Shown here piece by piece: positions 1 to 58,609 of a stretch of DNA of 58,609 bases. Origin of the DNA: Thiotrichaceae bacterium (GTDB taxonomy: Bacteria; Pseudomonadota; Gammaproteobacteria; Beggiatoales; Beggiatoaceae); assembly GCA_029939505.1 (NCBI GenBank), contig JAOZSV010000009.1, positions 1 through 58,609 of the forward strand, read 5' to 3'. How positions within the stretch are numbered: the stretch's first letter is position 1; each line of letters begins with the position of its first letter. The notes below the pieces were generated by a model that did no database searches, was not told the DNA's origin, and was given only the letters and a program-made list of their open reading frames with translations. The position numbers and the translations under genes were made by a program.

Positions 1-354
<354 letters not shown>

Positions 355-612
355 AAATTCAGCTGCAACTGAACGTTGCAAAATTTGCACGACGCAATTA
401 TTAACACTCAAAATGAGCGAGAGTTTTTGCATCGAATTTTTTTGATTGGATTTCAATCTATCGACGCAAGTACCCACACAAATTACTTGATTTTATTTTT
501 AAAGAGCAAAAATCTATTTCAACCTTAAATACAAAATTATCAAGGTTAACAATTATCAACTTCATGATATTGTTATCATGTTATGTTAATATTTGCTACA
601 TCAACGTTAACA
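355..612 (-). promoter_or_regulatory. rRNA operon leader with boxA antitermination element
   Basis: This is the transcribed spacer between the rrn promoter and mature 16S. The minus strand carries TGCTCTTTAAA at 498-508, matching the boxA consensus bound by NusB/NusE in rRNA antitermination. No open reading frame is present. The boxA is seen directly; its function is inferred from position and family knowledge. Confidence 0.75.
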
Positions 613-640
613 ATTATATATCATATTTTTAAATTGTCAA
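613..640 (-). promoter_or_regulatory. rRNA operon sigma-70 promoter
   Basis: On the minus strand the -35 hexamer TTGACA (635-640) and the -10 hexamer TATAAT (613-618) are both perfect consensus, with a 16-bp spacer. Transcription would start near 605, about 250 nt upstream of 16S. An A/T-rich tract just upstream (641-670) could act as an UP element. Only this promoter is evident; a second one further upstream cannot be excluded. Confidence 0.8.
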
Positions 641-1871
641 GTCTTTTTTTAATTTTTTTTAAAAATTAATAGTTTGGACATTTTTATGTCCAAAAACTTG
701 ACGCAGTTCATGGTTTGCTTTCAAATTCAAAAAGCAACAATTAATTTAGGAATCAAACTTTTATAAGTTTGATGTTTTAGTTTTTTGAAAAACTACTAAA
801 ACTTCAAAACGAAACTTTTAAGTAAAAAGTGAAATATTTCGTTTCTTATTGAAGAAACATTCTTTCAATAACAAAAAAGCAATTCCTAAATAAATATCCA
901 TTTCAATTCCATAAAATTTAAAATTGAAGTTGAACTTAGTTTTTTCTTTACTATATTAATACTAAAAGGATTTGCCTAAAAAGCATTAAAAAATATTGGA
1001 CGAAAAAATTGCCACAACCTGTCCAAACTAATTAGACATCAAAAAATGTTGGATAACAATTTTATTAAAATCTCTTCTATTTTTTAAACTTTATAACTTA
1101 GAAGGCTAATCATCTGTAGAAAACTCCTCAATACTAACATGGATTGATTTTTTGTCAAGCATTAATTTTAATAATTAGTAGGAATAAGGCATTGATAAAT
1201 TCAATAAAAAGTATTTTCTCTATATAAATCATTTGTTTATATAAATAAACAATAATTTAATTAAATTAGTAAAAATCGTCAAAATGACTAAATATCTGCG
1301 CATAAATATTTGAACAAAATGGTTCTTAAAAACCAAGTTTTTTCAAAAAAACTTGGTGTTTTTTAGGAATGAGACTTTAATCACTTCCAACACTTTTAAA
1401 GCCAAACCTGTCAGGTTTAGTTTTGTGTTTATTAAATTTTCATTCCTTAGCCTCTGCATTTGCAATGTGTTTCCTGTTCTAAAATAGATGATTTTTCAAT
1501 GAGACTACAAATCACAAGAAGGTACTGTTTTGCTTATAATGCCCCAATTAGTGCTTAAATCAATAATTTATAAAAAAATTGATAGTCGAGTAACACATTG
1601 CATTTAAACTGTTTCATAAAATATTTCTCTTATCAATGCGTCAGTTCTATATATTTATTTAAAACATCACAATTCACCAGCAGTTTCCGCTAATTTTTAA
1701 GCATTGAACCAGTAGTCATAATGAATTGTAGCAATTACAACATGATTTTAAAATTTTTTTCATTGTATTAATTTGTCGTTGACATCATAAAATATGAGTA
1801 AATTCTTCAGATAAAAAATATGCCACTGATTGATATATTTGCGTTTAATTCTAACAGGTTTTGCTGACAAC
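641..1871. other. AT-rich spacer without genes
   Basis: No ORF of plausible length or composition is seen on either strand. The region holds small hairpins: TTTGGACAT repeated as ATGTCCAAA around a 4-nt loop (673-694), and ACCAAGTTTTTT paired with AAAAAAACTTGGT (1332-1358), terminator-like on the plus strand. It also holds the 84-bp palindromic repeat at 1365-1448 listed separately. Nothing else is recognised. Confidence 0.6.
1365..1448. repeat. 84-bp palindromic repeat with AACCTGTCAGGTT core (copy 1)
   Basis: The unit begins AGGAATGAGA and ends in the near inverse TTTTCATTCCT, with the palindromic core AACCTGTCAGGTTT near its centre. An 84-bp relative lies at 45325-45408. Half copies lie at 10293-10348 and 16121-16176. 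This looks like a small MITE or REP-like family. Confidence 0.6.
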
Positions 1872-2831
1872 TCACAATTTGATTTGATTTAGGTATTGAT
1901 GTGCTTTATCATGTGCAGTTTTAGAACGTACATATTCTTTACGATAGCTGCTAAGCTGCTTGGTGTCCCGATCAAAAATAAGGCAATGGAGAATATAGGG
2001 CTTTTCTTTGCTTTCATGTTGTTTTGAAACAGAAACAGCGATATAACCTTTTTCAGTAACATTACTATCTAAAACAGCACTATCTAACAAGTGTGAATCC
2101 GTAACCCATTTTTTCATTAAATATTCTCGTGCCGCTTTTTGTAACGCAATTTCAGCTTTTTGCTCTTCGCCCCATTGTGCATTAATAAGCGCATTAAATG
2201 GGTTAATAACCATTTCTTGATGATCACTATCATGATGATCTTCTAAAACGGTTTCTTCTTTAATAGCGATAGATTCTCGTTTTGGTAACCCTTTTGGTGA
2301 TTCTTCAAGTTTTTCTTCAGTAGCGGGTTGGAGCAATGGTATATTAGTCTGACTTGCTTCCAATTCAACAATCAACTCTTTGGCTTGTTTTAACGTTTGA
2401 TTCAGTTCTTTAACTCGTTTGAATTCTTTGTTTAACTGTTTGATAAGCAAGGCATTTTTAATTTCTAATGTTTTTGTTTTGGCTTGTAACTTTTGAATAG
2501 TGACTTCTTTTCCATCCCTTTCTTTAGTCGCAAGCCGAGCGTCAATATCTGCAAATCGTTGAGAAAATAACAATTCCATTTGTGCCATCCGCGCCTCAAT
2601 ACGAAAAATGACATCATGTTCCTTATTGTCGGTTTTATTATGTTCTTTATTGTCAGTTTGAGATTTTTCTTCGTTTTCAATTTCAATCTCTTTTCTGAGT
2701 TTAGAAATACGTTGAGTTGAGCCCCCTGTTATCTGACGAATTTTTTCAAGAGAAGGGTAAATGCTTTGTTGTTCAAGTGTATCAATTGCATTTTTAACTG
2801 CTTCTTTTGTTAATAATGTGCGTTTTTTCAT
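1872..2831 (-). CDS. KfrA-like DNA-binding coiled-coil protein
   Basis: This 319-residue protein has an N-terminal segment (about 1-55, LTKEAVKNAIDTLEQQSIYPSL) resembling the KfrA_N plasmid replication-region DNA-binding domain, with a helix-turn-helix style 'GGSTQRISKLRKE'. A long Lys/Glu-rich heptad-like coiled coil follows (about 85-170). The C-terminal 100 residues are of unknown fold and include NAQWGEEQKAEIALQKAAREY. KfrA proteins are autoregulatory plasmid-associated binders; chromosomal relatives have unclear roles. The gene is single, with no operon partner. Its start at 2831 is the first Met of the conserved N-terminus. Family assignment is moderate and the role is unknown. Confidence 0.6.
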   Translation of the reverse strand: MKKRTLLTKEAVKNAIDTLEQQSIYPSLEKIRQITGGSTQRISKLRKEIEIENEEKSQTDNKEHNKTDNKEHDVIFRIEARMAQMELLFSQRFADIDARLATKERDGKEVTIQKLQAKTKTLEIKNALLIKQLNKEFKRVKELNQTLKQAKELIVELEASQTNIPLLQPATEEKLEESPKGLPKRESIAIKEETVLEDHHDSDHQEMVINPFNALINAQWGEEQKAEIALQKAAREYLMKKWVTDSHLLDSAVLDSNVTEKGYIAVSVSKQHESKEKPYILHCLIFDRDTKQLSSYRKEYVRSKTAHDKAHQYLNQIKL

Positions 2832-2905
2832 AAACTTTTATGTCATGGTTGCCCTTTTTGTATTTCACCAAAACGAAAAACGCTATAGTACAAGGGTTCA
2901 GGGGA

Positions 2906-3010
2906 GTGAACGGATTGAGGAGGGTTTTGATGGTACAGTCTTATAAAGGAGATTAGTTTATTAGACTTGATGGCATGAAACCTAATAACCCCTCACTTCA
3001 ATCCGTTCAC
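2906..3010. repeat. Inverted repeat between KfrA-like gene and thiC
   Basis: GTGAACGGATTGAGG (2906-2920) is matched in inverse by TCAATCCGTTCAC (2998-3010), with further pairing of GGGTT and AACCC. The arms enclose about 65 bp. This is another palindromic module of the type filling most spacers here. The rest of 2832-3115 holds one GGAGTACAACGC-family repeat (about 3022-3070) and a TGAGTAGTTAC motif. Confidence 0.55.
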
Positions 3011-3109
3011 CTACCCAGAATTGTTGTACTCCAATACAATACGCACAAAGCTAAAGCGTTGTACTCCATTCACATTTCAAGGCTGAGTAGTTACCATTTA
3101 ATGGTAATT

Positions 3110-3155
3110 TCAAAAAGTCCTCTTTTATCCAATGGATGAAAGGGGGCTTTTTTTT
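3110..3155. terminator. Bidirectional intrinsic terminator after thiC
   Basis: A 15-bp stem (3116-3130 with 3134-3148, allowing G-U pairs) encloses a 3-nt loop. It is followed by eight T on the plus strand (3148-3155) and by CTTTTTG on the minus strand. The position just 3' of thiC (stop at 3179, minus strand) fits a thiC terminator. Confidence 0.65.
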
Positions 3156-3178
3156 GGTGGCTGAGTAGTTACGAATTA

Positions 3179-5143
<1,965 letters not shown>

Positions 5144-5274
5144 TCACTTCAAAACTAACGATTCAATCTTTTAAATAAAATCAATAAAATCAAATATTTA
5201 TATTTTTAGTGCGTAAGTCATAAGGTAATAAAATTACTGTGATGGGTAGAAAAGCAGTCTTATGCAGTGCCTTG

Positions 5275-6340
5275 TTATACATTGTATTCAGCTTCATTTT
5301 CCAACAATATCATTTGTTCATATGTCTCATCAGTTTTATCGTGCTTACTCACTAAATTAAATGCATTATCACCATATTTTTCTTTCACAATTTTTTTGAA
5401 TTCGTCAATAGTATCTTCATGATTTTTTAAAAACCAGCTTATGTGATCTTCTAAATATTTATGCCTAATTTTTGGTTTCCTGAGATCATTAGGTACTCTT
5501 TCCATCCTTGAGTCTATGCTATCAAAACCATTGAATGGTTCATTAAGCCTTGTGTTTGTCATTTCTACATATGCAGGGTTTAATTCAAAGCCTATTGCAT
5601 CTTGATTTAGTTGTTGGCAAACACGTAATGTTGTACTGCTTCCAGAAAATGGGTCTAAGATAAGACCATTTTCGTTACTTGAAGCCAGAACCATTCTTTC
5701 AATAAGACCTTCTGGCTTTTGTGTCGGATGATTTTGTCGATTTTGATTGCAATAATGGACATGAGAGAATTTCCAGACATCACCAGGGTTGGCACCTCGC
5801 ATATTATTTCTCGCTCGATAATATTTTTGTGGCACACGAACATCATCTAAATTGAAAACAAAATCATTTGATTTTGTAAACATTAGACTTGTCCCTTAAT
5901 AAGCTAAGTTATTGATTTATATCGTTTTGATATTTAGCATTTTCAAGGGTTTACGCTTATTAAGGGACAAATCTATTAAAATATCATCATGCCTCGGGGA
6001 AAAGCCTTTAGTTTTGCCAAGTCCTTGGGTGTAATGCCAAACTATCCAGCTATTAAAAAACAGCCCTAAATCTCTATCTAAAATGTCATCTAAATACGAT
6101 ATAAACCTAACGCCCATAAACACATATATAGTGCCAGTCGGTTTTAGCACTCTCTTAGCCTCAGATAGCCACTCCTTAGTGAACTCTATATAATTCATCA
6201 AACCCCTTTAAGTCATGGTTGTTACCATAGTTTTTTCCTAAATTGTATGGAGGATCTGCAACGATAACATCAATAGACAAACTATCTACTTTTTTGAACA
6301 GCTTTAAAGCATCACCACAACGTAAATCGATGTTTGCCAT
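5275..6340 (-). pseudogene. Type II N6-adenine/N4-cytosine DNA methyltransferase, frameshifted and interrupted
   Basis: From ATG at 6340 the protein begins MANIDLRCGDALKLF with motif IV DPPYNLGKNYG (about 35-45). It continues through EWLSEAKRVLKPTGTIYVFMG and HPTQKPEGLIERMVL to the SAM-binding DPFSGSSTTL, so motif IV precedes motif I (beta-type order). Two lesions are visible. An extra A/T at 6192-6193 shifts the frame (GAATTAT for expected GAATAT), and an 88-bp element sits at 5886-5973. Removing one base, the element and one TA copy leaves 975 nt, exactly 325 codons, and a continuous family-like protein of 324 residues. It was the modification half of a restriction system and is probably inactive now. 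The homopolymer indel could be a sequencing error; the insertion could not. Confidence 0.85.
5884..5975. mobile_element. 88-bp MITE with TA target duplication inside the methyltransferase
   Basis: The ends are GACTTGTCCCTTAATAAGC (5886-5904) and its inverse GCTTATTAAGGGACAAATC (5955-5973), 19-bp terminal inverted repeats with one mismatch. The element is flanked by TA on both sides (5884-5885 and 5974-5975). Precise excision of 88 bp plus one TA restores the host reading frame (ILI-MFTKSNDF). A TA duplication is characteristic of IS630/Tc1-mariner transposition, so a relative of that family probably mobilised it. No transposase is encoded. Confidence 0.85.
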
Positions 6341-6517
6341 TTATTTTATCCACCCGTTTCTTTCTGCATATTTGAGCCACTGCTCATATCCATTTTTTGA
6401 TGCTATAAACTTATTATCAATAAGTTTACAGAAATCCCATGTACTCCGTTTTTGAATTGTTACATAGTGAATATCTCTTACCTGAATTTGACCAGTACCT
6501 AAGGCAGAATTGTAACT
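6341..6517 (-). pseudogene. C-terminal remnant of a gene upstream of the methyltransferase, probably the cognate restriction endonuclease
   Basis: An open frame of about 59 codons ends at TAA 6341-6343, immediately before the methyltransferase ATG. It reads ...VRDIHYVTIQKRSTWDFCKL, then IDNKFIASKNGYEQWLKYAE, then RNGWIK. It has no start codon of its own and is cut upstream by the palindromic element at 6518. Its composition is protein-like. Position against a type II methyltransferase suggests a truncated endonuclease, but no catalytic motif is left, so this is contextual inference. Confidence 0.45.
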
Positions 6518-6648
6518 TATACTCAGCGCAGGAATAAATTGAACTTTTTAGAAACGGCCAGTTTTTTAAAAAAACTTGGTTTCTTGTCTCACTAAAAATG
6601 GTTTTTTTACCTCATTAAAAAGTTTAATTTATAACCGCGCTCAGTATA
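6518..6648. mobile_element. 131-bp MITE-like palindromic element, copy 1
   Basis: The element starts TATACTCAGCGC and ends GCGCTCAGTATA. Inner arms TAAATTGAACTTTTTA and TAAAAAGTTTAATTTA extend the terminal inverted repeats to about 30 bp. The interior is itself a hairpin (GAAACGGCCAG / CTTGGTTTC). A same-length, nearly identical copy lies at 6742-6872, and a shorter relative at 20639-20746. No coding capacity. Confidence 0.75.
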
Positions 6649-6741
6649 ACATACCTAAACCATCTAAGGTGATTTCCTGAAAAAAATATACCCTAAGCGC
6701 CGCGACGGTTGCGGTTAAATAAAATACCCACAAATCATAAC

Positions 6742-6872
6742 TATACTCATTTGTGGGAATAAATTGAACTTTTTAGAAACGGCCAGTTTTTTTAAAAACT
6801 TGGTTTCTTGTCTCACTAAAAACGGTTTTTTTACCTCATTAAAAAGTTTAATTTATAACCGCGCTCAGTATA
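6742..6872. mobile_element. 131-bp MITE-like palindromic element, copy 2
   Basis: The interior and right end are nearly identical to the copy at 6518-6648, including AAATTGAACTTTTTAGAAAC and AACCGCGCTCAGTATA. The left tip differs: TATACTCATTTGTGGG pairs with CCCACAAAT just outside at 6728-6736. The 93-bp segment between the two copies (6649-6741) holds a G+C-richer stretch around CGCCGCGACGG and no convincing gene. Confidence 0.7.
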
Positions 6873-6942
6873 GAAACTCATTTCAAAAAACTGAGTTTCT
6901 CTACGACGGGTATATTATTTTCACAATATCGCCTAAAAAAGA

Positions 6943-8157
6943 CTAACCCTGTTCTAATTTCGTCGCAATCCGCATTCGCAACGCATTAAGTTTAATAAAT
7001 CCCTCTGCATCTTTCTGATTATACGCACCCTCATCATCTTCAAAGGTAACAATACTCGTATCAAATAAACTATCATCAGAAGTGCGCCCTGTGACAAAAA
7101 CATTGCCTTTATACAACTTTAAACGGACTTCACCATTCACATTCGTTTGAGAAGCATCAATCATTTTTTGTAGCAATTTACGCTCAGGGCTCCACCAATA
7201 ACCATTATAAATCAAACTGGCATAACGGGGCATTAACTCATCTTTGAGATGAGCCACCTCACGATCCAAAGTAATAGATTCAATAGCACGGTGTGCTTTA
7301 AGTATCACAGTACCGCCTGGCGTTTCATAACAACCCCGTGACTTCATCCCAACATAACGATTTTCCACCAAATCCAATCGTCCAATACCATTTTCTCCTG
7401 CCACTTTGTTCAAATAAGCCAATATTTCAGCAGGAGTCTTGTATTCTCCATCAATAGCAACAATATCGCCTTTGCAAAATCTTAAAACCAGCATTGTTGG
7501 TTTATTGGGCGCATTCTCAGGTGAAACAGTCCAACGCCACATATTCTCTTCAGGTTCAACCCAGGGGTCCTCAAGAGAGCCGCCTTCATAAGAAATATGC
7601 AGTAAATTCGCATCCATCGAATAAGGAGACTCTTGCCCCCGCTTCATTTCTATAGGAATACTATGCTGCGCTGCATAAGCTAAAAGTTTTTCGCGTGAAT
7701 TTAAATCCCACTCACGCCAAGGCGCAATCACCTTAATATCTGGGTTTAGGGCATAAGCACCTAATTCAAAACGGACTTGATCATTCCCTTTACCCGTCGC
7801 ACCATGTGAAATCGCATCAGCATTGGTTTGGTAAGCAATTTCGACTAAACGTTTAGCAATAAGGGGACGCGCAATAGAGGTGCCAAGCAAATATTCGCCC
7901 TCATAAATGGTATTAGCACGAAACATTGGGAATACATAATGATTCACAAATTCGTCACGCAAGTCTTCGATATAGATTTCTTTAATGCCAAAAGTTTTGG
8001 CTTTAGCACGGGCGGGTTCAAGTTCTTCACCCTGCCCAATATCGGCGGTAAAAGTCACCACTTCACAATGATATTCATCTTGTAACCATTTAAGAATAAT
8101 AGAAGTATCTAAACCGCCAGAATATGCGAGAACGACTTTTTTTATATTTTCTCTCAT
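6943..8157 (-). CDS. argG: Argininosuccinate synthase
   Basis: This cytosolic enzyme condenses citrulline and aspartate with ATP to argininosuccinate, the penultimate step of arginine synthesis. The start is taken at [19 protein letters not shown] (8157); the track-independent in-frame Met eight codons upstream adds non-conserved residues. The protein is 404 residues, as usual. It shows the PP-loop AYSGGLDTS, the [13 protein letters not shown] substrate loop, and [18 protein letters not shown]. The gene is single: argH is not adjacent. A GGAGTACAACGC repeat lies just upstream (8172-8190), so the promoter region is repeat-derived or displaced. Confidence 0.96.
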
Positions 8158-8268
8158 AAATATTATCCAATTGGAGTACAACGCTTTAGGTGATTTATTG
8201 AAAAGAATGTATAGATGTCCAGATAAGTTCCAACCAATAGTTACTTATTGAATGGTATTTAATAGTAT

Positions 8269-9348
8269 TCAATCAGCTTTGAAAGCGGCACCATATTGTC
8301 CGCTGAGAAATCGTTCTAAAATATTTTGTGCGCCAACAAGGTCAGCGTGTTTTTCATACCCACAGCGAAGACACAAAAATTTTTCACCAGAACGATTTTC
8401 CCGCTCAACATGGGTGCATGTTGGACATGTTTGACTGGTTTTATAGGGATTAACCGAACGGAAGGAAACACGGTTTTCTTCGCATCGCATCTCAATAATA
8501 TTGAGCAATTCTCTATAGTTCCAGTTGCTGAGCGTCTTTCTAAAGGCTTTACCTCGGTTTTTACTTTTTCCACGTTTTAAGTGTTTTAATTTTTCAACCA
8601 CCACTAAACGCAAGTTTTTATGTTGTGAAAAATAGTCTTTTACCATTTTATGTCAATAATATGATAATGCTTTTTTTGCCGTTTTGTACTTTTTTGAACC
8701 TTGTTTTTTAGCTTTTATTTTGTTGATTTGTTGTTTAACTTCACTACCAATTAATTCTTGGTCACTGGTTGCCAGTAGATGATTAATGCCAACATCAATG
8801 CCTACATTTTTCCCTGTGGTTAATTTTTTATCGGTTTCTTTTTCAAAGGAAAACTGTACATATTCACGATGAATAGTAACAGTTGTTGAACGTTTCCAAT
8901 TGTAAAATTGGTTCATCTGACGATGAGATTTAATCGGCATGTTGATTTTTATTTTATGTCCGATTGAAGTTAAAACCAACCAATAATTAAACTGATTAGA
9001 TTGTGAATTTTCAATCTTGACAACTTGGGCGGATAAAATCATTTTTCGACCGCTATGATGGGGTTTTACCGATTCCCTGTCCATTTCTTGAGCTGATGTT
9101 TTTTCGCCGTCCACCATGCCCAATGCTTCTCTGGCTGCACATTGACGCATTCTTGCTGTCAGCCATGAATGTGGTATATTGGTAATATCTTTGGTAAGGT
9201 CTTTTTTAGCAAATTCATTACCCCAAAACATTTCAATGAATAAATTCACCAAACAACTGTATTCATCCATTACCCCATAAAGGGTTTGGCGTTTCTTTTC
9301 AGTTAAAAACTTCAAGCTGGTTTTACTTGAGCGAATTATTTTCATCAT
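8269..9348 (-). pseudogene. tnpB: TnpB RNA-guided nuclease, in-frame nonsense codon
   Basis: TnpB is the RuvC-type, RNA-guided nuclease of IS200/605/607 elements. The frame is continuous for 360 codons except a TGA at 8653-8655 (codon 232). Before it lie the N-terminal domain and first RuvC aspartate in GIDVGINHLL (D185). After it come VVVEKLKHL (E252), a zinc finger CPTC...CLRC (C308, C311, C326, C329) and HADLVGAQNIL (D336). All catalytic residues are therefore preserved, and a single C-to-T change in CGA (Arg) would explain the stop. The start overlaps the tnpA 3' end by 26 nt. Truncation removes two of three catalytic acids, so it is presumed inactive. Confidence 0.88.
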
Positions 9349-10184
9349 TCAATTCTTTGATTAAGCGTTCGGTTCTGCGCTTACTTCTGCGCAAACCATA
9401 TAATCTTGCGGTAAAACTTGTGACCAAACTGACAAAATCTTTCATTAACTCATCTTTATCATTAGTTGCTGGATTAATCACTTCTATTAGACATCCTCGT
9501 TCATTCATCCAATTTTGAATATAGTTGAATCCAAAACGAGTCAATCTATCATGATGTTCAACTACAATACAGGTTACATCAGTATTATTGAGCATTTTTA
9601 TAAGCTTAGGACGTTTATCGTTGAGACCTGATGCACATTCTTTAATGATTTCATCAACACGATAACCTTTGGCGGCACAATAAGAAACCAAACGTTCCGC
9701 TTGTTTTTCAAGATTATTTTTATTTTGAGATGAGGATACTCTGCAATAACAAATCGTATAATCTGGTTTATTTTTATTTTCATCTATGAGTCCCCTCCGA
9801 AAAGTCGAAAATATCGGTATCGGTATATGAGAATGCTAAGATTGAGTCCCCTTCAGAAAGTCATTTTAAGAGGGTGTATAAGCAATTGCTAATATACAAA
9901 TCTCTTTGTTTTCAATAAGTTGAAATATTAACATTCTCTAATATGCCGATATTTTCGACTTTTCGGAGGGGACTCAAGATTTCAACTTATTGAAAACAAA
10001 GAGATTTGTATATTAGCAATTGCTTATATACCCTTTTAAAATGACTTTCTGGAGGGGACTCATCTATTAAAATTTGACCAAATTCATTTTGAAATGCACC
10101 TGCTATTTTTCCTGCTTTATAACGATTCCAAGCGGTTCTATATTGAACGCCTTGTTCTTTTGCATAGTCTTTTAGTCTCTTCAT
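9323..10184 (-). pseudogene. tnpA: IS607-family serine recombinase TnpA, split by a nested element
   Basis: The N-terminal part (10068-10184) encodes MKRLKDYAKEQGVQYRTAWN, a MerR-like helix-turn-helix. The catalytic domain resumes at 9781 with ENKNKPDYTICYCRVSSS, containing the resolvase active-site serine, then VVEHHDRLTRFGF and the C-terminal helix. A 274-bp palindromic element plus a 6-bp duplication separates the halves. Subtracting 280 nt from 862 leaves exactly 194 codons (193 residues), a normal IS607 TnpA length. The ORF continuing from the N-terminal half into the element (ending at 9987) is an artefact. As it stands no functional recombinase is made. Confidence 0.88.
9782..10067. 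mobile_element. 274-bp nested palindromic element inside tnpA, with 6-bp target duplication
   Basis: The element (9788-10061) has ends GAGTCCCCTCC and GGAGGGGACTC and is flanked by ATCTAT on both sides (9782-9787, 10062-10067). It contains four arms in the order A-B-A'-B'. A is 9788-9840 and its inverse A' is about 9935-9975. B is 9844-9930 and its inverse B' is about 9979-10061. Each arm boundary carries GAGTCCCC or GGGGACTC. The interlocked order suggests two related elements, one inserted in the other, or a fold-back of both. No ORF of its own. Confidence 0.85.
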
Positions 10185-10252
10185 CTAAGATAGTATATCA
10201 CACTATTTTTTTCTATAAAATACTATTTAATCAGTAAATGTATATAATACTT

Positions 10253-10291
10253 TCGAGGTTTGAGTTTTTATTCAAAAAACTCAAACCTCGA
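10253..10291. repeat. TCGAGG...CCTCGA hairpin (H1 family)
   Basis: A 39-nt perfect-arm hairpin: TCGAGGTTTGAGTTTTT pairs with AAAAACTCAAACCTCGA. It is one of at least eight copies in the window, with compensatory arm changes (see findings). Immediately 3' is a half copy of the AACCTGTCAGGTT repeat (10293-10348). Confidence 0.75.
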
Positions 10292-10339
10292 AAACTAAAC
10301 TTGTCAGGTTTGGCTTGAAAGTTTAGGATGTGATTAACT

Positions 10340-10468
10340 TCATTCCTTAGTCAATGCTTCTGGGCCATCGCAGGCCATTTCTAACTCATATCCTTGGAAA
10401 TGGAGCAATTTTTCTAACAGATTTCGCCCGATAGGATCGTCATCAACGATAAGAATCGTACAGAAAGG
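10340..10468 (-). pseudogene. Response-regulator receiver domain fragment
   Basis: About 40 residues, TILIVDDDPIGRNLLEKLLH to EMACDGPEAL, match the first strands and helix of a CheY-like receiver domain, including the acidic pair DD. The phosphoacceptor aspartate strand and everything beyond are missing. The 5' side fuses into an 89-bp palindromic repeat (10466-10554). The last residues and stop come from another repeat (CTAAGGAATG). The fragment is therefore bounded on both sides by dispersed repeats and is a remnant, not a gene. Confidence 0.7.
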
Positions 10469-10554
10469 CGGAAATTCCCAGACCATTTTAAAGGCAAAGA
10501 AATCCGATTTTTTGAAAAAATCGGATTTCTCGATGGTCTGAAGATTTCCGCCCT
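10466..10554. repeat. 89-bp palindromic element around the AAATCCGA hairpin (copy 1)
   Basis: Outer arms AGGCGGAAAT and ATTTCCGCCCT, then CAGACCAT / ATGGTCTG, surround the inner hairpin GAAATCCGATTTTTT / AAAAAATCGGATTTC. A close copy sits at 23784-23872, where pairing extends outward (CTAGT..AGGAG / CTCC..ACTAG). The inner hairpin occurs alone or in other outer frames at 16263, 18262, 39785, 51814 and the right window edge. Confidence 0.7.
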
Positions 10555-10618
10555 CCAGCAATAGTTATGTTTCATAAAAATTAAAAATTCTTTTTGAGTC
10601 GAAAATATGAGTTCTTAA

Positions 10619-12499
10619 TTATTCATTCTTCTTTTTAGCAAGGCGTAAGCGTGATTTCCGCAATAAATAAAAATCCATCGCTTTTTTAGCAATCGGTGCT
10701 GCTGTTTTACTCCCACCGCCTCCATTTTCTACAATCACTGACAAGGCAATACGAGGATTATTTAAGGGTGCGAAAGCCACGAATAGAGCATGATCATGAT
10801 ATTTCTTCGCCAGTTTGCTCGCATTATATATTTCAGACTGTTTAATCGTAATAACTTGTGCTGTACCCGTTTTACCGGCAAAACGATAAGGAGAATTTCT
10901 GCCCACTTTTTTGGCTGTCCCTCTTCGCCCATGTACCACCGCCTTCATTCCCCCAATTGCGGCATCCCAATAAGTATTATATTTGAGAGCAATTGTTGTC
11001 TTGACTGTAGGCTTCACGACAGTCATTTCATTGTGTCTTCCATCATCCATCGCAAAAACGACGCGGGGTTGTTTAAATACTCCCCTATTACTCAATGTTG
11101 CTGTCGCAACGGCTAATTGCAGAGGCGTTGCAAGCATAAAGCCTTGTCCAATGCCCGTGATAATGGTTTCGCCAGGAAACCAACGTTTTCCACGCCGACG
11201 TTGTTTCCATTCCCTAGACGGCATCAATCCACTCACTTCACCGCTGATATCTATCCCCGTTTTTTCACCAAAACCAAAACGTTTCATGAAAGTATGTAGG
11301 CGATCTATGCCGAGATCATAAGCAAGGGAATAGAAATAGACATCGCAAGACTGTTCTAAAGCAGTATGTAAGTTCATGCTGCCATGTCCAGTTTTTTTCC
11401 AGTCACGATATCGGTGTTTTTGACCTTTAAGGCTATACCATCCCCGGCACCAAGTACGACTGCGTGTACTTCTAATGCCATATTCTAAACCAGCCAAACC
11501 GACAAAGGCTTTGATAGTGGAACCAGGAGGGTATTGTCCACGTATAGCACGGTTGATAAGGGGACGCGCTGGTGAATCACGCAAACTATGATAAGTTTTA
11601 ACATCAATACCACGAACAAAGAGATTAGGATCATAGTAGGGCATACTGACCAGTGCCAGCACTCCACCTGTTTTTGGATCAATCGCCACAACGGCAGCAC
11701 TGTGTGCTGCAACGAGTTCCTCAACATATTTTTGGAAAACAATGTCTATATTGAGATAAATATCTTTACCTGGCACAAAAGGAATACTTTCTAAAGTACG
11801 AATGACACGCCCTTGGACATTTTTTTCAACATGTTGGAAACCTGTTTTGCCATGCAGTTCTTTTTCATAGAAATTTTCTAAACCTGTTTTACCTATAAAA
11901 TCACTGCCCATATAATCAGATTTATCTATCCTTTCTAATTCTTTTTCATTTATTCGACCAACATAGCCAATAACATGAACACCCGTTTTTCCAAGGGGGT
12001 AATAGCGACTTTGATTTTGTTTAACCTCAACACTTGGAAAGCTATTACGGTGTGCCGCAAAACGGCCCACTTCGTCCTCAGTTAGCCTATGACGTAAGGG
12101 GATAGTTTTAAAACTACGGACTTGTTTTGATTGTTTTTTAAAACGGGCAATATCAGTCTCATCTATAGCAATGATTTGACTTAAATTATTCAGTAGCTCA
12201 TCAATATTTTTAATTTTTTCAGGAGTGACTTCTAAACTATAAGAAATACGATTTTCAGCAAGAAGCACAGCGTTACGATCATAAATTAATCCTCGTGTCG
12301 GCCGTAGGGGTAAGATTTTAATGTGATTACTTTTTGATAGGGTAGTATAACGTTCATGGTAAATCACTTGTAAAAAAAAGAGACGCACAATAATCACAAA
12401 AAGTAACACCAGTATCATTAACCAAGCAACGAGTATGCGGTTACCGAAAATCCTATTTTCGAGAACAGTGTCTTTCAGTAATAAGCGTGTTGATGACAT
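10619..12499 (-). CDS. mrdA: Penicillin-binding protein 2 (peptidoglycan transpeptidase)
   Basis: PBP2 is the monofunctional transpeptidase of the elongasome, anchored in the inner membrane with a periplasmic catalytic domain. The 626-residue protein has one TM helix (about 21-45), a dimerisation domain with RPTRGLIYDRN, and transpeptidase motifs STIK (S327-K330), SCD (S384-D386) and KTG (K542-G544). Thus the active-site serine, the SxN-type motif (Asp at the third position, as in PBP2) and KTG are all present. It closes the mreB-mreC-mreD-mrdA run. The usual next gene rodA/mrdB is absent; repeats and the IS follow instead. Confidence 0.95.
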   Translation of the reverse strand: MSSTRLLLKDTVLENRIFGNRILVAWLMILVLLFVIIVRLFFLQVIYHERYTTLSKSNHIKILPLRPTRGLIYDRNAVLLAENRISYSLEVTPEKIKNIDELLNNLSQIIAIDETDIARFKKQSKQVRSFKTIPLRHRLTEDEVGRFAAHRNSFPSVEVKQNQSRYYPLGKTGVHVIGYVGRINEKELERIDKSDYMGSDFIGKTGLENFYEKELHGKTGFQHVEKNVQGRVIRTLESIPFVPGKDIYLNIDIVFQKYVEELVAAHSAAVVAIDPKTGGVLALVSMPYYDPNLFVRGIDVKTYHSLRDSPARPLINRAIRGQYPPGSTIKAFVGLAGLEYGIRSTRSRTWCRGWYSLKGQKHRYRDWKKTGHGSMNLHTALEQSCDVYFYSLAYDLGIDRLHTFMKRFGFGEKTGIDISGEVSGLMPSREWKQRRRGKRWFPGETIITGIGQGFMLATPLQLAVATATLSNRGVFKQPRVVFAMDDGRHNEMTVVKPTVKTTIALKYNTYWDAAIGGMKAVVHGRRGTAKKVGRNSPYRFAGKTGTAQVITIKQSEIYNASKLAKKYHDHALFVAFAPLNNPRIALSVIVENGGGGSKTAAPIAKKAMDFYLLRKSRLRLAKKKNE

Positions 12500-12574
12500 A
12501 GTGATCTATTCAGAGATTTTGAAATGAGGTGTTTGAAAGAAAAATTCTGAACGTAATGTCAATTAAAGGCCATT

Positions 12575-13066
12575 TCAAAAAACGTGACGATTACGCCGCA
12601 GATCACGCAAAAGTGTAAATAACCAAGGCCATAACAACATACTGCTAATAGCAGGATAGATAAACGACCATTCCACCAGTATATAGCTACCAGCAATATC
12701 ATATATCCATTTATTAATTAACTGACTAACGGCGATGACAACAAACACGCTTAATGCTTGTTGCCATACTGTGAATAAACGTACTTGCCTGTGCCATTTC
12801 ACGCTAATATAAGCGATCAAACAAAAAAATAACGCATGTTGCCCTAATAAAGTATCACTTAACACGTCATGGATAATACCAGTAAACCAACCTGTTGCTA
12901 CCCCCACCCGTTGAGGAATTGCTAGACACCAATAGATTAAAACCATAGCAACCCAGTCTGGCCGCCATACTGTTGCATAACTTGGTAATGGTATGATAGC
13001 TAATATAAAACTTATAATAAAACTGAGAATAATTACCCAGCCGCCATGATGTTTTTCTAAACTCAT
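12575..13066 (-). CDS. mreD: Rod-shape determining protein MreD
   Basis: MreD is a small integral membrane partner of MreC and RodA in the elongasome. The 163-residue protein is almost all hydrophobic, with five or six predicted TM segments beginning WVIILSFIISFILAIIPLP and the family motif WRPDWVAMVLIYWCLAIPQR (about 32-52). The C-terminus is basic (LLRDLRRNRHVF). It lies 62 bp after mreC and 75 bp before mrdA on the same strand, consistent with one operon. Confidence 0.93.
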   Translation of the reverse strand: MSLEKHHGGWVIILSFIISFILAIIPLPSYATVWRPDWVAMVLIYWCLAIPQRVGVATGWFTGIIHDVLSDTLLGQHALFFCLIAYISVKWHRQVRLFTVWQQALSVFVVIAVSQLINKWIYDIAGSYILVEWSFIYPAISSMLLWPWLFTLLRDLRRNRHVF

Positions 13067-13128
13067 TAGTAGAAAATAGCCTATTTAAAATGGGGGTATT
13101 TGCATCTATTTTTCTGAAAGCCTATAAA

Positions 13129-13962
13129 TCACTTCTCCCATATCAACAAGACTTCACGATTATGTTTCAAAGCTGCTTTCGGTAAAGCTTGCACTTGTGC
13201 ATAAGGTTTGCCTATATCAGGGATGACCTCAATAACCGTACCTACAGGATATCCCTTGGGAAATTTTTTACCAATTCCAGAAGTCACAATTAAATCGCCT
13301 ACTTTGATATTCATATTAAGCCCTATATTTGCTATATATAATAAAGAAAGACGATTAACTGTACCCATTCCTTTGGCAATGGTACGCTTCCCAGTTCTTT
13401 CAACTTGTACAGGCAGTTCATGCTCAGAATCAGTAATAAGCATGACAGTGCTGGAAAATAGACCAACATGAGTAATTTGCCCCATCACGCCTTGGGCATC
13501 TACCACAGGTTGATCAACAAACACATTGTCATTTTTACCCTTATTAATCAATATTTTACGTGTTGACGGGTCTAAATCGACGGCCACCACTTCAGCAAGC
13601 TGCACTCGTTTATCAACGACTTTAACTGAAGAATATAGCAACCGCCGTAAACGTTCATTTTCTTTTTTAAGTGCTTGAAATCTTTGCAAAACAACCTGCA
13701 AACGTAGATTTTTATCCCGTAATTTTGCATTATCATCAAGCAACTGGATGTGACCACCTACACTCACAGATAACCATTTACTTGCTTTAACAGGTAAATC
13801 CACTAGGTATTGAATGGGATAAACTATGGTCAATAAGTGGGTATGCACGACCTCTAAATAACTCAAACGGTGATCTGCAATCATTAAGGCTATTGAGACG
13901 ACGACGAATATTACTACTCGCAAAAAACGAGTCGGTTGTTCCTTTTTAAGTGAAGTTTCCAT
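13129..13962 (-). CDS. mreC: Rod-shape determining protein MreC
   Basis: MreC is a bitopic inner-membrane protein whose periplasmic beta domain scaffolds PBP2. From METSLKKEQ it is 277 residues: TM helix about 15-35, a coiled coil (about 65-105, LLDDNAKLRDKNLRLQ), then beta-barrel segments with INKGKNDNVFVDQPVVDAQG and VTSGIGKKFPKGYPVGTV, which are typical. A GTG nine codons upstream (13989) is a possible alternative start. The gene follows mreB closely (40 bp, or 13 bp with the GTG). Confidence 0.93.
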   Translation of the reverse strand: METSLKKEQPTRFLRVVIFVVVSIALMIADHRLSYLEVVHTHLLTIVYPIQYLVDLPVKASKWLSVSVGGHIQLLDDNAKLRDKNLRLQVVLQRFQALKKENERLRRLLYSSVKVVDKRVQLAEVVAVDLDPSTRKILINKGKNDNVFVDQPVVDAQGVMGQITHVGLFSSTVMLITDSEHELPVQVERTGKRTIAKGMGTVNRLSLLYIANIGLNMNIKVGDLIVTSGIGKKFPKGYPVGTVIEVIPDIGKPYAQVQALPKAALKHNREVLLIWEK

Positions 13963-14002
13963 CAATCCGATACCTGACTGCCTGAACACCTGAAATTCAA
14001 AT

Positions 14003-15818
<1,816 letters not shown>

Positions 15819-16100
15819 ATGTCTTTACCAAAAGTTGAAAATATGGCACATTTAGCTCGTATTTCATTAAGTGAGCAAGATATTCCTCTTTACACACATC
15901 ATTTATCTGATATCCTAAGTTTTGTTGAAAAGATGAATAGCGTTGATACAAGTAACATAACTCCCCTAGCCCATCCTCTTGATATGGTAGCAAGGTTACG
16001 TCCAGACATTATATCAGAAACCAACCAACGCGATCATTTTCAAACCATTGCGCCACAGATTGAAGCTGGCTTATATTTAGTCCCTAAAGTCATTGAGTAA
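15819..16100 (+). CDS. gatC: Aspartyl/glutamyl-tRNA amidotransferase subunit C
   Basis: GatC is the small scaffold that wraps GatA and GatB in the amidotransferase making Gln-tRNA(Gln) and Asn-tRNA(Asn). The 93-residue protein shows the family pattern VENMAHLARISLSEQDIP near the N-terminus and VDTSNITPLAHPLDMVARLR in the middle. Length is normal. A TCTGGAGATAAAA ribosome site precedes the ATG. It is separated from gatA by 357 bp of repeats, although co-transcription is the rule elsewhere. Confidence 0.95.
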   Translation: MSLPKVENMAHLARISLSEQDIPLYTHHLSDILSFVEKMNSVDTSNITPLAHPLDMVARLRPDIISETNQRDHFQTIAPQIEAGLYLVPKVIE

Positions 16101-16457
16101 TTCATTTCGAGGCGAAAGTTAGGAATGAGAATTGAATAATACATAAAACTAAACCTGTCAGGTTTGACTTTATTCATCATTCATGAACCTATCCCGCCCT
16201 ATTCAAAAATGCGGAACCCTGAATAAAAATCGTTTGGTTTTTAAGCAAAAAACGAGGGTTAAGAAATCCGATTTTTTCAAAAAATCGGATTTCTAAGCTC
16301 AAAAATGAATAGTGGGATAGGTTCATCATTCAGCATTCGAGAGTCGAGGTTAAAGTTTTTTTAAAAAAAACTTTAACCTCGACTTGAGTTTTTTGAAAAA
16401 AAACTCAAACCTCGAAACCATTCACCATTCCACCTTGAATCCGAATAATTGATAACT
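16101..16457. repeat. gatC-gatA spacer made of four repeat modules
   Basis: In order: the left half of the AGGAATGAG / AACCTGTCAGGTT repeat (16121-16176); a 142-bp element (16184-16325) with ends TGAACCTATCC and GGATAGGTTCA and the AAATCCGA hairpin at its centre, flanked by TCATTCA on both sides (16177-16183, 16326-16332); an H1 hairpin with arms GGTTAAAG/CTTTAACC (16344-16382); and a second abutting it (16379-16415). A relative of the 142-bp element lies at 51748-51877. Confidence 0.7.
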
Positions 16458-17915
16458 ATGCACAATAAATCCCTTTCTGAACTTTCTCTTCTTCTACGTC
16501 AACGCGAATGTTCCAGTGTAGAAATGACCCGTTATTTTTTAGATCGGATTGAGAACGATAATAGACTTCTAAATAGTTTTATTACCGTTACAGCAGACGT
16601 TGCTTTGAGACAAGCCAAAGTGGCTGATGAGCGAATACAATCAGGCAATGCAGGGACATTGACTGGAATACCCCTCGCCCATAAGGACATTTTCTGTACT
16701 CAAGGAGTCAAAACGTCATGCGGCTCCAAAATGTTGGATAACTTTATTGCTCCTTATAATGCCACTGTTGTTGAAAAATGCCAAGCTGCGGGCATGGTCA
16801 TGTTGGGTAAAACCAATATGGACGAATTTGCAATGGGATCATCTAATGAAACCAGTTATTATGGAGCAGTGAAAAACCCTTGGGACACAAAAACGGTGCC
16901 AGGTGGTTCTTCAGGCGGATCAGCGGCGGCGGTGGCTGCCCGTTTAACGCCCGTAGCGACTGGAACAGATACTGGGGGTTCTATTCGCCAACCTGCCGCC
17001 TTTTGTGGCATCACAGGATTAAAACCGACTTATGGCCTTGTATCACGTTATGGCATGATTGCCTTTGCATCCAGTTTAGATCAAGGCGGCCCTCTGGGGC
17101 ATAATGCCGAAGATGTCGCGTTACTCTTAAATGTAATAGCAGGTTTTGATGCCCACGATTCGACATCTTTAAATCATCCCAAAGAAGACTACACCAAGCA
17201 CTTAAATGATAGTCTAGCTGGACTAAAAATTGGTTTGCCTAAAGAATACTTTAGTGAAGGCTTAGACCCAGAAGTATTTAAAGTGTTAGAAACCGCACGG
17301 TCAGAGTTAGAAAAAGCGGGGGCAACCTTGCATGAAATCCATTTACCTCATACAGAATTGGCTGTACCTATTTATTATATCATTGCTCCAGCAGAATGCT
17401 CTTCTAATTTATCCCGCTATGATGGGGTACGCTTTGGTCATCGTTGTAATAATCCCTCTGATTTGACTGACTTATATAAACGCTCACGCGCTGAAGGTTT
17501 TGGTGCGGAAGTCAAACGCCGCATTATGATAGGCACTTATGCCCTATCAGCAGGTTATTATGATGCTTATTATCTTAAAGCACAAAAAATACGCCGCTTA
17601 ATCCGTGATGATTTTGTGGCTGCGTTTAAGCAAGTTGATGTCATTTTGGGACCAACAACAGCTACAACGGCTTTTAAGATTGGTGAAAAAGTGGATGATC
17701 CTATCGCCATGTATTTATCTGATATTTATACGATTTCTGTTAATTTAGCGGGACTGCCTGCTATCTCTATTCCAGCAGGTTTTGTAAATCAACATCCCGT
17801 TGGATTGCAACTGATTGGTAATTATCTAAATGAGGCTAAATTGTTAAATGTGGCTCATCAATATCAACAGCGCACTGATTGGTTTATGCAAAATCCACTT
17901 GGTATTGCTGGGTAA
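16458..17915 (+). CDS. gatA: Glutamyl-tRNA(Gln) amidotransferase subunit A
   Basis: GatA is the amidase subunit that releases ammonia from glutamine for GatB. The start is ATG 16458 ([10 protein letters not shown]); a TTG three codons upstream is less likely. The 485-residue protein has the amidase-signature triad region: the catalytic Lys in IPLAHKDIF, the Gly/Ser-rich [14 protein letters not shown] and [15 protein letters not shown] with the cis-Ser and nucleophile Ser. Length is normal. It sits between gatC and gatB but repeats and a broken Uma2 gene interrupt the cluster. Confidence 0.97.
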
Positions 17916-18358
17916 TTATTAATTATTAATTAGGAAGAATCACCAAATAACTTTCGAGGCTAATTTGAATAAAAACTTTAACCTCGAAAGTTAAGTATTA
18001 ATATCCTGTACAAAGAAAAAACCGCGTAAATCATAAAAAAATAATTAAAATAAAATAGTTAATCAATATTTTTACCAACAACCTTACTAAATAAGATGGT
18101 TATTATGTCATATTGGTTAAATTTCAACCATTTACTGTATTTTTGACTCAAGTTGAACTTATTTTCAATCTCGTTGATTTTAAAGCGTTTTTTTTATTAA
18201 TAGCAACGCATTAATATTCAAGTCTATCGAGGTTCTTGCAAGACTCTGAACACACGAGGTTTAAGAAATCCGATTTTTGAAAAAAATCGGATTTCTAAGG
18301 CTAAAAACAGTTTTGCAAGAGCCTCTATCAAAAAAACAATTTGTAAATTTGGAGGAAT
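17916..18358. other. Repeat-bearing spacer after gatA
   Basis: It contains a TAATTATTAATTATTAATTA run just after the gatA stop, a degenerate H1-like hairpin (17953-17990, TTTCGAGGCT / AACCTCGAAA), about 200 bp of AT-rich DNA without recognisable content, and the 97-bp element at 18229-18325 listed next. Confidence 0.5.
18225..18329. mobile_element. 97-bp MITE with GAGGTTCTTGCAA ends and 4-bp target duplication (copy 1)
   Basis: The ends are GAGGTTCTTGCAAGACTCTG and the inverse CAGTTTTGCAAGAGCCTC, flanked by TATC on both sides (18225-18228, 18326-18329). The interior is the AAATCCGA hairpin. A second element with the same ends, but a different interior, lies at 30863-30986 and is flanked by TAAC. 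Two independent 4-bp duplications support real transposition. Confidence 0.8.
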
Positions 18359-18834
18359 ATGAATTGGCAAGAAGTCTGTGAACAAAGAAATTTGCAAAAC
18401 TTACCCTTTAAAATTGAACTGAATAAAAGAGGGCAAATTATTATGTCACCAGCAAAAGTTTATCATTCTGCTTATCAAGGTGAAATAGAATATTTTTTAC
18501 GTTCTCTTTTGAAACAGGGTAAAACACTACCAGAATGTGCTATTTTCACACGCGATGGTACAAAAGTGGCTGATGTTGTTTGGGTATCAAAGAAACGTTT
18601 TTCTATCATAAAAAAGAAACGGAATGTTCTATTGCGCCAGAAATCTGTATTGAAGTGTTATCTAGCAGTAATACTGAAGATGAGATGGTGGAAAAACGTG
18701 AGCTTTATTTTGAACAAAAGGCGGAAGAAGTTTGGATTTGTAGCCAAGAAGGCAAAATGAGATTCTACAACCCCTTTGGACAAATAAAAAAGTCAAACTT
18801 AGTGCCGAAATTTCCTCAAATGATAATAATTTAA
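18359..18834 (+). pseudogene. Uma2-family (DUF820) nuclease-like gene, frameshifted
   Basis: Two overlapping frames together give one Uma2-family protein. The first gives MNWQEVCEQRNLQNLPFKIE and RGQIIMSPAKVYHSAYQGEI as far as VADVVWVSKKRF. The second resumes ETECSIAPEICIEVLSSSNT through EEVWICSQEGKMRFY. One missing A in the run at 18610-18615 would rejoin them, giving 158 residues, near family size. Uma2 proteins have a PD-(D/E)xK-like fold (Asp in VADVVW, Glu-x-Leu in IEVLSS) and are scattered, mobile genes in cyanobacteria and filamentous sulfur bacteria. The start has a strong GGAGGAAT site. The homopolymer position means sequencing error is possible. Confidence 0.75.
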
Positions 18835-18959
18835 GTTCTATTTTTTTGCGTTTTAGCTTTGGATTTTGGAGTTCAACGCTTTAGCTCTGGACTCCATTTT
18901 CAAAAAATTTCAACTCTTAATTCGCATTTTTTCAAGAACATACCAACAGGTTCAAAAAC
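18835..18959. repeat. Composite repeat upstream of gatB
   Basis: It contains TTAGCTTTGGATTTTGGAGT and the inverted pair GGAGTTCAACGCTTTAGC / TTTGGACTCC, followed by AACTCTTAATTCGCA. This composite of the GCGAATTAAGAGTT and GGAGT..AACGC modules recurs at 15352, 40437, 41890, 44181 and 50810. Confidence 0.6.
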
Positions 18960-20387
18960 ATGATTTATGAAACAGTGATTGGATTAGAAATTCACGCCCA
19001 ATTAGCGACAAAAAGTAAAATTTTCTCAGCCGCGTCAACAACTTACGGTGCATCACCCAATACACAGGCTTGTGCAGTGGATTTAGGTTTGCCAGGTGTG
19101 TTGCCAGTTATAAATGAACAGGTCGTGCGTATGGCGGCTAAGTTTGGGCTGGCTATTGGAGCAAAAGTTGCGCTGCGCTCTGTTTTCGCCAGAAAAAATT
19201 ATTTTTATCCCGATTTACCTAAAGGTTATCAAATCAGTCAATATGAATTGCCGATTGTCGGAAGTGGAGAAGTTCAGATTGAAGTTGATGGCGAGGAAAA
19301 AACCATTGGTGTTACTCGCGCTCATTTGGAAGAGGATGCCGGTAAGTCTTTACATGGAGATTTTCAGGGGTTAAGTGGTATTGATCTCAATCGGGCAGGA
19401 ACACCTTTATTGGAAATTGTCTCCGAGCCAGATATGCGTTCTCCAAAAGAGGCAGTTGCTTATATGAAAAAACTGCATTCACTCGTTCGTTATTTAGAAA
19501 TCTGTGATGGCAATATGCAAGAGGGCTCTTTTCGTTGTGATGCTAATATTTCTATGCGCCCCCAAGGGCAAAAGGAACTTGGTACTCGCACTGAGTTGAA
19601 AAATCTCAATTCATTTCGTTTTGTCGAACGCGCTCTTGATTTTGAGATTGAACGTCAAATTGATGTGTTAGAAAGTGGTGCTCAAGTTATACAAGAAACA
19701 CGCCTTTTTGATGCGGATAAAAATGAAACGCGCTCTATGCGTATTAAGGAGGAAGCCAATGATTATCGCTATTTCCCTGATCCCGATTTGTTGCCTCTAA
19801 TCATTGAACCTGAGTTTTTGGAGGAGGTTAAGGTTGAATTGCCTGAATTGCCTGATGATAAAAAACACCGATTTATGCAGGAATATGCTCTTTCTTTGTA
19901 CGATGCCAGTGTTTTGACAGATCGCCGTGAATTAGCAGATTATTTTGAAGAAACAGTCAAAGCATCTGGTAGTAAGGCGAATTTATGTGCGAATTGGGTT
20001 AGAGGTGATTTAACGGCTTTGCTTAATAAAAATAATTTGGATATTATCGAAACGAAAGTGACTGCGGTTGAACTTGCAGGACTTTTGCGTCGTATTACTG
20101 ATAAAACCATTTCTGGTAAAATCGCTAAAAAAGTGTTTGATGCGATGTGGAATGGTGAGGGCGATGCTGATACGATTATTGAAAAGCGTGGTTTGAAACA
20201 GGTTACAGATATAGGTGCGATTGAAAATATTGTTGATGAGGTGTTGGCTAATAATCCTAAACAATTGAATGATTATCACAATGGTAAAGAAAAATTGTTT
20301 GGCTTTTTTGTTGGACAGGTGATGAAGGCTTCAAGGGGTAAGGCGAATCCGCAGCAGGTGAATGCGTTATTGAAGAAAAAACTATAG
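18960..20387 (+). CDS. gatB: Aspartyl/glutamyl-tRNA amidotransferase subunit B
   Basis: GatB carries the kinase-like site that activates misacylated tRNA and the tRNA-binding tail domain. The 475-residue protein begins [20 protein letters not shown] (family-typical) and has the conserved [33 protein letters not shown] and [14 protein letters not shown] stretches. The C-terminal YqeY-like domain includes [14 protein letters not shown] and [20 protein letters not shown]. Length is normal. The gene is intact despite the broken neighbour upstream. Confidence 0.97.
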
Positions 20388-20799
20388 TTTTTCGTAACGA
20401 CTCAGCCTTGAAATACGAATGAATGGAGTACAACGCTTTAGCTTTGTGCGTATTGTATTGGAGTACAACGCTTTAGCTTTGTTGCTCTTTAAATTGGAGT
20501 ACAACGCTTTAGCTTTGTTGCTCTTTAAATTGGAGTACAACGCTTTAGCTTTGGGCTGCTTTTTTTGGCAGACAACGCTTTAAGACTGAGTAGTTACAGT
20601 TTTTCTTATGTTTTAAAAATGGGCAGAGACACAGCCCCTATACTTAACGCGGGAAAAAACTGAACTTTTCTAATGAGGAAGCCGTTGCACGAAAAATACT
20701 TTGCCCACCCTACATAAAAGTTTAAGTTATGCCCGCGTGCAGTATACATTTAAATCGTGTAGGGGCGAACCTGTGTGTTCGCCCTGTAGCCAAAATTAT
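20388..20799. repeat. Repeat block after gatB, including a MITE relative
   Basis: Four copies of GGAGTACAACGCTTTAGC run at roughly 35-36-bp spacing (about 20425-20560), joined by TTGCTCTTTAAA. A TGAGTAGTTAC motif follows (20587-20597). An element at 20639-20746 (TATACTTAACGCGGG ... GCCCGCGTGCAGTATA, inner arms AACTGAACTTTT / AAAAGTTTAAGTT) is a shorter relative of the 131-bp elements at 6518 and 6742. Last is TGTAGGGGCGAACCTGTGTG (20759-20778), shared with 30919-30938. Confidence 0.65.
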
Positions 20800-20980
20800 C
20801 CAAAGCGTTGGACTCCATTTCCAAAGCTAAAGCGTTGGACTCCATTTCCAAAGCTAAAGCGTTGGACTCCATTTCCAAATCTGAAGGTTTGGACTCCATT
20901 TCCAAATCTGAAGGTTTGGACTCCAAGAACCAAAGCTAAAGCGTTGGACTCCATTTCCAAAGCTAAAGCGTTGGACTCCA
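20800..20980 (+). repeat. 27-bp tandem array, about 7 units
   Basis: The unit is CCAAAGCTAAAGCG + TTGGACTCCATTT, 27 bp. Seven units are present: the first truncated, two middle ones a variant with AATCTGAAGGTTTGG, the fifth with a slightly different tail. Because 27 is a multiple of three the array looks like an ORF with a repeated PKLKRWTPF peptide, which is spurious. It ends about 37 bp before the lutA-like start. A second array of the same unit is at 31962-32120. Confidence 0.85.
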
Positions 20981-21016
20981 AAATCACGATTGTTCACTCA
21001 AATTAATAGACAACTT

Positions 21017-21769
21017 ATGACTCATTCTCCCCGCGTTGGATTATTTGTGACTTGTTTAGTCGATTTATTCCGCCCGAATGTTGGCTTTGCGGCTATAAAA
21101 CTTTTAGAAAAAGCAGGTTGTCAAGTTGAGGTGCCTACTGCACAAACTTGTTGTGGACAACCTGCTTATAATAATGGCGATTGGGCGAATAGTCGTGCTA
21201 TTGCAAAGCAGGTGATTGAACTTTTTTATGATTTTGATTATATCGTGGCTCCTTCTGGTTCTTGTATTGGGATGCTGAAACGACATTATCCGCAATTATT
21301 TGAGGCGGATAAAAAATGGCAAGTAAAGGCGCAGGCTTTTGCAGAGCGTTGTTATGAATTGGTCAGTTTTTTAACGGATGTTTGTCAAATAAAAATAGAG
21401 GCGGGGTTCGCGCAAACGGTGACATACCACGATTCTTGCTCAGGATTGCGGGAATTAGGTATTGCTAAACAACCTCGGCAATTATTAAGTGATGTACAGG
21501 GTATTAATTTAAGAGATATGAATGAATCCGACGTTTGTTGTGGTTTTGGTGGCACATTTTGCGTTAAGTATCCCGACATTTCAGCCCGTCTTGTTTCTGA
21601 TAAAGTGGCTAATATTGAAGAGACGAATGCGGATGTCCTACTTGCTGGGGATATGGGTTGTTTGTTAAATATTGCAGGACGCTTAAAACGTTTAAATAGT
21701 TCGGTGAAGGTTTATCATATTGCCGAAGTATTGGCGAATATGACAAACGTACCTGCTATCAATGATTGA
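21017..21769 (+). CDS. lutA: LutA/YkgE-like Fe-S oxidoreductase subunit
   Basis: The family contains CCG-domain iron-sulfur proteins of the LutABC L-lactate oxidation complex. From MTHSPRVGLFVTCLVD the protein is 250 residues, near the usual size. It has two cysteine-rich CCG repeats: TAQTCCGQPAYNNGD (about 50) and YHDSCSGLRELG ... ESDVCCGFGGTFCVKYP (about 140-195). An ORF extension to 20990 starts inside the repeat array and was not chosen. lutB and lutC are not adjacent, so either they lie elsewhere or this is a stand-alone paralogue. Confidence 0.82.
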   Translation: MTHSPRVGLFVTCLVDLFRPNVGFAAIKLLEKAGCQVEVPTAQTCCGQPAYNNGDWANSRAIAKQVIELFYDFDYIVAPSGSCIGMLKRHYPQLFEADKKWQVKAQAFAERCYELVSFLTDVCQIKIEAGFAQTVTYHDSCSGLRELGIAKQPRQLLSDVQGINLRDMNESDVCCGFGGTFCVKYPDISARLVSDKVANIEETNADVLLAGDMGCLLNIAGRLKRLNSSVKVYHIAEVLANMTNVPAIND

Positions 21770-22147
21770 GGCTCATTCAAAAAATTGTGTAACTACTCAG
21801 CGGTTCGCCTTGAAATTGATTTCAAGGCGAAAAGCTAAAGCAGACTCAGCTAAACGACTCAGTTTTTTTAGCAGTCTGCTTTAGCAGACTTTATCTTTCA
21901 GCCTTGAAATTGATTTCAAGGCTGAGTACAAAATTGTAACTATTCAGCTGTTCGTTTTTAGTCTTGAGATTTATTTTAAGGCTGAGCCATTACTGATTTT
22001 ATTGCTTGGAGAAATTCATCATGGAGATTATAAATCTATAACTTATTGATTTATAAGATATTAAATATTAAAATGAGTTCGAAGTTCAAATTTTTCTTCA
22101 AAAAACTTGAACCTCGAAACGTTTTCAAATATGTTAAAAATCACTCT
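21770..22147. repeat. Palindrome cluster between lutA and hprK
   Basis: CCTTGAAATTGATTTCAAGG occurs twice (about 21809 and 21902), with the flanking inverse pair AGCAGACT / AGTCTGCT, TAACTACTCAG and TGAGTA motifs, an AACTTATTGATTTATAAG sequence (22038-22055; related at 5908, 15582 and 54368), and an H1 hairpin (22079-22117) with partly mismatched arms. No gene is seen. Confidence 0.6.
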
Positions 22148-23089
22148 TCAATCTTCATCTTGAGACAAGGCTTGCCGTTGTTGTTCACAAAAATCATCAG
22201 CTGCATTATAACTATGCTGTCTCAAACTATAATTGCGTACTGCACATTCAAGCAGTACCGCTAAATTACGTCCAGGTGCTACGGGTAAACCCACTTCAGG
22301 TATTTCAACTCCCAAAATCTGGCGGAGACGATAATCACCTTGAAGACGATCAATATTTTGTAAACGTTCTGGTGTAGCATGTTCCAGTTGTACAATCAGG
22401 CTTAAATCTTTGCTCTTCTTAATTGCGCTATCGCCAAAGAGGGCTTGTACATTTAATACCCCTAAACCACGCACTTCTAAAAAGGCGTTCATGTCTAAAA
22501 TACAAGTTCCTCTGATCACCTGAAATTCCATCAAGGAAAATTCTGGTGCATCATCAGCTACTAAGCGGTGACCTCTACTGACTAATTCTAATGCTAATTC
22601 ACTTTTTCCCGTTCCACTATCACCCATAATTAAAACACCCATGCCAAGAACGTCCATAAAAACGCCGTGTAGGGTAGTGCGTTGTGCAAGCAATCTGGCT
22701 AAAGTGGTATGCAAATAATTAATCACCTCTTCGCCAGATAGTAAAGAAGTCAATAGTGGAATCTGGCAGTCATCAGCAAACTTAGTGAGTTCTTGGGGAA
22801 CGGAAAGTGCGTCAACGACAATAATACAGATCAGATTATCTTTTTCAAATAATTGTTTGAGGGCATCAATAAAAGTTTTTTTGGTAATACCCTCAAAATA
22901 AGTCAGTTCGTCACGACCAATAATTTGAATTTGATGAGGATGAATCAGGTTAAAATAACCGATATTTGCCAGTTTTTGGTCTTTTTTCAACAACAAGACG
23001 CGATGACTACCTGTACGCCCTGCAAGCCAAACTAATGCTAAATCATCGGCATGATTTTTAAAAAAATCATCAACGCTAAACCGGGTCAT
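22148..23089 (-). CDS. hprK: HPr kinase/phosphorylase
   Basis: HprK phosphorylates a serine of HPr-type phosphocarriers. In proteobacteria with an incomplete PTS it belongs to a regulatory Ntr-like chain with PtsN. The 313-residue protein has a catalytic His in RTTLHGVFMDV (H141), Walker A GDSGTGKS (156-163) and the signature AFLEVRGLGVLNVQALFG (about 213-230). It overlaps ptsN by ATGA. The common downstream genes rapZ and npr are not present; repeats follow. Confidence 0.93.
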   Translation of the reverse strand: MTRFSVDDFFKNHADDLALVWLAGRTGSHRVLLLKKDQKLANIGYFNLIHPHQIQIIGRDELTYFEGITKKTFIDALKQLFEKDNLICIIVVDALSVPQELTKFADDCQIPLLTSLLSGEEVINYLHTTLARLLAQRTTLHGVFMDVLGMGVLIMGDSGTGKSELALELVSRGHRLVADDAPEFSLMEFQVIRGTCILDMNAFLEVRGLGVLNVQALFGDSAIKKSKDLSLIVQLEHATPERLQNIDRLQGDYRLRQILGVEIPEVGLPVAPGRNLAVLLECAVRNYSLRQHSYNAADDFCEQQRQALSQDED

Positions 23090-23556
23090 AATAAATCAGG
23101 TGGGGGTTGCCAACAAGTTAATAGGTTGAATTTATCTTGATCTTTTTCGAGAGTTCGTAGTTTTTCACAAAATTCGTTTGAGCTAAACATATGAGCTAAT
23201 TGGGCTAGAATTTTTAAATGTTCTTCTGTCGAATTTTCAGGCACCACCAAGGCAAACAGTAAATCAACGGGCTGTTTATCAGCCGCATCAAAGTCAATAC
23301 CCTTTTCAAGTTGTAAAAAAGCCGCTAAAGTAACATGACATTCAGCAACTCTGGCATGGGGAATTGCAACACCTTTTTCAAGCCCAGTACTTCCTAATCG
23401 TTCACGCGCAAGTAGGCTATCAAGAATTTCGTGGCTCGTGAGTGATAAGGTATCAGTCGCCAGTAATTTGCTAAAGTATTCAAGGACACGTTTTTTACTG
23501 GTCACCTCTACATGACAAAGCATCCGTTCAGGTGTCAAAATATCTGAGATTTGCAT
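23086..23556 (-). CDS. ptsN: Nitrogen regulatory IIA component PtsN
   Basis: PtsN (EIIA-Ntr) is a phosphoacceptor regulating potassium, nitrogen and envelope functions. The 156-residue protein begins MQISDILTPERM. The phosphorylated His lies in GVAIPHARV (H67), within the PTS EIIA type-2 domain (ARERLGSTGLEKGVAIPHA), and FALVVPENSTEEHLKILAQLA follows. Size is normal. It lies between hpf and hprK, the conserved order, but a 420-bp repeat block separates it from hpf. Confidence 0.95.
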   Translation of the reverse strand: MQISDILTPERMLCHVEVTSKKRVLEYFSKLLATDTLSLTSHEILDSLLARERLGSTGLEKGVAIPHARVAECHVTLAAFLQLEKGIDFDAADKQPVDLLFALVVPENSTEEHLKILAQLAHMFSSNEFCEKLRTLEKDQDKFNLLTCWQPPPDLL

Positions 23557-23978
23557 ATTGATTATTCAGGCATTCAAAGATAAATTGTAATTGCTCAGCC
23601 CCCAGCGAGAGCTTTCATCGTTATACACAAGTCAAAAATCGTCAAAAGTAGGGTAGAGTGAAACGAAACCCACCATTTTGGTGGATTTGTGCCACTTCGT
23701 TTCTACTCACACTACGAAAAAAATAATTTAAATCAAATACTTAAATTTTTTCGTATAACGATGAGAGCGAGAGCTAGTACAGGAGAGCGGAAATTCCCAG
23801 ACCATTTTAAAGGCAAAGAAATCCGATTTTTTGAAAAAATCGGATTTCTCGATGGCCTGAAGATTTCAGCCTCCAGCACTAGTGTGGGGTGAAATTGATT
23901 TCAAGGCTGAGTAATTACGAATTAACAATTTTAGGCTTAAAATATCTACTTAAACATCGAAAACTTATCCCTGTACAC
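23557..23978. repeat. Nested palindromes between hpf and ptsN
   Basis: An outer pair GAGCTTTCATCGTTATAC (about 23608-23625) and its near inverse GTATAACGATGAGAGC (23754-23769) encloses a hairpin GGGTAGAGTGAAACGAAACC / CACTTCGTTTCTACTC (23650-23712). Next comes an element like 10466-10554 (23784-23872; GAGCGGAAAT ... ATTTCAGCCTC with the AAATCCGA hairpin inside), then TTGATTTCAAGGCTGAGTAA. No gene is seen. Confidence 0.65.
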
Positions 23979-24308
23979 CTATTCCATGGATTGATGAGCT
24001 TTTATACCTCCATCAGATTGATGGTGGTTTTGGAGTTTTTCCTTATGTTTCTTAATTTGTCTATCCAATTTGTCTGTGAGCGCATCAATTGCAGCATACA
24101 TGTCTTCATGCTCAGCATTAGCAAATAAGTTCGCACCGCTGACGTGCAAAGTCGCCTCAGCTTGTTGACGCAATTTTTCTACACTGAGAACAACATGTAC
24201 ATGGGTCACATGATCAAAGTGACGCTCTAAACGTTCCATCTTATTAGAAACGTAATTACGCAAGGCTTCAGTAATTTCAATGTGCTGGCCAGAAAGATTA
24301 AGTTGCAT
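23979..24308 (-). CDS. hpf: Ribosome hibernation promoting factor
   Basis: HPF binds the 30S decoding region and promotes inactive 100S ribosomes in stationary phase. The ribosome site AGGAG sits only one base before the first ATG (24314) but eight before the third codon, also ATG. The family starts MQL, so the start is set at 24308 (109 residues). The protein reads MQLNLSGQHIEITEALRNYV with the basic beta-alpha fold continuing to DALTDKLDRQIKKHKEKL. It lies between rpoN and ptsN, the canonical place. Confidence 0.93.
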   Translation of the reverse strand: MQLNLSGQHIEITEALRNYVSNKMERLERHFDHVTHVHVVLSVEKLRQQAEATLHVSGANLFANAEHEDMYAAIDALTDKLDRQIKKHKEKLQNHHQSDGGIKAHQSME

Positions 24309-24411
24309 GGACATACTCCTTTCGAGACTAAAAATTTTTAAAGAAAATTGCCTCGAATGTTATTTTATTGTAATAAATAAGCTATTAGTTCTAAATTTTT
24401 CCGGATTTTAA

Positions 24412-25923
24412 CTATTCTAAAAAACGTTTTCTTTCATTTGAAGGGGGAATAACCATTGCTTCGCGATATTTGGCAACAGTACGTCTAGCAACTCTGATTC
24501 CTCGCTCAGATAATTGTTCTGCAATTTTATTGTCACTCAGTGGCTTGGCAGAATTTTCAACCGCAACGATTTTTCTAATCATAGCACGAATAGCAGTGGA
24601 TGAACATTCACCACCATTTTGAGTGCTGACATGACTTGAAAAGAAATATTTTAATTCAAAAACACCTCTAGGCGTATGAAGATATTTTTGAGTCGTAACA
24701 CGAGAAATCGTTGATTCATGCAATTCTAACTCTTTGGCTACATCATGTAAAACCAAAGGTTTCATAGCTTCTTCACCATAATCAAGAAAACCCGTTTGCC
24801 GCCACACAATACATTTTGCCACTTTCAGTAAAGTATCTTGGCGGCTTCTCAGGCTTTTTATAAACCACCGGGCTTCTTGTAAATGCGTTTTTAGCGTATT
24901 ATTTTCCGCACCATCAAACTTTGAAACCAAACCAGCATAGTAATTATTAACACGTAATTTAGGCGAAATATCTGAATTGAGTTCGACTTTCCACAATCCA
25001 TGATTTTTTTTGACAAAAACATCTGGTGTCACATAATTTGTATACGATGTTTCAATTTTTGTTCCGGGGCGTGGATTAAGGGATTGAATAAGTTTTAATA
25101 CTTTTTGCAAATCATTACGTTCTAATTTCATGCGTTTGCATAATTGATTATAATCATGTGTACCTAATAGCCCCAAATACTTACGAACTAAACGTTTAGC
25201 CTCTTTTAGCCAAGGCGTGTCGTCAGGCTCTAATTCTGACAGTTGTACAGAAAGACATTCACTTAAATTACGCGCCCCTACTCCCAGTGGTTCAAAATGT
25301 TGAATTTGATTAAGTACCGCTTTTATTTTTTTCATTTCAACACAAATGTCTTCTCCTAAACTTTTTGCAATGTCATCAAGCGAACTGCGTAAATATCCAT
25401 CGCTATCTATCGCATCAATAATGGCTATCGCTATGGCGCATTCCATTTCATTAAAATGGCTCAGTTCTAATTGCCACCGCAATTTGTCTTGTAACGTTTC
25501 AGATATACTAATTTGTTCCGCAAAATCTCTTTGATTGGTTTCACCATTCTTAGTAAAGTCATACGGCGTTGTAGAATTATTGTAAATTTCCTCCCAATCA
25601 CTATTGACGGCGAGATCATTGGATATGTCATTAGCTAAAATATTATCAGGTACGATTTCATCGCTTTCGCTGCTTTCATTGTTAAAAGTGTCGGCTGAAG
25701 AATCTGGATTGCTATCCTTTAAGGTTTCCTGCTGGCTAAAATCGTCTTCACTCTCAGTCTCATTTTCGTCCTCAGCTACTTCTAACATGATATTGGAATC
25801 CAAGATTTGTTGAATCTCAGTTTGTAACTCAAGATTAGATAACTGCAAAAGACGGATTGCATTTTGCAATTGTGGTGTCATGGTAATCTGATGACCGAGA
25901 CGTATTTGAAGACTTTGTTTCAT
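24412..25923 (-). CDS. rpoN: RNA polymerase sigma-54 factor
   Basis: Sigma-54 directs RNA polymerase to -24/-12 promoters and needs AAA+ activators. The 503-residue protein has region I MKQSLQIRLGHQITMTPQLQ (glutamine-rich), an acidic region II (about 48-105, with EDENETESEDDFSQQ), the core-binding region, and the C-terminal RpoN box ARRTVAKYREA (about 477-487). It lies 21 bp downstream of lptB, as in most gammaproteobacteria. Confidence 0.97.
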   Translation of the reverse strand: MKQSLQIRLGHQITMTPQLQNAIRLLQLSNLELQTEIQQILDSNIMLEVAEDENETESEDDFSQQETLKDSNPDSSADTFNNESSESDEIVPDNILANDISNDLAVNSDWEEIYNNSTTPYDFTKNGETNQRDFAEQISISETLQDKLRWQLELSHFNEMECAIAIAIIDAIDSDGYLRSSLDDIAKSLGEDICVEMKKIKAVLNQIQHFEPLGVGARNLSECLSVQLSELEPDDTPWLKEAKRLVRKYLGLLGTHDYNQLCKRMKLERNDLQKVLKLIQSLNPRPGTKIETSYTNYVTPDVFVKKNHGLWKVELNSDISPKLRVNNYYAGLVSKFDGAENNTLKTHLQEARWFIKSLRSRQDTLLKVAKCIVWRQTGFLDYGEEAMKPLVLHDVAKELELHESTISRVTTQKYLHTPRGVFELKYFFSSHVSTQNGGECSSTAIRAMIRKIVAVENSAKPLSDNKIAEQLSERGIRVARRTVAKYREAMVIPPSNERKRFLE

Positions 25924-25944
25924 AATATTTTTAATTATCTTATC

Positions 25945-26670
25945 TTACAATTTGAAATCATGACCTAAATAAACCTCTTTCACATGATCATTGTGTAAGA
26001 TACTTTCTGGGCTTCCTTCTGCAATAAGTTCACCCTCGTTGACAATATAAGCACGATCACATATATCTAACGTTTCACGAACATTATGATCAGTGATTAA
26101 TACACCAATATCTAAACGACATAAATGTGCAATAATTCGTTGAATATCCAAGACAGAAAGTGGGTCAACTCCCGCAAATGGCTCATCAAGCAAAATAAAT
26201 CGTGGCTCAGAAGCTAAGGCGCGTGCAATTTCAACACGCCGCCGTTCTCCCCCTGATAAACTCATGCCCAAATTGGGGGCTAAATGTTGGAGACTTAATT
26301 CCTCCAAAAGTGAATCAAGGCGTTCTTTGCGCTGTTTTTTTGTGAAGCGTTGTTGTACCTCTAAAATAGCCATCACATTGTCAGCAACACTTAGTTTACG
26401 AAAGACAGAAGGCTCTTGTGGTAAATAACCTATTCCCATTTGAGCTCGTTTGTGCATGGGGTAGCGAGTAATCTCTTTTTTATTTAAACAAATAGCTCCT
26501 TTGTCACAGGTAATTAGTCCGACGATCATATAAAAACTGGTCGTTTTACCTGCCCCATTTGGTCCTAACAAGCCGACAACCTCGCCGCTGGTGATCTTGA
26601 GGCTGACATCTTTGACTACTTGGCGAGATTTATATTGTTTCGCCAAATGCTGTGCCGATAACGTACTCAT
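25945..26670 (-). CDS. lptB: LPS export ABC transporter ATPase LptB
   Basis: LptB is the cytosolic ATPase driving LptFG to extract lipopolysaccharide from the inner membrane. The 241-residue protein shows Walker [10 protein letters not shown], the Q-loop in [11 protein letters not shown], signature [15 protein letters not shown], Walker [12 protein letters not shown] and the switch His in [11 protein letters not shown]. It overlaps lptA by ATGA, so the two are probably translationally coupled. Confidence 0.97.
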
Positions 26671-27176
26671 TTTTTAGGAGAAGACTTGCGCTGCGGTTGA
26701 ATTTTGACGAAAACTCGTCCCTTGTCAGCTTTAATAATACCACGCTGAGTATCGTATATGATACGGGGTGCGTTAGAGGTGTAAATATCTTTTCCATCTT
26801 TTTCCTTTCGTAACTCCGCCTCTTTTGTTAAATGTAGCGTATCTTTAATGGCATTATATTCCATTCTCCTCGCTTTGGCTTTGATTTCATCACCACTTTC
26901 AAGACGCTGCTTAAAACGTGCAGGTTGACCAACAGCGATCACTTTTCCAATCTCTTGCTTTTCTGTGTAATTGAGAGTCACAGTATCTGCATTAATACGA
27001 ATTGAACCTTGAATGACAATAACATCGCCTTCATAAATGGCGACTCTTTTAATATTATCAATAGTTGCTTTATTAGATTCTATTAAAATCGCTTGTTCGC
27101 GATCATTCTTGAGCGCAAAAGCATTTGTGGAAAGCAAAAGACTTATAAAAATGAGGGTTATTTTACGGCAATACAT
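26667..27176 (-). CDS. lptA: LPS transport periplasmic protein LptA
   Basis: LptA forms the periplasmic bridge for lipopolysaccharide. The 169-residue precursor has a signal peptide (about 1-21, ending STNAFA) and an OstA-like beta-jellyroll: [32 protein letters not shown] and [20 protein letters not shown]. The 5' end overlaps lptC by 14 nt and the 3' end overlaps lptB. Confidence 0.92.
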
Positions 27177-27723
27177 AATGTCCTCGCACTTGTGATAGTA
27201 AATCTATTTGTTCTGTTGGCATGAGAACGCGCATCCCAATACTGTGAGTTTCACTATTATTAAAAAGAATAGTGGTGGGGGCTGCTGTTTCGGCATATTC
27301 AGTATCTAGTCGTACCCAGACATTGCGTGAAATAATTTTCAGTGGTTTTTTTTGTTGAAGAGCAGTTTCCCTCTGTATCGTCGTGTGACCAAGTAGCCAC
27401 ACTTGATGACCATCTGGCGACACTTCACCTTGTTCGGCACGCACAGTCCATGCTGGCTGTTCATCCTTATAAAATACCATCAATGGTGTCGTCAATTTTG
27501 TATTAGTCTTTGGATAATGAATCATCATTTCCGCTGTTAATTGATTTTTTAAGATACCCTGTTCATCCATTTGGGTACTTGTAAAATTTTGCATGGTGTA
27601 ATCAGGTACATGATCATGGCTTTCGGTAACAGTCGAAAATTGCTTTTCTAAACTTTGCACCAACCAAGTTGTTCCCAATGCCAAACTAATTAAAATGAGC
27701 CAACCTGTCCAACGATTTAACAT
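27163..27723 (-). CDS. lptC: LPS export system protein LptC
   Basis: LptC is a bitopic protein passing lipopolysaccharide from LptB2FG to LptA. The 186-residue protein has one N-terminal TM helix (about 6-24, WTGWLILISLALGTTWLVQS) and a periplasmic jellyroll with YTMQNFTSTQMDEQGILKNQ, AEQGEVSPDGHQVWLLGHT and ISRNVWVRLDTEYAET. Gene order and size match the family. Confidence 0.92.
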   Translation of the reverse strand: MLNRWTGWLILISLALGTTWLVQSLEKQFSTVTESHDHVPDYTMQNFTSTQMDEQGILKNQLTAEMMIHYPKTNTKLTTPLMVFYKDEQPAWTVRAEQGEVSPDGHQVWLLGHTTIQRETALQQKKPLKIISRNVWVRLDTEYAETAAPTTILFNNSETHSIGMRVLMPTEQIDLLSQVRGHYVLP

Positions 27724-27781
27724 TTCAGTTTTCAGTTTTTAGGAAATGACAGTTCTGGCATATTTCAAAAATTGGCCAGTT

Positions 27782-28279
27782 CTATAAAGTATTTTGGGCT
27801 TGCATGATTAAATCGCACACTTCCCGCGCTGCACCGCGCCCTCCCGCATTCTGCGTTTGCCAATGGGCTTGTTTAACCACAGTCAAATGTGCATCCGCAC
27901 AAGCAATGGCTAATCCGACTTGTGACATGACAGGTATATCATTGACATCATCTCCAACATAAGCGATTTGTTGTGAATCTAATTGTAATTGTTTACATAA
28001 TATTTTGTAAGCAGGCAATTTATCAATTTGTCCTTGAAAAACATGCTTTATCCCTAATGCCTGCATACGGTGTGTTATAACTGGCGAATTTCTTCCCGTA
28101 ATAATACCAATTATTATACCTGTTGATTGTAACATTTTCATTCCTAAACCGTCACGGGCATAAAATGCATTATATTCTTGTCCATCTTCTCCTATGTAAA
28201 GACTGCCATCTGTCAATACACCGTCAACATCAAAGATAACTAAACGAATAAGAGCCGCTTTTTCAAGTATTGTATTCAT
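27782..28279 (-). CDS. kdsC: KDO 8-phosphate phosphatase KdsC
   Basis: KdsC hydrolyses KDO-8-phosphate to KDO in inner-core lipopolysaccharide synthesis. The 165-residue HAD-type protein has motif I FDVDGVLTDGSLY (about 15-27), the Thr of motif II in GIITGRNS, the Lys of motif III and motif IV VGDDVNDIPVM. It lies between kdsD and lptC in canonical order. Confidence 0.95.
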   Translation of the reverse strand: MNTILEKAALIRLVIFDVDGVLTDGSLYIGEDGQEYNAFYARDGLGMKMLQSTGIIIGIITGRNSPVITHRMQALGIKHVFQGQIDKLPAYKILCKQLQLDSQQIAYVGDDVNDIPVMSQVGLAIACADAHLTVVKQAHWQTQNAGGRGAAREVCDLIMQAQNTL

Positions 28280-28308
28280 ATATTAATTTTTATTTCTCAT
28301 TCCTTACT

Positions 28309-29283
28309 TTAAACCACACGCGCCCTTAATAAGTCGTGCATATGTAATACACCTATCAAGGTTTGTTCTGTCTCCACAACAAGCAATACTGTGATTTGAT
28401 AAGTTTGCATTATAGTTAAAGCATCAACAGCTAAACAATTTGCTGTGATAGTTTTAGACGAAGTGGTCATCACTTCAGTTATTGTACTATGAATATCAAC
28501 TTGTTTATCAAGAGCGCGACGTAAATCACCATCAGTAAAAATGCCCACGACATGTCGTCCCTTATCAACAATAGTTGTCATGCCTAAACTTTTACGAGTC
28601 ATTTCTATTAATGCATCACGCAAGGTGGCAGTGCTAGGAATAATAGGTATTTCATCTCCCGTGTGCATAATATCACGAACTAATAATAAAAGACGACGAC
28701 CTAATTTGCCGCCTGGATGGGAACGTGCAAAATCTTCTGCATCAAATCCCTTTGCCTCAAGTAAAGCAATGGCTAAAGCATCTCCCATTACTAAAGCAGC
28801 AGTTGTACTTGATGTGGGTGCTAATCCCAATGGACAAGCCTCTTTTTCAACGCTGACATCAATATTAACAGTTGCCGCTTTTGCTAAGCTTGAATGCTTA
28901 TTTCCAGTGAGACTAATTAATGGAATATTTAAGCGTTTGATCAGGGGTAAGATAACCAAAATTTCTTCTGTTTCGCCAGAATTTGATAAGGCTAAAACCA
29001 CATCTTTGGGCGTAATCATTCCTAAATCGCCATGACTGGCTTCACCTGGATGTACAAAAAATGCTGGGCTGCCTGTACTTGCTAAGGTTGCTGCGATTTT
29101 ACTGCCGATATGTCCAGATTTACCCATGCCTATAACGACAATACGCCCTTGACTTTTAAGCATAAACTCGCAAGCCTGTACAAACGCATCACCAATTCGA
29201 TCTTCCAGGGTAGCAATCGCTTGATTTTCAGTTTGTATCACCGCTAAACCAAGTGCGCGTAATTTATCGGCAGAATTTGACAT
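28309..29283 (-). CDS. kdsD: Arabinose 5-phosphate isomerase KdsD
   Basis: KdsD converts ribulose 5-phosphate to arabinose 5-phosphate, the precursor of KDO. The 324-residue protein has an N-terminal SIS sugar-isomerase domain (GRIVVIGMGKSGHIGSKIAA, HPGEASHGDLGMI, LSNSGETEE) and two C-terminal CBS domains (about 205-324, with DIMHTGDEIPIIPSTATLRD). It is the first gene of the lipopolysaccharide/rpoN cluster, so the cluster promoter should lie in the repeat-filled spacer upstream. Confidence 0.95.
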   Translation of the reverse strand: MSNSADKLRALGLAVIQTENQAIATLEDRIGDAFVQACEFMLKSQGRIVVIGMGKSGHIGSKIAATLASTGSPAFFVHPGEASHGDLGMITPKDVVLALSNSGETEEILVILPLIKRLNIPLISLTGNKHSSLAKAATVNIDVSVEKEACPLGLAPTSSTTAALVMGDALAIALLEAKGFDAEDFARSHPGGKLGRRLLLLVRDIMHTGDEIPIIPSTATLRDALIEMTRKSLGMTTIVDKGRHVVGIFTDGDLRRALDKQVDIHSTITEVMTTSSKTITANCLAVDALTIMQTYQITVLLVVETEQTLIGVLHMHDLLRARVV

Positions 29284-29893
29284 AGAAGTTAAATACCTTT
29301 AGGAATAAAAATTGTAACTACTTCGCATTGAAATGTATCTTATTAAAATTTGGTGGTCGTTATGTAGGGTGGGTAGAGCGATAGCGAAACCCACCATTTT
29401 TGTTCAATGGAACGGTGGGTTTCCACTTCGTTCCTACCCACCCTACATTAAGTAAGAGATACCAGCAAATTTTGATAGGATACGACTTCTATTTTCACTC
29501 TTAATTTGCATTCCAAAATAACCAAAGCTGAAGCGTTGGACTCTTATTTTCACTCTTAATTCGCATATATAGTATAATCAATACCTTCGCTAATGATTAA
29601 TGGTTAATGATGAATGAAATTAACCGAACCGTTTAAAGAGAAATTTGACCACTTCATCATTCACCATTCATAATTCACCATTGGCGAAGGTATAGTTACA
29701 AAAAACTTAAACCTTGAATCAAATTGAAACCATTGTAACTCAATACTTCGGACTTTGTAATTTATTGTTATTACCGCATTTTATATTTTGGTTCTAAAAT
29801 TTAAAACGACTTAAATTTCAATAACTTATAATTTTAAGTGTTTCTAATTTTTCAAAACGGGCCGAACCATTGGTCACTAAAACATTGATAAAA
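29284..29893. repeat. Repeat-filled divergent spacer between kdsD and aroE
   Basis: A strong hairpin at 29363-29447 pairs TGTAGGGTGGGTAGAGCG with its near inverse CCTACCCACCCTACA, and AAAATTTGG / CAAATTTT pair outside it. Two GCATT..TTAAGAGT-type motifs and one AAGCTGAAGCGTTGGACTC module follow. A further palindrome (29581-29693) has ends ATACCTTCGCTAATG and CATTGGCGAAGGTAT. The last 170 bp are plain AT-rich DNA containing the aroE leader. No gene is seen. Confidence 0.6.
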
Positions 29894-30739
29894 ATGACTC
29901 TTCATCAAGAAAATTCTCAAATCGACCGTTATGCGGTGATGGGCAACCCTATTGCTCATAGTAAATCTCCGCTGATTCACGCCGCTTTTGCACAACAAAC
30001 AGGGCAGGTTTTGCAATATGAGGCGATTTTGGTTGGAAAAGATGAGTTGACACAAGCCGTTCAAATATTTCAAGCGTCTGGTGGTAAAGGTTTAAATATT
30101 ACGATACCTTTTAAACAAGCAGCATGTACGTTAGCTGATCAATGTAGTGAACATGCTAAACGAGCGGGGGCTGTTAATACTTTATTGTTTGATAAGCAGG
30201 GTATTTATGGTGAAAATACAGATGGCGTTGGCTTAGTTCGTGATTTAGTTCAAAATCAGGATTGCCAAATTGAAGGGCGGCGTGTGTTGATACTCGGTGC
30301 AGGTGGGGCGGTGCGTGGTGTATTGGAGCTTTTACTGGCGGAGGCTCCAGCGCAATGTGTCATTGCTAATCGTACTGTTTCTAAGGCGGAGAGTTTGGCG
30401 ACTTTATTTGGCACTTTCGGAAATATTGCCGCTTCTTCTTATGAGGCTTTACAAGATGAATCTTTTGATTTAATTATTAATGGCACTTCGACGAGTTTGC
30501 AAGGAAAGTTGCCCGCTTTACCTGATAGCTTATTCGGTAAATGCTGTTACGATATGATGTATGCCAGTTCCCCGACTCTTTTTATGCAATGGGCAAAAAA
30601 ACAGGGCAGTGCGTATATCTCAGATGGTTTAGGTATGTTAGTGGAACAGGCGGCAGAGTCATTTTTTCTTTGGCGTGGATTAAAACCTGAGACTGCACAG
30701 GTGATTCAAAATGTGCGAAGTTTAATTGTTAATTGTTAA
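29894..30739 (+). CDS. aroE: Shikimate dehydrogenase (NADP+)
   Basis: AroE reduces 3-dehydroshikimate in the aromatic amino acid pathway. From ATG 29894 (MTLHQENSQIDRYAVMGNPI) it is 281 residues. The TTG at 29870 is a poorer start. It shows the shikimate-binding AVMGNPIAHSKSPLIH, the catalytic Lys in NITIPFKQ, NADP-binding LILGAGGAVRGVL, the ANRT phosphate-binding loop and INGTSTSLQG. The gene is single. Confidence 0.96.
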   Translation: MTLHQENSQIDRYAVMGNPIAHSKSPLIHAAFAQQTGQVLQYEAILVGKDELTQAVQIFQASGGKGLNITIPFKQAACTLADQCSEHAKRAGAVNTLLFDKQGIYGENTDGVGLVRDLVQNQDCQIEGRRVLILGAGGAVRGVLELLLAEAPAQCVIANRTVSKAESLATLFGTFGNIAASSYEALQDESFDLIINGTSTSLQGKLPALPDSLFGKCCYDMMYASSPTLFMQWAKKQGSAYISDGLGMLVEQAAESFFLWRGLKPETAQVIQNVRSLIVNC

Positions 30740-30858
30740 TTGTTAATTCAGCCTTGAAATGCGAATGGAGTACACTTCAGCTTTGTGAAGTACAACGCTT
30801 TAAGACTGAGTAGTTACCTTTAATTATACGATTAACGGGTCAATTTTGGACTTTTTTA

Positions 30859-30990
30859 TAACGAGGTTCTTGCAAAACTCTTATGATGAGGGCAGACACG
30901 CAGGTCTGCCCCTACAGAAAGAGGTTTTGTAGGGGCGAACCTGCGTGTTCGCCCTCGTTTTCATCCATGAATTTTGCAAGAGCCTCTAAC
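30859..30990. mobile_element. 124-bp MITE with GAGGTTCTTGCAA ends and 4-bp target duplication (copy 2)
   Basis: The element (30863-30986) has ends GAGGTTCTTGCAAAACTC and GAATTTTGCAAGAGCCTC, flanked by TAAC on both sides (30859-30862, 30987-30990). Its interior pairs AGGGCAGACACGCAGGT with CCTGCGTGTTCGCCCT around GCCCCTACA / TGTAGGGGC. It is the same outer frame as 18229-18325 with a different inner hairpin. The spacer 30740-30858 holds a GGAGTACA module and TGAGTAGTTAC. Confidence 0.82.
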
Positions 30991-31027
30991 GACTTATTTT
31001 TTTATCGAAAACCATTCAGCAATCGTA

Positions 31028-31912
31028 ATGCGCGTTTTACTTATCAAGGCTCTACTGTATTTCTTTGCTTTATTGCCCTTATCTATAATATATAGTATAG
31101 CTACCCTATTAGGGCAAATAATCGCACGATGGCAGACATTACGCATTACCCAAGTCACTCGCACCAATATTCGTTTAACATTCCCCAACCTATCACCTGC
31201 CGCCCAAGATATTTTAGTCAAACAAAGTTTAATTGAAACGTGCAAAGCTTTTAGCGAATTAGGGGCATTATGGTTATGGCAAACGGATTCGGTGTTAATA
31301 TTAGTACAAAAAGTGAGTGGCGAAACGGTTTTGCAACAAGCATTACAAAAGGGTAAAGGGGTGATACTTTTGACACCCCATTTAGGCGCGTGGGAACTTG
31401 CGGGATTATATGTCTCTTCACGTTACCCCATCATCGCATTATATCGTCCGCCTAAATTAGCTGGGTTGCACGATTTAATTTACGCCGCCCGTGAGCGTGC
31501 TGGAGGACGTTTTGTGCCTACAGATAAAACGGGGGTTCGTGCCCTATTTAAAGCATTGCATAAGGGAAAAGTGATCGGCATTTTGCCTGATCAGGTTCCT
31601 AGCGAAGAAGGCAGTGGCATTTTCGCGCCTTTTTTTGGTATTTCTGCTTATACAATGGTTTTAGTGTCCCGTTTAGCCCGTAAAACGGGGGCAACTGTGA
31701 TTTTTACTTATGCAGAACGTCTGCCAAAGCGATTGGGATTTCACATTCATTTCTTACCTGCGCCCGAGGACATTGCGGCAGATAATTTAGAAATAGCGGT
31801 AACGGCTCTCAATCAAGGGATAGAACAATGTGTGCTGGGAAATCCTGCACAGTATCAATGGAGTTATAAACGTTTTAAACGTCGCCCAGAGGGTGCAACT
31901 TCAGTTTATTAA
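31028..31912 (+). CDS. lpxL: Lipid A biosynthesis acyltransferase (LpxL/HtrB family)
   Basis: This inner-membrane enzyme adds a secondary acyl chain to KDO2-lipid IVA. From ATG 31028 (MRVLLIKALLYFFALLPLSI) it is 294 residues, near family size. It has an N-terminal TM anchor (about 4-26), the HX4D/E catalytic motif in TPHLGAWE, LYRPPK, and the GILPDQVPSEEGSGIFAPFF loop. The TTG at 30974 lies inside the upstream MITE and was rejected. LpxL and LpxM/LpxP cannot be told apart by eye. Confidence 0.88.
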   Translation: MRVLLIKALLYFFALLPLSIIYSIATLLGQIIARWQTLRITQVTRTNIRLTFPNLSPAAQDILVKQSLIETCKAFSELGALWLWQTDSVLILVQKVSGETVLQQALQKGKGVILLTPHLGAWELAGLYVSSRYPIIALYRPPKLAGLHDLIYAARERAGGRFVPTDKTGVRALFKALHKGKVIGILPDQVPSEEGSGIFAPFFGISAYTMVLVSRLARKTGATVIFTYAERLPKRLGFHIHFLPAPEDIAADNLEIAVTALNQGIEQCVLGNPAQYQWSYKRFKRRPEGATSVY

Positions 31913-31961
31913 TGCAAATAAAAAATAATAAACTTGTTTTAAATCAAGTAGTTAATATTAA

Positions 31962-32120
31962 AAAGCTAAAGCGTTGAATTCCATTCCAAAGCTGAAGCGT
32001 TGAACTCCAATTCCAAAGCTGAAGCGTTGGAGTCCAATTCCAAAGCTAAAGCGTTGGACTCCAATTCCAAAGCTGAAGCGTTGTACTCCAATTCCAAAGC
32101 TGAAGCGTTGGACTCCAATT
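31962..32120 (+). repeat. 27-bp tandem array, about 6 units
   Basis: Six units of CCAAAGCTGAAGCG + TTGGACTCCAATT (27 bp) differ at one to three positions each (GAATTC / GAACTC / GAGTC / GTACTC variants). A TTCATCATTCATCATTCATC run follows and the array ends 37 bp before the GspF-like start. The same unit forms the 20800-20980 array, also directly upstream of a plus-strand gene. Confidence 0.85.
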
Positions 32121-32157
32121 TAAATTCATCATTCATCATTCATCATTAAAAAAAAAG

Positions 32158-33366
32158 GTGTCTCAAGAATTTTTTTATAAAGCCATGGACAGTAATGGAC
32201 TTCTGATCCAAGGGCAACTAAGTGCTAATAATATCAGTGATTTAGAAGCGCGTTTGGAACGCATGGGATTGGATTTAATTAATCAATCTTCTAAAAAATC
32301 ACGCCAGGTTCATATTGGTAAAGTTAGTCGCAGGGAATTAATTACCTTTTGTTTCCACATGGAAAATTTAACCCGTGCCGGCGTGCCATTGTTGGATGGT
32401 TTGAGCGATTTGCGTGATAGTCTCGCACCATCACGATTTCGTGAAATCATATCAAGTTTGATTGAAGATATAGAAGGCGGGATGCGTTTATCTGAAGCAA
32501 TGGATAAATTTCCAGATACTTTTGATCAAGTTTTTGTTACCCTGATTCATACAGGAGAAGAAAGTGGCAATTTGAGTATTGTATTTAAACATCTGACAGA
32601 AACGCTGAAATGGCAAGATGAAATGGTTAGTAAAACGAAAAGACTGTTGATGTACCCCGCTTTCATGGGGACAATTATTCTTGGAGCAGTGTTTTTTCTG
32701 ATGATATATCTAGTACCTCAGTTAATTTCTTTTATTAAAGATGTTGGCGGAGAGTTGCCCTTACACACTAAAATACTGATTACAGTCTCTAATGTCTTTG
32801 TTAAATACTGGTATATGATTTTAATGACACCCGTATTGGCATTTTTTTCCATTAAAACAGCCATGCAAGTTAGCTCCCATTTTCATTTTATGATTGATCG
32901 CTTTAAATTGCGAATTTGGGTAATTGGTCCCATTTTGGAAAAAGTGATTTTGGCACGCTTTGCCACTTTTTTTGCATTGCTATATGGGGCAGGCATTACC
33001 GTGCTAGACAGTTTGGAGATATGCAAAAAGTTAGCAAATAATTTGCGGATTGAAAGGGCTTTGCAACAGGTGAGCGATAATATTGTCGATGGCATGAGTA
33101 TTACCAACAGTTTTGAACGGACACATTTATTTCCACCGTTAGTTTTACGCATGGTTGCCGTTGGTGAAAGCACAGGTGAATTAGATAGTGCATTATCTAA
33201 TGTGAGCTACTTTTATGAGCGTGATGTTAAAGAATCTATTGAGAAATTCCAAACCCTGATTGAGCCGACAATGACAGTTATATTAGGTTTATTACTGGGC
33301 TGGGTTGTCATATCGGTATTAGGACCAATTTATGATGTCATTGTTGATATGAGTGCTGGAATGTAA
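32158..33366 (+). CDS. GspF/PilC-family inner-membrane platform protein
   Basis: This family is the polytopic platform of type II secretion and type IV pilus machines, touching the assembly ATPase. The 402-residue protein (GTG start) has two T2SSF repeats: one near 65-190 with FCFHMENLTRAGVPLLDGLS and FVTLIHTGEESGNLS, and one near 265-395 with FATFFALLYGAGITVLDSLE and VLRMVAVGESTGELDSALSN. TM helices lie near 165-190, 215-235 and 370-395. A GspE/PilB ATPase gene is not adjacent. It is first in a run of six or seven same-strand pilus-like genes. Confidence 0.92.
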   Translation: MSQEFFYKAMDSNGLLIQGQLSANNISDLEARLERMGLDLINQSSKKSRQVHIGKVSRRELITFCFHMENLTRAGVPLLDGLSDLRDSLAPSRFREIISSLIEDIEGGMRLSEAMDKFPDTFDQVFVTLIHTGEESGNLSIVFKHLTETLKWQDEMVSKTKRLLMYPAFMGTIILGAVFFLMIYLVPQLISFIKDVGGELPLHTKILITVSNVFVKYWYMILMTPVLAFFSIKTAMQVSSHFHFMIDRFKLRIWVIGPILEKVILARFATFFALLYGAGITVLDSLEICKKLANNLRIERALQQVSDNIVDGMSITNSFERTHLFPPLVLRMVAVGESTGELDSALSNVSYFYERDVKESIEKFQTLIEPTMTVILGLLLGWVVISVLGPIYDVIVDMSAGM

Positions 33367-33722
33367 CAGCAGCGCCAAATGCCAAGGTAAATTTTATTGC
33401 AATTAAGCGTTGAAATTTTTCACTTTGAAATTGGAATTCAACGCTTTAGCTTTGTTCTTTGGAGTACAACGCTTTAGCTTTGAAATAGGAATTCAACGCT
33501 TCAGCTTTGGGCGTTTTTTGGACGGACAAAGCTGAAGCGTTGAACTCCTGTTTTCACTCTTAATTCGCATTATTAATTGATGTTACGCAGGGTGCTTCTA
33601 AAATCTCAATTCCACCTAAATTCCACCGATTTCATCGGTGGAATTTGGAAGCACTTTGCTTTGCGTCACATCAGTTATTAATACTTTTATAGACTATAGA
33701 TTAATTGCACTACCCAAATCTC
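33367..33722. repeat. Repeat spacer within the pilus-like cluster
   Basis: GGAATTCAACGCTTTAGC modules occur four times in both orientations (about 33431-33546), with an AACTCTTAATTCGCAT motif. A hairpin GCTTCTAAA ... ATTCCACCGATTTCATCGGTGGAAT ... GGAAGC (about 33595-33655) follows; its CCACCGATTTCATCGGTGG core also occurs twice in 39665-39775. No gene is seen. Confidence 0.6.
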
Positions 33723-35306
33723 ATGAAAAAACACATCCTCTACCAATCTGATTACGAACTACACGCCTTTTTTGTTAAAGGAAAAAAAATAAAAGAAGTT
33801 CAACGTTTTCAAACACTTAATGATTTTGAGGCAGATTTTACCCAGTATTTAAGCCGCAATCCTAAAACACCGATATATTGGCTAGTTGATACTGCTCAAG
33901 AAGCCTATCAAACTACCCTTCTGCCACATGTTTTAGGCAAAGATCGCCGCGAACTAATGGCTTATAAAATGAGGCGATTATTTGAGAAAAGTGATTATAC
34001 TTATGGGATTGTGCAAGGGCGTGAAACGCAAGGGCGGAAAGATGATCGCGTCTTATTTATGGCACTGAATGATCCCAACTTTTTGGAACCTTGGTTAAGT
34101 TTGATTACAAGCAAAAAAATTCCATTAGCAGGTATTTATTCACTGCCCTTATTAAGTCAGCACTTACTCAAACATTTACCCCAAGCACCTTATACATTAT
34201 TAGTTACAGATACACCACACTCAGAAAATACTGCTGGGCTACGTCAAACTTTTTTTATCAATCAAAAATTGCAATTCAGTCGCTTGATTCCCTTGAATAT
34301 ATCCAATATTCAAGAACGTACTCAAGAAATTTTAAACCAAATCACTACAACACAGCGTTATTTAGATAGTGAACGTCTATTACCTGAAAGCGAACCGCCC
34401 CAAGTTTTATCAGTAATCATTTTAACAAACAGCCAAACTGCTCGCGTTTTCAACAAACAACCCCTTCAGTATGATTCATCAACGCTCAATATTCATGTTT
34501 TAGACAGCAGCGATTTAAAAATAGGTATTAAAACTGACTCTGAAAGGGCATTATATTTGCATGATTTTGTTGCGAATCAAATATCACGCAGTTGGTTCAC
34601 AAAAAACCATTATGCCAGCCCTATAGAAAGACGCTATTCCTTCTACCGTCACTTGCGAAAGGTTTTTTATTTCACTTCAATACTGTTATTATCAGGAGCA
34701 ACTGCAAAAAGTGCCCTTTTATTACAAGATGCGAACAGTCTCAAAGAAAAAGGTTCAATAACGGTTGAAAAAACCAAAAGTCGTCAAGCAGAAATAGAGA
34801 AGTTACGTGAAAAATTACCTCGCTCAGATTTAAAACTTGATATTTTATTGATGCGTAATATCGTTGATGTTGGCTATCATCTCAAAGCACGACATCTTTC
34901 GCCACAACCCGCATTGGAAAAACTCAGTCATGTATTAAATCGCCATAACGACTTATTTATTCAACAAGTAAAATGGGATATAAGGCATTTAAAAACGGCA
35001 CTTTTTGAAACCAATAGCAAAACGATGAAAAGCGACTACCTCTTTAAAGAACTTGATTTTTCTAAAAACTTCATTGAAAGTATAAGGCTACAAGGTAAAA
35101 TTGATAATTTTCAAGGCAATTATTTAAAAGCGTCACGCACTTTCAAACAATTTATAAAAGACTTGCAACGCCATTTTTGGAAAATCAATGTATTACTTGA
35201 ACCTTACAATTCTAATCAAGTACTTCAAGGAAAAATAGATTCAGAAGCTGAAGTAGGCGAAGCCCCTTTTACCGTAGAACTTTTTATTAAACACGCTTAT
35301 CCATGA
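33723..35306 (+). CDS. GspL/PilM-N-like bitopic pilus assembly protein
   Basis: From ATG 33723 (MKKHILYQSDYELHAFFVKG) it is 527 residues; TTG 33705 is a less likely start. The first 310 residues are cytoplasmic and resemble the actin-like/GspL layout (IYWLVDTAQEAYQTTLLPHV, LFMALNDPNFLEPWLSL). One TM helix (about 313-334) is followed by a periplasmic coiled coil (TVEKTKSRQAEIEKLREKLP) and an alpha-beta tail. This is the topology of T2SS GspL or fused PilM-PilN. Its stop overlaps the next gene by ATGA. No specific family name can be given by eye. Confidence 0.6.
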   Translation: MKKHILYQSDYELHAFFVKGKKIKEVQRFQTLNDFEADFTQYLSRNPKTPIYWLVDTAQEAYQTTLLPHVLGKDRRELMAYKMRRLFEKSDYTYGIVQGRETQGRKDDRVLFMALNDPNFLEPWLSLITSKKIPLAGIYSLPLLSQHLLKHLPQAPYTLLVTDTPHSENTAGLRQTFFINQKLQFSRLIPLNISNIQERTQEILNQITTTQRYLDSERLLPESEPPQVLSVIILTNSQTARVFNKQPLQYDSSTLNIHVLDSSDLKIGIKTDSERALYLHDFVANQISRSWFTKNHYASPIERRYSFYRHLRKVFYFTSILLLSGATAKSALLLQDANSLKEKGSITVEKTKSRQAEIEKLREKLPRSDLKLDILLMRNIVDVGYHLKARHLSPQPALEKLSHVLNRHNDLFIQQVKWDIRHLKTALFETNSKTMKSDYLFKELDFSKNFIESIRLQGKIDNFQGNYLKASRTFKQFIKDLQRHFWKINVLLEPYNSNQVLQGKIDSEAEVGEAPFTVELFIKHAYP

Positions 35307-35956
35307 AGCATACATTTACCATTGAATGGTCAGCATTACGCAGCGCCCTTATTATCTTAACTTTAAATATCATTATAAGCATTGCACTGATCTTCTACAG
35401 TGAACAAAATTATAACGAAACAGTTCAATGGGAACGTCAAAAAGATAATGAGTTTGGCATAGCGGAACGCGACTATACAATACTTCAAGAAACCTTAAAC
35501 AATTTTACGCATTTTTCTCTCTATAAAAAAAGATATAGAAAATTGATAAAAGAAGGATTTTTTTTAAAAGATCAAAAAATAAACATAGGCGAACAACGTG
35601 CAAAAATACGAGATGATATTGACAGGCTCCTCCATAGACATCCTCTGTTTTCTAGGGAATTGCTTGTTTTAGAAAAAAAAATCTACATCGAACCTCATTT
35701 TGTGATAAAAGATGAATTTAAAATTTATCAAATCCCTATTGATTTAAAGTTGAGCCTGTTACACGAAGGAGATTTCTTAAACTTAATCAAAGATATAGAA
35801 AATTATCACCGTCAATCTATAGGGTTATTTAATTGGCAAAAATGTGATATAAAGCGGAATTACGAAAAAATTGATAAAAAAGATATTTCAAAACCCTACA
35901 TTAACGCTAATTGCGTTTTGAACTGGTTTATTTCTCGTATTGATAATGAATTATGA
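35303..35956 (+). CDS. GspM/PilO-like membrane protein
   Basis: The 217-residue protein has a short cytoplasmic N-terminus, one TM helix (about 13-33, ALIILTLNIIISIALIFYS), a coiled-coil stretch (about 40-90) and a C-terminal alpha-beta domain with IPIDLKLSLLHEGDFLNLIK, the sort of ferredoxin-like fold seen in PilO and GspM. It is translationally coupled to the genes on both sides (ATGA overlaps). The role, pairing with the preceding protein in the inner-membrane assembly complex, is inferred from layout. Confidence 0.55.
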   Translation: MKHTFTIEWSALRSALIILTLNIIISIALIFYSEQNYNETVQWERQKDNEFGIAERDYTILQETLNNFTHFSLYKKRYRKLIKEGFFLKDQKINIGEQRAKIRDDIDRLLHRHPLFSRELLVLEKKIYIEPHFVIKDEFKIYQIPIDLKLSLLHEGDFLNLIKDIENYHRQSIGLFNWQKCDIKRNYEKIDKKDISKPYINANCVLNWFISRIDNEL

Positions 35957-36369
35957 CAAAATCTATTGTATTAAGTATACTAATAGGGGCGCTTAATTTT
36001 TATCAATGCGCTTTTGCGGGAACATTAGGGCGTTTGTTCACCACCCCTGAAGAACGTGCCGCACTTAATGCAGAACGTTCTAAACCCCCTATCCCCATTG
36101 TAACCAAAACTAAAATCGAAAAATATACGCCGCCACCACCCTTGCACATTACCTTCAATGGCTTTGTGAAACGCAATAATAGCTCTCCAATCGTGTGGAT
36201 AAATGAGAGTAATGAGTTAGAGCAAGAAGGTTTTATTGTCGAATTAGATAAAATGACTGGCATAACAGTACCCATTTATTTATCTAAAGCCAAACGACGA
36301 ATTTGGTTAAAACCGGGGCAAACTATCAATACATTGGAATTGGACAGTTTTGAATTGATTGAGAGGTAA
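35953..36369 (+). CDS. MshK/PilP-like secreted protein
   Basis: The 138-residue protein has a signal peptide (about 1-22, ending QCAFA) and begins GTLGRLFTTPEERAALNAER, a sequence typical of MshK/PilP/GspC-like periplasmic proteins of pilus and secretion clusters. A proline-rich linker (YTPPPPLHITFNGFVKRNN) leads into a small beta domain (about 68-135). PilP-type proteins link the inner-membrane complex to the secretin; no secretin gene is in the window. Confidence 0.55.
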   Translation: MTKSIVLSILIGALNFYQCAFAGTLGRLFTTPEERAALNAERSKPPIPIVTKTKIEKYTPPPPLHITFNGFVKRNNSSPIVWINESNELEQEGFIVELDKMTGITVPIYLSKAKRRIWLKPGQTINTLELDSFELIER

Positions 36370-36374
36370 AAATC

Positions 36375-38102
36375 ATGCGTTACAACACACAATCAGGAAT
36401 TGCCTTAATTATCTTATTAGCCATTTTTATGTTAAGCGCAACAGGAGTCCTATTATATAGACTCAACAATCGCACCTACTTTATGATTGAAAATCAAGCG
36501 CAAACGGCGCAGGCGTTGGCGAAGGCAAAAGAGGCGTTAATTGGACATGCTGCGACTTATGCAAAAACGCATCCTGGACAACCGCAAGGTTATTTGCCTT
36601 GTCCAGATAATAATGGTGATGGTAGTGCTGAAACGTCCTGTTCCACCACAGGCAACAGTGTGATAGGGCGTTTTCCATGGAAAACTTTGGGGTTGCCACC
36701 TTTGCGTGATGGCAGTGGTGAATGTTTATGGTATGCCGTTTCTGGCAGTTACAAATGCAATCCTAAAAAAATATTAACCAGCGATTCGGATGGATTATTT
36801 ATTGTTAAAGATTCTGCTGATAACACCATTGTGGGAGAAAAAGAGATAAATCGCGCGATTGCAATTGTTTTTGCCCCAGGCAGAATCATTAATGGACAAG
36901 ATCGTTCAGTCACACCGGGAAAAGCAACTGAGTGTGGTAGTGACGTGATAAAAAAACCCGTTGATCCTATTAATGATGTGAAAAATTACCTGGATAATTA
37001 TAAAAATGAATCTTCAGGATTAGAAATTAATAATTATACGGGTGATGGTACATTATCTTTTGTGCCAAGCAATAGCGGCGATAGCGGTTTTTTTGCGACT
37101 ACTACACCATCAACTACGCCACCAACTTTGCCACCTACGTCAACTTTCATCACTGCTCCCCTTACCAGAAAAGACGGTAATATAACAGAAGTCACCTTTA
37201 ATGACGTTTTAATGTTAATCACGCCCAAAGACTTTGAACCTGTATATAGGCGAATGGACTATTGGGTAGCAAAACGAGTTGAAGGATGCCTTAACAAATA
37301 TGCTGCTACCCTAGATTCAACTGATGAGCCATTCGATAAATATCCTTGGGCTTCTCAACTTAGTTCTAATAATTCTACTGGTAACAATGGTGAACGGTTT
37401 GGCAGAATTTCCCAAACACCAAATAGTTCTAGTTTATATACTTCAATGCCAAATGTATGGCCTATTGATCCGCATTTAATAGATTTACTAGATCATAATA
37501 AGGTTAAAGAACTACTTGAATTACTAGAATTAGATAAAAAAACTGAAAAAGCACTGAAAAAACTATCAGAGGATGACCTTAAAATTATCTTAACAGAAAT
37601 CTTAGATGAGTTAGATTTAGTATTAGTAGAAAACATCGCTGTAGATGATCTCAAGGATAAATTAGATAGTAATGAAAAAAAACCTCTGGAAAAATTAAGT
37701 GAAGCTGAACAGGATATTTTATTAGAGGGTTTATTAAAGGAACTAGAAGACCAGCGATGTTTTAAAGATGCTAGTTTAAATAACTGGGAATGGAGATGGT
37801 GGAATGAATGGAACAAAATGGTATTTTTTGCAGTTGATGATGGATACTGCCCAACTTGCTCACCTACACCTGTTTCACCAACGATGACTTTATCAGGAGA
37901 TGCAATGAAAATGAAGATGATTGTGCTAGTTGCTGGACGTAGGTTAATGGAAGAACGAGATGAAACAAAACGAGCAGATTATCTTGAAGGTAAAAATAGT
38001 GATGGAAATGAAGAATTTGAGAAAGGTCGTACAACACCCACATTTAACGATGTCGTGTTAGGGACACCACCACCACCACCACCACCACCACCACCACCTT
38101 AA
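36375..38102 (+). CDS. GspK-like minor pseudopilin with insert and polyproline tail
   Basis: The N-terminus SGIALIILLAIFMLSATG is a prepilin-like hydrophobic helix lacking Glu5, as in GspK. A domain LPCPDNNGDGSAETSC ... RFPWKTLGLPPL follows and is shared with the two downstream pilins (LPCPA ... LPWAELGVGRYD). Near 375-458 is a Leu/Glu/Lys-rich segment with an internal near-duplication (KKLSEDDLKIILTEILDEL / EKLSEAEQDILLEGLLKEL). The protein ends in 11 prolines encoded by a CCA repeat (38067-38099). Its 575 residues are long for the class. It is probably a tip or minor pilin, but the insert's function is unknown. Confidence 0.65.
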   Translation: MRYNTQSGIALIILLAIFMLSATGVLLYRLNNRTYFMIENQAQTAQALAKAKEALIGHAATYAKTHPGQPQGYLPCPDNNGDGSAETSCSTTGNSVIGRFPWKTLGLPPLRDGSGECLWYAVSGSYKCNPKKILTSDSDGLFIVKDSADNTIVGEKEINRAIAIVFAPGRIINGQDRSVTPGKATECGSDVIKKPVDPINDVKNYLDNYKNESSGLEINNYTGDGTLSFVPSNSGDSGFFATTTPSTTPPTLPPTSTFITAPLTRKDGNITEVTFNDVLMLITPKDFEPVYRRMDYWVAKRVEGCLNKYAATLDSTDEPFDKYPWASQLSSNNSTGNNGERFGRISQTPNSSSLYTSMPNVWPIDPHLIDLLDHNKVKELLELLELDKKTEKALKKLSEDDLKIILTEILDELDLVLVENIAVDDLKDKLDSNEKKPLEKLSEAEQDILLEGLLKELEDQRCFKDASLNNWEWRWWNEWNKMVFFAVDDGYCPTCSPTPVSPTMTLSGDAMKMKMIVLVAGRRLMEERDETKRADYLEGKNSDGNEEFEKGRTTPTFNDVVLGTPPPPPPPPPPP

Positions 38103-38126
38103 TCCAGGCATAAAAGGAGTCATGTC

Positions 38127-38762
38127 ATGAAAAAAAACAAAGGTTTTAGCCTGATCGAAATGGCTATCGTATTAATCATTCTTGGCTTCATAATGGGTGG
38201 ACTAATGATACCATTACACAGTCAAAGAAATCAGCAACAAATCTCTCGCACATTGAACACTTTGGAAGAAGTTAAAAATGCGTTGTTAGGGTTTGCTGTG
38301 ATTAATAATCGTTTACCTTGTCCCGCTCCATCGTTTGAAGACGGTTTAGAAACAGCAACTTGTGATCAAGAAGGTTACTTACCTTGGGCGGAATTAGGAG
38401 TAGGGAGATATGATGCGTGGAGCAATCCATTTCGTTATCGCGTTGAAGAGGAATATACTGAGAATCCCCTTGATAAAGATAAGATATTTGTTACTGGCAG
38501 CGGTTTAAGGATAAGAAACAGAGAAGGCGATTTTTTTACCAGTTCTTCTGATTCTCGCGTCACTGCAATCATTTTTTCTTTTGGTAAAAATGGGAAAGCT
38601 GATGATGATAATGCCGTTTTAGATAAAATATTTATATACGATGGATATGTAGAAAATAAAGATGAACCAGAAAAAGCCTTTGATGATGTTCTAACCTGGT
38701 TATCCAGAAATACCTTGATGAATCATTTAATTACGGCTGGAAATGAAGAAGATTTGCCTTAA
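38127..38762 (+). CDS. Type IV pilin-like / pseudopilin protein (first of tandem pair)
   Basis: The 211-residue precursor carries a class III signal MKKNKG|FSLIEMAIVLIILG with Glu5, to be cleaved and N-methylated by a prepilin peptidase, then the hydrophobic helix. The globular domain has LPCPAPSFEDGLETATC and YLPWAELGVGRYDAWSNPFR, a pattern shared with its neighbours. A possible disulfide links the two cysteines. It lies 24 bp after the GspK-like gene with a good AAGGAG site. Confidence 0.85.
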   Translation: MKKNKGFSLIEMAIVLIILGFIMGGLMIPLHSQRNQQQISRTLNTLEEVKNALLGFAVINNRLPCPAPSFEDGLETATCDQEGYLPWAELGVGRYDAWSNPFRYRVEEEYTENPLDKDKIFVTGSGLRIRNREGDFFTSSSDSRVTAIIFSFGKNGKADDDNAVLDKIFIYDGYVENKDEPEKAFDDVLTWLSRNTLMNHLITAGNEEDLP

Positions 38763-38783
38763 CCTTATGAATTTAATAAAGTT

Positions 38784-39428
38784 ATGAAAAGCGCCATCGG
38801 TTTTACATTAGTTGAAATAGCAATTGTTTTAGCCATTCTCGCTTTTATCATGTCTGCCTTAATCTTCCCACTAACTAAGCAGAATGATTATAAAAGAATG
38901 GCAACGACTCAAGAACGTTTAGAAGAAATCAAAGAAGCATTGTTAGGATTTGCTATCCTGAACGATAGTTTACCCTGTCCCGCTTTATTGGCTGAAGATG
39001 GTAAATCACCACTTCCTCCTTGTGATAAAGAGGGCTACTTACCTTGGGCGGAATTAGGGGTAGGGAGATATGATTCGTGGGGAAATCCATTTCGCTATCG
39101 AGTTGATAAAAAGTTCACTGAATCATCTTTTCCCGAACCACCGGCATATACCAATAGTAGGTTAGTTGCACAAGATACGCAGACGATTCCTACAAATTTA
39201 GTTAAATTTGAAGTAGATGACGACGGTAATGACTACTCTCGTATAATAGCAATTATTTTCTCTTATGGCAAAGATGGAGAACCCAACGATGAAAACGGCG
39301 GTACAATAAATGAAATCTATGCACAAGACGTGTATGTCGAAAATACATTTGATGACATATTGATTTGGCTACCTAAAAGCATATTAATCAATCGTTTGGC
39401 GGCGGCGGGTAAATGGCCGCCTCCATAA
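38784..39428 (+). CDS. Type IV pilin-like / pseudopilin protein (second of tandem pair)
   Basis: The 214-residue precursor, MKSAIG|FTLVEIAIVLAILA, also has Glu5. It is a clear paralogue of the preceding protein: LGFAI/V..N..LPCPA, GYLPWAELGVGRYDSWGNPF, and the C-terminal FDDILIWLPKSILINRL (FDDVLTWLSRNTLMNHL upstream). This indicates tandem duplication. It is the last gene of the cluster; the 478-bp element at 39456 begins 27 bp after its stop. Confidence 0.85.
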   Translation: MKSAIGFTLVEIAIVLAILAFIMSALIFPLTKQNDYKRMATTQERLEEIKEALLGFAILNDSLPCPALLAEDGKSPLPPCDKEGYLPWAELGVGRYDSWGNPFRYRVDKKFTESSFPEPPAYTNSRLVAQDTQTIPTNLVKFEVDDDGNDYSRIIAIIFSYGKDGEPNDENGGTINEIYAQDVYVENTFDDILIWLPKSILINRLAAAGKWPPP

Positions 39429-39450
39429 ATTGTCTAAATCAGAAAAAACT

Positions 39451-39938
39451 CTCAACTCGATCATCAAGTTTTCTCGTTATCCCAAACAATAACTACAAGG
39501 ATTGTATATAAGAAAGGATTGGATCGAGGTTATGCTCGTTTTTAATCCATTCTAATTTGGTATCCAACCTTTTAGCGTTTTTAATCCCTTTTTATATACA
39601 ATCCTTGTATAGCTCGTGTCACATGATTTTTCCCGATTTTAAAGTATAAAGTCTTCTCAATTCTAAATTCCACCGATTTCATCGGTGGCTATTCACATTT
39701 CACCCCGTTGGGGTTAGTTAGTTTCAACCCGTTATTGGGTTAAACATGAATAGCCACCGATGAAATCGGTGGAACTATTCGAGCTTAGAAATCCGATTTT
39801 TGAAAAAAATCGGATTTCTTAAACATTTTGGAAACATCGTGCGTAACATCAGTTAATTAGCGTTTTTAATCCCTTTTTATATACAATCCTTGTAGTTATT
39901 GTTTGGAATAACGAAAAAAACTTGATGATCGAGCTCAA
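39451..39938. mobile_element. 478-bp MITE with about 60-bp terminal inverted repeats and 5-bp target duplication
   Basis: The left end CTCGATCATCAAGTTTT ... CCAAACAATAACTACAAGG (39456 onward) is the inverse of the right end, which closes CTTGATGATCGAG at 39933. The match extends about 60 bp, through ATTGTATATAA. CTCAA flanks both ends (39451-39455, 39934-39938). The right-hand copy overlaps the yajD stop codon. Inside are a second hairpin reusing the ATACAATCCTTGTA arm (39494-39609), a CCACCGATGAAATCGGTGG pair (39665-39775) and an AAATCCGA hairpin (39785-39820). No ORF; non-autonomous. Confidence 0.85.
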
Positions 39939-40312
39939 CTATCTTTCTTCAATAAAGCCTTGAGATCAGCAAATGGTGAATGGGTAGCTGATTCTTTTGG
40001 CTGACTATCCGATACCAATTCACCATATTCTGCATCCAAAGAGCGTGAATGTTCATTATCATGACAATAGAGACACAATAGTTCCCAATTGCTGCCATTT
40101 GTGGGATTATTATCATGATTATGATCTTTGTGATGAACCGTGAGTTCATGAAGATTTTTACGATTAAATTCACGAGTGCATCGTGTGCATATCCAAGGAT
40201 ATAGCTTCAATGCTTGTTCTCGATAGCCACGTTCCCGCAGTTCTTGATTCTGGCGAGCCTCAACAACAACTTTGTTTAATCGTTCCTTATTAATTTCCTT
40301 TTTTTTCAGCAT
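39935..40312 (-). CDS. yajD: YajD-like HNH nuclease family protein
   Basis: From ATG 40312 (MLKKKEINKERLNKVVVEAR) it is 125 residues; a TTG five codons upstream is less likely. It carries a ββα-metal HNH domain: paired cysteines YPWICTRCTREF, LTVHHKDHNHDNNP with the general-base His, and NWELLCLYCHDNEHS. The C-terminal PFADLKALLKKD tail matches E. coli YajD. Biological role is unproven even in E. coli. The MITE right end abuts the stop codon. Confidence 0.9.
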   Translation of the reverse strand: MLKKKEINKERLNKVVVEARQNQELRERGYREQALKLYPWICTRCTREFNRKNLHELTVHHKDHNHDNNPTNGSNWELLCLYCHDNEHSRSLDAEYGELVSDSQPKESATHSPFADLKALLKKDS

Positions 40313-40606
40313 ATTTATACCTAGCAAATTTCGAGGTTAAAGTTTTTAAATGACGAATCAGCAGTTGCCTTGAAATCAATTTCAAGGCTAAAAACTAAAG
40401 TCTGTTAAAACAGACTAATTAGAGAGAGAGTAAAGAATGCGAATTAAGAGTTGAATTTTTTTGAAAATGGAGTTCGAGGTATTAGTTTTTTGAAAAAAAA
40501 ACTAATACCTCGAAAACGCTTTCGCTTTGTTGCTCTGGAGTACAACGCTTTAGCTTTGTCAGTGGGCTACTTAGCTTCTCAGAAATTTCTGCTCATTTCC
40601 CTAGAT
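40313..40606. repeat. Composite repeats upstream of yajD
   Basis: It contains CCTTGAAATCAATTTCAAGG (about 40371-40390), GTCTGTTAAAACAGAC (40402-40417), GCGAATTAAGAGTTGA, and a GGAGT...AACGCTTTCGC module split by an H1 hairpin with arms GGTATTAG / CTAATACC (40474-40513). An unsplit GGAGTACAACGCTTTAGC module follows. No gene is seen. Confidence 0.65.
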
Positions 40607-41866
40607 TCACTGCCGAATATGTCCATCCCCCAATACAATATATTTTTGTGAAGTCAAACCTTCCAAACCCACAGGGCCTCGTGCATGAAATTTATCGGTG
40701 CTAATACCAATTTCCGCCCCCAAACCATATTCAAAACCATCTGCAAATCGGGTGGATGTATTCACCATCACCGAACTTGAATCGACTTGGGTTAAAAACT
40801 GCCGCGCCCGACTCCAATCTTCTGTGACAATACTATCCGTGTGTTGTGAACTATACTGATTGATATGTGCTATAGCCGCTTCATAATCACTTACTATTTT
40901 TATGGATAAAATAGGGGCTAAATACTCCGCCTTCCAATCTTCATCAGTCGCCGCTTTCATATTGGGCAATAAAACTTGTGTGGCACTACAACCGCGCAAT
41001 TCAACACCCGCCGCCTGATATTTTTCAGCCAATGTTGGCAACACTTGGGCGGCAATACCTTCAGCGACTAATAAAGTTTCCATCGTATTACAAGTACCAT
41101 AGCGTTGGGTTTTAGCGTTATAAGCGACAGCAATGGCTTTCTCAAAGTTCGCTTTATCATCAATGTAAACATGACAAATACCATCTAAGTGCTTAATTAC
41201 AGGAATACGCGCTTCATTACTTACACGTTCAATTAAGCCCTTCCCCCCGCGCGGGATGATAACATCAACATATTTTGACAGGCGTACTAATTCGCCCACC
41301 GCTGCCCTATCAGTGGTTTCTATCACTTGTACAGCGGCACTCGGCAAACTTGCTTCTGTCAATCCCGCTTGAATGCACTGTGCAATGGCTTGATTAGAAT
41401 GAATGGCTTCCGAACCGCCCCGTAAAATAGTGGCATTTCCTGATTTAAGACATAAAGCCGCTGCATCGGCAGTGACATTGGGGCGCGATTCATAAATAAT
41501 ACCCACAACGCCCAAAGGTACTCGCATTTTGCCGACTTGGATACCACTAGGGCAGTAATTTAAATCTGTAATTTCACCAATGGGATCAGGCAAAGTGATC
41601 ATTTGCCGCAAACCTTCAATCATATTAGCGATGCGCGAATCATTCAACGCTAAACGATCCAGTAGGGCAGCATTCAAACCTTTCGCCTTGCCCGCTTCTA
41701 AATCTTTGGCATTGGCGGCAACTAATGAATCATATTGTTGTTCTATTTTTTGAGCGATAGCTTCTAACGCATTGTTTTTATTAATCGTAGGAGTACGCGC
41801 TAAGATTTGCGCTGCATCACGCGCTTGTTTGCCAATACGCAACATATAGTCTTGTAAATTTATCAT
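40607..41866 (-). CDS. proA: Gamma-glutamyl phosphate reductase
   Basis: ProA reduces gamma-glutamyl phosphate to glutamate semialdehyde in proline synthesis (cytosolic, NADPH). The 419-residue aldehyde-dehydrogenase-like protein has [43 protein letters not shown], and the catalytic Cys in [14 protein letters not shown]. Length is normal. proB is not adjacent. Confidence 0.96.
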
Positions 41867-42052
41867 TTTTCAAAAAACCTAAAAGTGAATAATGCGAATT
41901 AAAAGTTAAAATAGGAGTCCAACGCTTCAGCTTTGGGCGTTTTTTAGACGACTTACAAAGCTAAAGCGTTGTACTCCTATACAAAGCTAAAGCGTTGAAA
42001 CTCCAATTTCAAAGCGAAGTTGAATTCCAAAAACTAAAAACTTAATAAAATC
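41867..42052. repeat. GGAGTnCAACGC-family repeats upstream of the kinase gene
   Basis: GCGAATTAAAAGTTAAAA is followed by GGAGTCCAACGCTTCAGC and two opposite-orientation copies (AAGCTAAAGCGTTGTACTCC, AAGCTAAAGCGTTGAAACTCC), giving a partly palindromic block about 40 bp before the next start. Confidence 0.6.
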
Positions 42053-44140
42053 ATGTCATTACCCACCCTCATGCAAAAAGGGCTTTCTGCTCTATTAAAT
42101 GTCGTCAAAATAACTGATCCCTCTGCTATCAGCCAAGCAATCGCCAGCCTTTCACAGCATTTTACTTTATCCGCTTACGAAATTGCGGGTGCTTATCAAA
42201 AAAGCTATATTTCGGCACTAAATGCCATCATCGCAGGCTTGGATAAACCATCCGTTTTTGACTCTAAAGTGAGTAAAGAATTTGCAAAACAAGTAACTCC
42301 AAAATATTTGCAGCCTTTCGCCGTCAAATACGCTATTTTAGATCATTTTGCCCTTCAACAATTTTGTACTGACACCATTACAAAATGCCAAACTTTAATT
42401 CCCTTCGACAAGCAAGTGTTTAAGGCTGAACAAACTAAACTGACTGAACCGGAATTAGCAGCTTTAATCACTGACACCGATTCTTTATCTATTACGGCAT
42501 TAGTATTAGAAGAATTGCGCCCTTTAGAAGTTCCTTCCTTGTACGACGATAGATTTGTCGCTTTTCTCCGTTATAACGATCTACTAGGCACTGCCATACT
42601 GTTTTTCTTACATGAACAATTGCGTCAAGAAAGTCGAGTGGAATCAACGCTGGCTGAACTTCAGAGAAAAGGTTTATGGCAAGATGTTTATGAAATCAAA
42701 GATTCACTAAATCAATTGATGGCACATCTTGATTTATCTCCTCAAATTAAAGCGCGTGATGAGTTGACTTATCACAATAATGACAGTTTAAAGCGGATAG
42801 GTGAAGCGACTGCCCAGTTAAAAAAGTTACCTCGAAATCATCCGCAATATAGTCAATTAGCACTCTCATGCGGTACTGTTTTATCTTCGGCAGGTGCGTT
42901 ACCAGAGGCAGAAAAATGCTTTCTCCAAGCAATGACACAAAACAATGCTGATCGCGCATTAGCCCTATTTAATTTGTTTCAAGTCAAAGTGCGGCGCAAT
43001 GAATTTGAACCCGCTTTAGCCACTTTACAAGAAGCCATATCAATTGCCCCCCAACAATATGCCTTACATGATATAGACAAATATCCCATTAAACGGATTT
43101 TAGGTGCAGGCGGTATGGGTTGTGTCTTTTTATGTTCACACAAGTTGCAAAAGAAGCCAGTTGTTGTCAAATGTTTCTGGGAAAATCATAAAGGCAATGC
43201 TGAAGAGGTATTTAAAGAAGCATTTACAATGAGTGAAATAGCAGGGGAATATGTGCCAGCACCACTTGATTATGGCTATGTTGATCCCGTCAAACAAGAA
43301 CGCGCTTTTTTTGTCACCGAGCATATTACAGGCGCAATTGATGGAGAAACTTGGCTGAAACAAAAGGGCAAATTGAGCGCAGAGGTTGCTTTACAAGTCG
43401 GTTTACAAATAGCTAAAGGGCTGCAAGTCGCTCATGCTGCCGGGGTGCTTCATTTAGATTTGAAACCAGCAAATATCTTGTTAAAACAAATAGATAGTGG
43501 CATAATAGTCAAAATAATTGATTTTGGCTTATCTCAAGTGGCAACCCCTTTACAGCAAAAAATACGCAATCCACAGAACAAAACCCAATTAAGTCAATTC
43601 GGGCAAGCAATTTTTGGTACATTGGATTATGCCGCTCCTGAGCAACAAGGCTTTGAACACTTAGGGCAACCAAGTGCAAAAAGTGATGTTTTTGGGTTTG
43701 GGGCAACCCTTTATCGCCTTCTCACTCATGACAGCCCTCGCAAATTAAACCCAAGACGGTTAGCAGATGCACCAGAATTATTTGAATTATTATGTGATTG
43801 TGTCGAAGAGGAACAAAACAGGCGGTTGTCAATAGAAGAAATTATCAGTAAATTGGAAAGACTTGATAAACGGGTTCAACCGATTGAGGAAACAAATGAG
43901 TGGGAGGATGAACTTGAAAAGTTACTTGAAACAACAAGAGAAAAATATAAAAAACAAGATGCCTCTTCCTATTTATCTTATCTTTATGAAGGTGCTATTA
44001 ACGAGGAAATTCCTGTCGTCTGCCCATACTGCGATAGTTTATTCGCCGCAACAGAGGAAGGCGGATTAGAATGCCCAAAATGTCATTGGGATTTTGAAAT
44101 TGATGACGATGGTGATGTGATTTCTACGAATGAAGAATGA
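42053..44140 (+). CDS. Serine/threonine protein kinase with TPR-like N-terminus and C-terminal zinc ribbon
   Basis: The 695-residue protein starts with about 335 helical residues, the last part TPR-like (GALPEAEKCFLQAMTQNNAD, FEPALATLQEAISIAPQQ). A Hanks-type kinase domain follows: Gly loop GAGGMG (351-356), Lys373 in VVVK, catalytic loop HLDLKPANILL (467-477) and DFG at 490-492. The Arg of HRD is Leu, so activation-loop control may differ. It ends with a zinc ribbon CPYC ... CPKC (C657, C660, C674, C677) and an acidic tail. No TM helix is present. Neither partner genes nor a phosphatase are adjacent; the substrate is unknown. Confidence 0.85.
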   Translation: MSLPTLMQKGLSALLNVVKITDPSAISQAIASLSQHFTLSAYEIAGAYQKSYISALNAIIAGLDKPSVFDSKVSKEFAKQVTPKYLQPFAVKYAILDHFALQQFCTDTITKCQTLIPFDKQVFKAEQTKLTEPELAALITDTDSLSITALVLEELRPLEVPSLYDDRFVAFLRYNDLLGTAILFFLHEQLRQESRVESTLAELQRKGLWQDVYEIKDSLNQLMAHLDLSPQIKARDELTYHNNDSLKRIGEATAQLKKLPRNHPQYSQLALSCGTVLSSAGALPEAEKCFLQAMTQNNADRALALFNLFQVKVRRNEFEPALATLQEAISIAPQQYALHDIDKYPIKRILGAGGMGCVFLCSHKLQKKPVVVKCFWENHKGNAEEVFKEAFTMSEIAGEYVPAPLDYGYVDPVKQERAFFVTEHITGAIDGETWLKQKGKLSAEVALQVGLQIAKGLQVAHAAGVLHLDLKPANILLKQIDSGIIVKIIDFGLSQVATPLQQKIRNPQNKTQLSQFGQAIFGTLDYAAPEQQGFEHLGQPSAKSDVFGFGATLYRLLTHDSPRKLNPRRLADAPELFELLCDCVEEEQNRRLSIEEIISKLERLDKRVQPIEETNEWEDELEKLLETTREKYKKQDASSYLSYLYEGAINEEIPVVCPYCDSLFAATEEGGLECPKCHWDFEIDDDGDVISTNEE

Positions 44141-44383
44141 ATCTAATTTCTAATTGTAAATGATGAATTGTAAATGATGAATGCGAATTAAGAGTTGATT
44201 TTTTTGAAAATGGAGTACAACGCTTTAGCTTTGTTGCTTTGGAGTACAACGCTTTAGCTTTGTCAGCCCGTCCAAAAAACGCCCAAAGCTGAAGCGTTTT
44301 CGAGGTTTTAGTTTTTTGAAAAAAAACTAAAACTTCGAACCCCAACTATTTCTTTTCCTGTTCCCTATTTTCCTCGCGTTTGC
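44141..44383. repeat. Composite repeats between kinase gene and mqsA
   Basis: GCGAATTAAGAGTTGA, GGAGTACAACGCTTTAGC twice, and an inverted CAAAGCTGAAGCG module interrupted by an H1 hairpin with arms GGTTTTAG / CTAAAACT (44300-44338). No gene is seen. Confidence 0.6.
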
Positions 44384-44785
44384 TCAAGCCGTTCTAATTT
44401 CTGAAAGAAGTTCAGGATGCTTATCTAAAACCTTGAGTAATTTCACAAGAGATAGTGAAGGCTTAGTTTTTCCTGTCTCATATCTTGAAAAAGCATTTAC
44501 ACCACCACCAAATATCTCAGCAGCCTCTTTCTGTTCCAGATGCAATTTTTTACGTATCTTAATAATAAAGCTAGGATCAACAATTGCTGAATTGACTTGT
44601 TTATGAAATTGCTGCATCATTTCCATTGTTCTTTGTGATTCCTTTGCATCAAGGATTGACTCCCCACATGCTGTACAATAGTCACCAGTTACTGCCGATA
44701 ATATTGTACTTTCACCTTTATATGTATAGGATTGATCTCTAGTATCATGAACGAGTTCAGCTACACCACAAACAGGACACTTCAT
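44384..44785 (-). CDS. mqsA: Antitoxin MqsA (zinc finger + HTH)
   Basis: MqsA neutralises the MqsR toxin and represses the operon. The 133-residue protein has the N-terminal zinc domain with Cys at 3, 6, 37 and 40 (MKCPVCG ... DYCTACGE), identical spacing to E. coli MqsA, and a C-terminal HTH-XRE domain IRKKLHLEQKEAAEIFGGGV, AFSRYETGKTKPS. It starts 2 nt after mqsR ends, in the reversed toxin-first order typical of this system. Confidence 0.95.
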   Translation of the reverse strand: MKCPVCGVAELVHDTRDQSYTYKGESTILSAVTGDYCTACGESILDAKESQRTMEMMQQFHKQVNSAIVDPSFIIKIRKKLHLEQKEAAEIFGGGVNAFSRYETGKTKPSLSLVKLLKVLDKHPELLSEIRTA

Positions 44786-44787
44786 AG

Positions 44788-45084
44788 TTATAACTCCTTT
44801 AATGAAATAATTACTACATCATCAATAACACTGAACTTTAAATAAAGATCACCAAATACGGTTTTTGGGCGATATACATCTTGCCAAATTTTATGATCTG
44901 AGTATGTCGTCATGCTCTTATAAAAATCAGCAGAAGTCAGTGACTTTACTACATTACACATATCATTAAAATTCATTCCTAAAGAAACCGCTCCTTGTCG
45001 AGCACTTTGAGTTGAACGAACACGATCTTCTTCAAGCAAAGATTTAACAATAGAAAGCTTACAATGAGGTTTTCTTTTTTCCAT
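44788..45084 (-). CDS. mqsR: mRNA interferase toxin MqsR
   Basis: MqsR is a RelE-fold endoribonuclease cutting mRNA mainly at GCU. The 98-residue protein (same length as E. coli MqsR) begins MEKRKPHCKLSIVKSLLEED and has the core FYKSMTTYSDHKIWQDVYRP with the conserved Lys/Gln/Tyr region and YLKFSVIDDVVIISLKE. Paired with mqsA. A half operator-like AACCTATTA lies upstream at about 45098-45106 (minus strand), but the full AACCT-N3-AGGTT palindrome is not evident. Confidence 0.93.
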   Translation of the reverse strand: MEKRKPHCKLSIVKSLLEEDRVRSTQSARQGAVSLGMNFNDMCNVVKSLTSADFYKSMTTYSDHKIWQDVYRPKTVFGDLYLKFSVIDDVVIISLKEL

Positions 45085-45184
45085 AAATGAATCTTAATAT
45101 AATAGGTTAATTTAAGTATTTTGTAGGGGGCAAGTTTGGTGCAGCGGCGGGATGCTAGGAAAGATGCTGTTGCACGAAAAGGAC

Positions 45185-45262
45185 CTTGCATTGAGGTAGA
45201 ACAGCCTGTTACCCGAACTGCCCCCTCACGCGACGAGCGGAATTACCGCATCGGGCTCTTCA
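45185..45262 (-). other. Possible group II intron 3' relic (domain V/VI-like)
   Basis: On the minus strand GAGCCCGATGCGGTAATTCC (45239-45258), followed by GCTCGTCGCG, resembles group II domain V, in which a GAGC-start stem closes over a GNRA-like loop. A second stem-loop follows (GAGGGGGCAGTTCGGGTAAC ... GTTCTACCTC), shaped like domain VI. The distal side of the domain V stem is shortened compared with intact introns. No maturase is present. It lies upstream of mqsR. The identification rests on pattern only. Confidence 0.4.
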
Positions 45263-45324
45263 AAGTTATTCACATTCGCACACTGCATATTTCAAAACCT
45301 GAGTTTAAATTGAGTTGATCACTT

Positions 45325-45408
45325 AGGAATGAGAATGGAATAATATACGAAACTAAACCTGTCAGGTTTGGCTTGAAAGTTTCGTGTATTATTCAATTCT
45401 CATTCCTT
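45325..45408. repeat. 84-bp palindromic repeat with AACCTGTCAGGTT core (copy 2)
   Basis: AGGAATGAGAATGGAATAAT pairs with ATTATTCAATTCTCATTCCT, arms of about 20 bp continuing inward (ACGAAACT / AAGTTTCGT), with AACCTGTCAGGTTT in the loop side. Same length as 1365-1448. It lies directly 3' of the dynamin-like gene and could act as its terminator hairpin. Confidence 0.7.
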
Positions 45409-45416
45409 AGCGTCAC

Positions 45417-46889
45417 TTATTTCGTTTTGGTTTTCGATGATGGCGGTGGCTGAACGGTTTTTTTACCAGAAGGATTGGTAAACTGATTATTGAGCTTCTG
45501 AACAGAACTATTAACACTACCTAAAATTTTGGTAATACGCTTATGTGTTCTATTGCTCCAACCCACCGGTTTATTGAAAAGCCAAATAAACAACGCTCGC
45601 AAAGTAGTGGTATTTTTACGAAAAGCGCGTATTAAACCCTCACGAGTTTCCTCACTTATCTCCTTTTCAGACTGGAGTTTTTTAATGATTTTTTTCGCAC
45701 TCCATTTGCAAATGTTAAGGTGTAAGAAGGCACCGATAAAAGCAATTATACCAGCAAATATTCCAATTCTTACTGGCTCATTTGAACCTAAACCAAGCCC
45801 TTTGAGGTTTATGCCAGTCATTTCAAACCACAAAACGGCAAGAACGAGGATGAGGAAAATGCCTGAGCTAATTTCAGTCCAAAAAACCCGACTTTTCCAG
45901 TCTTGAATCAAGCTTTGTAATCGTGGAACAATATTTTGTTCAATATCCTTCGCAGTATGTTCGAGTTTCCCTATCACACGATATGCCCGTTCGATTTCAA
46001 CTTGTTTCATGCGTTCATAAATATCTTCCCGATCAGCTTTACACTTTTTGTTAATATGTTCTCTCGTTTGAGATTGATCACTAGATAAGCCAACATCAGG
46101 GCTGTAAATACGATAGAAACGTCCCGCGGTTAAACCGGCATGTGCTAAAGAACGTTGCCAAGCAGCGACTACTTCTTCAGGATTATCTTCCTGAACAGTG
46201 ATGTCCATTTGGTTAAGAATATACAAGAATTTGTTGGAATCAGGACGATCCATCGTGTTTGAAACCAAATGCTTCAAAGTGTCACGCATGGCACCCGGTT
46301 CAGGATGACGCGCATCAAAAAAGACGAGCACTAAATCTGACAGATCAACAATATGTTGGGTGATACGCAAAGTTGATGTCCGTTGCTCGTCTGCATCAAA
46401 TCCTGGGGAATCAATTAAGATTTTACCGCGCAATCGTTCACTTGAACAGGTTTTGAGTTGTAAATACGCATCTGTGCGTTGCCCTGTTTTGGTGGTGATT
46501 TCTGCAATATCACGGCTGATCTGATAAAACGGAAAACGGGGATCAGCGTCTAAAGCAATACCAGGCAACGTTTTAACATCCTGATCACCACTAAAACATA
46601 GGACTGTAAATTTATCATCAACGGCTTGAGTTCCCGTGCGTTGCAATTCTTGCCCCAGGTAAGAATTGATAAAAGTCGATTTACCTGATGAATAAAGGCC
46701 AAGTACAGAAATCATTGGCCACCAGGAAATATTAGTTGCAAAAGACTGTTCTTGACTCAGAAAACCCAACTTATAGGCTATTTTGTCAAGTTCACGAAAA
46801 TTTTCAACGACTCCATGAATAATACTATTTTCTTCAAGGAGGTGTTCTTTTAGCCGCTTGAGTCTTCCTTCAATTTGAGAATCTGACAT
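45417..46889 (-). CDS. Dynamin-like GTPase with C-terminal membrane segments
   Basis: The 490-residue protein has a dynamin/EHD-type GTPase domain: G1 GLYSSGKST (64-72), a G2-like T at TGTQAVDDKFT, G3 DSPGF (160-164) and G4 NQMD (226-229). A helical stalk (about 270-330), two TM helices (about 332-352 and 372-392) and a basic, proline-rich tail (QPPPSSKTKTK) follow. Bacterial relatives remodel or protect membranes. It starts 15 bp after ribF on the same strand and may be co-transcribed. Substrate membrane and partner are unknown; many bacterial dynamins come in pairs, but no second one is seen. Confidence 0.8.
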   Translation of the reverse strand: MSDSQIEGRLKRLKEHLLEENSIIHGVVENFRELDKIAYKLGFLSQEQSFATNISWWPMISVLGLYSSGKSTFINSYLGQELQRTGTQAVDDKFTVLCFSGDQDVKTLPGIALDADPRFPFYQISRDIAEITTKTGQRTDAYLQLKTCSSERLRGKILIDSPGFDADEQRTSTLRITQHIVDLSDLVLVFFDARHPEPGAMRDTLKHLVSNTMDRPDSNKFLYILNQMDITVQEDNPEEVVAAWQRSLAHAGLTAGRFYRIYSPDVGLSSDQSQTREHINKKCKADREDIYERMKQVEIERAYRVIGKLEHTAKDIEQNIVPRLQSLIQDWKSRVFWTEISSGIFLILVLAVLWFEMTGINLKGLGLGSNEPVRIGIFAGIIAFIGAFLHLNICKWSAKKIIKKLQSEKEISEETREGLIRAFRKNTTTLRALFIWLFNKPVGWSNRTHKRITKILGSVNSSVQKLNNQFTNPSGKKTVQPPPSSKTKTK

Positions 46890-46904
46890 ATTTTTCCAAT
46901 TATG

Positions 46905-47828
46905 TTACCTAACGTTAAATACGGTTTTTGCTAATTGAACATCAATTTCAATTTGCCTTTTTAAGGCATTGAAAGAGGTAAAACGCTGCTCTTCGCGCAA
47001 TTTACGCACAAATTCGACTTCGACATAACGTCCATAAATGGTTTTTTCAAAATCAAAGAGGTGTACCTCTAATAATAATTGATGACCATCAAATGTTGGG
47101 CGTGTCCCTAAATTAGCGACACCTGTCAACGGTTTTTCTGTGATGCCATGCAATTTTGCCGCAAATACGCCGTGAAGTGGTGAAACTCGGCGCTGCAAAA
47201 AAATATTGGCTGTCGGAAAACCGATAGTGCGTCCCCGTTGTTCTCCATAACAAACGCGCCCACATAAAGTATAAGGGCGACCCAATAATTCTCGTGCGCC
47301 CTGCATATTTCCTTCTACTAATGCTTGACGAATGCGGGTACTGCTAACACGTTCATTGCCTAAAATAAAAGTGTTTTGACTTTCTATGGTAAAACCATAT
47401 TGCCTTCCTGCCTGTCGCAAACCCGCAAAATTGCCTTGACGTTTCCGTCCAAAACAAAAATCATCTCCAACAACCAAATGCTGCACGCCTAAAGTTTTTA
47501 CCAAGATTTTCTGAATAAAATCTTCAGCAGAAATGGCAGCCATTTTTGCATTAAAGTGCAAGCATAAAACTCGTTCAACGCCATAATACTGCATAGCCAC
47601 CAGTTTTTCACGTAGCCTCATTAAACGGGCGGGTACTTTATCAGGCGCAAAAAATTCTTGGGGTTGAGGTTCAAAAATAATCACGAGCGTCGGTAATTGT
47701 AAATCCTTGCCCTTGCTCGCCAGTTGTTGTAAAACCGTTTGATGTCCTAAATGCACACCATCAAAATTACCTATCGTAGCAATACAGTCCTGATATTGGA
47801 AACGTGATAGATTTCTAATAAATTCCAT
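46905..47828 (-). CDS. ribF: Bifunctional riboflavin kinase/FAD synthetase
   Basis: RibF makes FMN and FAD from riboflavin. The 307-residue protein has an N-terminal adenylyltransferase domain (ATIGNFDGVHLGHQTVL with the HxGH-type motif, GDDFCFGRKRQG, SSTRIRQAL) and a C-terminal flavokinase barrel (GRTIGFPTANIFL, TGVANLGTRPTFDG, LLLEVHLFDFE). Size is typical. The murJ gene lies 268 bp upstream on the same strand, a frequent gammaproteobacterial neighbourhood, although rpsT and ileS are absent. Confidence 0.96.
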   Translation of the reverse strand: MEFIRNLSRFQYQDCIATIGNFDGVHLGHQTVLQQLASKGKDLQLPTLVIIFEPQPQEFFAPDKVPARLMRLREKLVAMQYYGVERVLCLHFNAKMAAISAEDFIQKILVKTLGVQHLVVGDDFCFGRKRQGNFAGLRQAGRQYGFTIESQNTFILGNERVSSTRIRQALVEGNMQGARELLGRPYTLCGRVCYGEQRGRTIGFPTANIFLQRRVSPLHGVFAAKLHGITEKPLTGVANLGTRPTFDGHQLLLEVHLFDFEKTIYGRYVEVEFVRKLREEQRFTSFNALKRQIEIDVQLAKTVFNVR

Positions 47829-48095
47829 GTTGAATTATGTTCGAGGCTAAGAAAAGGTTTGCGTCGGGGGTTATTTAGCTTTGTATAGGAGTACAACGCT
47901 TTAGCTTTGTTGCTCTTTGGACTCCAAATCCAAAGCGTTGGACTCCAAATTAATAATTAATAATCGTAACTACTCAGGGCAACCATAAAGGATTGCCCCT
48001 ACAACAATATTCTGACATAAAGGATTGCCCCTACAACAATATTCTTATGGACAATCCCTTGTGGTTGCCTGTTACCAACAATTAACAATTAATAA
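47829..48095. repeat. Repeats between murJ and ribF
   Basis: GGAGTACAACGCTTTAGC and an inverted CCAAAGCGTTGGACTCC half, then TAACTACTCAGGGCAACC, with AAAGGATTGCCCCTACAACA present twice 33 bp apart and the inverse GACAATCCCTTGTGGTTGCC. The same GGGCAACC / GGTTGCCC element is at 50608-50740. No gene is seen. Confidence 0.6.
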
Positions 48096-49637
48096 TTAAC
48101 AATTTTCTTTTAAGCTAACATGATGCAATCTAAAACCAAAAATCATCAAACTACCAAAATAAACCACTATTCCGGCAATTATCCATCCCAATAAATGTAA
48201 AGCACGTTCCAAAGTACCCATGTTTAACCAATCAAGCATACCGCTCCCCCACCACAATAATAATACCATGCACCCACCTGCTAGGATCGTGCGTAGTAAA
48301 AAATTGCGCCAGCCTGGTTGCGGTTGAAACACCCCCTGTTTGCGTAAACCATGATACAACAATCCTGCATTTAATATAGCCGCTAATGAAGTTGCCAAAG
48401 CTAAACCAGCATGAGCTAAGGGCAAAATCAAAATCAGATTTAACACAATATTAGTTATCATCGCAATCACAGCGATTTTAACAGGTGTGCGCGTATCTTG
48501 ACGGGAGTAAAAGCCTGATGCTAATACCTTAATTAACACAAAACCTAATAAACCGAAAGCATAAGCGATTAAACTACGCGCACTCATAATAACATCATTA
48601 GAACTAAATTCGCCATAATAGAATAACGTGGTTAAAATAGGCGCAGCTAATATAATTAAACCTAACATAGATGGTGTAGCAATTAAAAATACCCATCGCA
48701 ATGCCCAATCTAACGTCTTATTATAATTTTGCGTATCACCGCGTGCCACTGATTTTGATAAATCGGGCAACATCACAGTTGCTAAAGCAATACCAAATAT
48801 CGCCAAAGGAAATTCCATCAAACGATCAGAATAATATAACCATGAAATACTGCCTGTGACTAAAAAAGAAGCCATCAAAGTATCTATTAATAAATTAATC
48901 TGTGAGACGGAAACTCCAAACAGGGCAGGTATCATTAAACGATAAACCCGTTTTACGCCCTCATCATGCCGACTAAAACGGGGAATGGGTAACAAACCCA
49001 AGCGATATAAAAAAGGTAATTGGAAAAGCAGTTGTACAATACCACTAACAAACACTCCCCATGCCAATGCCATCACAGGTTGTTCAAAGTAGGGCGCAAA
49101 CCAGACTGCTGCCCCAATTAAACACAGATTCATCAACACTGGCGTTAAAGCAGGTACTGCAAATCGCCCATAAGTATTTAATATCGCCCCAGCAAAAGCC
49201 GTTAATGCCACAAACAGCAAATAAGGAAAAGTAATTTTCAGCATCATTATTGTTAAATCAAATTTTTCCTGATGCTGAATAAAGCCAGGAGCAAAAATTA
49301 AGACTAATAATGGCGCAATCAAAATACCGATGATAGTAATCAGTGACAAAATACTACCCAAATGCCCTGCCACATGATCAACTAAATGTTGAATTTCAAC
49401 CTTATCGCGTTTTGTTTTATATTCACTGAGAATGGGCGTAAACGCTTGTGAAAACGCGCCTTCAGCAAATAAACGACGCATAAAATTGGGGATTTTAAAA
49501 GCAATAAAAAAAGCATCTGTACTTGCGCCAACCCCAAAAACGGATGCAATAACCACATCGCGGATAAAACCTAAAATGCGGGAAACAAATGTCAATCCAC
49601 CAACAAGCACGGTTGATTTAAATAGTTTTTTACTCAT
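48096..49637 (-). CDS. murJ: Lipid II flippase MurJ
   Basis: MurJ flips lipid II across the inner membrane for peptidoglycan synthesis. The 513-residue protein is a 14-TM MOP-superfamily transporter, beginning KSTVLVGGLTFVSRILGFIR, with conserved ASVFGVGASTDAFFIAFKIP, NFMRRLFAEGAFSQAFTPIL and the TM8-region FYSRQDTRTPVKIA. The C-terminal TM13-14 pair is present. An uncharacterised ATPase gene ends 12 bp upstream and may share its transcript. Confidence 0.96.
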   Translation of the reverse strand: MSKKLFKSTVLVGGLTFVSRILGFIRDVVIASVFGVGASTDAFFIAFKIPNFMRRLFAEGAFSQAFTPILSEYKTKRDKVEIQHLVDHVAGHLGSILSLITIIGILIAPLLVLIFAPGFIQHQEKFDLTIMMLKITFPYLLFVALTAFAGAILNTYGRFAVPALTPVLMNLCLIGAAVWFAPYFEQPVMALAWGVFVSGIVQLLFQLPFLYRLGLLPIPRFSRHDEGVKRVYRLMIPALFGVSVSQINLLIDTLMASFLVTGSISWLYYSDRLMEFPLAIFGIALATVMLPDLSKSVARGDTQNYNKTLDWALRWVFLIATPSMLGLIILAAPILTTLFYYGEFSSNDVIMSARSLIAYAFGLLGFVLIKVLASGFYSRQDTRTPVKIAVIAMITNIVLNLILILPLAHAGLALATSLAAILNAGLLYHGLRKQGVFQPQPGWRNFLLRTILAGGCMVLLLWWGSGMLDWLNMGTLERALHLLGWIIAGIVVYFGSLMIFGFRLHHVSLKENC

Positions 49638-49649
49638 ATTAATGGTGAA

Positions 49650-50561
49650 TTAGTTTTGACGAATTTTAAAAAGGCGACAAAAAACACTAACCATCGTTGA
49701 AAAACGTTTCGTTATCAAATCAACGAAATAATCCAATGACAATTTATTGTTCACCTGTGTCATGTTGCAAAATTCTTTTGCAAACCTTTGAAATTGTACA
49801 AAATTTATTGGCGTGTTCAGATTGTTTGTCTCATTAAACTGTTTGAGCCACATTTCTAATCTGAGAGGCAATTCAAGATCATTATTTTTTTTCTTCGCTA
49901 TTTTGTCAGAAAAAAAGTTGAGTAGGCTGTAAGGCTTGATATGTTCATGCACCACCCAAGTGATTAGAGAGAGTTCATCAGAAGATAAGGATAAATTGCG
50001 GTTCTTCAATTCAAACTTGATTTCATCATAACCCAGTTTCGGAAGCCTTTTAGTTTCCAAATCTAACCATGAATAACTATGCACTTCACCATCAATAAAC
50101 ACAATGGATTGATTATGTGGTTTTTCCGTCACGCATAATAATGATATTTTAGCCTTATCACAGATGTTATTTAAAATGTCGAAAAATTTGACATCAAATT
50201 TTGGATCAACACGCATATTATTCAATAGTTCATCAAAATGATGTAGCAAAATGATGATGTCTTGATCAATATCCTCAAGTCTGCTCACTAATTGAAAAAA
50301 ATCTAAGGGCGGCTCACCATTTTCATTCAATTGTTTCCACATTTCCAGAATAAACCCTTTATAATTTTCTCTGTAGATTTTTATATCCACAAATAAAAAA
50401 AGGGTATTTTTCAATGGCGTATTTTTAAGACTTTCTAATAGCCCTTCTCTACCTTGCCCTGATGGCGCAACTAAATTAATAGAAGCCCCTTTTTGCAGTG
50501 TTTTAAGCAGATTCGCAGAAAAAATGGGGCGCAAACAATGTGAATTGCGGCAATAAGTCAT
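49650..50561 (-). CDS. AAA/STAND-like ATPase with degenerate P-loop
   Basis: The start is set at ATG 50561 (MTYCRNSHCLRPIFSANLL) because GGAG lies 8 nt upstream; earlier starts lie in repeat DNA. The 303-residue protein has an Orc1/AAA_14-like N-terminus with NLVAPSGQGREGLLESLK, in which the expected GK(S/T) is GRE (residues 32-40), and a Walker-B-like DIIILLHHFDELL. A helical winged-helix-like C-terminus follows. Without the Lys, ATP binding may be lost. It lies immediately upstream of murJ. The function is not recognised. Confidence 0.55.
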   Translation of the reverse strand: MTYCRNSHCLRPIFSANLLKTLQKGASINLVAPSGQGREGLLESLKNTPLKNTLFLFVDIKIYRENYKGFILEMWKQLNENGEPPLDFFQLVSRLEDIDQDIIILLHHFDELLNNMRVDPKFDVKFFDILNNICDKAKISLLCVTEKPHNQSIVFIDGEVHSYSWLDLETKRLPKLGYDEIKFELKNRNLSLSSDELSLITWVVHEHIKPYSLLNFFSDKIAKKKNNDLELPLRLEMWLKQFNETNNLNTPINFVQFQRFAKEFCNMTQVNNKLSLDYFVDLITKRFSTMVSVFCRLFKIRQN

Positions 50562-51023
50562 ATTTTTTTCTCCACTTATTAAGTTAAGTGCCATGATAAT
50601 GATACAATTTATGTAACTACTCAGGGCAACCACAAGGGATTGCCCCTACATCAGAAGATTTTCGTCAGTCGGAATAAAAATATTGTAGGGGCAATCCTTT
50701 ATGAGGGGCAATCCTTTATGGTTGCCCTGAATAGTTACCAATTTATAATATTATTAAAGTCGAGGTTATAGCTTGTGAAATTTAAAATTCGAGCTTATAG
50801 TTTTTTGAAAAGAATTAAGAATTGATTCCATTTTGAAAATGGAGTTCGAGGTTTTAGTTTTTTGAAAAAAAACTAAAACCTCGAAAACGCTTTAGCTTTG
50901 TGATTTGGAGTACATTTGAGGTTTGTCAGTCTGCCCAAAGCTGACTCGAACTCCTACTTTAACTCTTAATTTGCATAAAAAAACGATAACCTCGAAAACG
51001 CTTCAGCTTTGGATGGAAAAAAA
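50562..51023. repeat. Nested repeats between the ATPase gene and ung
   Basis: A palindrome (50607-50740) starts GTAACTACTCAGGGCAACCA and ends GGTTGCCCTGAATAGTTAC, with GGATTGCCCCTACA / TGTAGGGGCAATCC inside. Next is GGAGT...AACGCTTTAGC split by an H1 hairpin with arms GGTTTTAG / CTAAAACC (50846-50884). Last is the right half of another H1 fused to AACGCTTCAGCTTTGG (50990-51013), directly against the ung ribosome site. Confidence 0.65.
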
Positions 51024-51683
51024 ATGAATCAAACACTCGCACCATATTGGAAAGAAAAATTAGCCACCGAATTTGAAAAACCGTATTTTCAAAAATTGCT
51101 CACATTTATTGAGGAAGAACAAAAAAAACAAACCATTTATCCACATAAGTCTTTGATTTTTAATGCGTTTAAAAAATGTTCTTTTGACAATGTGAAAGTC
51201 ATTATTATTGGACAAGATCCTTATCATGGCAAAGGGCAGGCAAATGGACTTTGTTTTTCCACCAATGAAGGTGTGAAAATACCGCCATCATTGAAAAATA
51301 TTTTTAAGGAAATTCAAACCGATTTAGGAAAAGACATACCAACAACTGGCAATTTAGAACGCTGGGCTGAACAAGGCGTATTATTGCTCAATGCGATCTT
51401 AACTGTCAGAGCAAATGAAGCCGCTTCACACCGCAACAAAGGTTGGGAACAATTTACAGATGCTGTGATTCGTTTGATTTCTGAAGAGAAAAAAAATGTT
51501 GTCTTTTTGCTTTGGGGTAAATATGCTCAAGAAAAAGGTAAAATCATTGATAACACCCAACATCTCATTTTAAAATCTGCTCACCCCTCACCATTATCTG
51601 CTAAACAATTTTTTGGTCACAAACATTTCAGTCAAACCAATGATTATTTGCAACAATGGGGTAAAGCACCAATTGAATGGTAA
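51024..51683 (+). CDS. ung: Uracil-DNA glycosylase
   Basis: Ung removes uracil from DNA to start base-excision repair. From ATG 51024 (MNQTLAPYWKEKLATEFEKP) it is 219 residues, a normal size. It shows the catalytic water-activating motif GQDPYHG (Asp65), ANGLCFS, a uracil-recognition Asn in LLLNAILTV, and the DNA-intercalation loop HPSPLSA. The TTG at 51009 starts inside a repeat. The GGATGGAA ribosome site precedes the ATG. Confidence 0.96.
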   Translation: MNQTLAPYWKEKLATEFEKPYFQKLLTFIEEEQKKQTIYPHKSLIFNAFKKCSFDNVKVIIIGQDPYHGKGQANGLCFSTNEGVKIPPSLKNIFKEIQTDLGKDIPTTGNLERWAEQGVLLLNAILTVRANEAASHRNKGWEQFTDAVIRLISEEKKNVVFLLWGKYAQEKGKIIDNTQHLILKSAHPSPLSAKQFFGHKHFSQTNDYLQQWGKAPIEW

Positions 51684-51980
51684 ATCTCTGTAGAGTTCTC
51701 CAAAAAAGTTTTATCCTGTAGTGAAGGTTTGGAGCAAAATTTATATAAACCTATCCGGCCTATTCAAAAAATGCTGAACATAAAAATATTTTTTTGGCAA
51801 AAAACAAGGTTTAAGAAATCCGATTTTTGAAAAAAATCGGATTTCTAAGCTCAAAAACGAATAGGGCCGGATAGGTTCATGGATTACAGGACAATTTTTA
51901 CCGTTTTAATCAAAATTAACAATGCGAATTAAGAATTAATTTTTTTTGAAAACGCCAATTTTAACTCTTACAAAACCCTT
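51684..51980. repeat. AACCTATCC palindromic element upstream of argS
   Basis: The element (51748-51877) has ends AACCTATCCGGCCTATTC and GAATAGGGCCGGATAGGTT with the AAATCCGA hairpin inside. It is a relative of 16184-16325, but no target duplication is visible. GCGAATTAAGAATTAA and AATTTTAACTCTTA motifs follow just before argS. Confidence 0.65.
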
Positions 51981-53729
51981 ATGAAACAACACTTACAAAC
52001 TTTATTCACTCACGCCATTGCACAATTAAAAGCAAATGGCGATATTCCACAAGACATTATAGATGATATTCGTCTTGAACGGACTCGTAATACGGAACAT
52101 GGCGACTTTGCTTGCAATATCGCTATGATATTGGCAAAAAAAGGTCATAAACGTCCACGCGACTTAGCTCTGCTGATCATAGAGCAATTACCGACGGATG
52201 ATGCTATCGCTAAAGTTGAAATAGCAGGTCCAGGCTTTATTAATGTCTTTCTAACCCCCTTTGCCTATCACGCACTTATTGATAACATTTTAACCACCAA
52301 AGAAACTTATGGACGTAGCCAAATCGGTGCTGGGCAATCAATAATGATAGAATTTGTCTCTGCAAATCCAACAGGCCCTTTGCATGTGGGACACGGGCGA
52401 GGAGCAGCTTATGGTGCAGCTTTAGCAAATTTATTGAAGGCAGTCGGCTCAAAAGTGCATAAAGAATATTATGTTAATGATGCTGGGCGACAAATGGATA
52501 TTTTGGCAACCAGTGTGTGGCTACGTTATTTAGAATTATGCGGCGAAAGTTTAACATTTCCATCAAATGGCTATCAAGGCGATTATATTTGGGATATTGC
52601 TGCCGATTTGCATCGTCATTATGCAGAAGATTTACAACAAAGTACTAAAACTGTATTTGAAAATATTTCCCCTGATGCAAATCAAGGCGGCGATAAAGAA
52701 TTGCACATTGACGCACTGATTAAACGTAGTCAAGAATTGCTTGGTGAAAAATCTTATCAATTGATATTCCAAAAAGGGCTTGAAATTATTCTTGAAAATA
52801 TTCGTAGCGACTTAGAACAATTTGGTGTAACGTATGACGAATGGTTTGCCGAATCAAGCCTGAATACCAATCATACAATTGCAAAAACAATTGAGCAATT
52901 GAAAGCAGCGGGGCATACTTATGAACAAAACGGTGCATTATGGTTTCGTTCCAGCGCGTTTGGTGATGAAAAAGATCGAGTGGTGATACGCGAAAATGGG
53001 CAATTCACCTATTTTGCTTCAGATATGGCTTACCACTTAAATAAATTAGAACGTGGTTTTGATCATCTTATTAATATTTGGGGGGCTGATCATCATGGTT
53101 ATGTACCACGTATCAAAGCGGTAATGACGGCATTAGGCGCTTCTGCCCACCGTTTGACCGTTTTGCTTGTACAATTTGCGACTTTATATCGTGGAAAAGA
53201 GCGTTTACAAATGTCAACGCGCAGTGGTGAATTTGTAACATTACGCGAATTACGTGAAGAAGTGGGGCGTGATGCCGCTCGTTTTTTTTATATCCAACGT
53301 AAAAGTGAACAACATCTGAATTTTGACTTAGAATTAGCCAAATCTCAGTCTAATGATAATCCTGTGTATTATATACAATATGCTTATGCTCGGATATGTA
53401 GTGTCTTTCGGCATGAAAAAAACAAAGTTTGGTCTCATAACAAGGCAACGCTGAAACAGCTTGGTAATCCGCATGAACAAGCCTTAATGGTCACATTGTC
53501 ACGCTATCCAGAAGTGATAGAAATGGCGGCTCACGCTTATGAGCCTCATCAATTGACTTATTATCTACGTGACTTAGCACAGGATTTTCATACTTTTTAT
53601 GATTCCCATAAAATTTTAATTGACGATAATGAATTGCGTCAAGCACGTTTGAGTTTAATTGCAGCCTGCCAACAAGTGCTGCGTAATGGTTTAACAATCA
53701 TTGGTGTCTCTGCGCCAGAGGTAATGTAA
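51981..53729 (+). CDS. argS: Arginyl-tRNA synthetase
   Basis: ArgS charges tRNA(Arg). The 582-residue class I synthetase has the N-terminal tRNA-recognition domain, the HIGH-type motif in ANPTGPLHVGHGRG (about 128-141), WGADHHGYVPRIKA, a degenerate KMSKS as RLQMSTRSG, and the C-terminal anticodon-binding helical domain ending VLRNGLTIIGVSAPEVM. Length is normal. A SPOR-domain gene starts 3 bp after its stop, a conserved gammaproteobacterial pairing. Confidence 0.97.
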   Translation: MKQHLQTLFTHAIAQLKANGDIPQDIIDDIRLERTRNTEHGDFACNIAMILAKKGHKRPRDLALLIIEQLPTDDAIAKVEIAGPGFINVFLTPFAYHALIDNILTTKETYGRSQIGAGQSIMIEFVSANPTGPLHVGHGRGAAYGAALANLLKAVGSKVHKEYYVNDAGRQMDILATSVWLRYLELCGESLTFPSNGYQGDYIWDIAADLHRHYAEDLQQSTKTVFENISPDANQGGDKELHIDALIKRSQELLGEKSYQLIFQKGLEIILENIRSDLEQFGVTYDEWFAESSLNTNHTIAKTIEQLKAAGHTYEQNGALWFRSSAFGDEKDRVVIRENGQFTYFASDMAYHLNKLERGFDHLINIWGADHHGYVPRIKAVMTALGASAHRLTVLLVQFATLYRGKERLQMSTRSGEFVTLRELREEVGRDAARFFYIQRKSEQHLNFDLELAKSQSNDNPVYYIQYAYARICSVFRHEKNKVWSHNKATLKQLGNPHEQALMVTLSRYPEVIEMAAHAYEPHQLTYYLRDLAQDFHTFYDSHKILIDDNELRQARLSLIAACQQVLRNGLTIIGVSAPEVM

Positions 53730-53732
53730 TTT

Positions 53733-54278
53733 ATGAGTATCCGAAATAGACGTGAACCACGTTCTGAATATGTTTCAGCGAGTTGTCCACCTGGGTGGGC
53801 ATGGTTATTAGCAGGCATCTTGATAGGCATGTTTATCTCCTTTTTGATTTACTTACGAGAATTTTCCCCACAAAACATGCCGCCTGAAAGCGTAGAAGCC
53901 ACAACTCCTTCGATTAAAGCATCTGGGGTAATTGAAGATAATTCAAATTTTGAGTTTTCTTTAGATTTACCAAAGGATTCCTTTCAGAAAGGGCAAGAAA
54001 CTAAAAAGGAAGCTAAAAAGTCTGAATACCCAGTTACAAAACCAGGCCGATATTTTTTACAAGTCGGCTCTTTTAGAAATGAGCAAGAAGCTAAAGGATT
54101 GCAAAGCTATTTGATTTCAATTGGTATCCCTGCCACTATTGAAACAACAAATCTGAGTGCTGATATGGGACGCTGGTATCGAGTACAAGTCGGACCATTT
54201 ACCGATTTAGCTCAGCTTAATCAAACATACGCCCTGCTTGTAGAAAACAATATTTCTATTCTTCTTAAAAAATATTGA
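53733..54278 (+). CDS. SPOR-domain membrane protein (FtsN-like)
   Basis: The 181-residue bitopic protein has a short basic cytoplasmic tail, one TM helix (about 21-41, GWAWLLAGILIGMFISFLIY), a variable periplasmic linker and a C-terminal SPOR domain (about 104-180: GRYFLQVGSFRNEQEAKGLQ, GRWYRVQVGPFTDLAQLNQT) that binds denuded glycan at the septum. It is 3 bp after argS. Position and architecture match the FtsN-like genes found after argS; a role in division is inferred. Confidence 0.85.
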   Translation: MSIRNRREPRSEYVSASCPPGWAWLLAGILIGMFISFLIYLREFSPQNMPPESVEATTPSIKASGVIEDNSNFEFSLDLPKDSFQKGQETKKEAKKSEYPVTKPGRYFLQVGSFRNEQEAKGLQSYLISIGIPATIETTNLSADMGRWYRVQVGPFTDLAQLNQTYALLVENNISILLKKY

Positions 54279-54405
54279 ATCTGGGCGGGACCTGTCAGGT
54301 CTGATTCAAGAATTAGCTATACCTGACAGGTTTTGGAAACCTGTCAGGTCTGATTCATAATGTACTTATAACTTATTGATTTACATATAGTTTTTAACGC
54401 TTCTC
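54279..54405. repeat. AACCTGTCAGGT palindromes between SPOR gene and PilJ-domain gene
   Basis: ACCTGTCAGGTCTGATTC occurs at 54290-54307 and again at 54340-54357, with the inverse ACCTGACAGGTTTTGG between them (54321-54336). A convergent hairpin of this type could terminate both flanking genes. ACTTATAACTTATTGATTTA (54364-54383) recurs elsewhere in the window. Confidence 0.6.
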
Positions 54406-55239
54406 TTACTTCACAGATTTTGCATACAAATGCACTGCTATATTCATTTCCTTGAGTAAAAGCAAATTAAGTTTGGTTGCCTTATTTAAAGCCTCTTTGG
54501 ATGTATTAACTTCATCCAAAATCGGCTTATATTCACCCCACAACCTCTTTACTTCTGCCAATTGGGCTAAAATCGCTTTATCTTTAGTACTTACAATCAG
54601 TTCGTTCAGTGCTATTTCAAATGCAGACACTGTTTTTGCCAAGTTAGCCTTATTATCTTCTACCGCGATACCATTTGCGACTAACAACAATTCCTTCGTC
54701 ATCTTCTGTGTTAACATCCGCTGTTTGCCAGCTTTATTGATGGTTCCTGCCAACTCAGGCGTGATCTTTAAACCACTTGCGTTTTCATAAGAATGTACCA
54801 CTTCATTCATTTTTTCCAGTAACGGCACATTCTGTTGTACGATTTTTTCCAAAATAGCAGGGGAAATATCCCCACCAAGCACTGTATTAACATTTTCTTG
54901 GAATGGTTTCCATAAGCCCTTAACCACCTCCAACTTTTCCAGAATAATCGCATCTTCGGTTTTAACCAAACCAAGTTTTGCATCGCCTTTGAACAAGCCA
55001 GCTAGTGTTTGATCAAAAAGTTCTGCTGTCTTCTTGAGAAGCTGCTTATTCATATCAGCATCAATGCCTTTTGTAATAAGCAAGACTTCTTTACTCATCT
55101 TTTGGGTAAGCATTCGTTGTTTGCCAGCCAAGTTGATTTGAGTCGCCATATTTTGATGACTAGCCGCATAAGCGGTAAAACTTAATAAGCAAAAAGTAAT
55201 AATTGAAATTGAAAAAAAGCGAAATTTGAGATATTTCAT
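54406..55239 (-). CDS. Periplasmic protein with two PilJ-type sensor domains
   Basis: The 277-residue protein has a signal peptide (about 1-25, ending FTAYA) and two tandem all-helical PilJ-type domains. Each opens with the same signature: INLAGKQRMLTQKMSKE (about 35-51) and INKAGKQRMLTQKMTKE (about 167-183). PilJ/NIT-like domains sense small ligands such as nitrate and resemble the P-box of NarX. There is no kinase, TM anchor or methyl-accepting part, so it is a free periplasmic duplicate. It lies downstream of the hemerythrin/DUF2249 operon on the same strand, across a 178-bp repeat block. Confidence 0.75.
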   Translation of the reverse strand: MKYLKFRFFSISIITFCLLSFTAYAASHQNMATQINLAGKQRMLTQKMSKEVLLITKGIDADMNKQLLKKTAELFDQTLAGLFKGDAKLGLVKTEDAIILEKLEVVKGLWKPFQENVNTVLGGDISPAILEKIVQQNVPLLEKMNEVVHSYENASGLKITPELAGTINKAGKQRMLTQKMTKELLLVANGIAVEDNKANLAKTVSAFEIALNELIVSTKDKAILAQLAEVKRLWGEYKPILDEVNTSKEALNKATKLNLLLLKEMNIAVHLYAKSVK

Positions 55240-55417
55240 ATATTCCTATCCCTAAAAAATTAAAAAAGTTTTCATGCAAAAACAAGCGTTGTTTGGAATA
55301 CAACGCTTTAGCTTTGTTTGGAGTACAACGCTTTAGCTTTGTTATCTGGTTTCAAAGCTAAAGCGTTGAAACTCCTATTTCAAAGCTAAAGCGTTGAACT
55401 CCTATTTCAGAAATTCC
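55240..55417. repeat. Inverted GGAGTnCAACGC repeats after the membrane-protein gene
   Basis: Two plus-orientation copies (GGAATACAACGCTTTAGC, GGAGTACAACGCTTTAGC; about 55293-55342) face two inverse copies (AAGCTAAAGCGTTGAAACTCC, AAGCTAAAGCGTTGAACTCC; 55354-55404), forming a large imperfect palindrome that could end transcription from the minus-strand operon. Confidence 0.65.
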
Positions 55418-56758
55418 TCAAAGCGAATTACAATTTGCAATTTCTTGACTCACTGATTGATAAAGCCACAATGCTCTATAAATATTATATCCCAAAAAAA
55501 GGAATGAACAGGCTAATACGACACCAGCTAACACATAAGTAAAACTTGTTGGTAACAATATTGCCCCAATAGTAAGCCCAAAGGCAAAGAGATATACAAA
55601 AAATTGACGACGTGCTAACCTATCAGGAATAATCTGCTTCATATTCGGGATTTTTACTATAGAAATGACTTTAAGCACATTCAATTGTTGATTTTGGAGA
55701 TGAAGCCATATTAAAAAAGGAATAATTTTGTACAGCATTCCCTGAATAACAGGCAGCACAAATCCAGCTATAAAAAATACCCCCAATAGTACAGGGTAAA
55801 ATGGTTTCATGGCTAAATCAGACGATAATAAGCCAGCCACCCATATTATAATGCTTAACAATAATCCGATCATACCAACGCGCCAATAATTAAGCGTTAT
55901 ATCAGGCAATTTTCGCAAACGATGGGCTTGAATATTGAGCGTTGTTAAAGCAAACGCACTTAAACCCAATCCAATTAAACCTGGAAATAATTGTGCTATG
56001 ATGAAAGGAACTTTGTTAAGATGAGCAAGAATATCAAGCACTGTCCATATTAATAAAAAAATAAAGATTAAAGGAACAAGCCAACGTGTCAGTAATGGCG
56101 GATATTGGGGCGTAATTTGAAACATAGGTACGACTTGATAAGCGATGCCCATTACCAATAATCCGATCCAACCGATTAAACCCCAGGTAAAATGTAAATG
56201 GATTAATACTGTCGGTAAAGGCAATATAATCCCTAAACCACCAAATAGCATTCCTAATCCAATGCCCAACACAACATTTACAGCTAACGCGCCCAGTGCA
56301 AAGTGCATAGCAGTCATAATGGAATTTCGCCATTTTACCCGAATTAAGGCATAATTGATAACAATAATAAAACCAATAAAACTCATCCCTAACAAGACAA
56401 GAGCCACATTCATCAACCATGCATTTCCCATTACAAAGCCACCAGCTAAACTCAATGTACCTAGACTCAGCAAAATATGAAGTATGGAGCTAACTAAAAT
56501 AGGGCGAGGAACAGAACAACCAACAAGTACAGGCAATAATTGCAACATTGCCCCGAACATCACCATAGTAACAAAACCTAACGTCAATAGATGAGTAAAC
56601 GCGAGCGTAGCGGGATGCCAACGATTAATCAATAAATCGGGACCCTCATAAAGCAATAAAAAACTGGCTAACAAGCCAAATAAGGGAGCAGTTAAAAAAA
56701 AACGTAACGGGACAGATAAAGGTGGTGTCTGCTCTAAGCTAAGACTGGCTGTATTCAT
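55418..56758 (-). CDS. Polytopic membrane protein, CcoN/NnrS-like (heme-copper oxidase subunit I-like)
   Basis: The 446-residue protein has about 12 predicted TM helices. Conserved-looking histidines lie in WHPATLAFTHLLTLGFVTMV (about 47-66), LIHLHFTWGLIGW and MTAMHFALG. This HxxTLGF pattern occurs in CcoN-like and NnrS-like membrane proteins linked to nitric-oxide or nitrite metabolism. It overlaps DUF2249 by ATGA and follows a hemerythrin gene. It lacks partner oxidase subunits, so a terminal oxidase role is unlikely. The NO-response role is inferred from neighbours and the Dnr box upstream of the operon. Confidence 0.6.
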   Translation of the reverse strand: MNTASLSLEQTPPLSVPLRFFLTAPLFGLLASFLLLYEGPDLLINRWHPATLAFTHLLTLGFVTMVMFGAMLQLLPVLVGCSVPRPILVSSILHILLSLGTLSLAGGFVMGNAWLMNVALVLLGMSFIGFIIVINYALIRVKWRNSIMTAMHFALGALAVNVVLGIGLGMLFGGLGIILPLPTVLIHLHFTWGLIGWIGLLVMGIAYQVVPMFQITPQYPPLLTRWLVPLIFIFLLIWTVLDILAHLNKVPFIIAQLFPGLIGLGLSAFALTTLNIQAHRLRKLPDITLNYWRVGMIGLLLSIIIWVAGLLSSDLAMKPFYPVLLGVFFIAGFVLPVIQGMLYKIIPFLIWLHLQNQQLNVLKVISIVKIPNMKQIIPDRLARRQFFVYLFAFGLTIGAILLPTSFTYVLAGVVLACSFLFLGYNIYRALWLYQSVSQEIANCNSL

Positions 56759-57018
56759 TTCGTTTCAGCGTGAACAGCCGCCTCCGCTTGTGTATCTGTA
56801 CTACGCCAAATATAGACTTCAACAGGTACATCTCGCCCTGCTCGTGTCAACCAAGAATAACCATCCCGTGTTAAAACAGGATAAAGATGAAGAGGCTCCA
56901 TGCGGTGCAACATACACAAATATTCACCAACCTGTAACTTGGGAATCGCCGCCAAAACGCGCTCCAAAGGTTCGCATGGCTCCAATTGGCTAACATCTAA
57001 AACCTGTTTACTCATCAT
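56755..57018 (-). CDS. DUF2249-domain protein
   Basis: The 87-residue protein matches DUF2249, a small TusA-like fold: VLDVSQLEPCEPLERVLAAI, GEYLCMLHRMEPLHLYPVLT and VPVEVYIWR. One cysteine in EPCEP may correspond to the TusA active-site position. DUF2249 genes are often found with hemerythrins and nitrite/NO metabolism genes. It is overlapped by ATGA on both sides, hence tightly coupled translation with hemerythrin and the membrane protein. Confidence 0.85.
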   Translation of the reverse strand: MMSKQVLDVSQLEPCEPLERVLAAIPKLQVGEYLCMLHRMEPLHLYPVLTRDGYSWLTRAGRDVPVEVYIWRSTDTQAEAAVHAETK

Positions 57019-57461
57019 ACGTTTTCCCGAAATTCTTGCATTTGTTTAAGAATAGAGGGTACATCCCTATTTAAGACTTTATCACTCATTGGATAGAGTA
57101 TTTGTTGCTCTTTAGCATTATGCTGTTGCATTAACACTAACAATGTCTCAGACAAACCTAAATATTCCTCATCATCTTGCTGTGTGAGAGACTTTTGCAT
57201 ATCGTCAAAAACTTGACGCATTTGTTGATGTTCCATCCGCATAACCGCAGTTGGACCAGCAGTTTGACCAGTACGTTCTTCAACGCTAGGAAATAAAATT
57301 TGCTCCTCCTTTGCAAAATGTTGCTCCATCTCAAATATAAAATGGCTAAAATCGCTATTCGCCTCATTCCATTGCTTATTGGCGACTTTCACCTCAGCTT
57401 GGGCAAAGAGTTTATCACAATGCGAATGTTCGGCACTGAGTGTTTGAATGATAGTTTCCAT
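57015..57461 (-). CDS. Hemerythrin-like HHE-domain protein
   Basis: The 148-residue four-helix bundle has the di-iron ligand pattern: EHSHCDKLF (helix A), HFIFEMEQHFAKEEQILFP (helix B), MRMEHQQMR (helix C) and LMQQHNAKEQQILYP (helix D). Such proteins bind O2 or NO, or repair Fe-S centres (YtfE/DNRLRE type). First gene of the three-gene minus-strand operon, with a Dnr box 118 bp upstream of its start. Confidence 0.92.
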   Translation of the reverse strand: METIIQTLSAEHSHCDKLFAQAEVKVANKQWNEANSDFSHFIFEMEQHFAKEEQILFPSVEERTGQTAGPTAVMRMEHQQMRQVFDDMQKSLTQQDDEEYLGLSETLLVLMQQHNAKEQQILYPMSDKVLNRDVPSILKQMQEFRENV

Positions 57462-57578
57462 AAATTGATAATTGATATTTCGTAGAGGCGAACCGATGTA
57501 TTCGCATTTTAAAAGTTCTTGAAAAACCGTTTGCGTTACTGCAATTGATCAGTTTCTAATAGTAATCGCTTATAATCA

Positions 57579-57592
57579 TTGATTAAAATCAA
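57579..57592. promoter_or_regulatory. FNR/Dnr-type operator TTGAT-N4-ATCAA
   Basis: TTGATTAAAATCAA is a perfect palindromic FNR/Dnr consensus. It sits between the hemerythrin operon (start 57461, minus) and the Dnr-type gene (start 57734, plus), suitably placed to control either or both. A partial AATTGATCAG lies at 57543-57552. The remainder of 57462-57733 is AT-rich without other signals recognised. Confidence 0.8.
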
Positions 57593-57733
57593 CTTTCTAT
57601 TATTTTTAAAATAAATATAGAACTGTTAAAAATATAACTATTTGATTTTATTTGTTTTATTCTAATTTAATAGAAAAAACATTACTGAATTTTAAAATAA
57701 AAGATTTCTTGACATAAAAATTGGAAATTTGAT

Positions 57734-58450
57734 ATGCAAAATCAACCCTATTCTGATACAACGATTGATGAATTGCGTCAAATATATTTATTTAGCAGCC
57801 TTAATGATCAACAATTAGCGCAAATAAAAGAAAATATGCGCCATATACAAATTGATGAAGGAAATTTTTTATTTAAACATGGTGAACATGCTGCTCGTTT
57901 CTTTATGCTTAAAAAGGGTCATATTAAACTTCTCCGCCTTTCTCGAGAAGGGGCGGAAAAGGTTTTTGAAGTTGTTTCACCAGGCGAAACTTTCGCAGAA
58001 GCAGCAATGTTTATGCCTCAATCATCTTATCCAATGACCGCGCAGGCTATCAGTGACAGTTCTATTTTATGCTTTGAAAATCAAATTGTTATAGACATTC
58101 TCAAGGAATCCTGGGATGCTTGTTCTCAACTCATGTTTCAAATGAGTCAACGTATTCATATGTGGATCAATGAAATTGACCACTTAACTTTGCAAAGTGC
58201 CACATACCGTTTAATCAATTATTTGTTATATCAAATACCTGATAATCATAAAAACGTTTATAAAGTTAAGTTTCCTGTTCCTAAGCATGTCATTGCATCA
58301 CGCCTTTCTATTAAACCAGAAACCTTATCTCGTATTTTGCACACCCTCAATAAGGAAGGGTTTATCACAGTAAAAGGTTCAACTATTCGCATTCACAATG
58401 TCGATAGACTACGTTTGCACGCAGTGGGAGTTGATGTCGTCTCTCAGTAG
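57734..58450 (+). CDS. dnr: Crp/Fnr-family regulator of Dnr type
   Basis: The 238-residue protein has an N-terminal cyclic-nucleotide-like beta-barrel (FKHGEHAARFFMLKKGHIKL, VSPGETFAEAAMF), a dimer helix (QMSQRIHMWINEIDHLTLQS) and a C-terminal winged HTH (IASRLSIKPETLSRILHTLN). The N-terminal cysteines that bind the FNR Fe-S cluster are absent, and the arrangement resembles the heme-based NO sensor DNR. The HTH residues E..SR fit recognition of TTGAT half-sites. Divergent from the hemerythrin operon across the operator; autoregulation is possible. Distinguishing Dnr from other Fnr-like subgroups needs a tree. Confidence 0.82.
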   Translation: MQNQPYSDTTIDELRQIYLFSSLNDQQLAQIKENMRHIQIDEGNFLFKHGEHAARFFMLKKGHIKLLRLSREGAEKVFEVVSPGETFAEAAMFMPQSSYPMTAQAISDSSILCFENQIVIDILKESWDACSQLMFQMSQRIHMWINEIDHLTLQSATYRLINYLLYQIPDNHKNVYKVKFPVPKHVIASRLSIKPETLSRILHTLNKEGFITVKGSTIRIHNVDRLRLHAVGVDVVSQ

Positions 58451-58609
58451 TTAAAAGTATTCAAGCACAAATTATCGGATATGATGGGGCTTTGTACAAG
58501 ACATTTTTTATTGTTATAATTAACTGATGTTACTATGTTTCCAAGATGTTTAAGAAGCGGCGAAACGATATTTAAGAAATCCGAGTTTAAGAAATCCGAT
58601 TTTTGAAAA
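58451..58609. other. Right-edge spacer ending in a dispersed hairpin
   Basis: AT-rich DNA after the regulator, then TTTAAGAAATCCGAG and TTTAAGAAATCCGATTTTTG, the left arm of the AAATCCGA hairpin seen at 10497, 16263, 18262, 23819, 39785 and 51814. The window stops inside this arm, consistent with an assembly break at a repeat. Confidence 0.6.

Follow-up and report, generated by a model that had tools for sequence, protein, structure and literature searches.

Two copies of one MITE family, one inserted in the other, form an interlocked four-arm palindrome within the tnpA gene of an IS607-type element

The stretch of DNA analysed here, referred to as the window, comprises 58,609 nucleotides from a Thiotrichaceae bacterium and carries an IS607-type element on the minus strand at positions 8236-10250 (2015 bp including an insertion), delimited by an alignment to the sister genome G002 that stops at both borders. 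The element contains a Resolvase domain (PF00239, E 3.4e-10) and a TnpB-type TNB domain (PF07282, E 1.1e-17), and the name IS607, taken from the original prediction, fits the gene pair found. An uninterrupted copy of 1735 bp is present in G002 (C842:1481-3215). In the window, tnpA (9326-10184, minus strand, without stop codon) is broken by the insertion, both of its parts matching the G002 TnpA, whose open frame of 193 amino acids (C842:2571-3149) has exactly the length originally predicted for an insertion-free TnpA. The tnpB gene (8269-9348, minus strand) is present as two ORFs of 231 and 125 amino acids in the same frame, split by a premature stop, and corresponds to a single open segment of 359 amino acids in G002. 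No obvious target duplication was seen at the IS607 borders.

The window is rich in other repeats. A hairpin family with the arm TTTCRAGGTTTRAGTTTTT has 16 arm matches in the window with 0 being expected, its arms being located at 10251-10293 and at 14 further positions, e.g. 15376-15418, 15465-15507 and 50844-50886; one copy begins directly at the IS607 border. The copy at 15465-15507 shows the same departures from the pattern in both arms, suggesting that pairing has been maintained. Hairpins of this type match at many places in the own genome, G000, and in G002 among the matches listed. A second family with the arm AGAAATCCGATTTTTT and a spacer of 1 nt has 13 arm matches (0.01 expected), with copies at 10498-10530, 16262-16294, 18264-18296, 23817-23849, 39787-39819 and 51814-51846. 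Two adjacent ORFs at 5275-6201 resemble, as judged from their translations, putative pieces of a DNA methyltransferase.

The insertion in tnpA spans 9788-10061 (274 bp), with ATCTAT on both sides at 9782-9787 and 10062-10067. Its inverted arms occupy 9787-10062 and are interleaved in the alternating order A-B-A'-B': the first pair joins 9787-9820 with 9943-9976 (34 nt, 97% complementary), the second 9843-9929 with 9976-10062 (87 nt, 95% complementary). All four outer arm tips carry GAGTCCCC, and a search for the end pattern allowing up to three mismatches gave four matches in the window, with 0.01 expected from shuffles. The size, the two alternating arm pairs and the 6-bp ATCTAT duplication had all been predicted from the letters of this stretch and were confirmed. 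A second 6-bp duplication, AAGATT at 9838-9843 and 9976-9981, surrounds the inner unit and had escaped the original prediction. Scanning the window against Rfam at gathering scores gave no match at the insertion, the sole match in the window being the 16S rRNA at its start.

The insertion consists of two copies of one non-autonomous element (MITE) of about 132 bp with the ends GAGTCCCCTCCGAAAAGTC. The outer copy, in plus orientation, is divided into a left piece at 9788-9843, which includes the left AAGATT, and a right piece at 9982-10061, both defined by alignment with the other copies and together amounting to 136 bp. Between them, and in opposite orientation, lies a complete inner copy of 132 bp at 9844-9975 (minus). 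Arm A finds its complement in the right end of the inner copy and arm B in the outer copy's right piece, so that the A-B-A'-B' layout follows from the order outer-left, inner, outer-right. Terminal inverted repeats of about 19-20 nt are found at both ends of the MITE, which is short and devoid of a transposase gene, measuring 130-136 bp in seven close copies and 123 bp in a diverged copy from a further genome of the same genus (G001 C14). The outer and the inner copy are 94% identical outside gaps and differ additionally by indels, showing that neither is a simple duplicate of the other. The outer copy is marginally nearest to a solo copy on contig C328 of the own genome (95% identity outside gaps), while the inner copy is nearest to copies at G002 C218 (96%) and C348 of the own genome (95%), which, as pairwise identities with no tree behind them, suggests that the inner copy was not derived from the outer one.

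Single copies of the kind that the original prediction proposed to look for are indeed present: the own genome (5.58 Mb, 497 contigs) contains three solo MITE copies, C348, C328 and C296, and at C316 a fragment, the shorter solo unit corresponding to window positions 9844-9975. Across the own genome and 29 relatives, the solo unit matched in 3 of 30 genomes, G000, G001 and G002, which belong to one genus; both same-genus genomes and none of the other 27 relatives gave matches. These three genomes hold eight full-length copies, i.e. five in G000 (outer, inner, C348, C328 and C296), two in G002 (C218 and C67) and the diverged one in G001 (C14; 75% identity in the genome search, 79-81% when aligned with the remaining full-length copies, gaps disregarded). 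In a census tolerating two mismatches at most, the end pattern occurred 25 times in these genomes (15 in G000 and 5 each in G001 and G002), the reversed pattern serving as a control giving 1, 0 and 1 ends in G000, G001 and G002. No match to the MITE was obtained in the plasmid and phage collections searched. The four-arm unit had no second copy in the own genome or the two same-genus genomes searched, and none was seen when the solo unit was used to search the 29 relatives; nesting had been predicted to fail as an explanation if this unit only ever occurred whole, and what we find is single copies and no further compound.

The flanks of these elements show a consistent target. Both flanks were readable for eight elements, i.e. 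seven MITE copies and a larger insertion sequence (IS) on contig C445, and in seven of the eight they are identical 6-bp repeats (outer, inner, C348, C296, the C445 IS, G002 C218 and G001 C14); for the MITE copies alone this amounts to 6 of 7. The matching repeats ATCTAT, AAGATT, ATATCT, ATTTCT, AATATT, AACCAT and AAGTAT all conform to ANNNNT, a pattern whose frequency in the window is 0.099. A clean repeat is lacking at solo copy C328 (CTTAAT / AATAAT). G002 C67 was left out of the count as its contig ends at the element, and the base beside its readable end is an A instead of a T, against the ANNNNT rule. Seven further single ends from the census gave five sequences fitting ANNNNT (AAGGTT, ACTTAT, ATATTT, ATCTAT and AATTGT) and two departing from it (GGAAAT and TTAAAT). 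A 6-bp duplication with the element end GAGTC and a 4-bp duplication with the end TGAGTC would fit equally well, the two readings giving the same sequence because all matching repeats start with A and end with T.

Three empty sites illustrate the state before insertion. The first is the IS607 copy at G002:C842, which aligns with window positions 8236-9787 (99.4% over 1552 bp) and 10060-10250 (100% over 191 bp); TCATCTAT is present once in this copy and twice in the window. The comparison with an empty tnpA that had been suggested at the outset thus returns an uninterrupted gene with a single ATCTAT. The flanks of the two IS607 copies differ, so that they represent the same element at different places. 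The second, G002:C678, corresponds to the locus of solo copy C348 but lacks the MITE and has a single ATATCT; its left flank shows 98% identity over 597 bp, and its right flank, a repeat-type sequence, 87% over 268 bases of the query. The third is given by solo copy C328, which runs uninterrupted through GCTAAGATTTCAAC with AAGATT once at the same element position, which is how the outer copy should have looked prior to the arrival of the inner one. Among the matches listed, no orthologous empty site was seen for G002 C218 or G001 C14.

The C445 IS of the own genome (C445:13707-15896, 2,190 bp) has the same ends as the MITE and AATATT on both sides. It shares about 20-24 bp of its ends with the MITE, the interior not being shared, and its transposase gene is disrupted, being spread over several frames; the link between IS and MITE accordingly rests on ends and repeats. 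Five transposase pieces were scanned: one matches DUF772 (PF05598, 4.5e-9), one matches DDE_Tnp_1_6 (PF13751) just below the cut-off of that model (2.9e-5) and three match nothing. The NCBI IS1182 model NF033551 is the best model for one C445 piece and for two relatives, L079 and L080, at 29.8, 74.3 and 77.8 bits, all below its cut-off of 270 for IS1182 family membership, and IS1182-like here denotes a weak resemblance and not a family assignment. In the search for an intact parent transposase in relatives, a 181-amino acid stretch matched in one of 57 genomes, the own genome, at two places. Three distant relatives of the transposase were found. L079 comes from a Bacteroidetes MAG and is 55% identical in its best segment; its transposase is open, and similar ends, TTTGAGTCCACTC and TTTGAGTCCCCTC, lie 1.9 kb apart, with no matching target repeat next to them; no such ends were found for L080 and L081 in a scan of 16-nt arms with up to two mismatches spaced 1.3-2.6 kb. 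The transposase gene of the C445 IS itself contains a hairpin repeat (L019 3614-3663, IS positions 307-356) with more than 20 other match places in G000 and G002.

These data support a model according to which a first copy of about 132 bp would have jumped into the IS607 tnpA at the 6-bp ANNNNT target ATCTAT, and another member of this family would later have entered the first one, inverted, at AAGATT. Both would most likely have been moved in trans by the DDE transposase of an IS1182-like insertion sequence whose terminal repeats are the same. We consider this nested self-insertion of one MITE family to be very probably the correct explanation. As read from the DNA, it builds on two complete copies with a separate target duplication each, on solo copies and empty sites, and on a larger element that shares the ends. 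One half of the original prediction, insertion of one element into a relative, is thereby upheld: each unit has a target duplication of its own, single copies exist, and the three empty sites agree. Mobilisation in trans by the IS1182-like transposase is probable, and we infer which transposase acted and that it cut and rejoined the DNA. The outer copy would have arrived first because it is the interrupted one, unless the two were already nested when they reached tnpA.

This latter possibility, that the pair became nested elsewhere and entered tnpA as one 274-bp compound by its outermost ends, would have left an identical sequence, and these ends are intact, bear a matching target duplication and are in principle usable by a transposase. 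We nevertheless judge it unlikely, as the compound was not seen a second time in the own genome, in the two same-genus genomes or in the 29 relatives probed with the solo unit, and two steps in place require no extra event. We likewise consider it unlikely that the inverted pair behaves as a foldback-type compound, its 87-bp inverted repeat extruding as a hairpin and the whole excising or moving by the outermost ends.

A functional structure was the other half of the original prediction, with the arms forming two alternative cruciforms or hairpins that would act as a switch. The region does fold strongly as single-stranded DNA (-91.8 kcal/mol compared to -21.95 for shuffles, sd 3.16, z -22.1), and a solo MITE folds as well (z -6.0). 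However, a fold of this strength is to be expected from two copies of one element in inverted orientation, the pair disrupts a transposon gene, both units have insertion scars and the layout was not met again in the genomes searched. Two cruciforms are unnecessary to account for the layout, and we rejected a cruciform switch or regulatory structure, which appears most implausible. An assembly artefact joining two MITE copies might be suspected in a draft genome of 497 contigs in which the copies are repeats, and is scarcely credible given that about 6% of the aligned positions, plus indels, distinguish the copies, that both have exact 6-bp target repeats and that the outer copy agrees with an empty site found in a different assembly. 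We also rejected a tandem duplication or inversion of a single element, in view of the separate target duplication of each unit and the differences between the copies.

Under nested self-insertion, an exotic-looking interlocked four-arm palindrome results from two ordinary jumps of one element. The family comes with a parent-type element and with solo copies, and a sister genome preserves both the host gene and one solo site in their empty form, so that the history of the family and its 6-bp ANNNNT target become directly readable.

Compared to known systems, the host element shares with IS607 the gene pair of a serine-recombinase TnpA and TnpB, the copy in the window being doubly damaged, in tnpA by the nested pair and in tnpB by the premature stop. 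The larger same-ended element contains transposase pieces as in IS1182-type elements (DUF772 plus DDE_Tnp_1_6), and the ends of L079 are similar, although the scores are far below the NCBI cut-off. IS1272 is a member of the IS1182 family. The present copies leave 6-bp duplications, whereas IS1272 is reported to replace stem-loops without target duplication (PMC5678879). Gene-disrupting MITEs are already known from a giant sulfur bacterium, Ca. Thiomargarita nelsonii, in the form of its hupL MITE (PMC4853749), and from other bacteria, including Chunjie of Geobacter (PMC10969869). With these, as far as those accounts describe them, the present family has in common that it is short and gene-less, has terminal inverted repeats and target duplications, inserts into genes and occurs in several copies per genome. 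It differs from the hupL MITE, for which direct repeats of 10 bp and matches on 260 out of 439 contigs are given (PMC4853749), by its 6-bp ANNNNT repeats, the sharing of its ends with an IS1182-like element and the presence of only five full copies in the own genome. What we describe is another MITE family with a nested pair, an ordinary history of mobile DNA and no new device.
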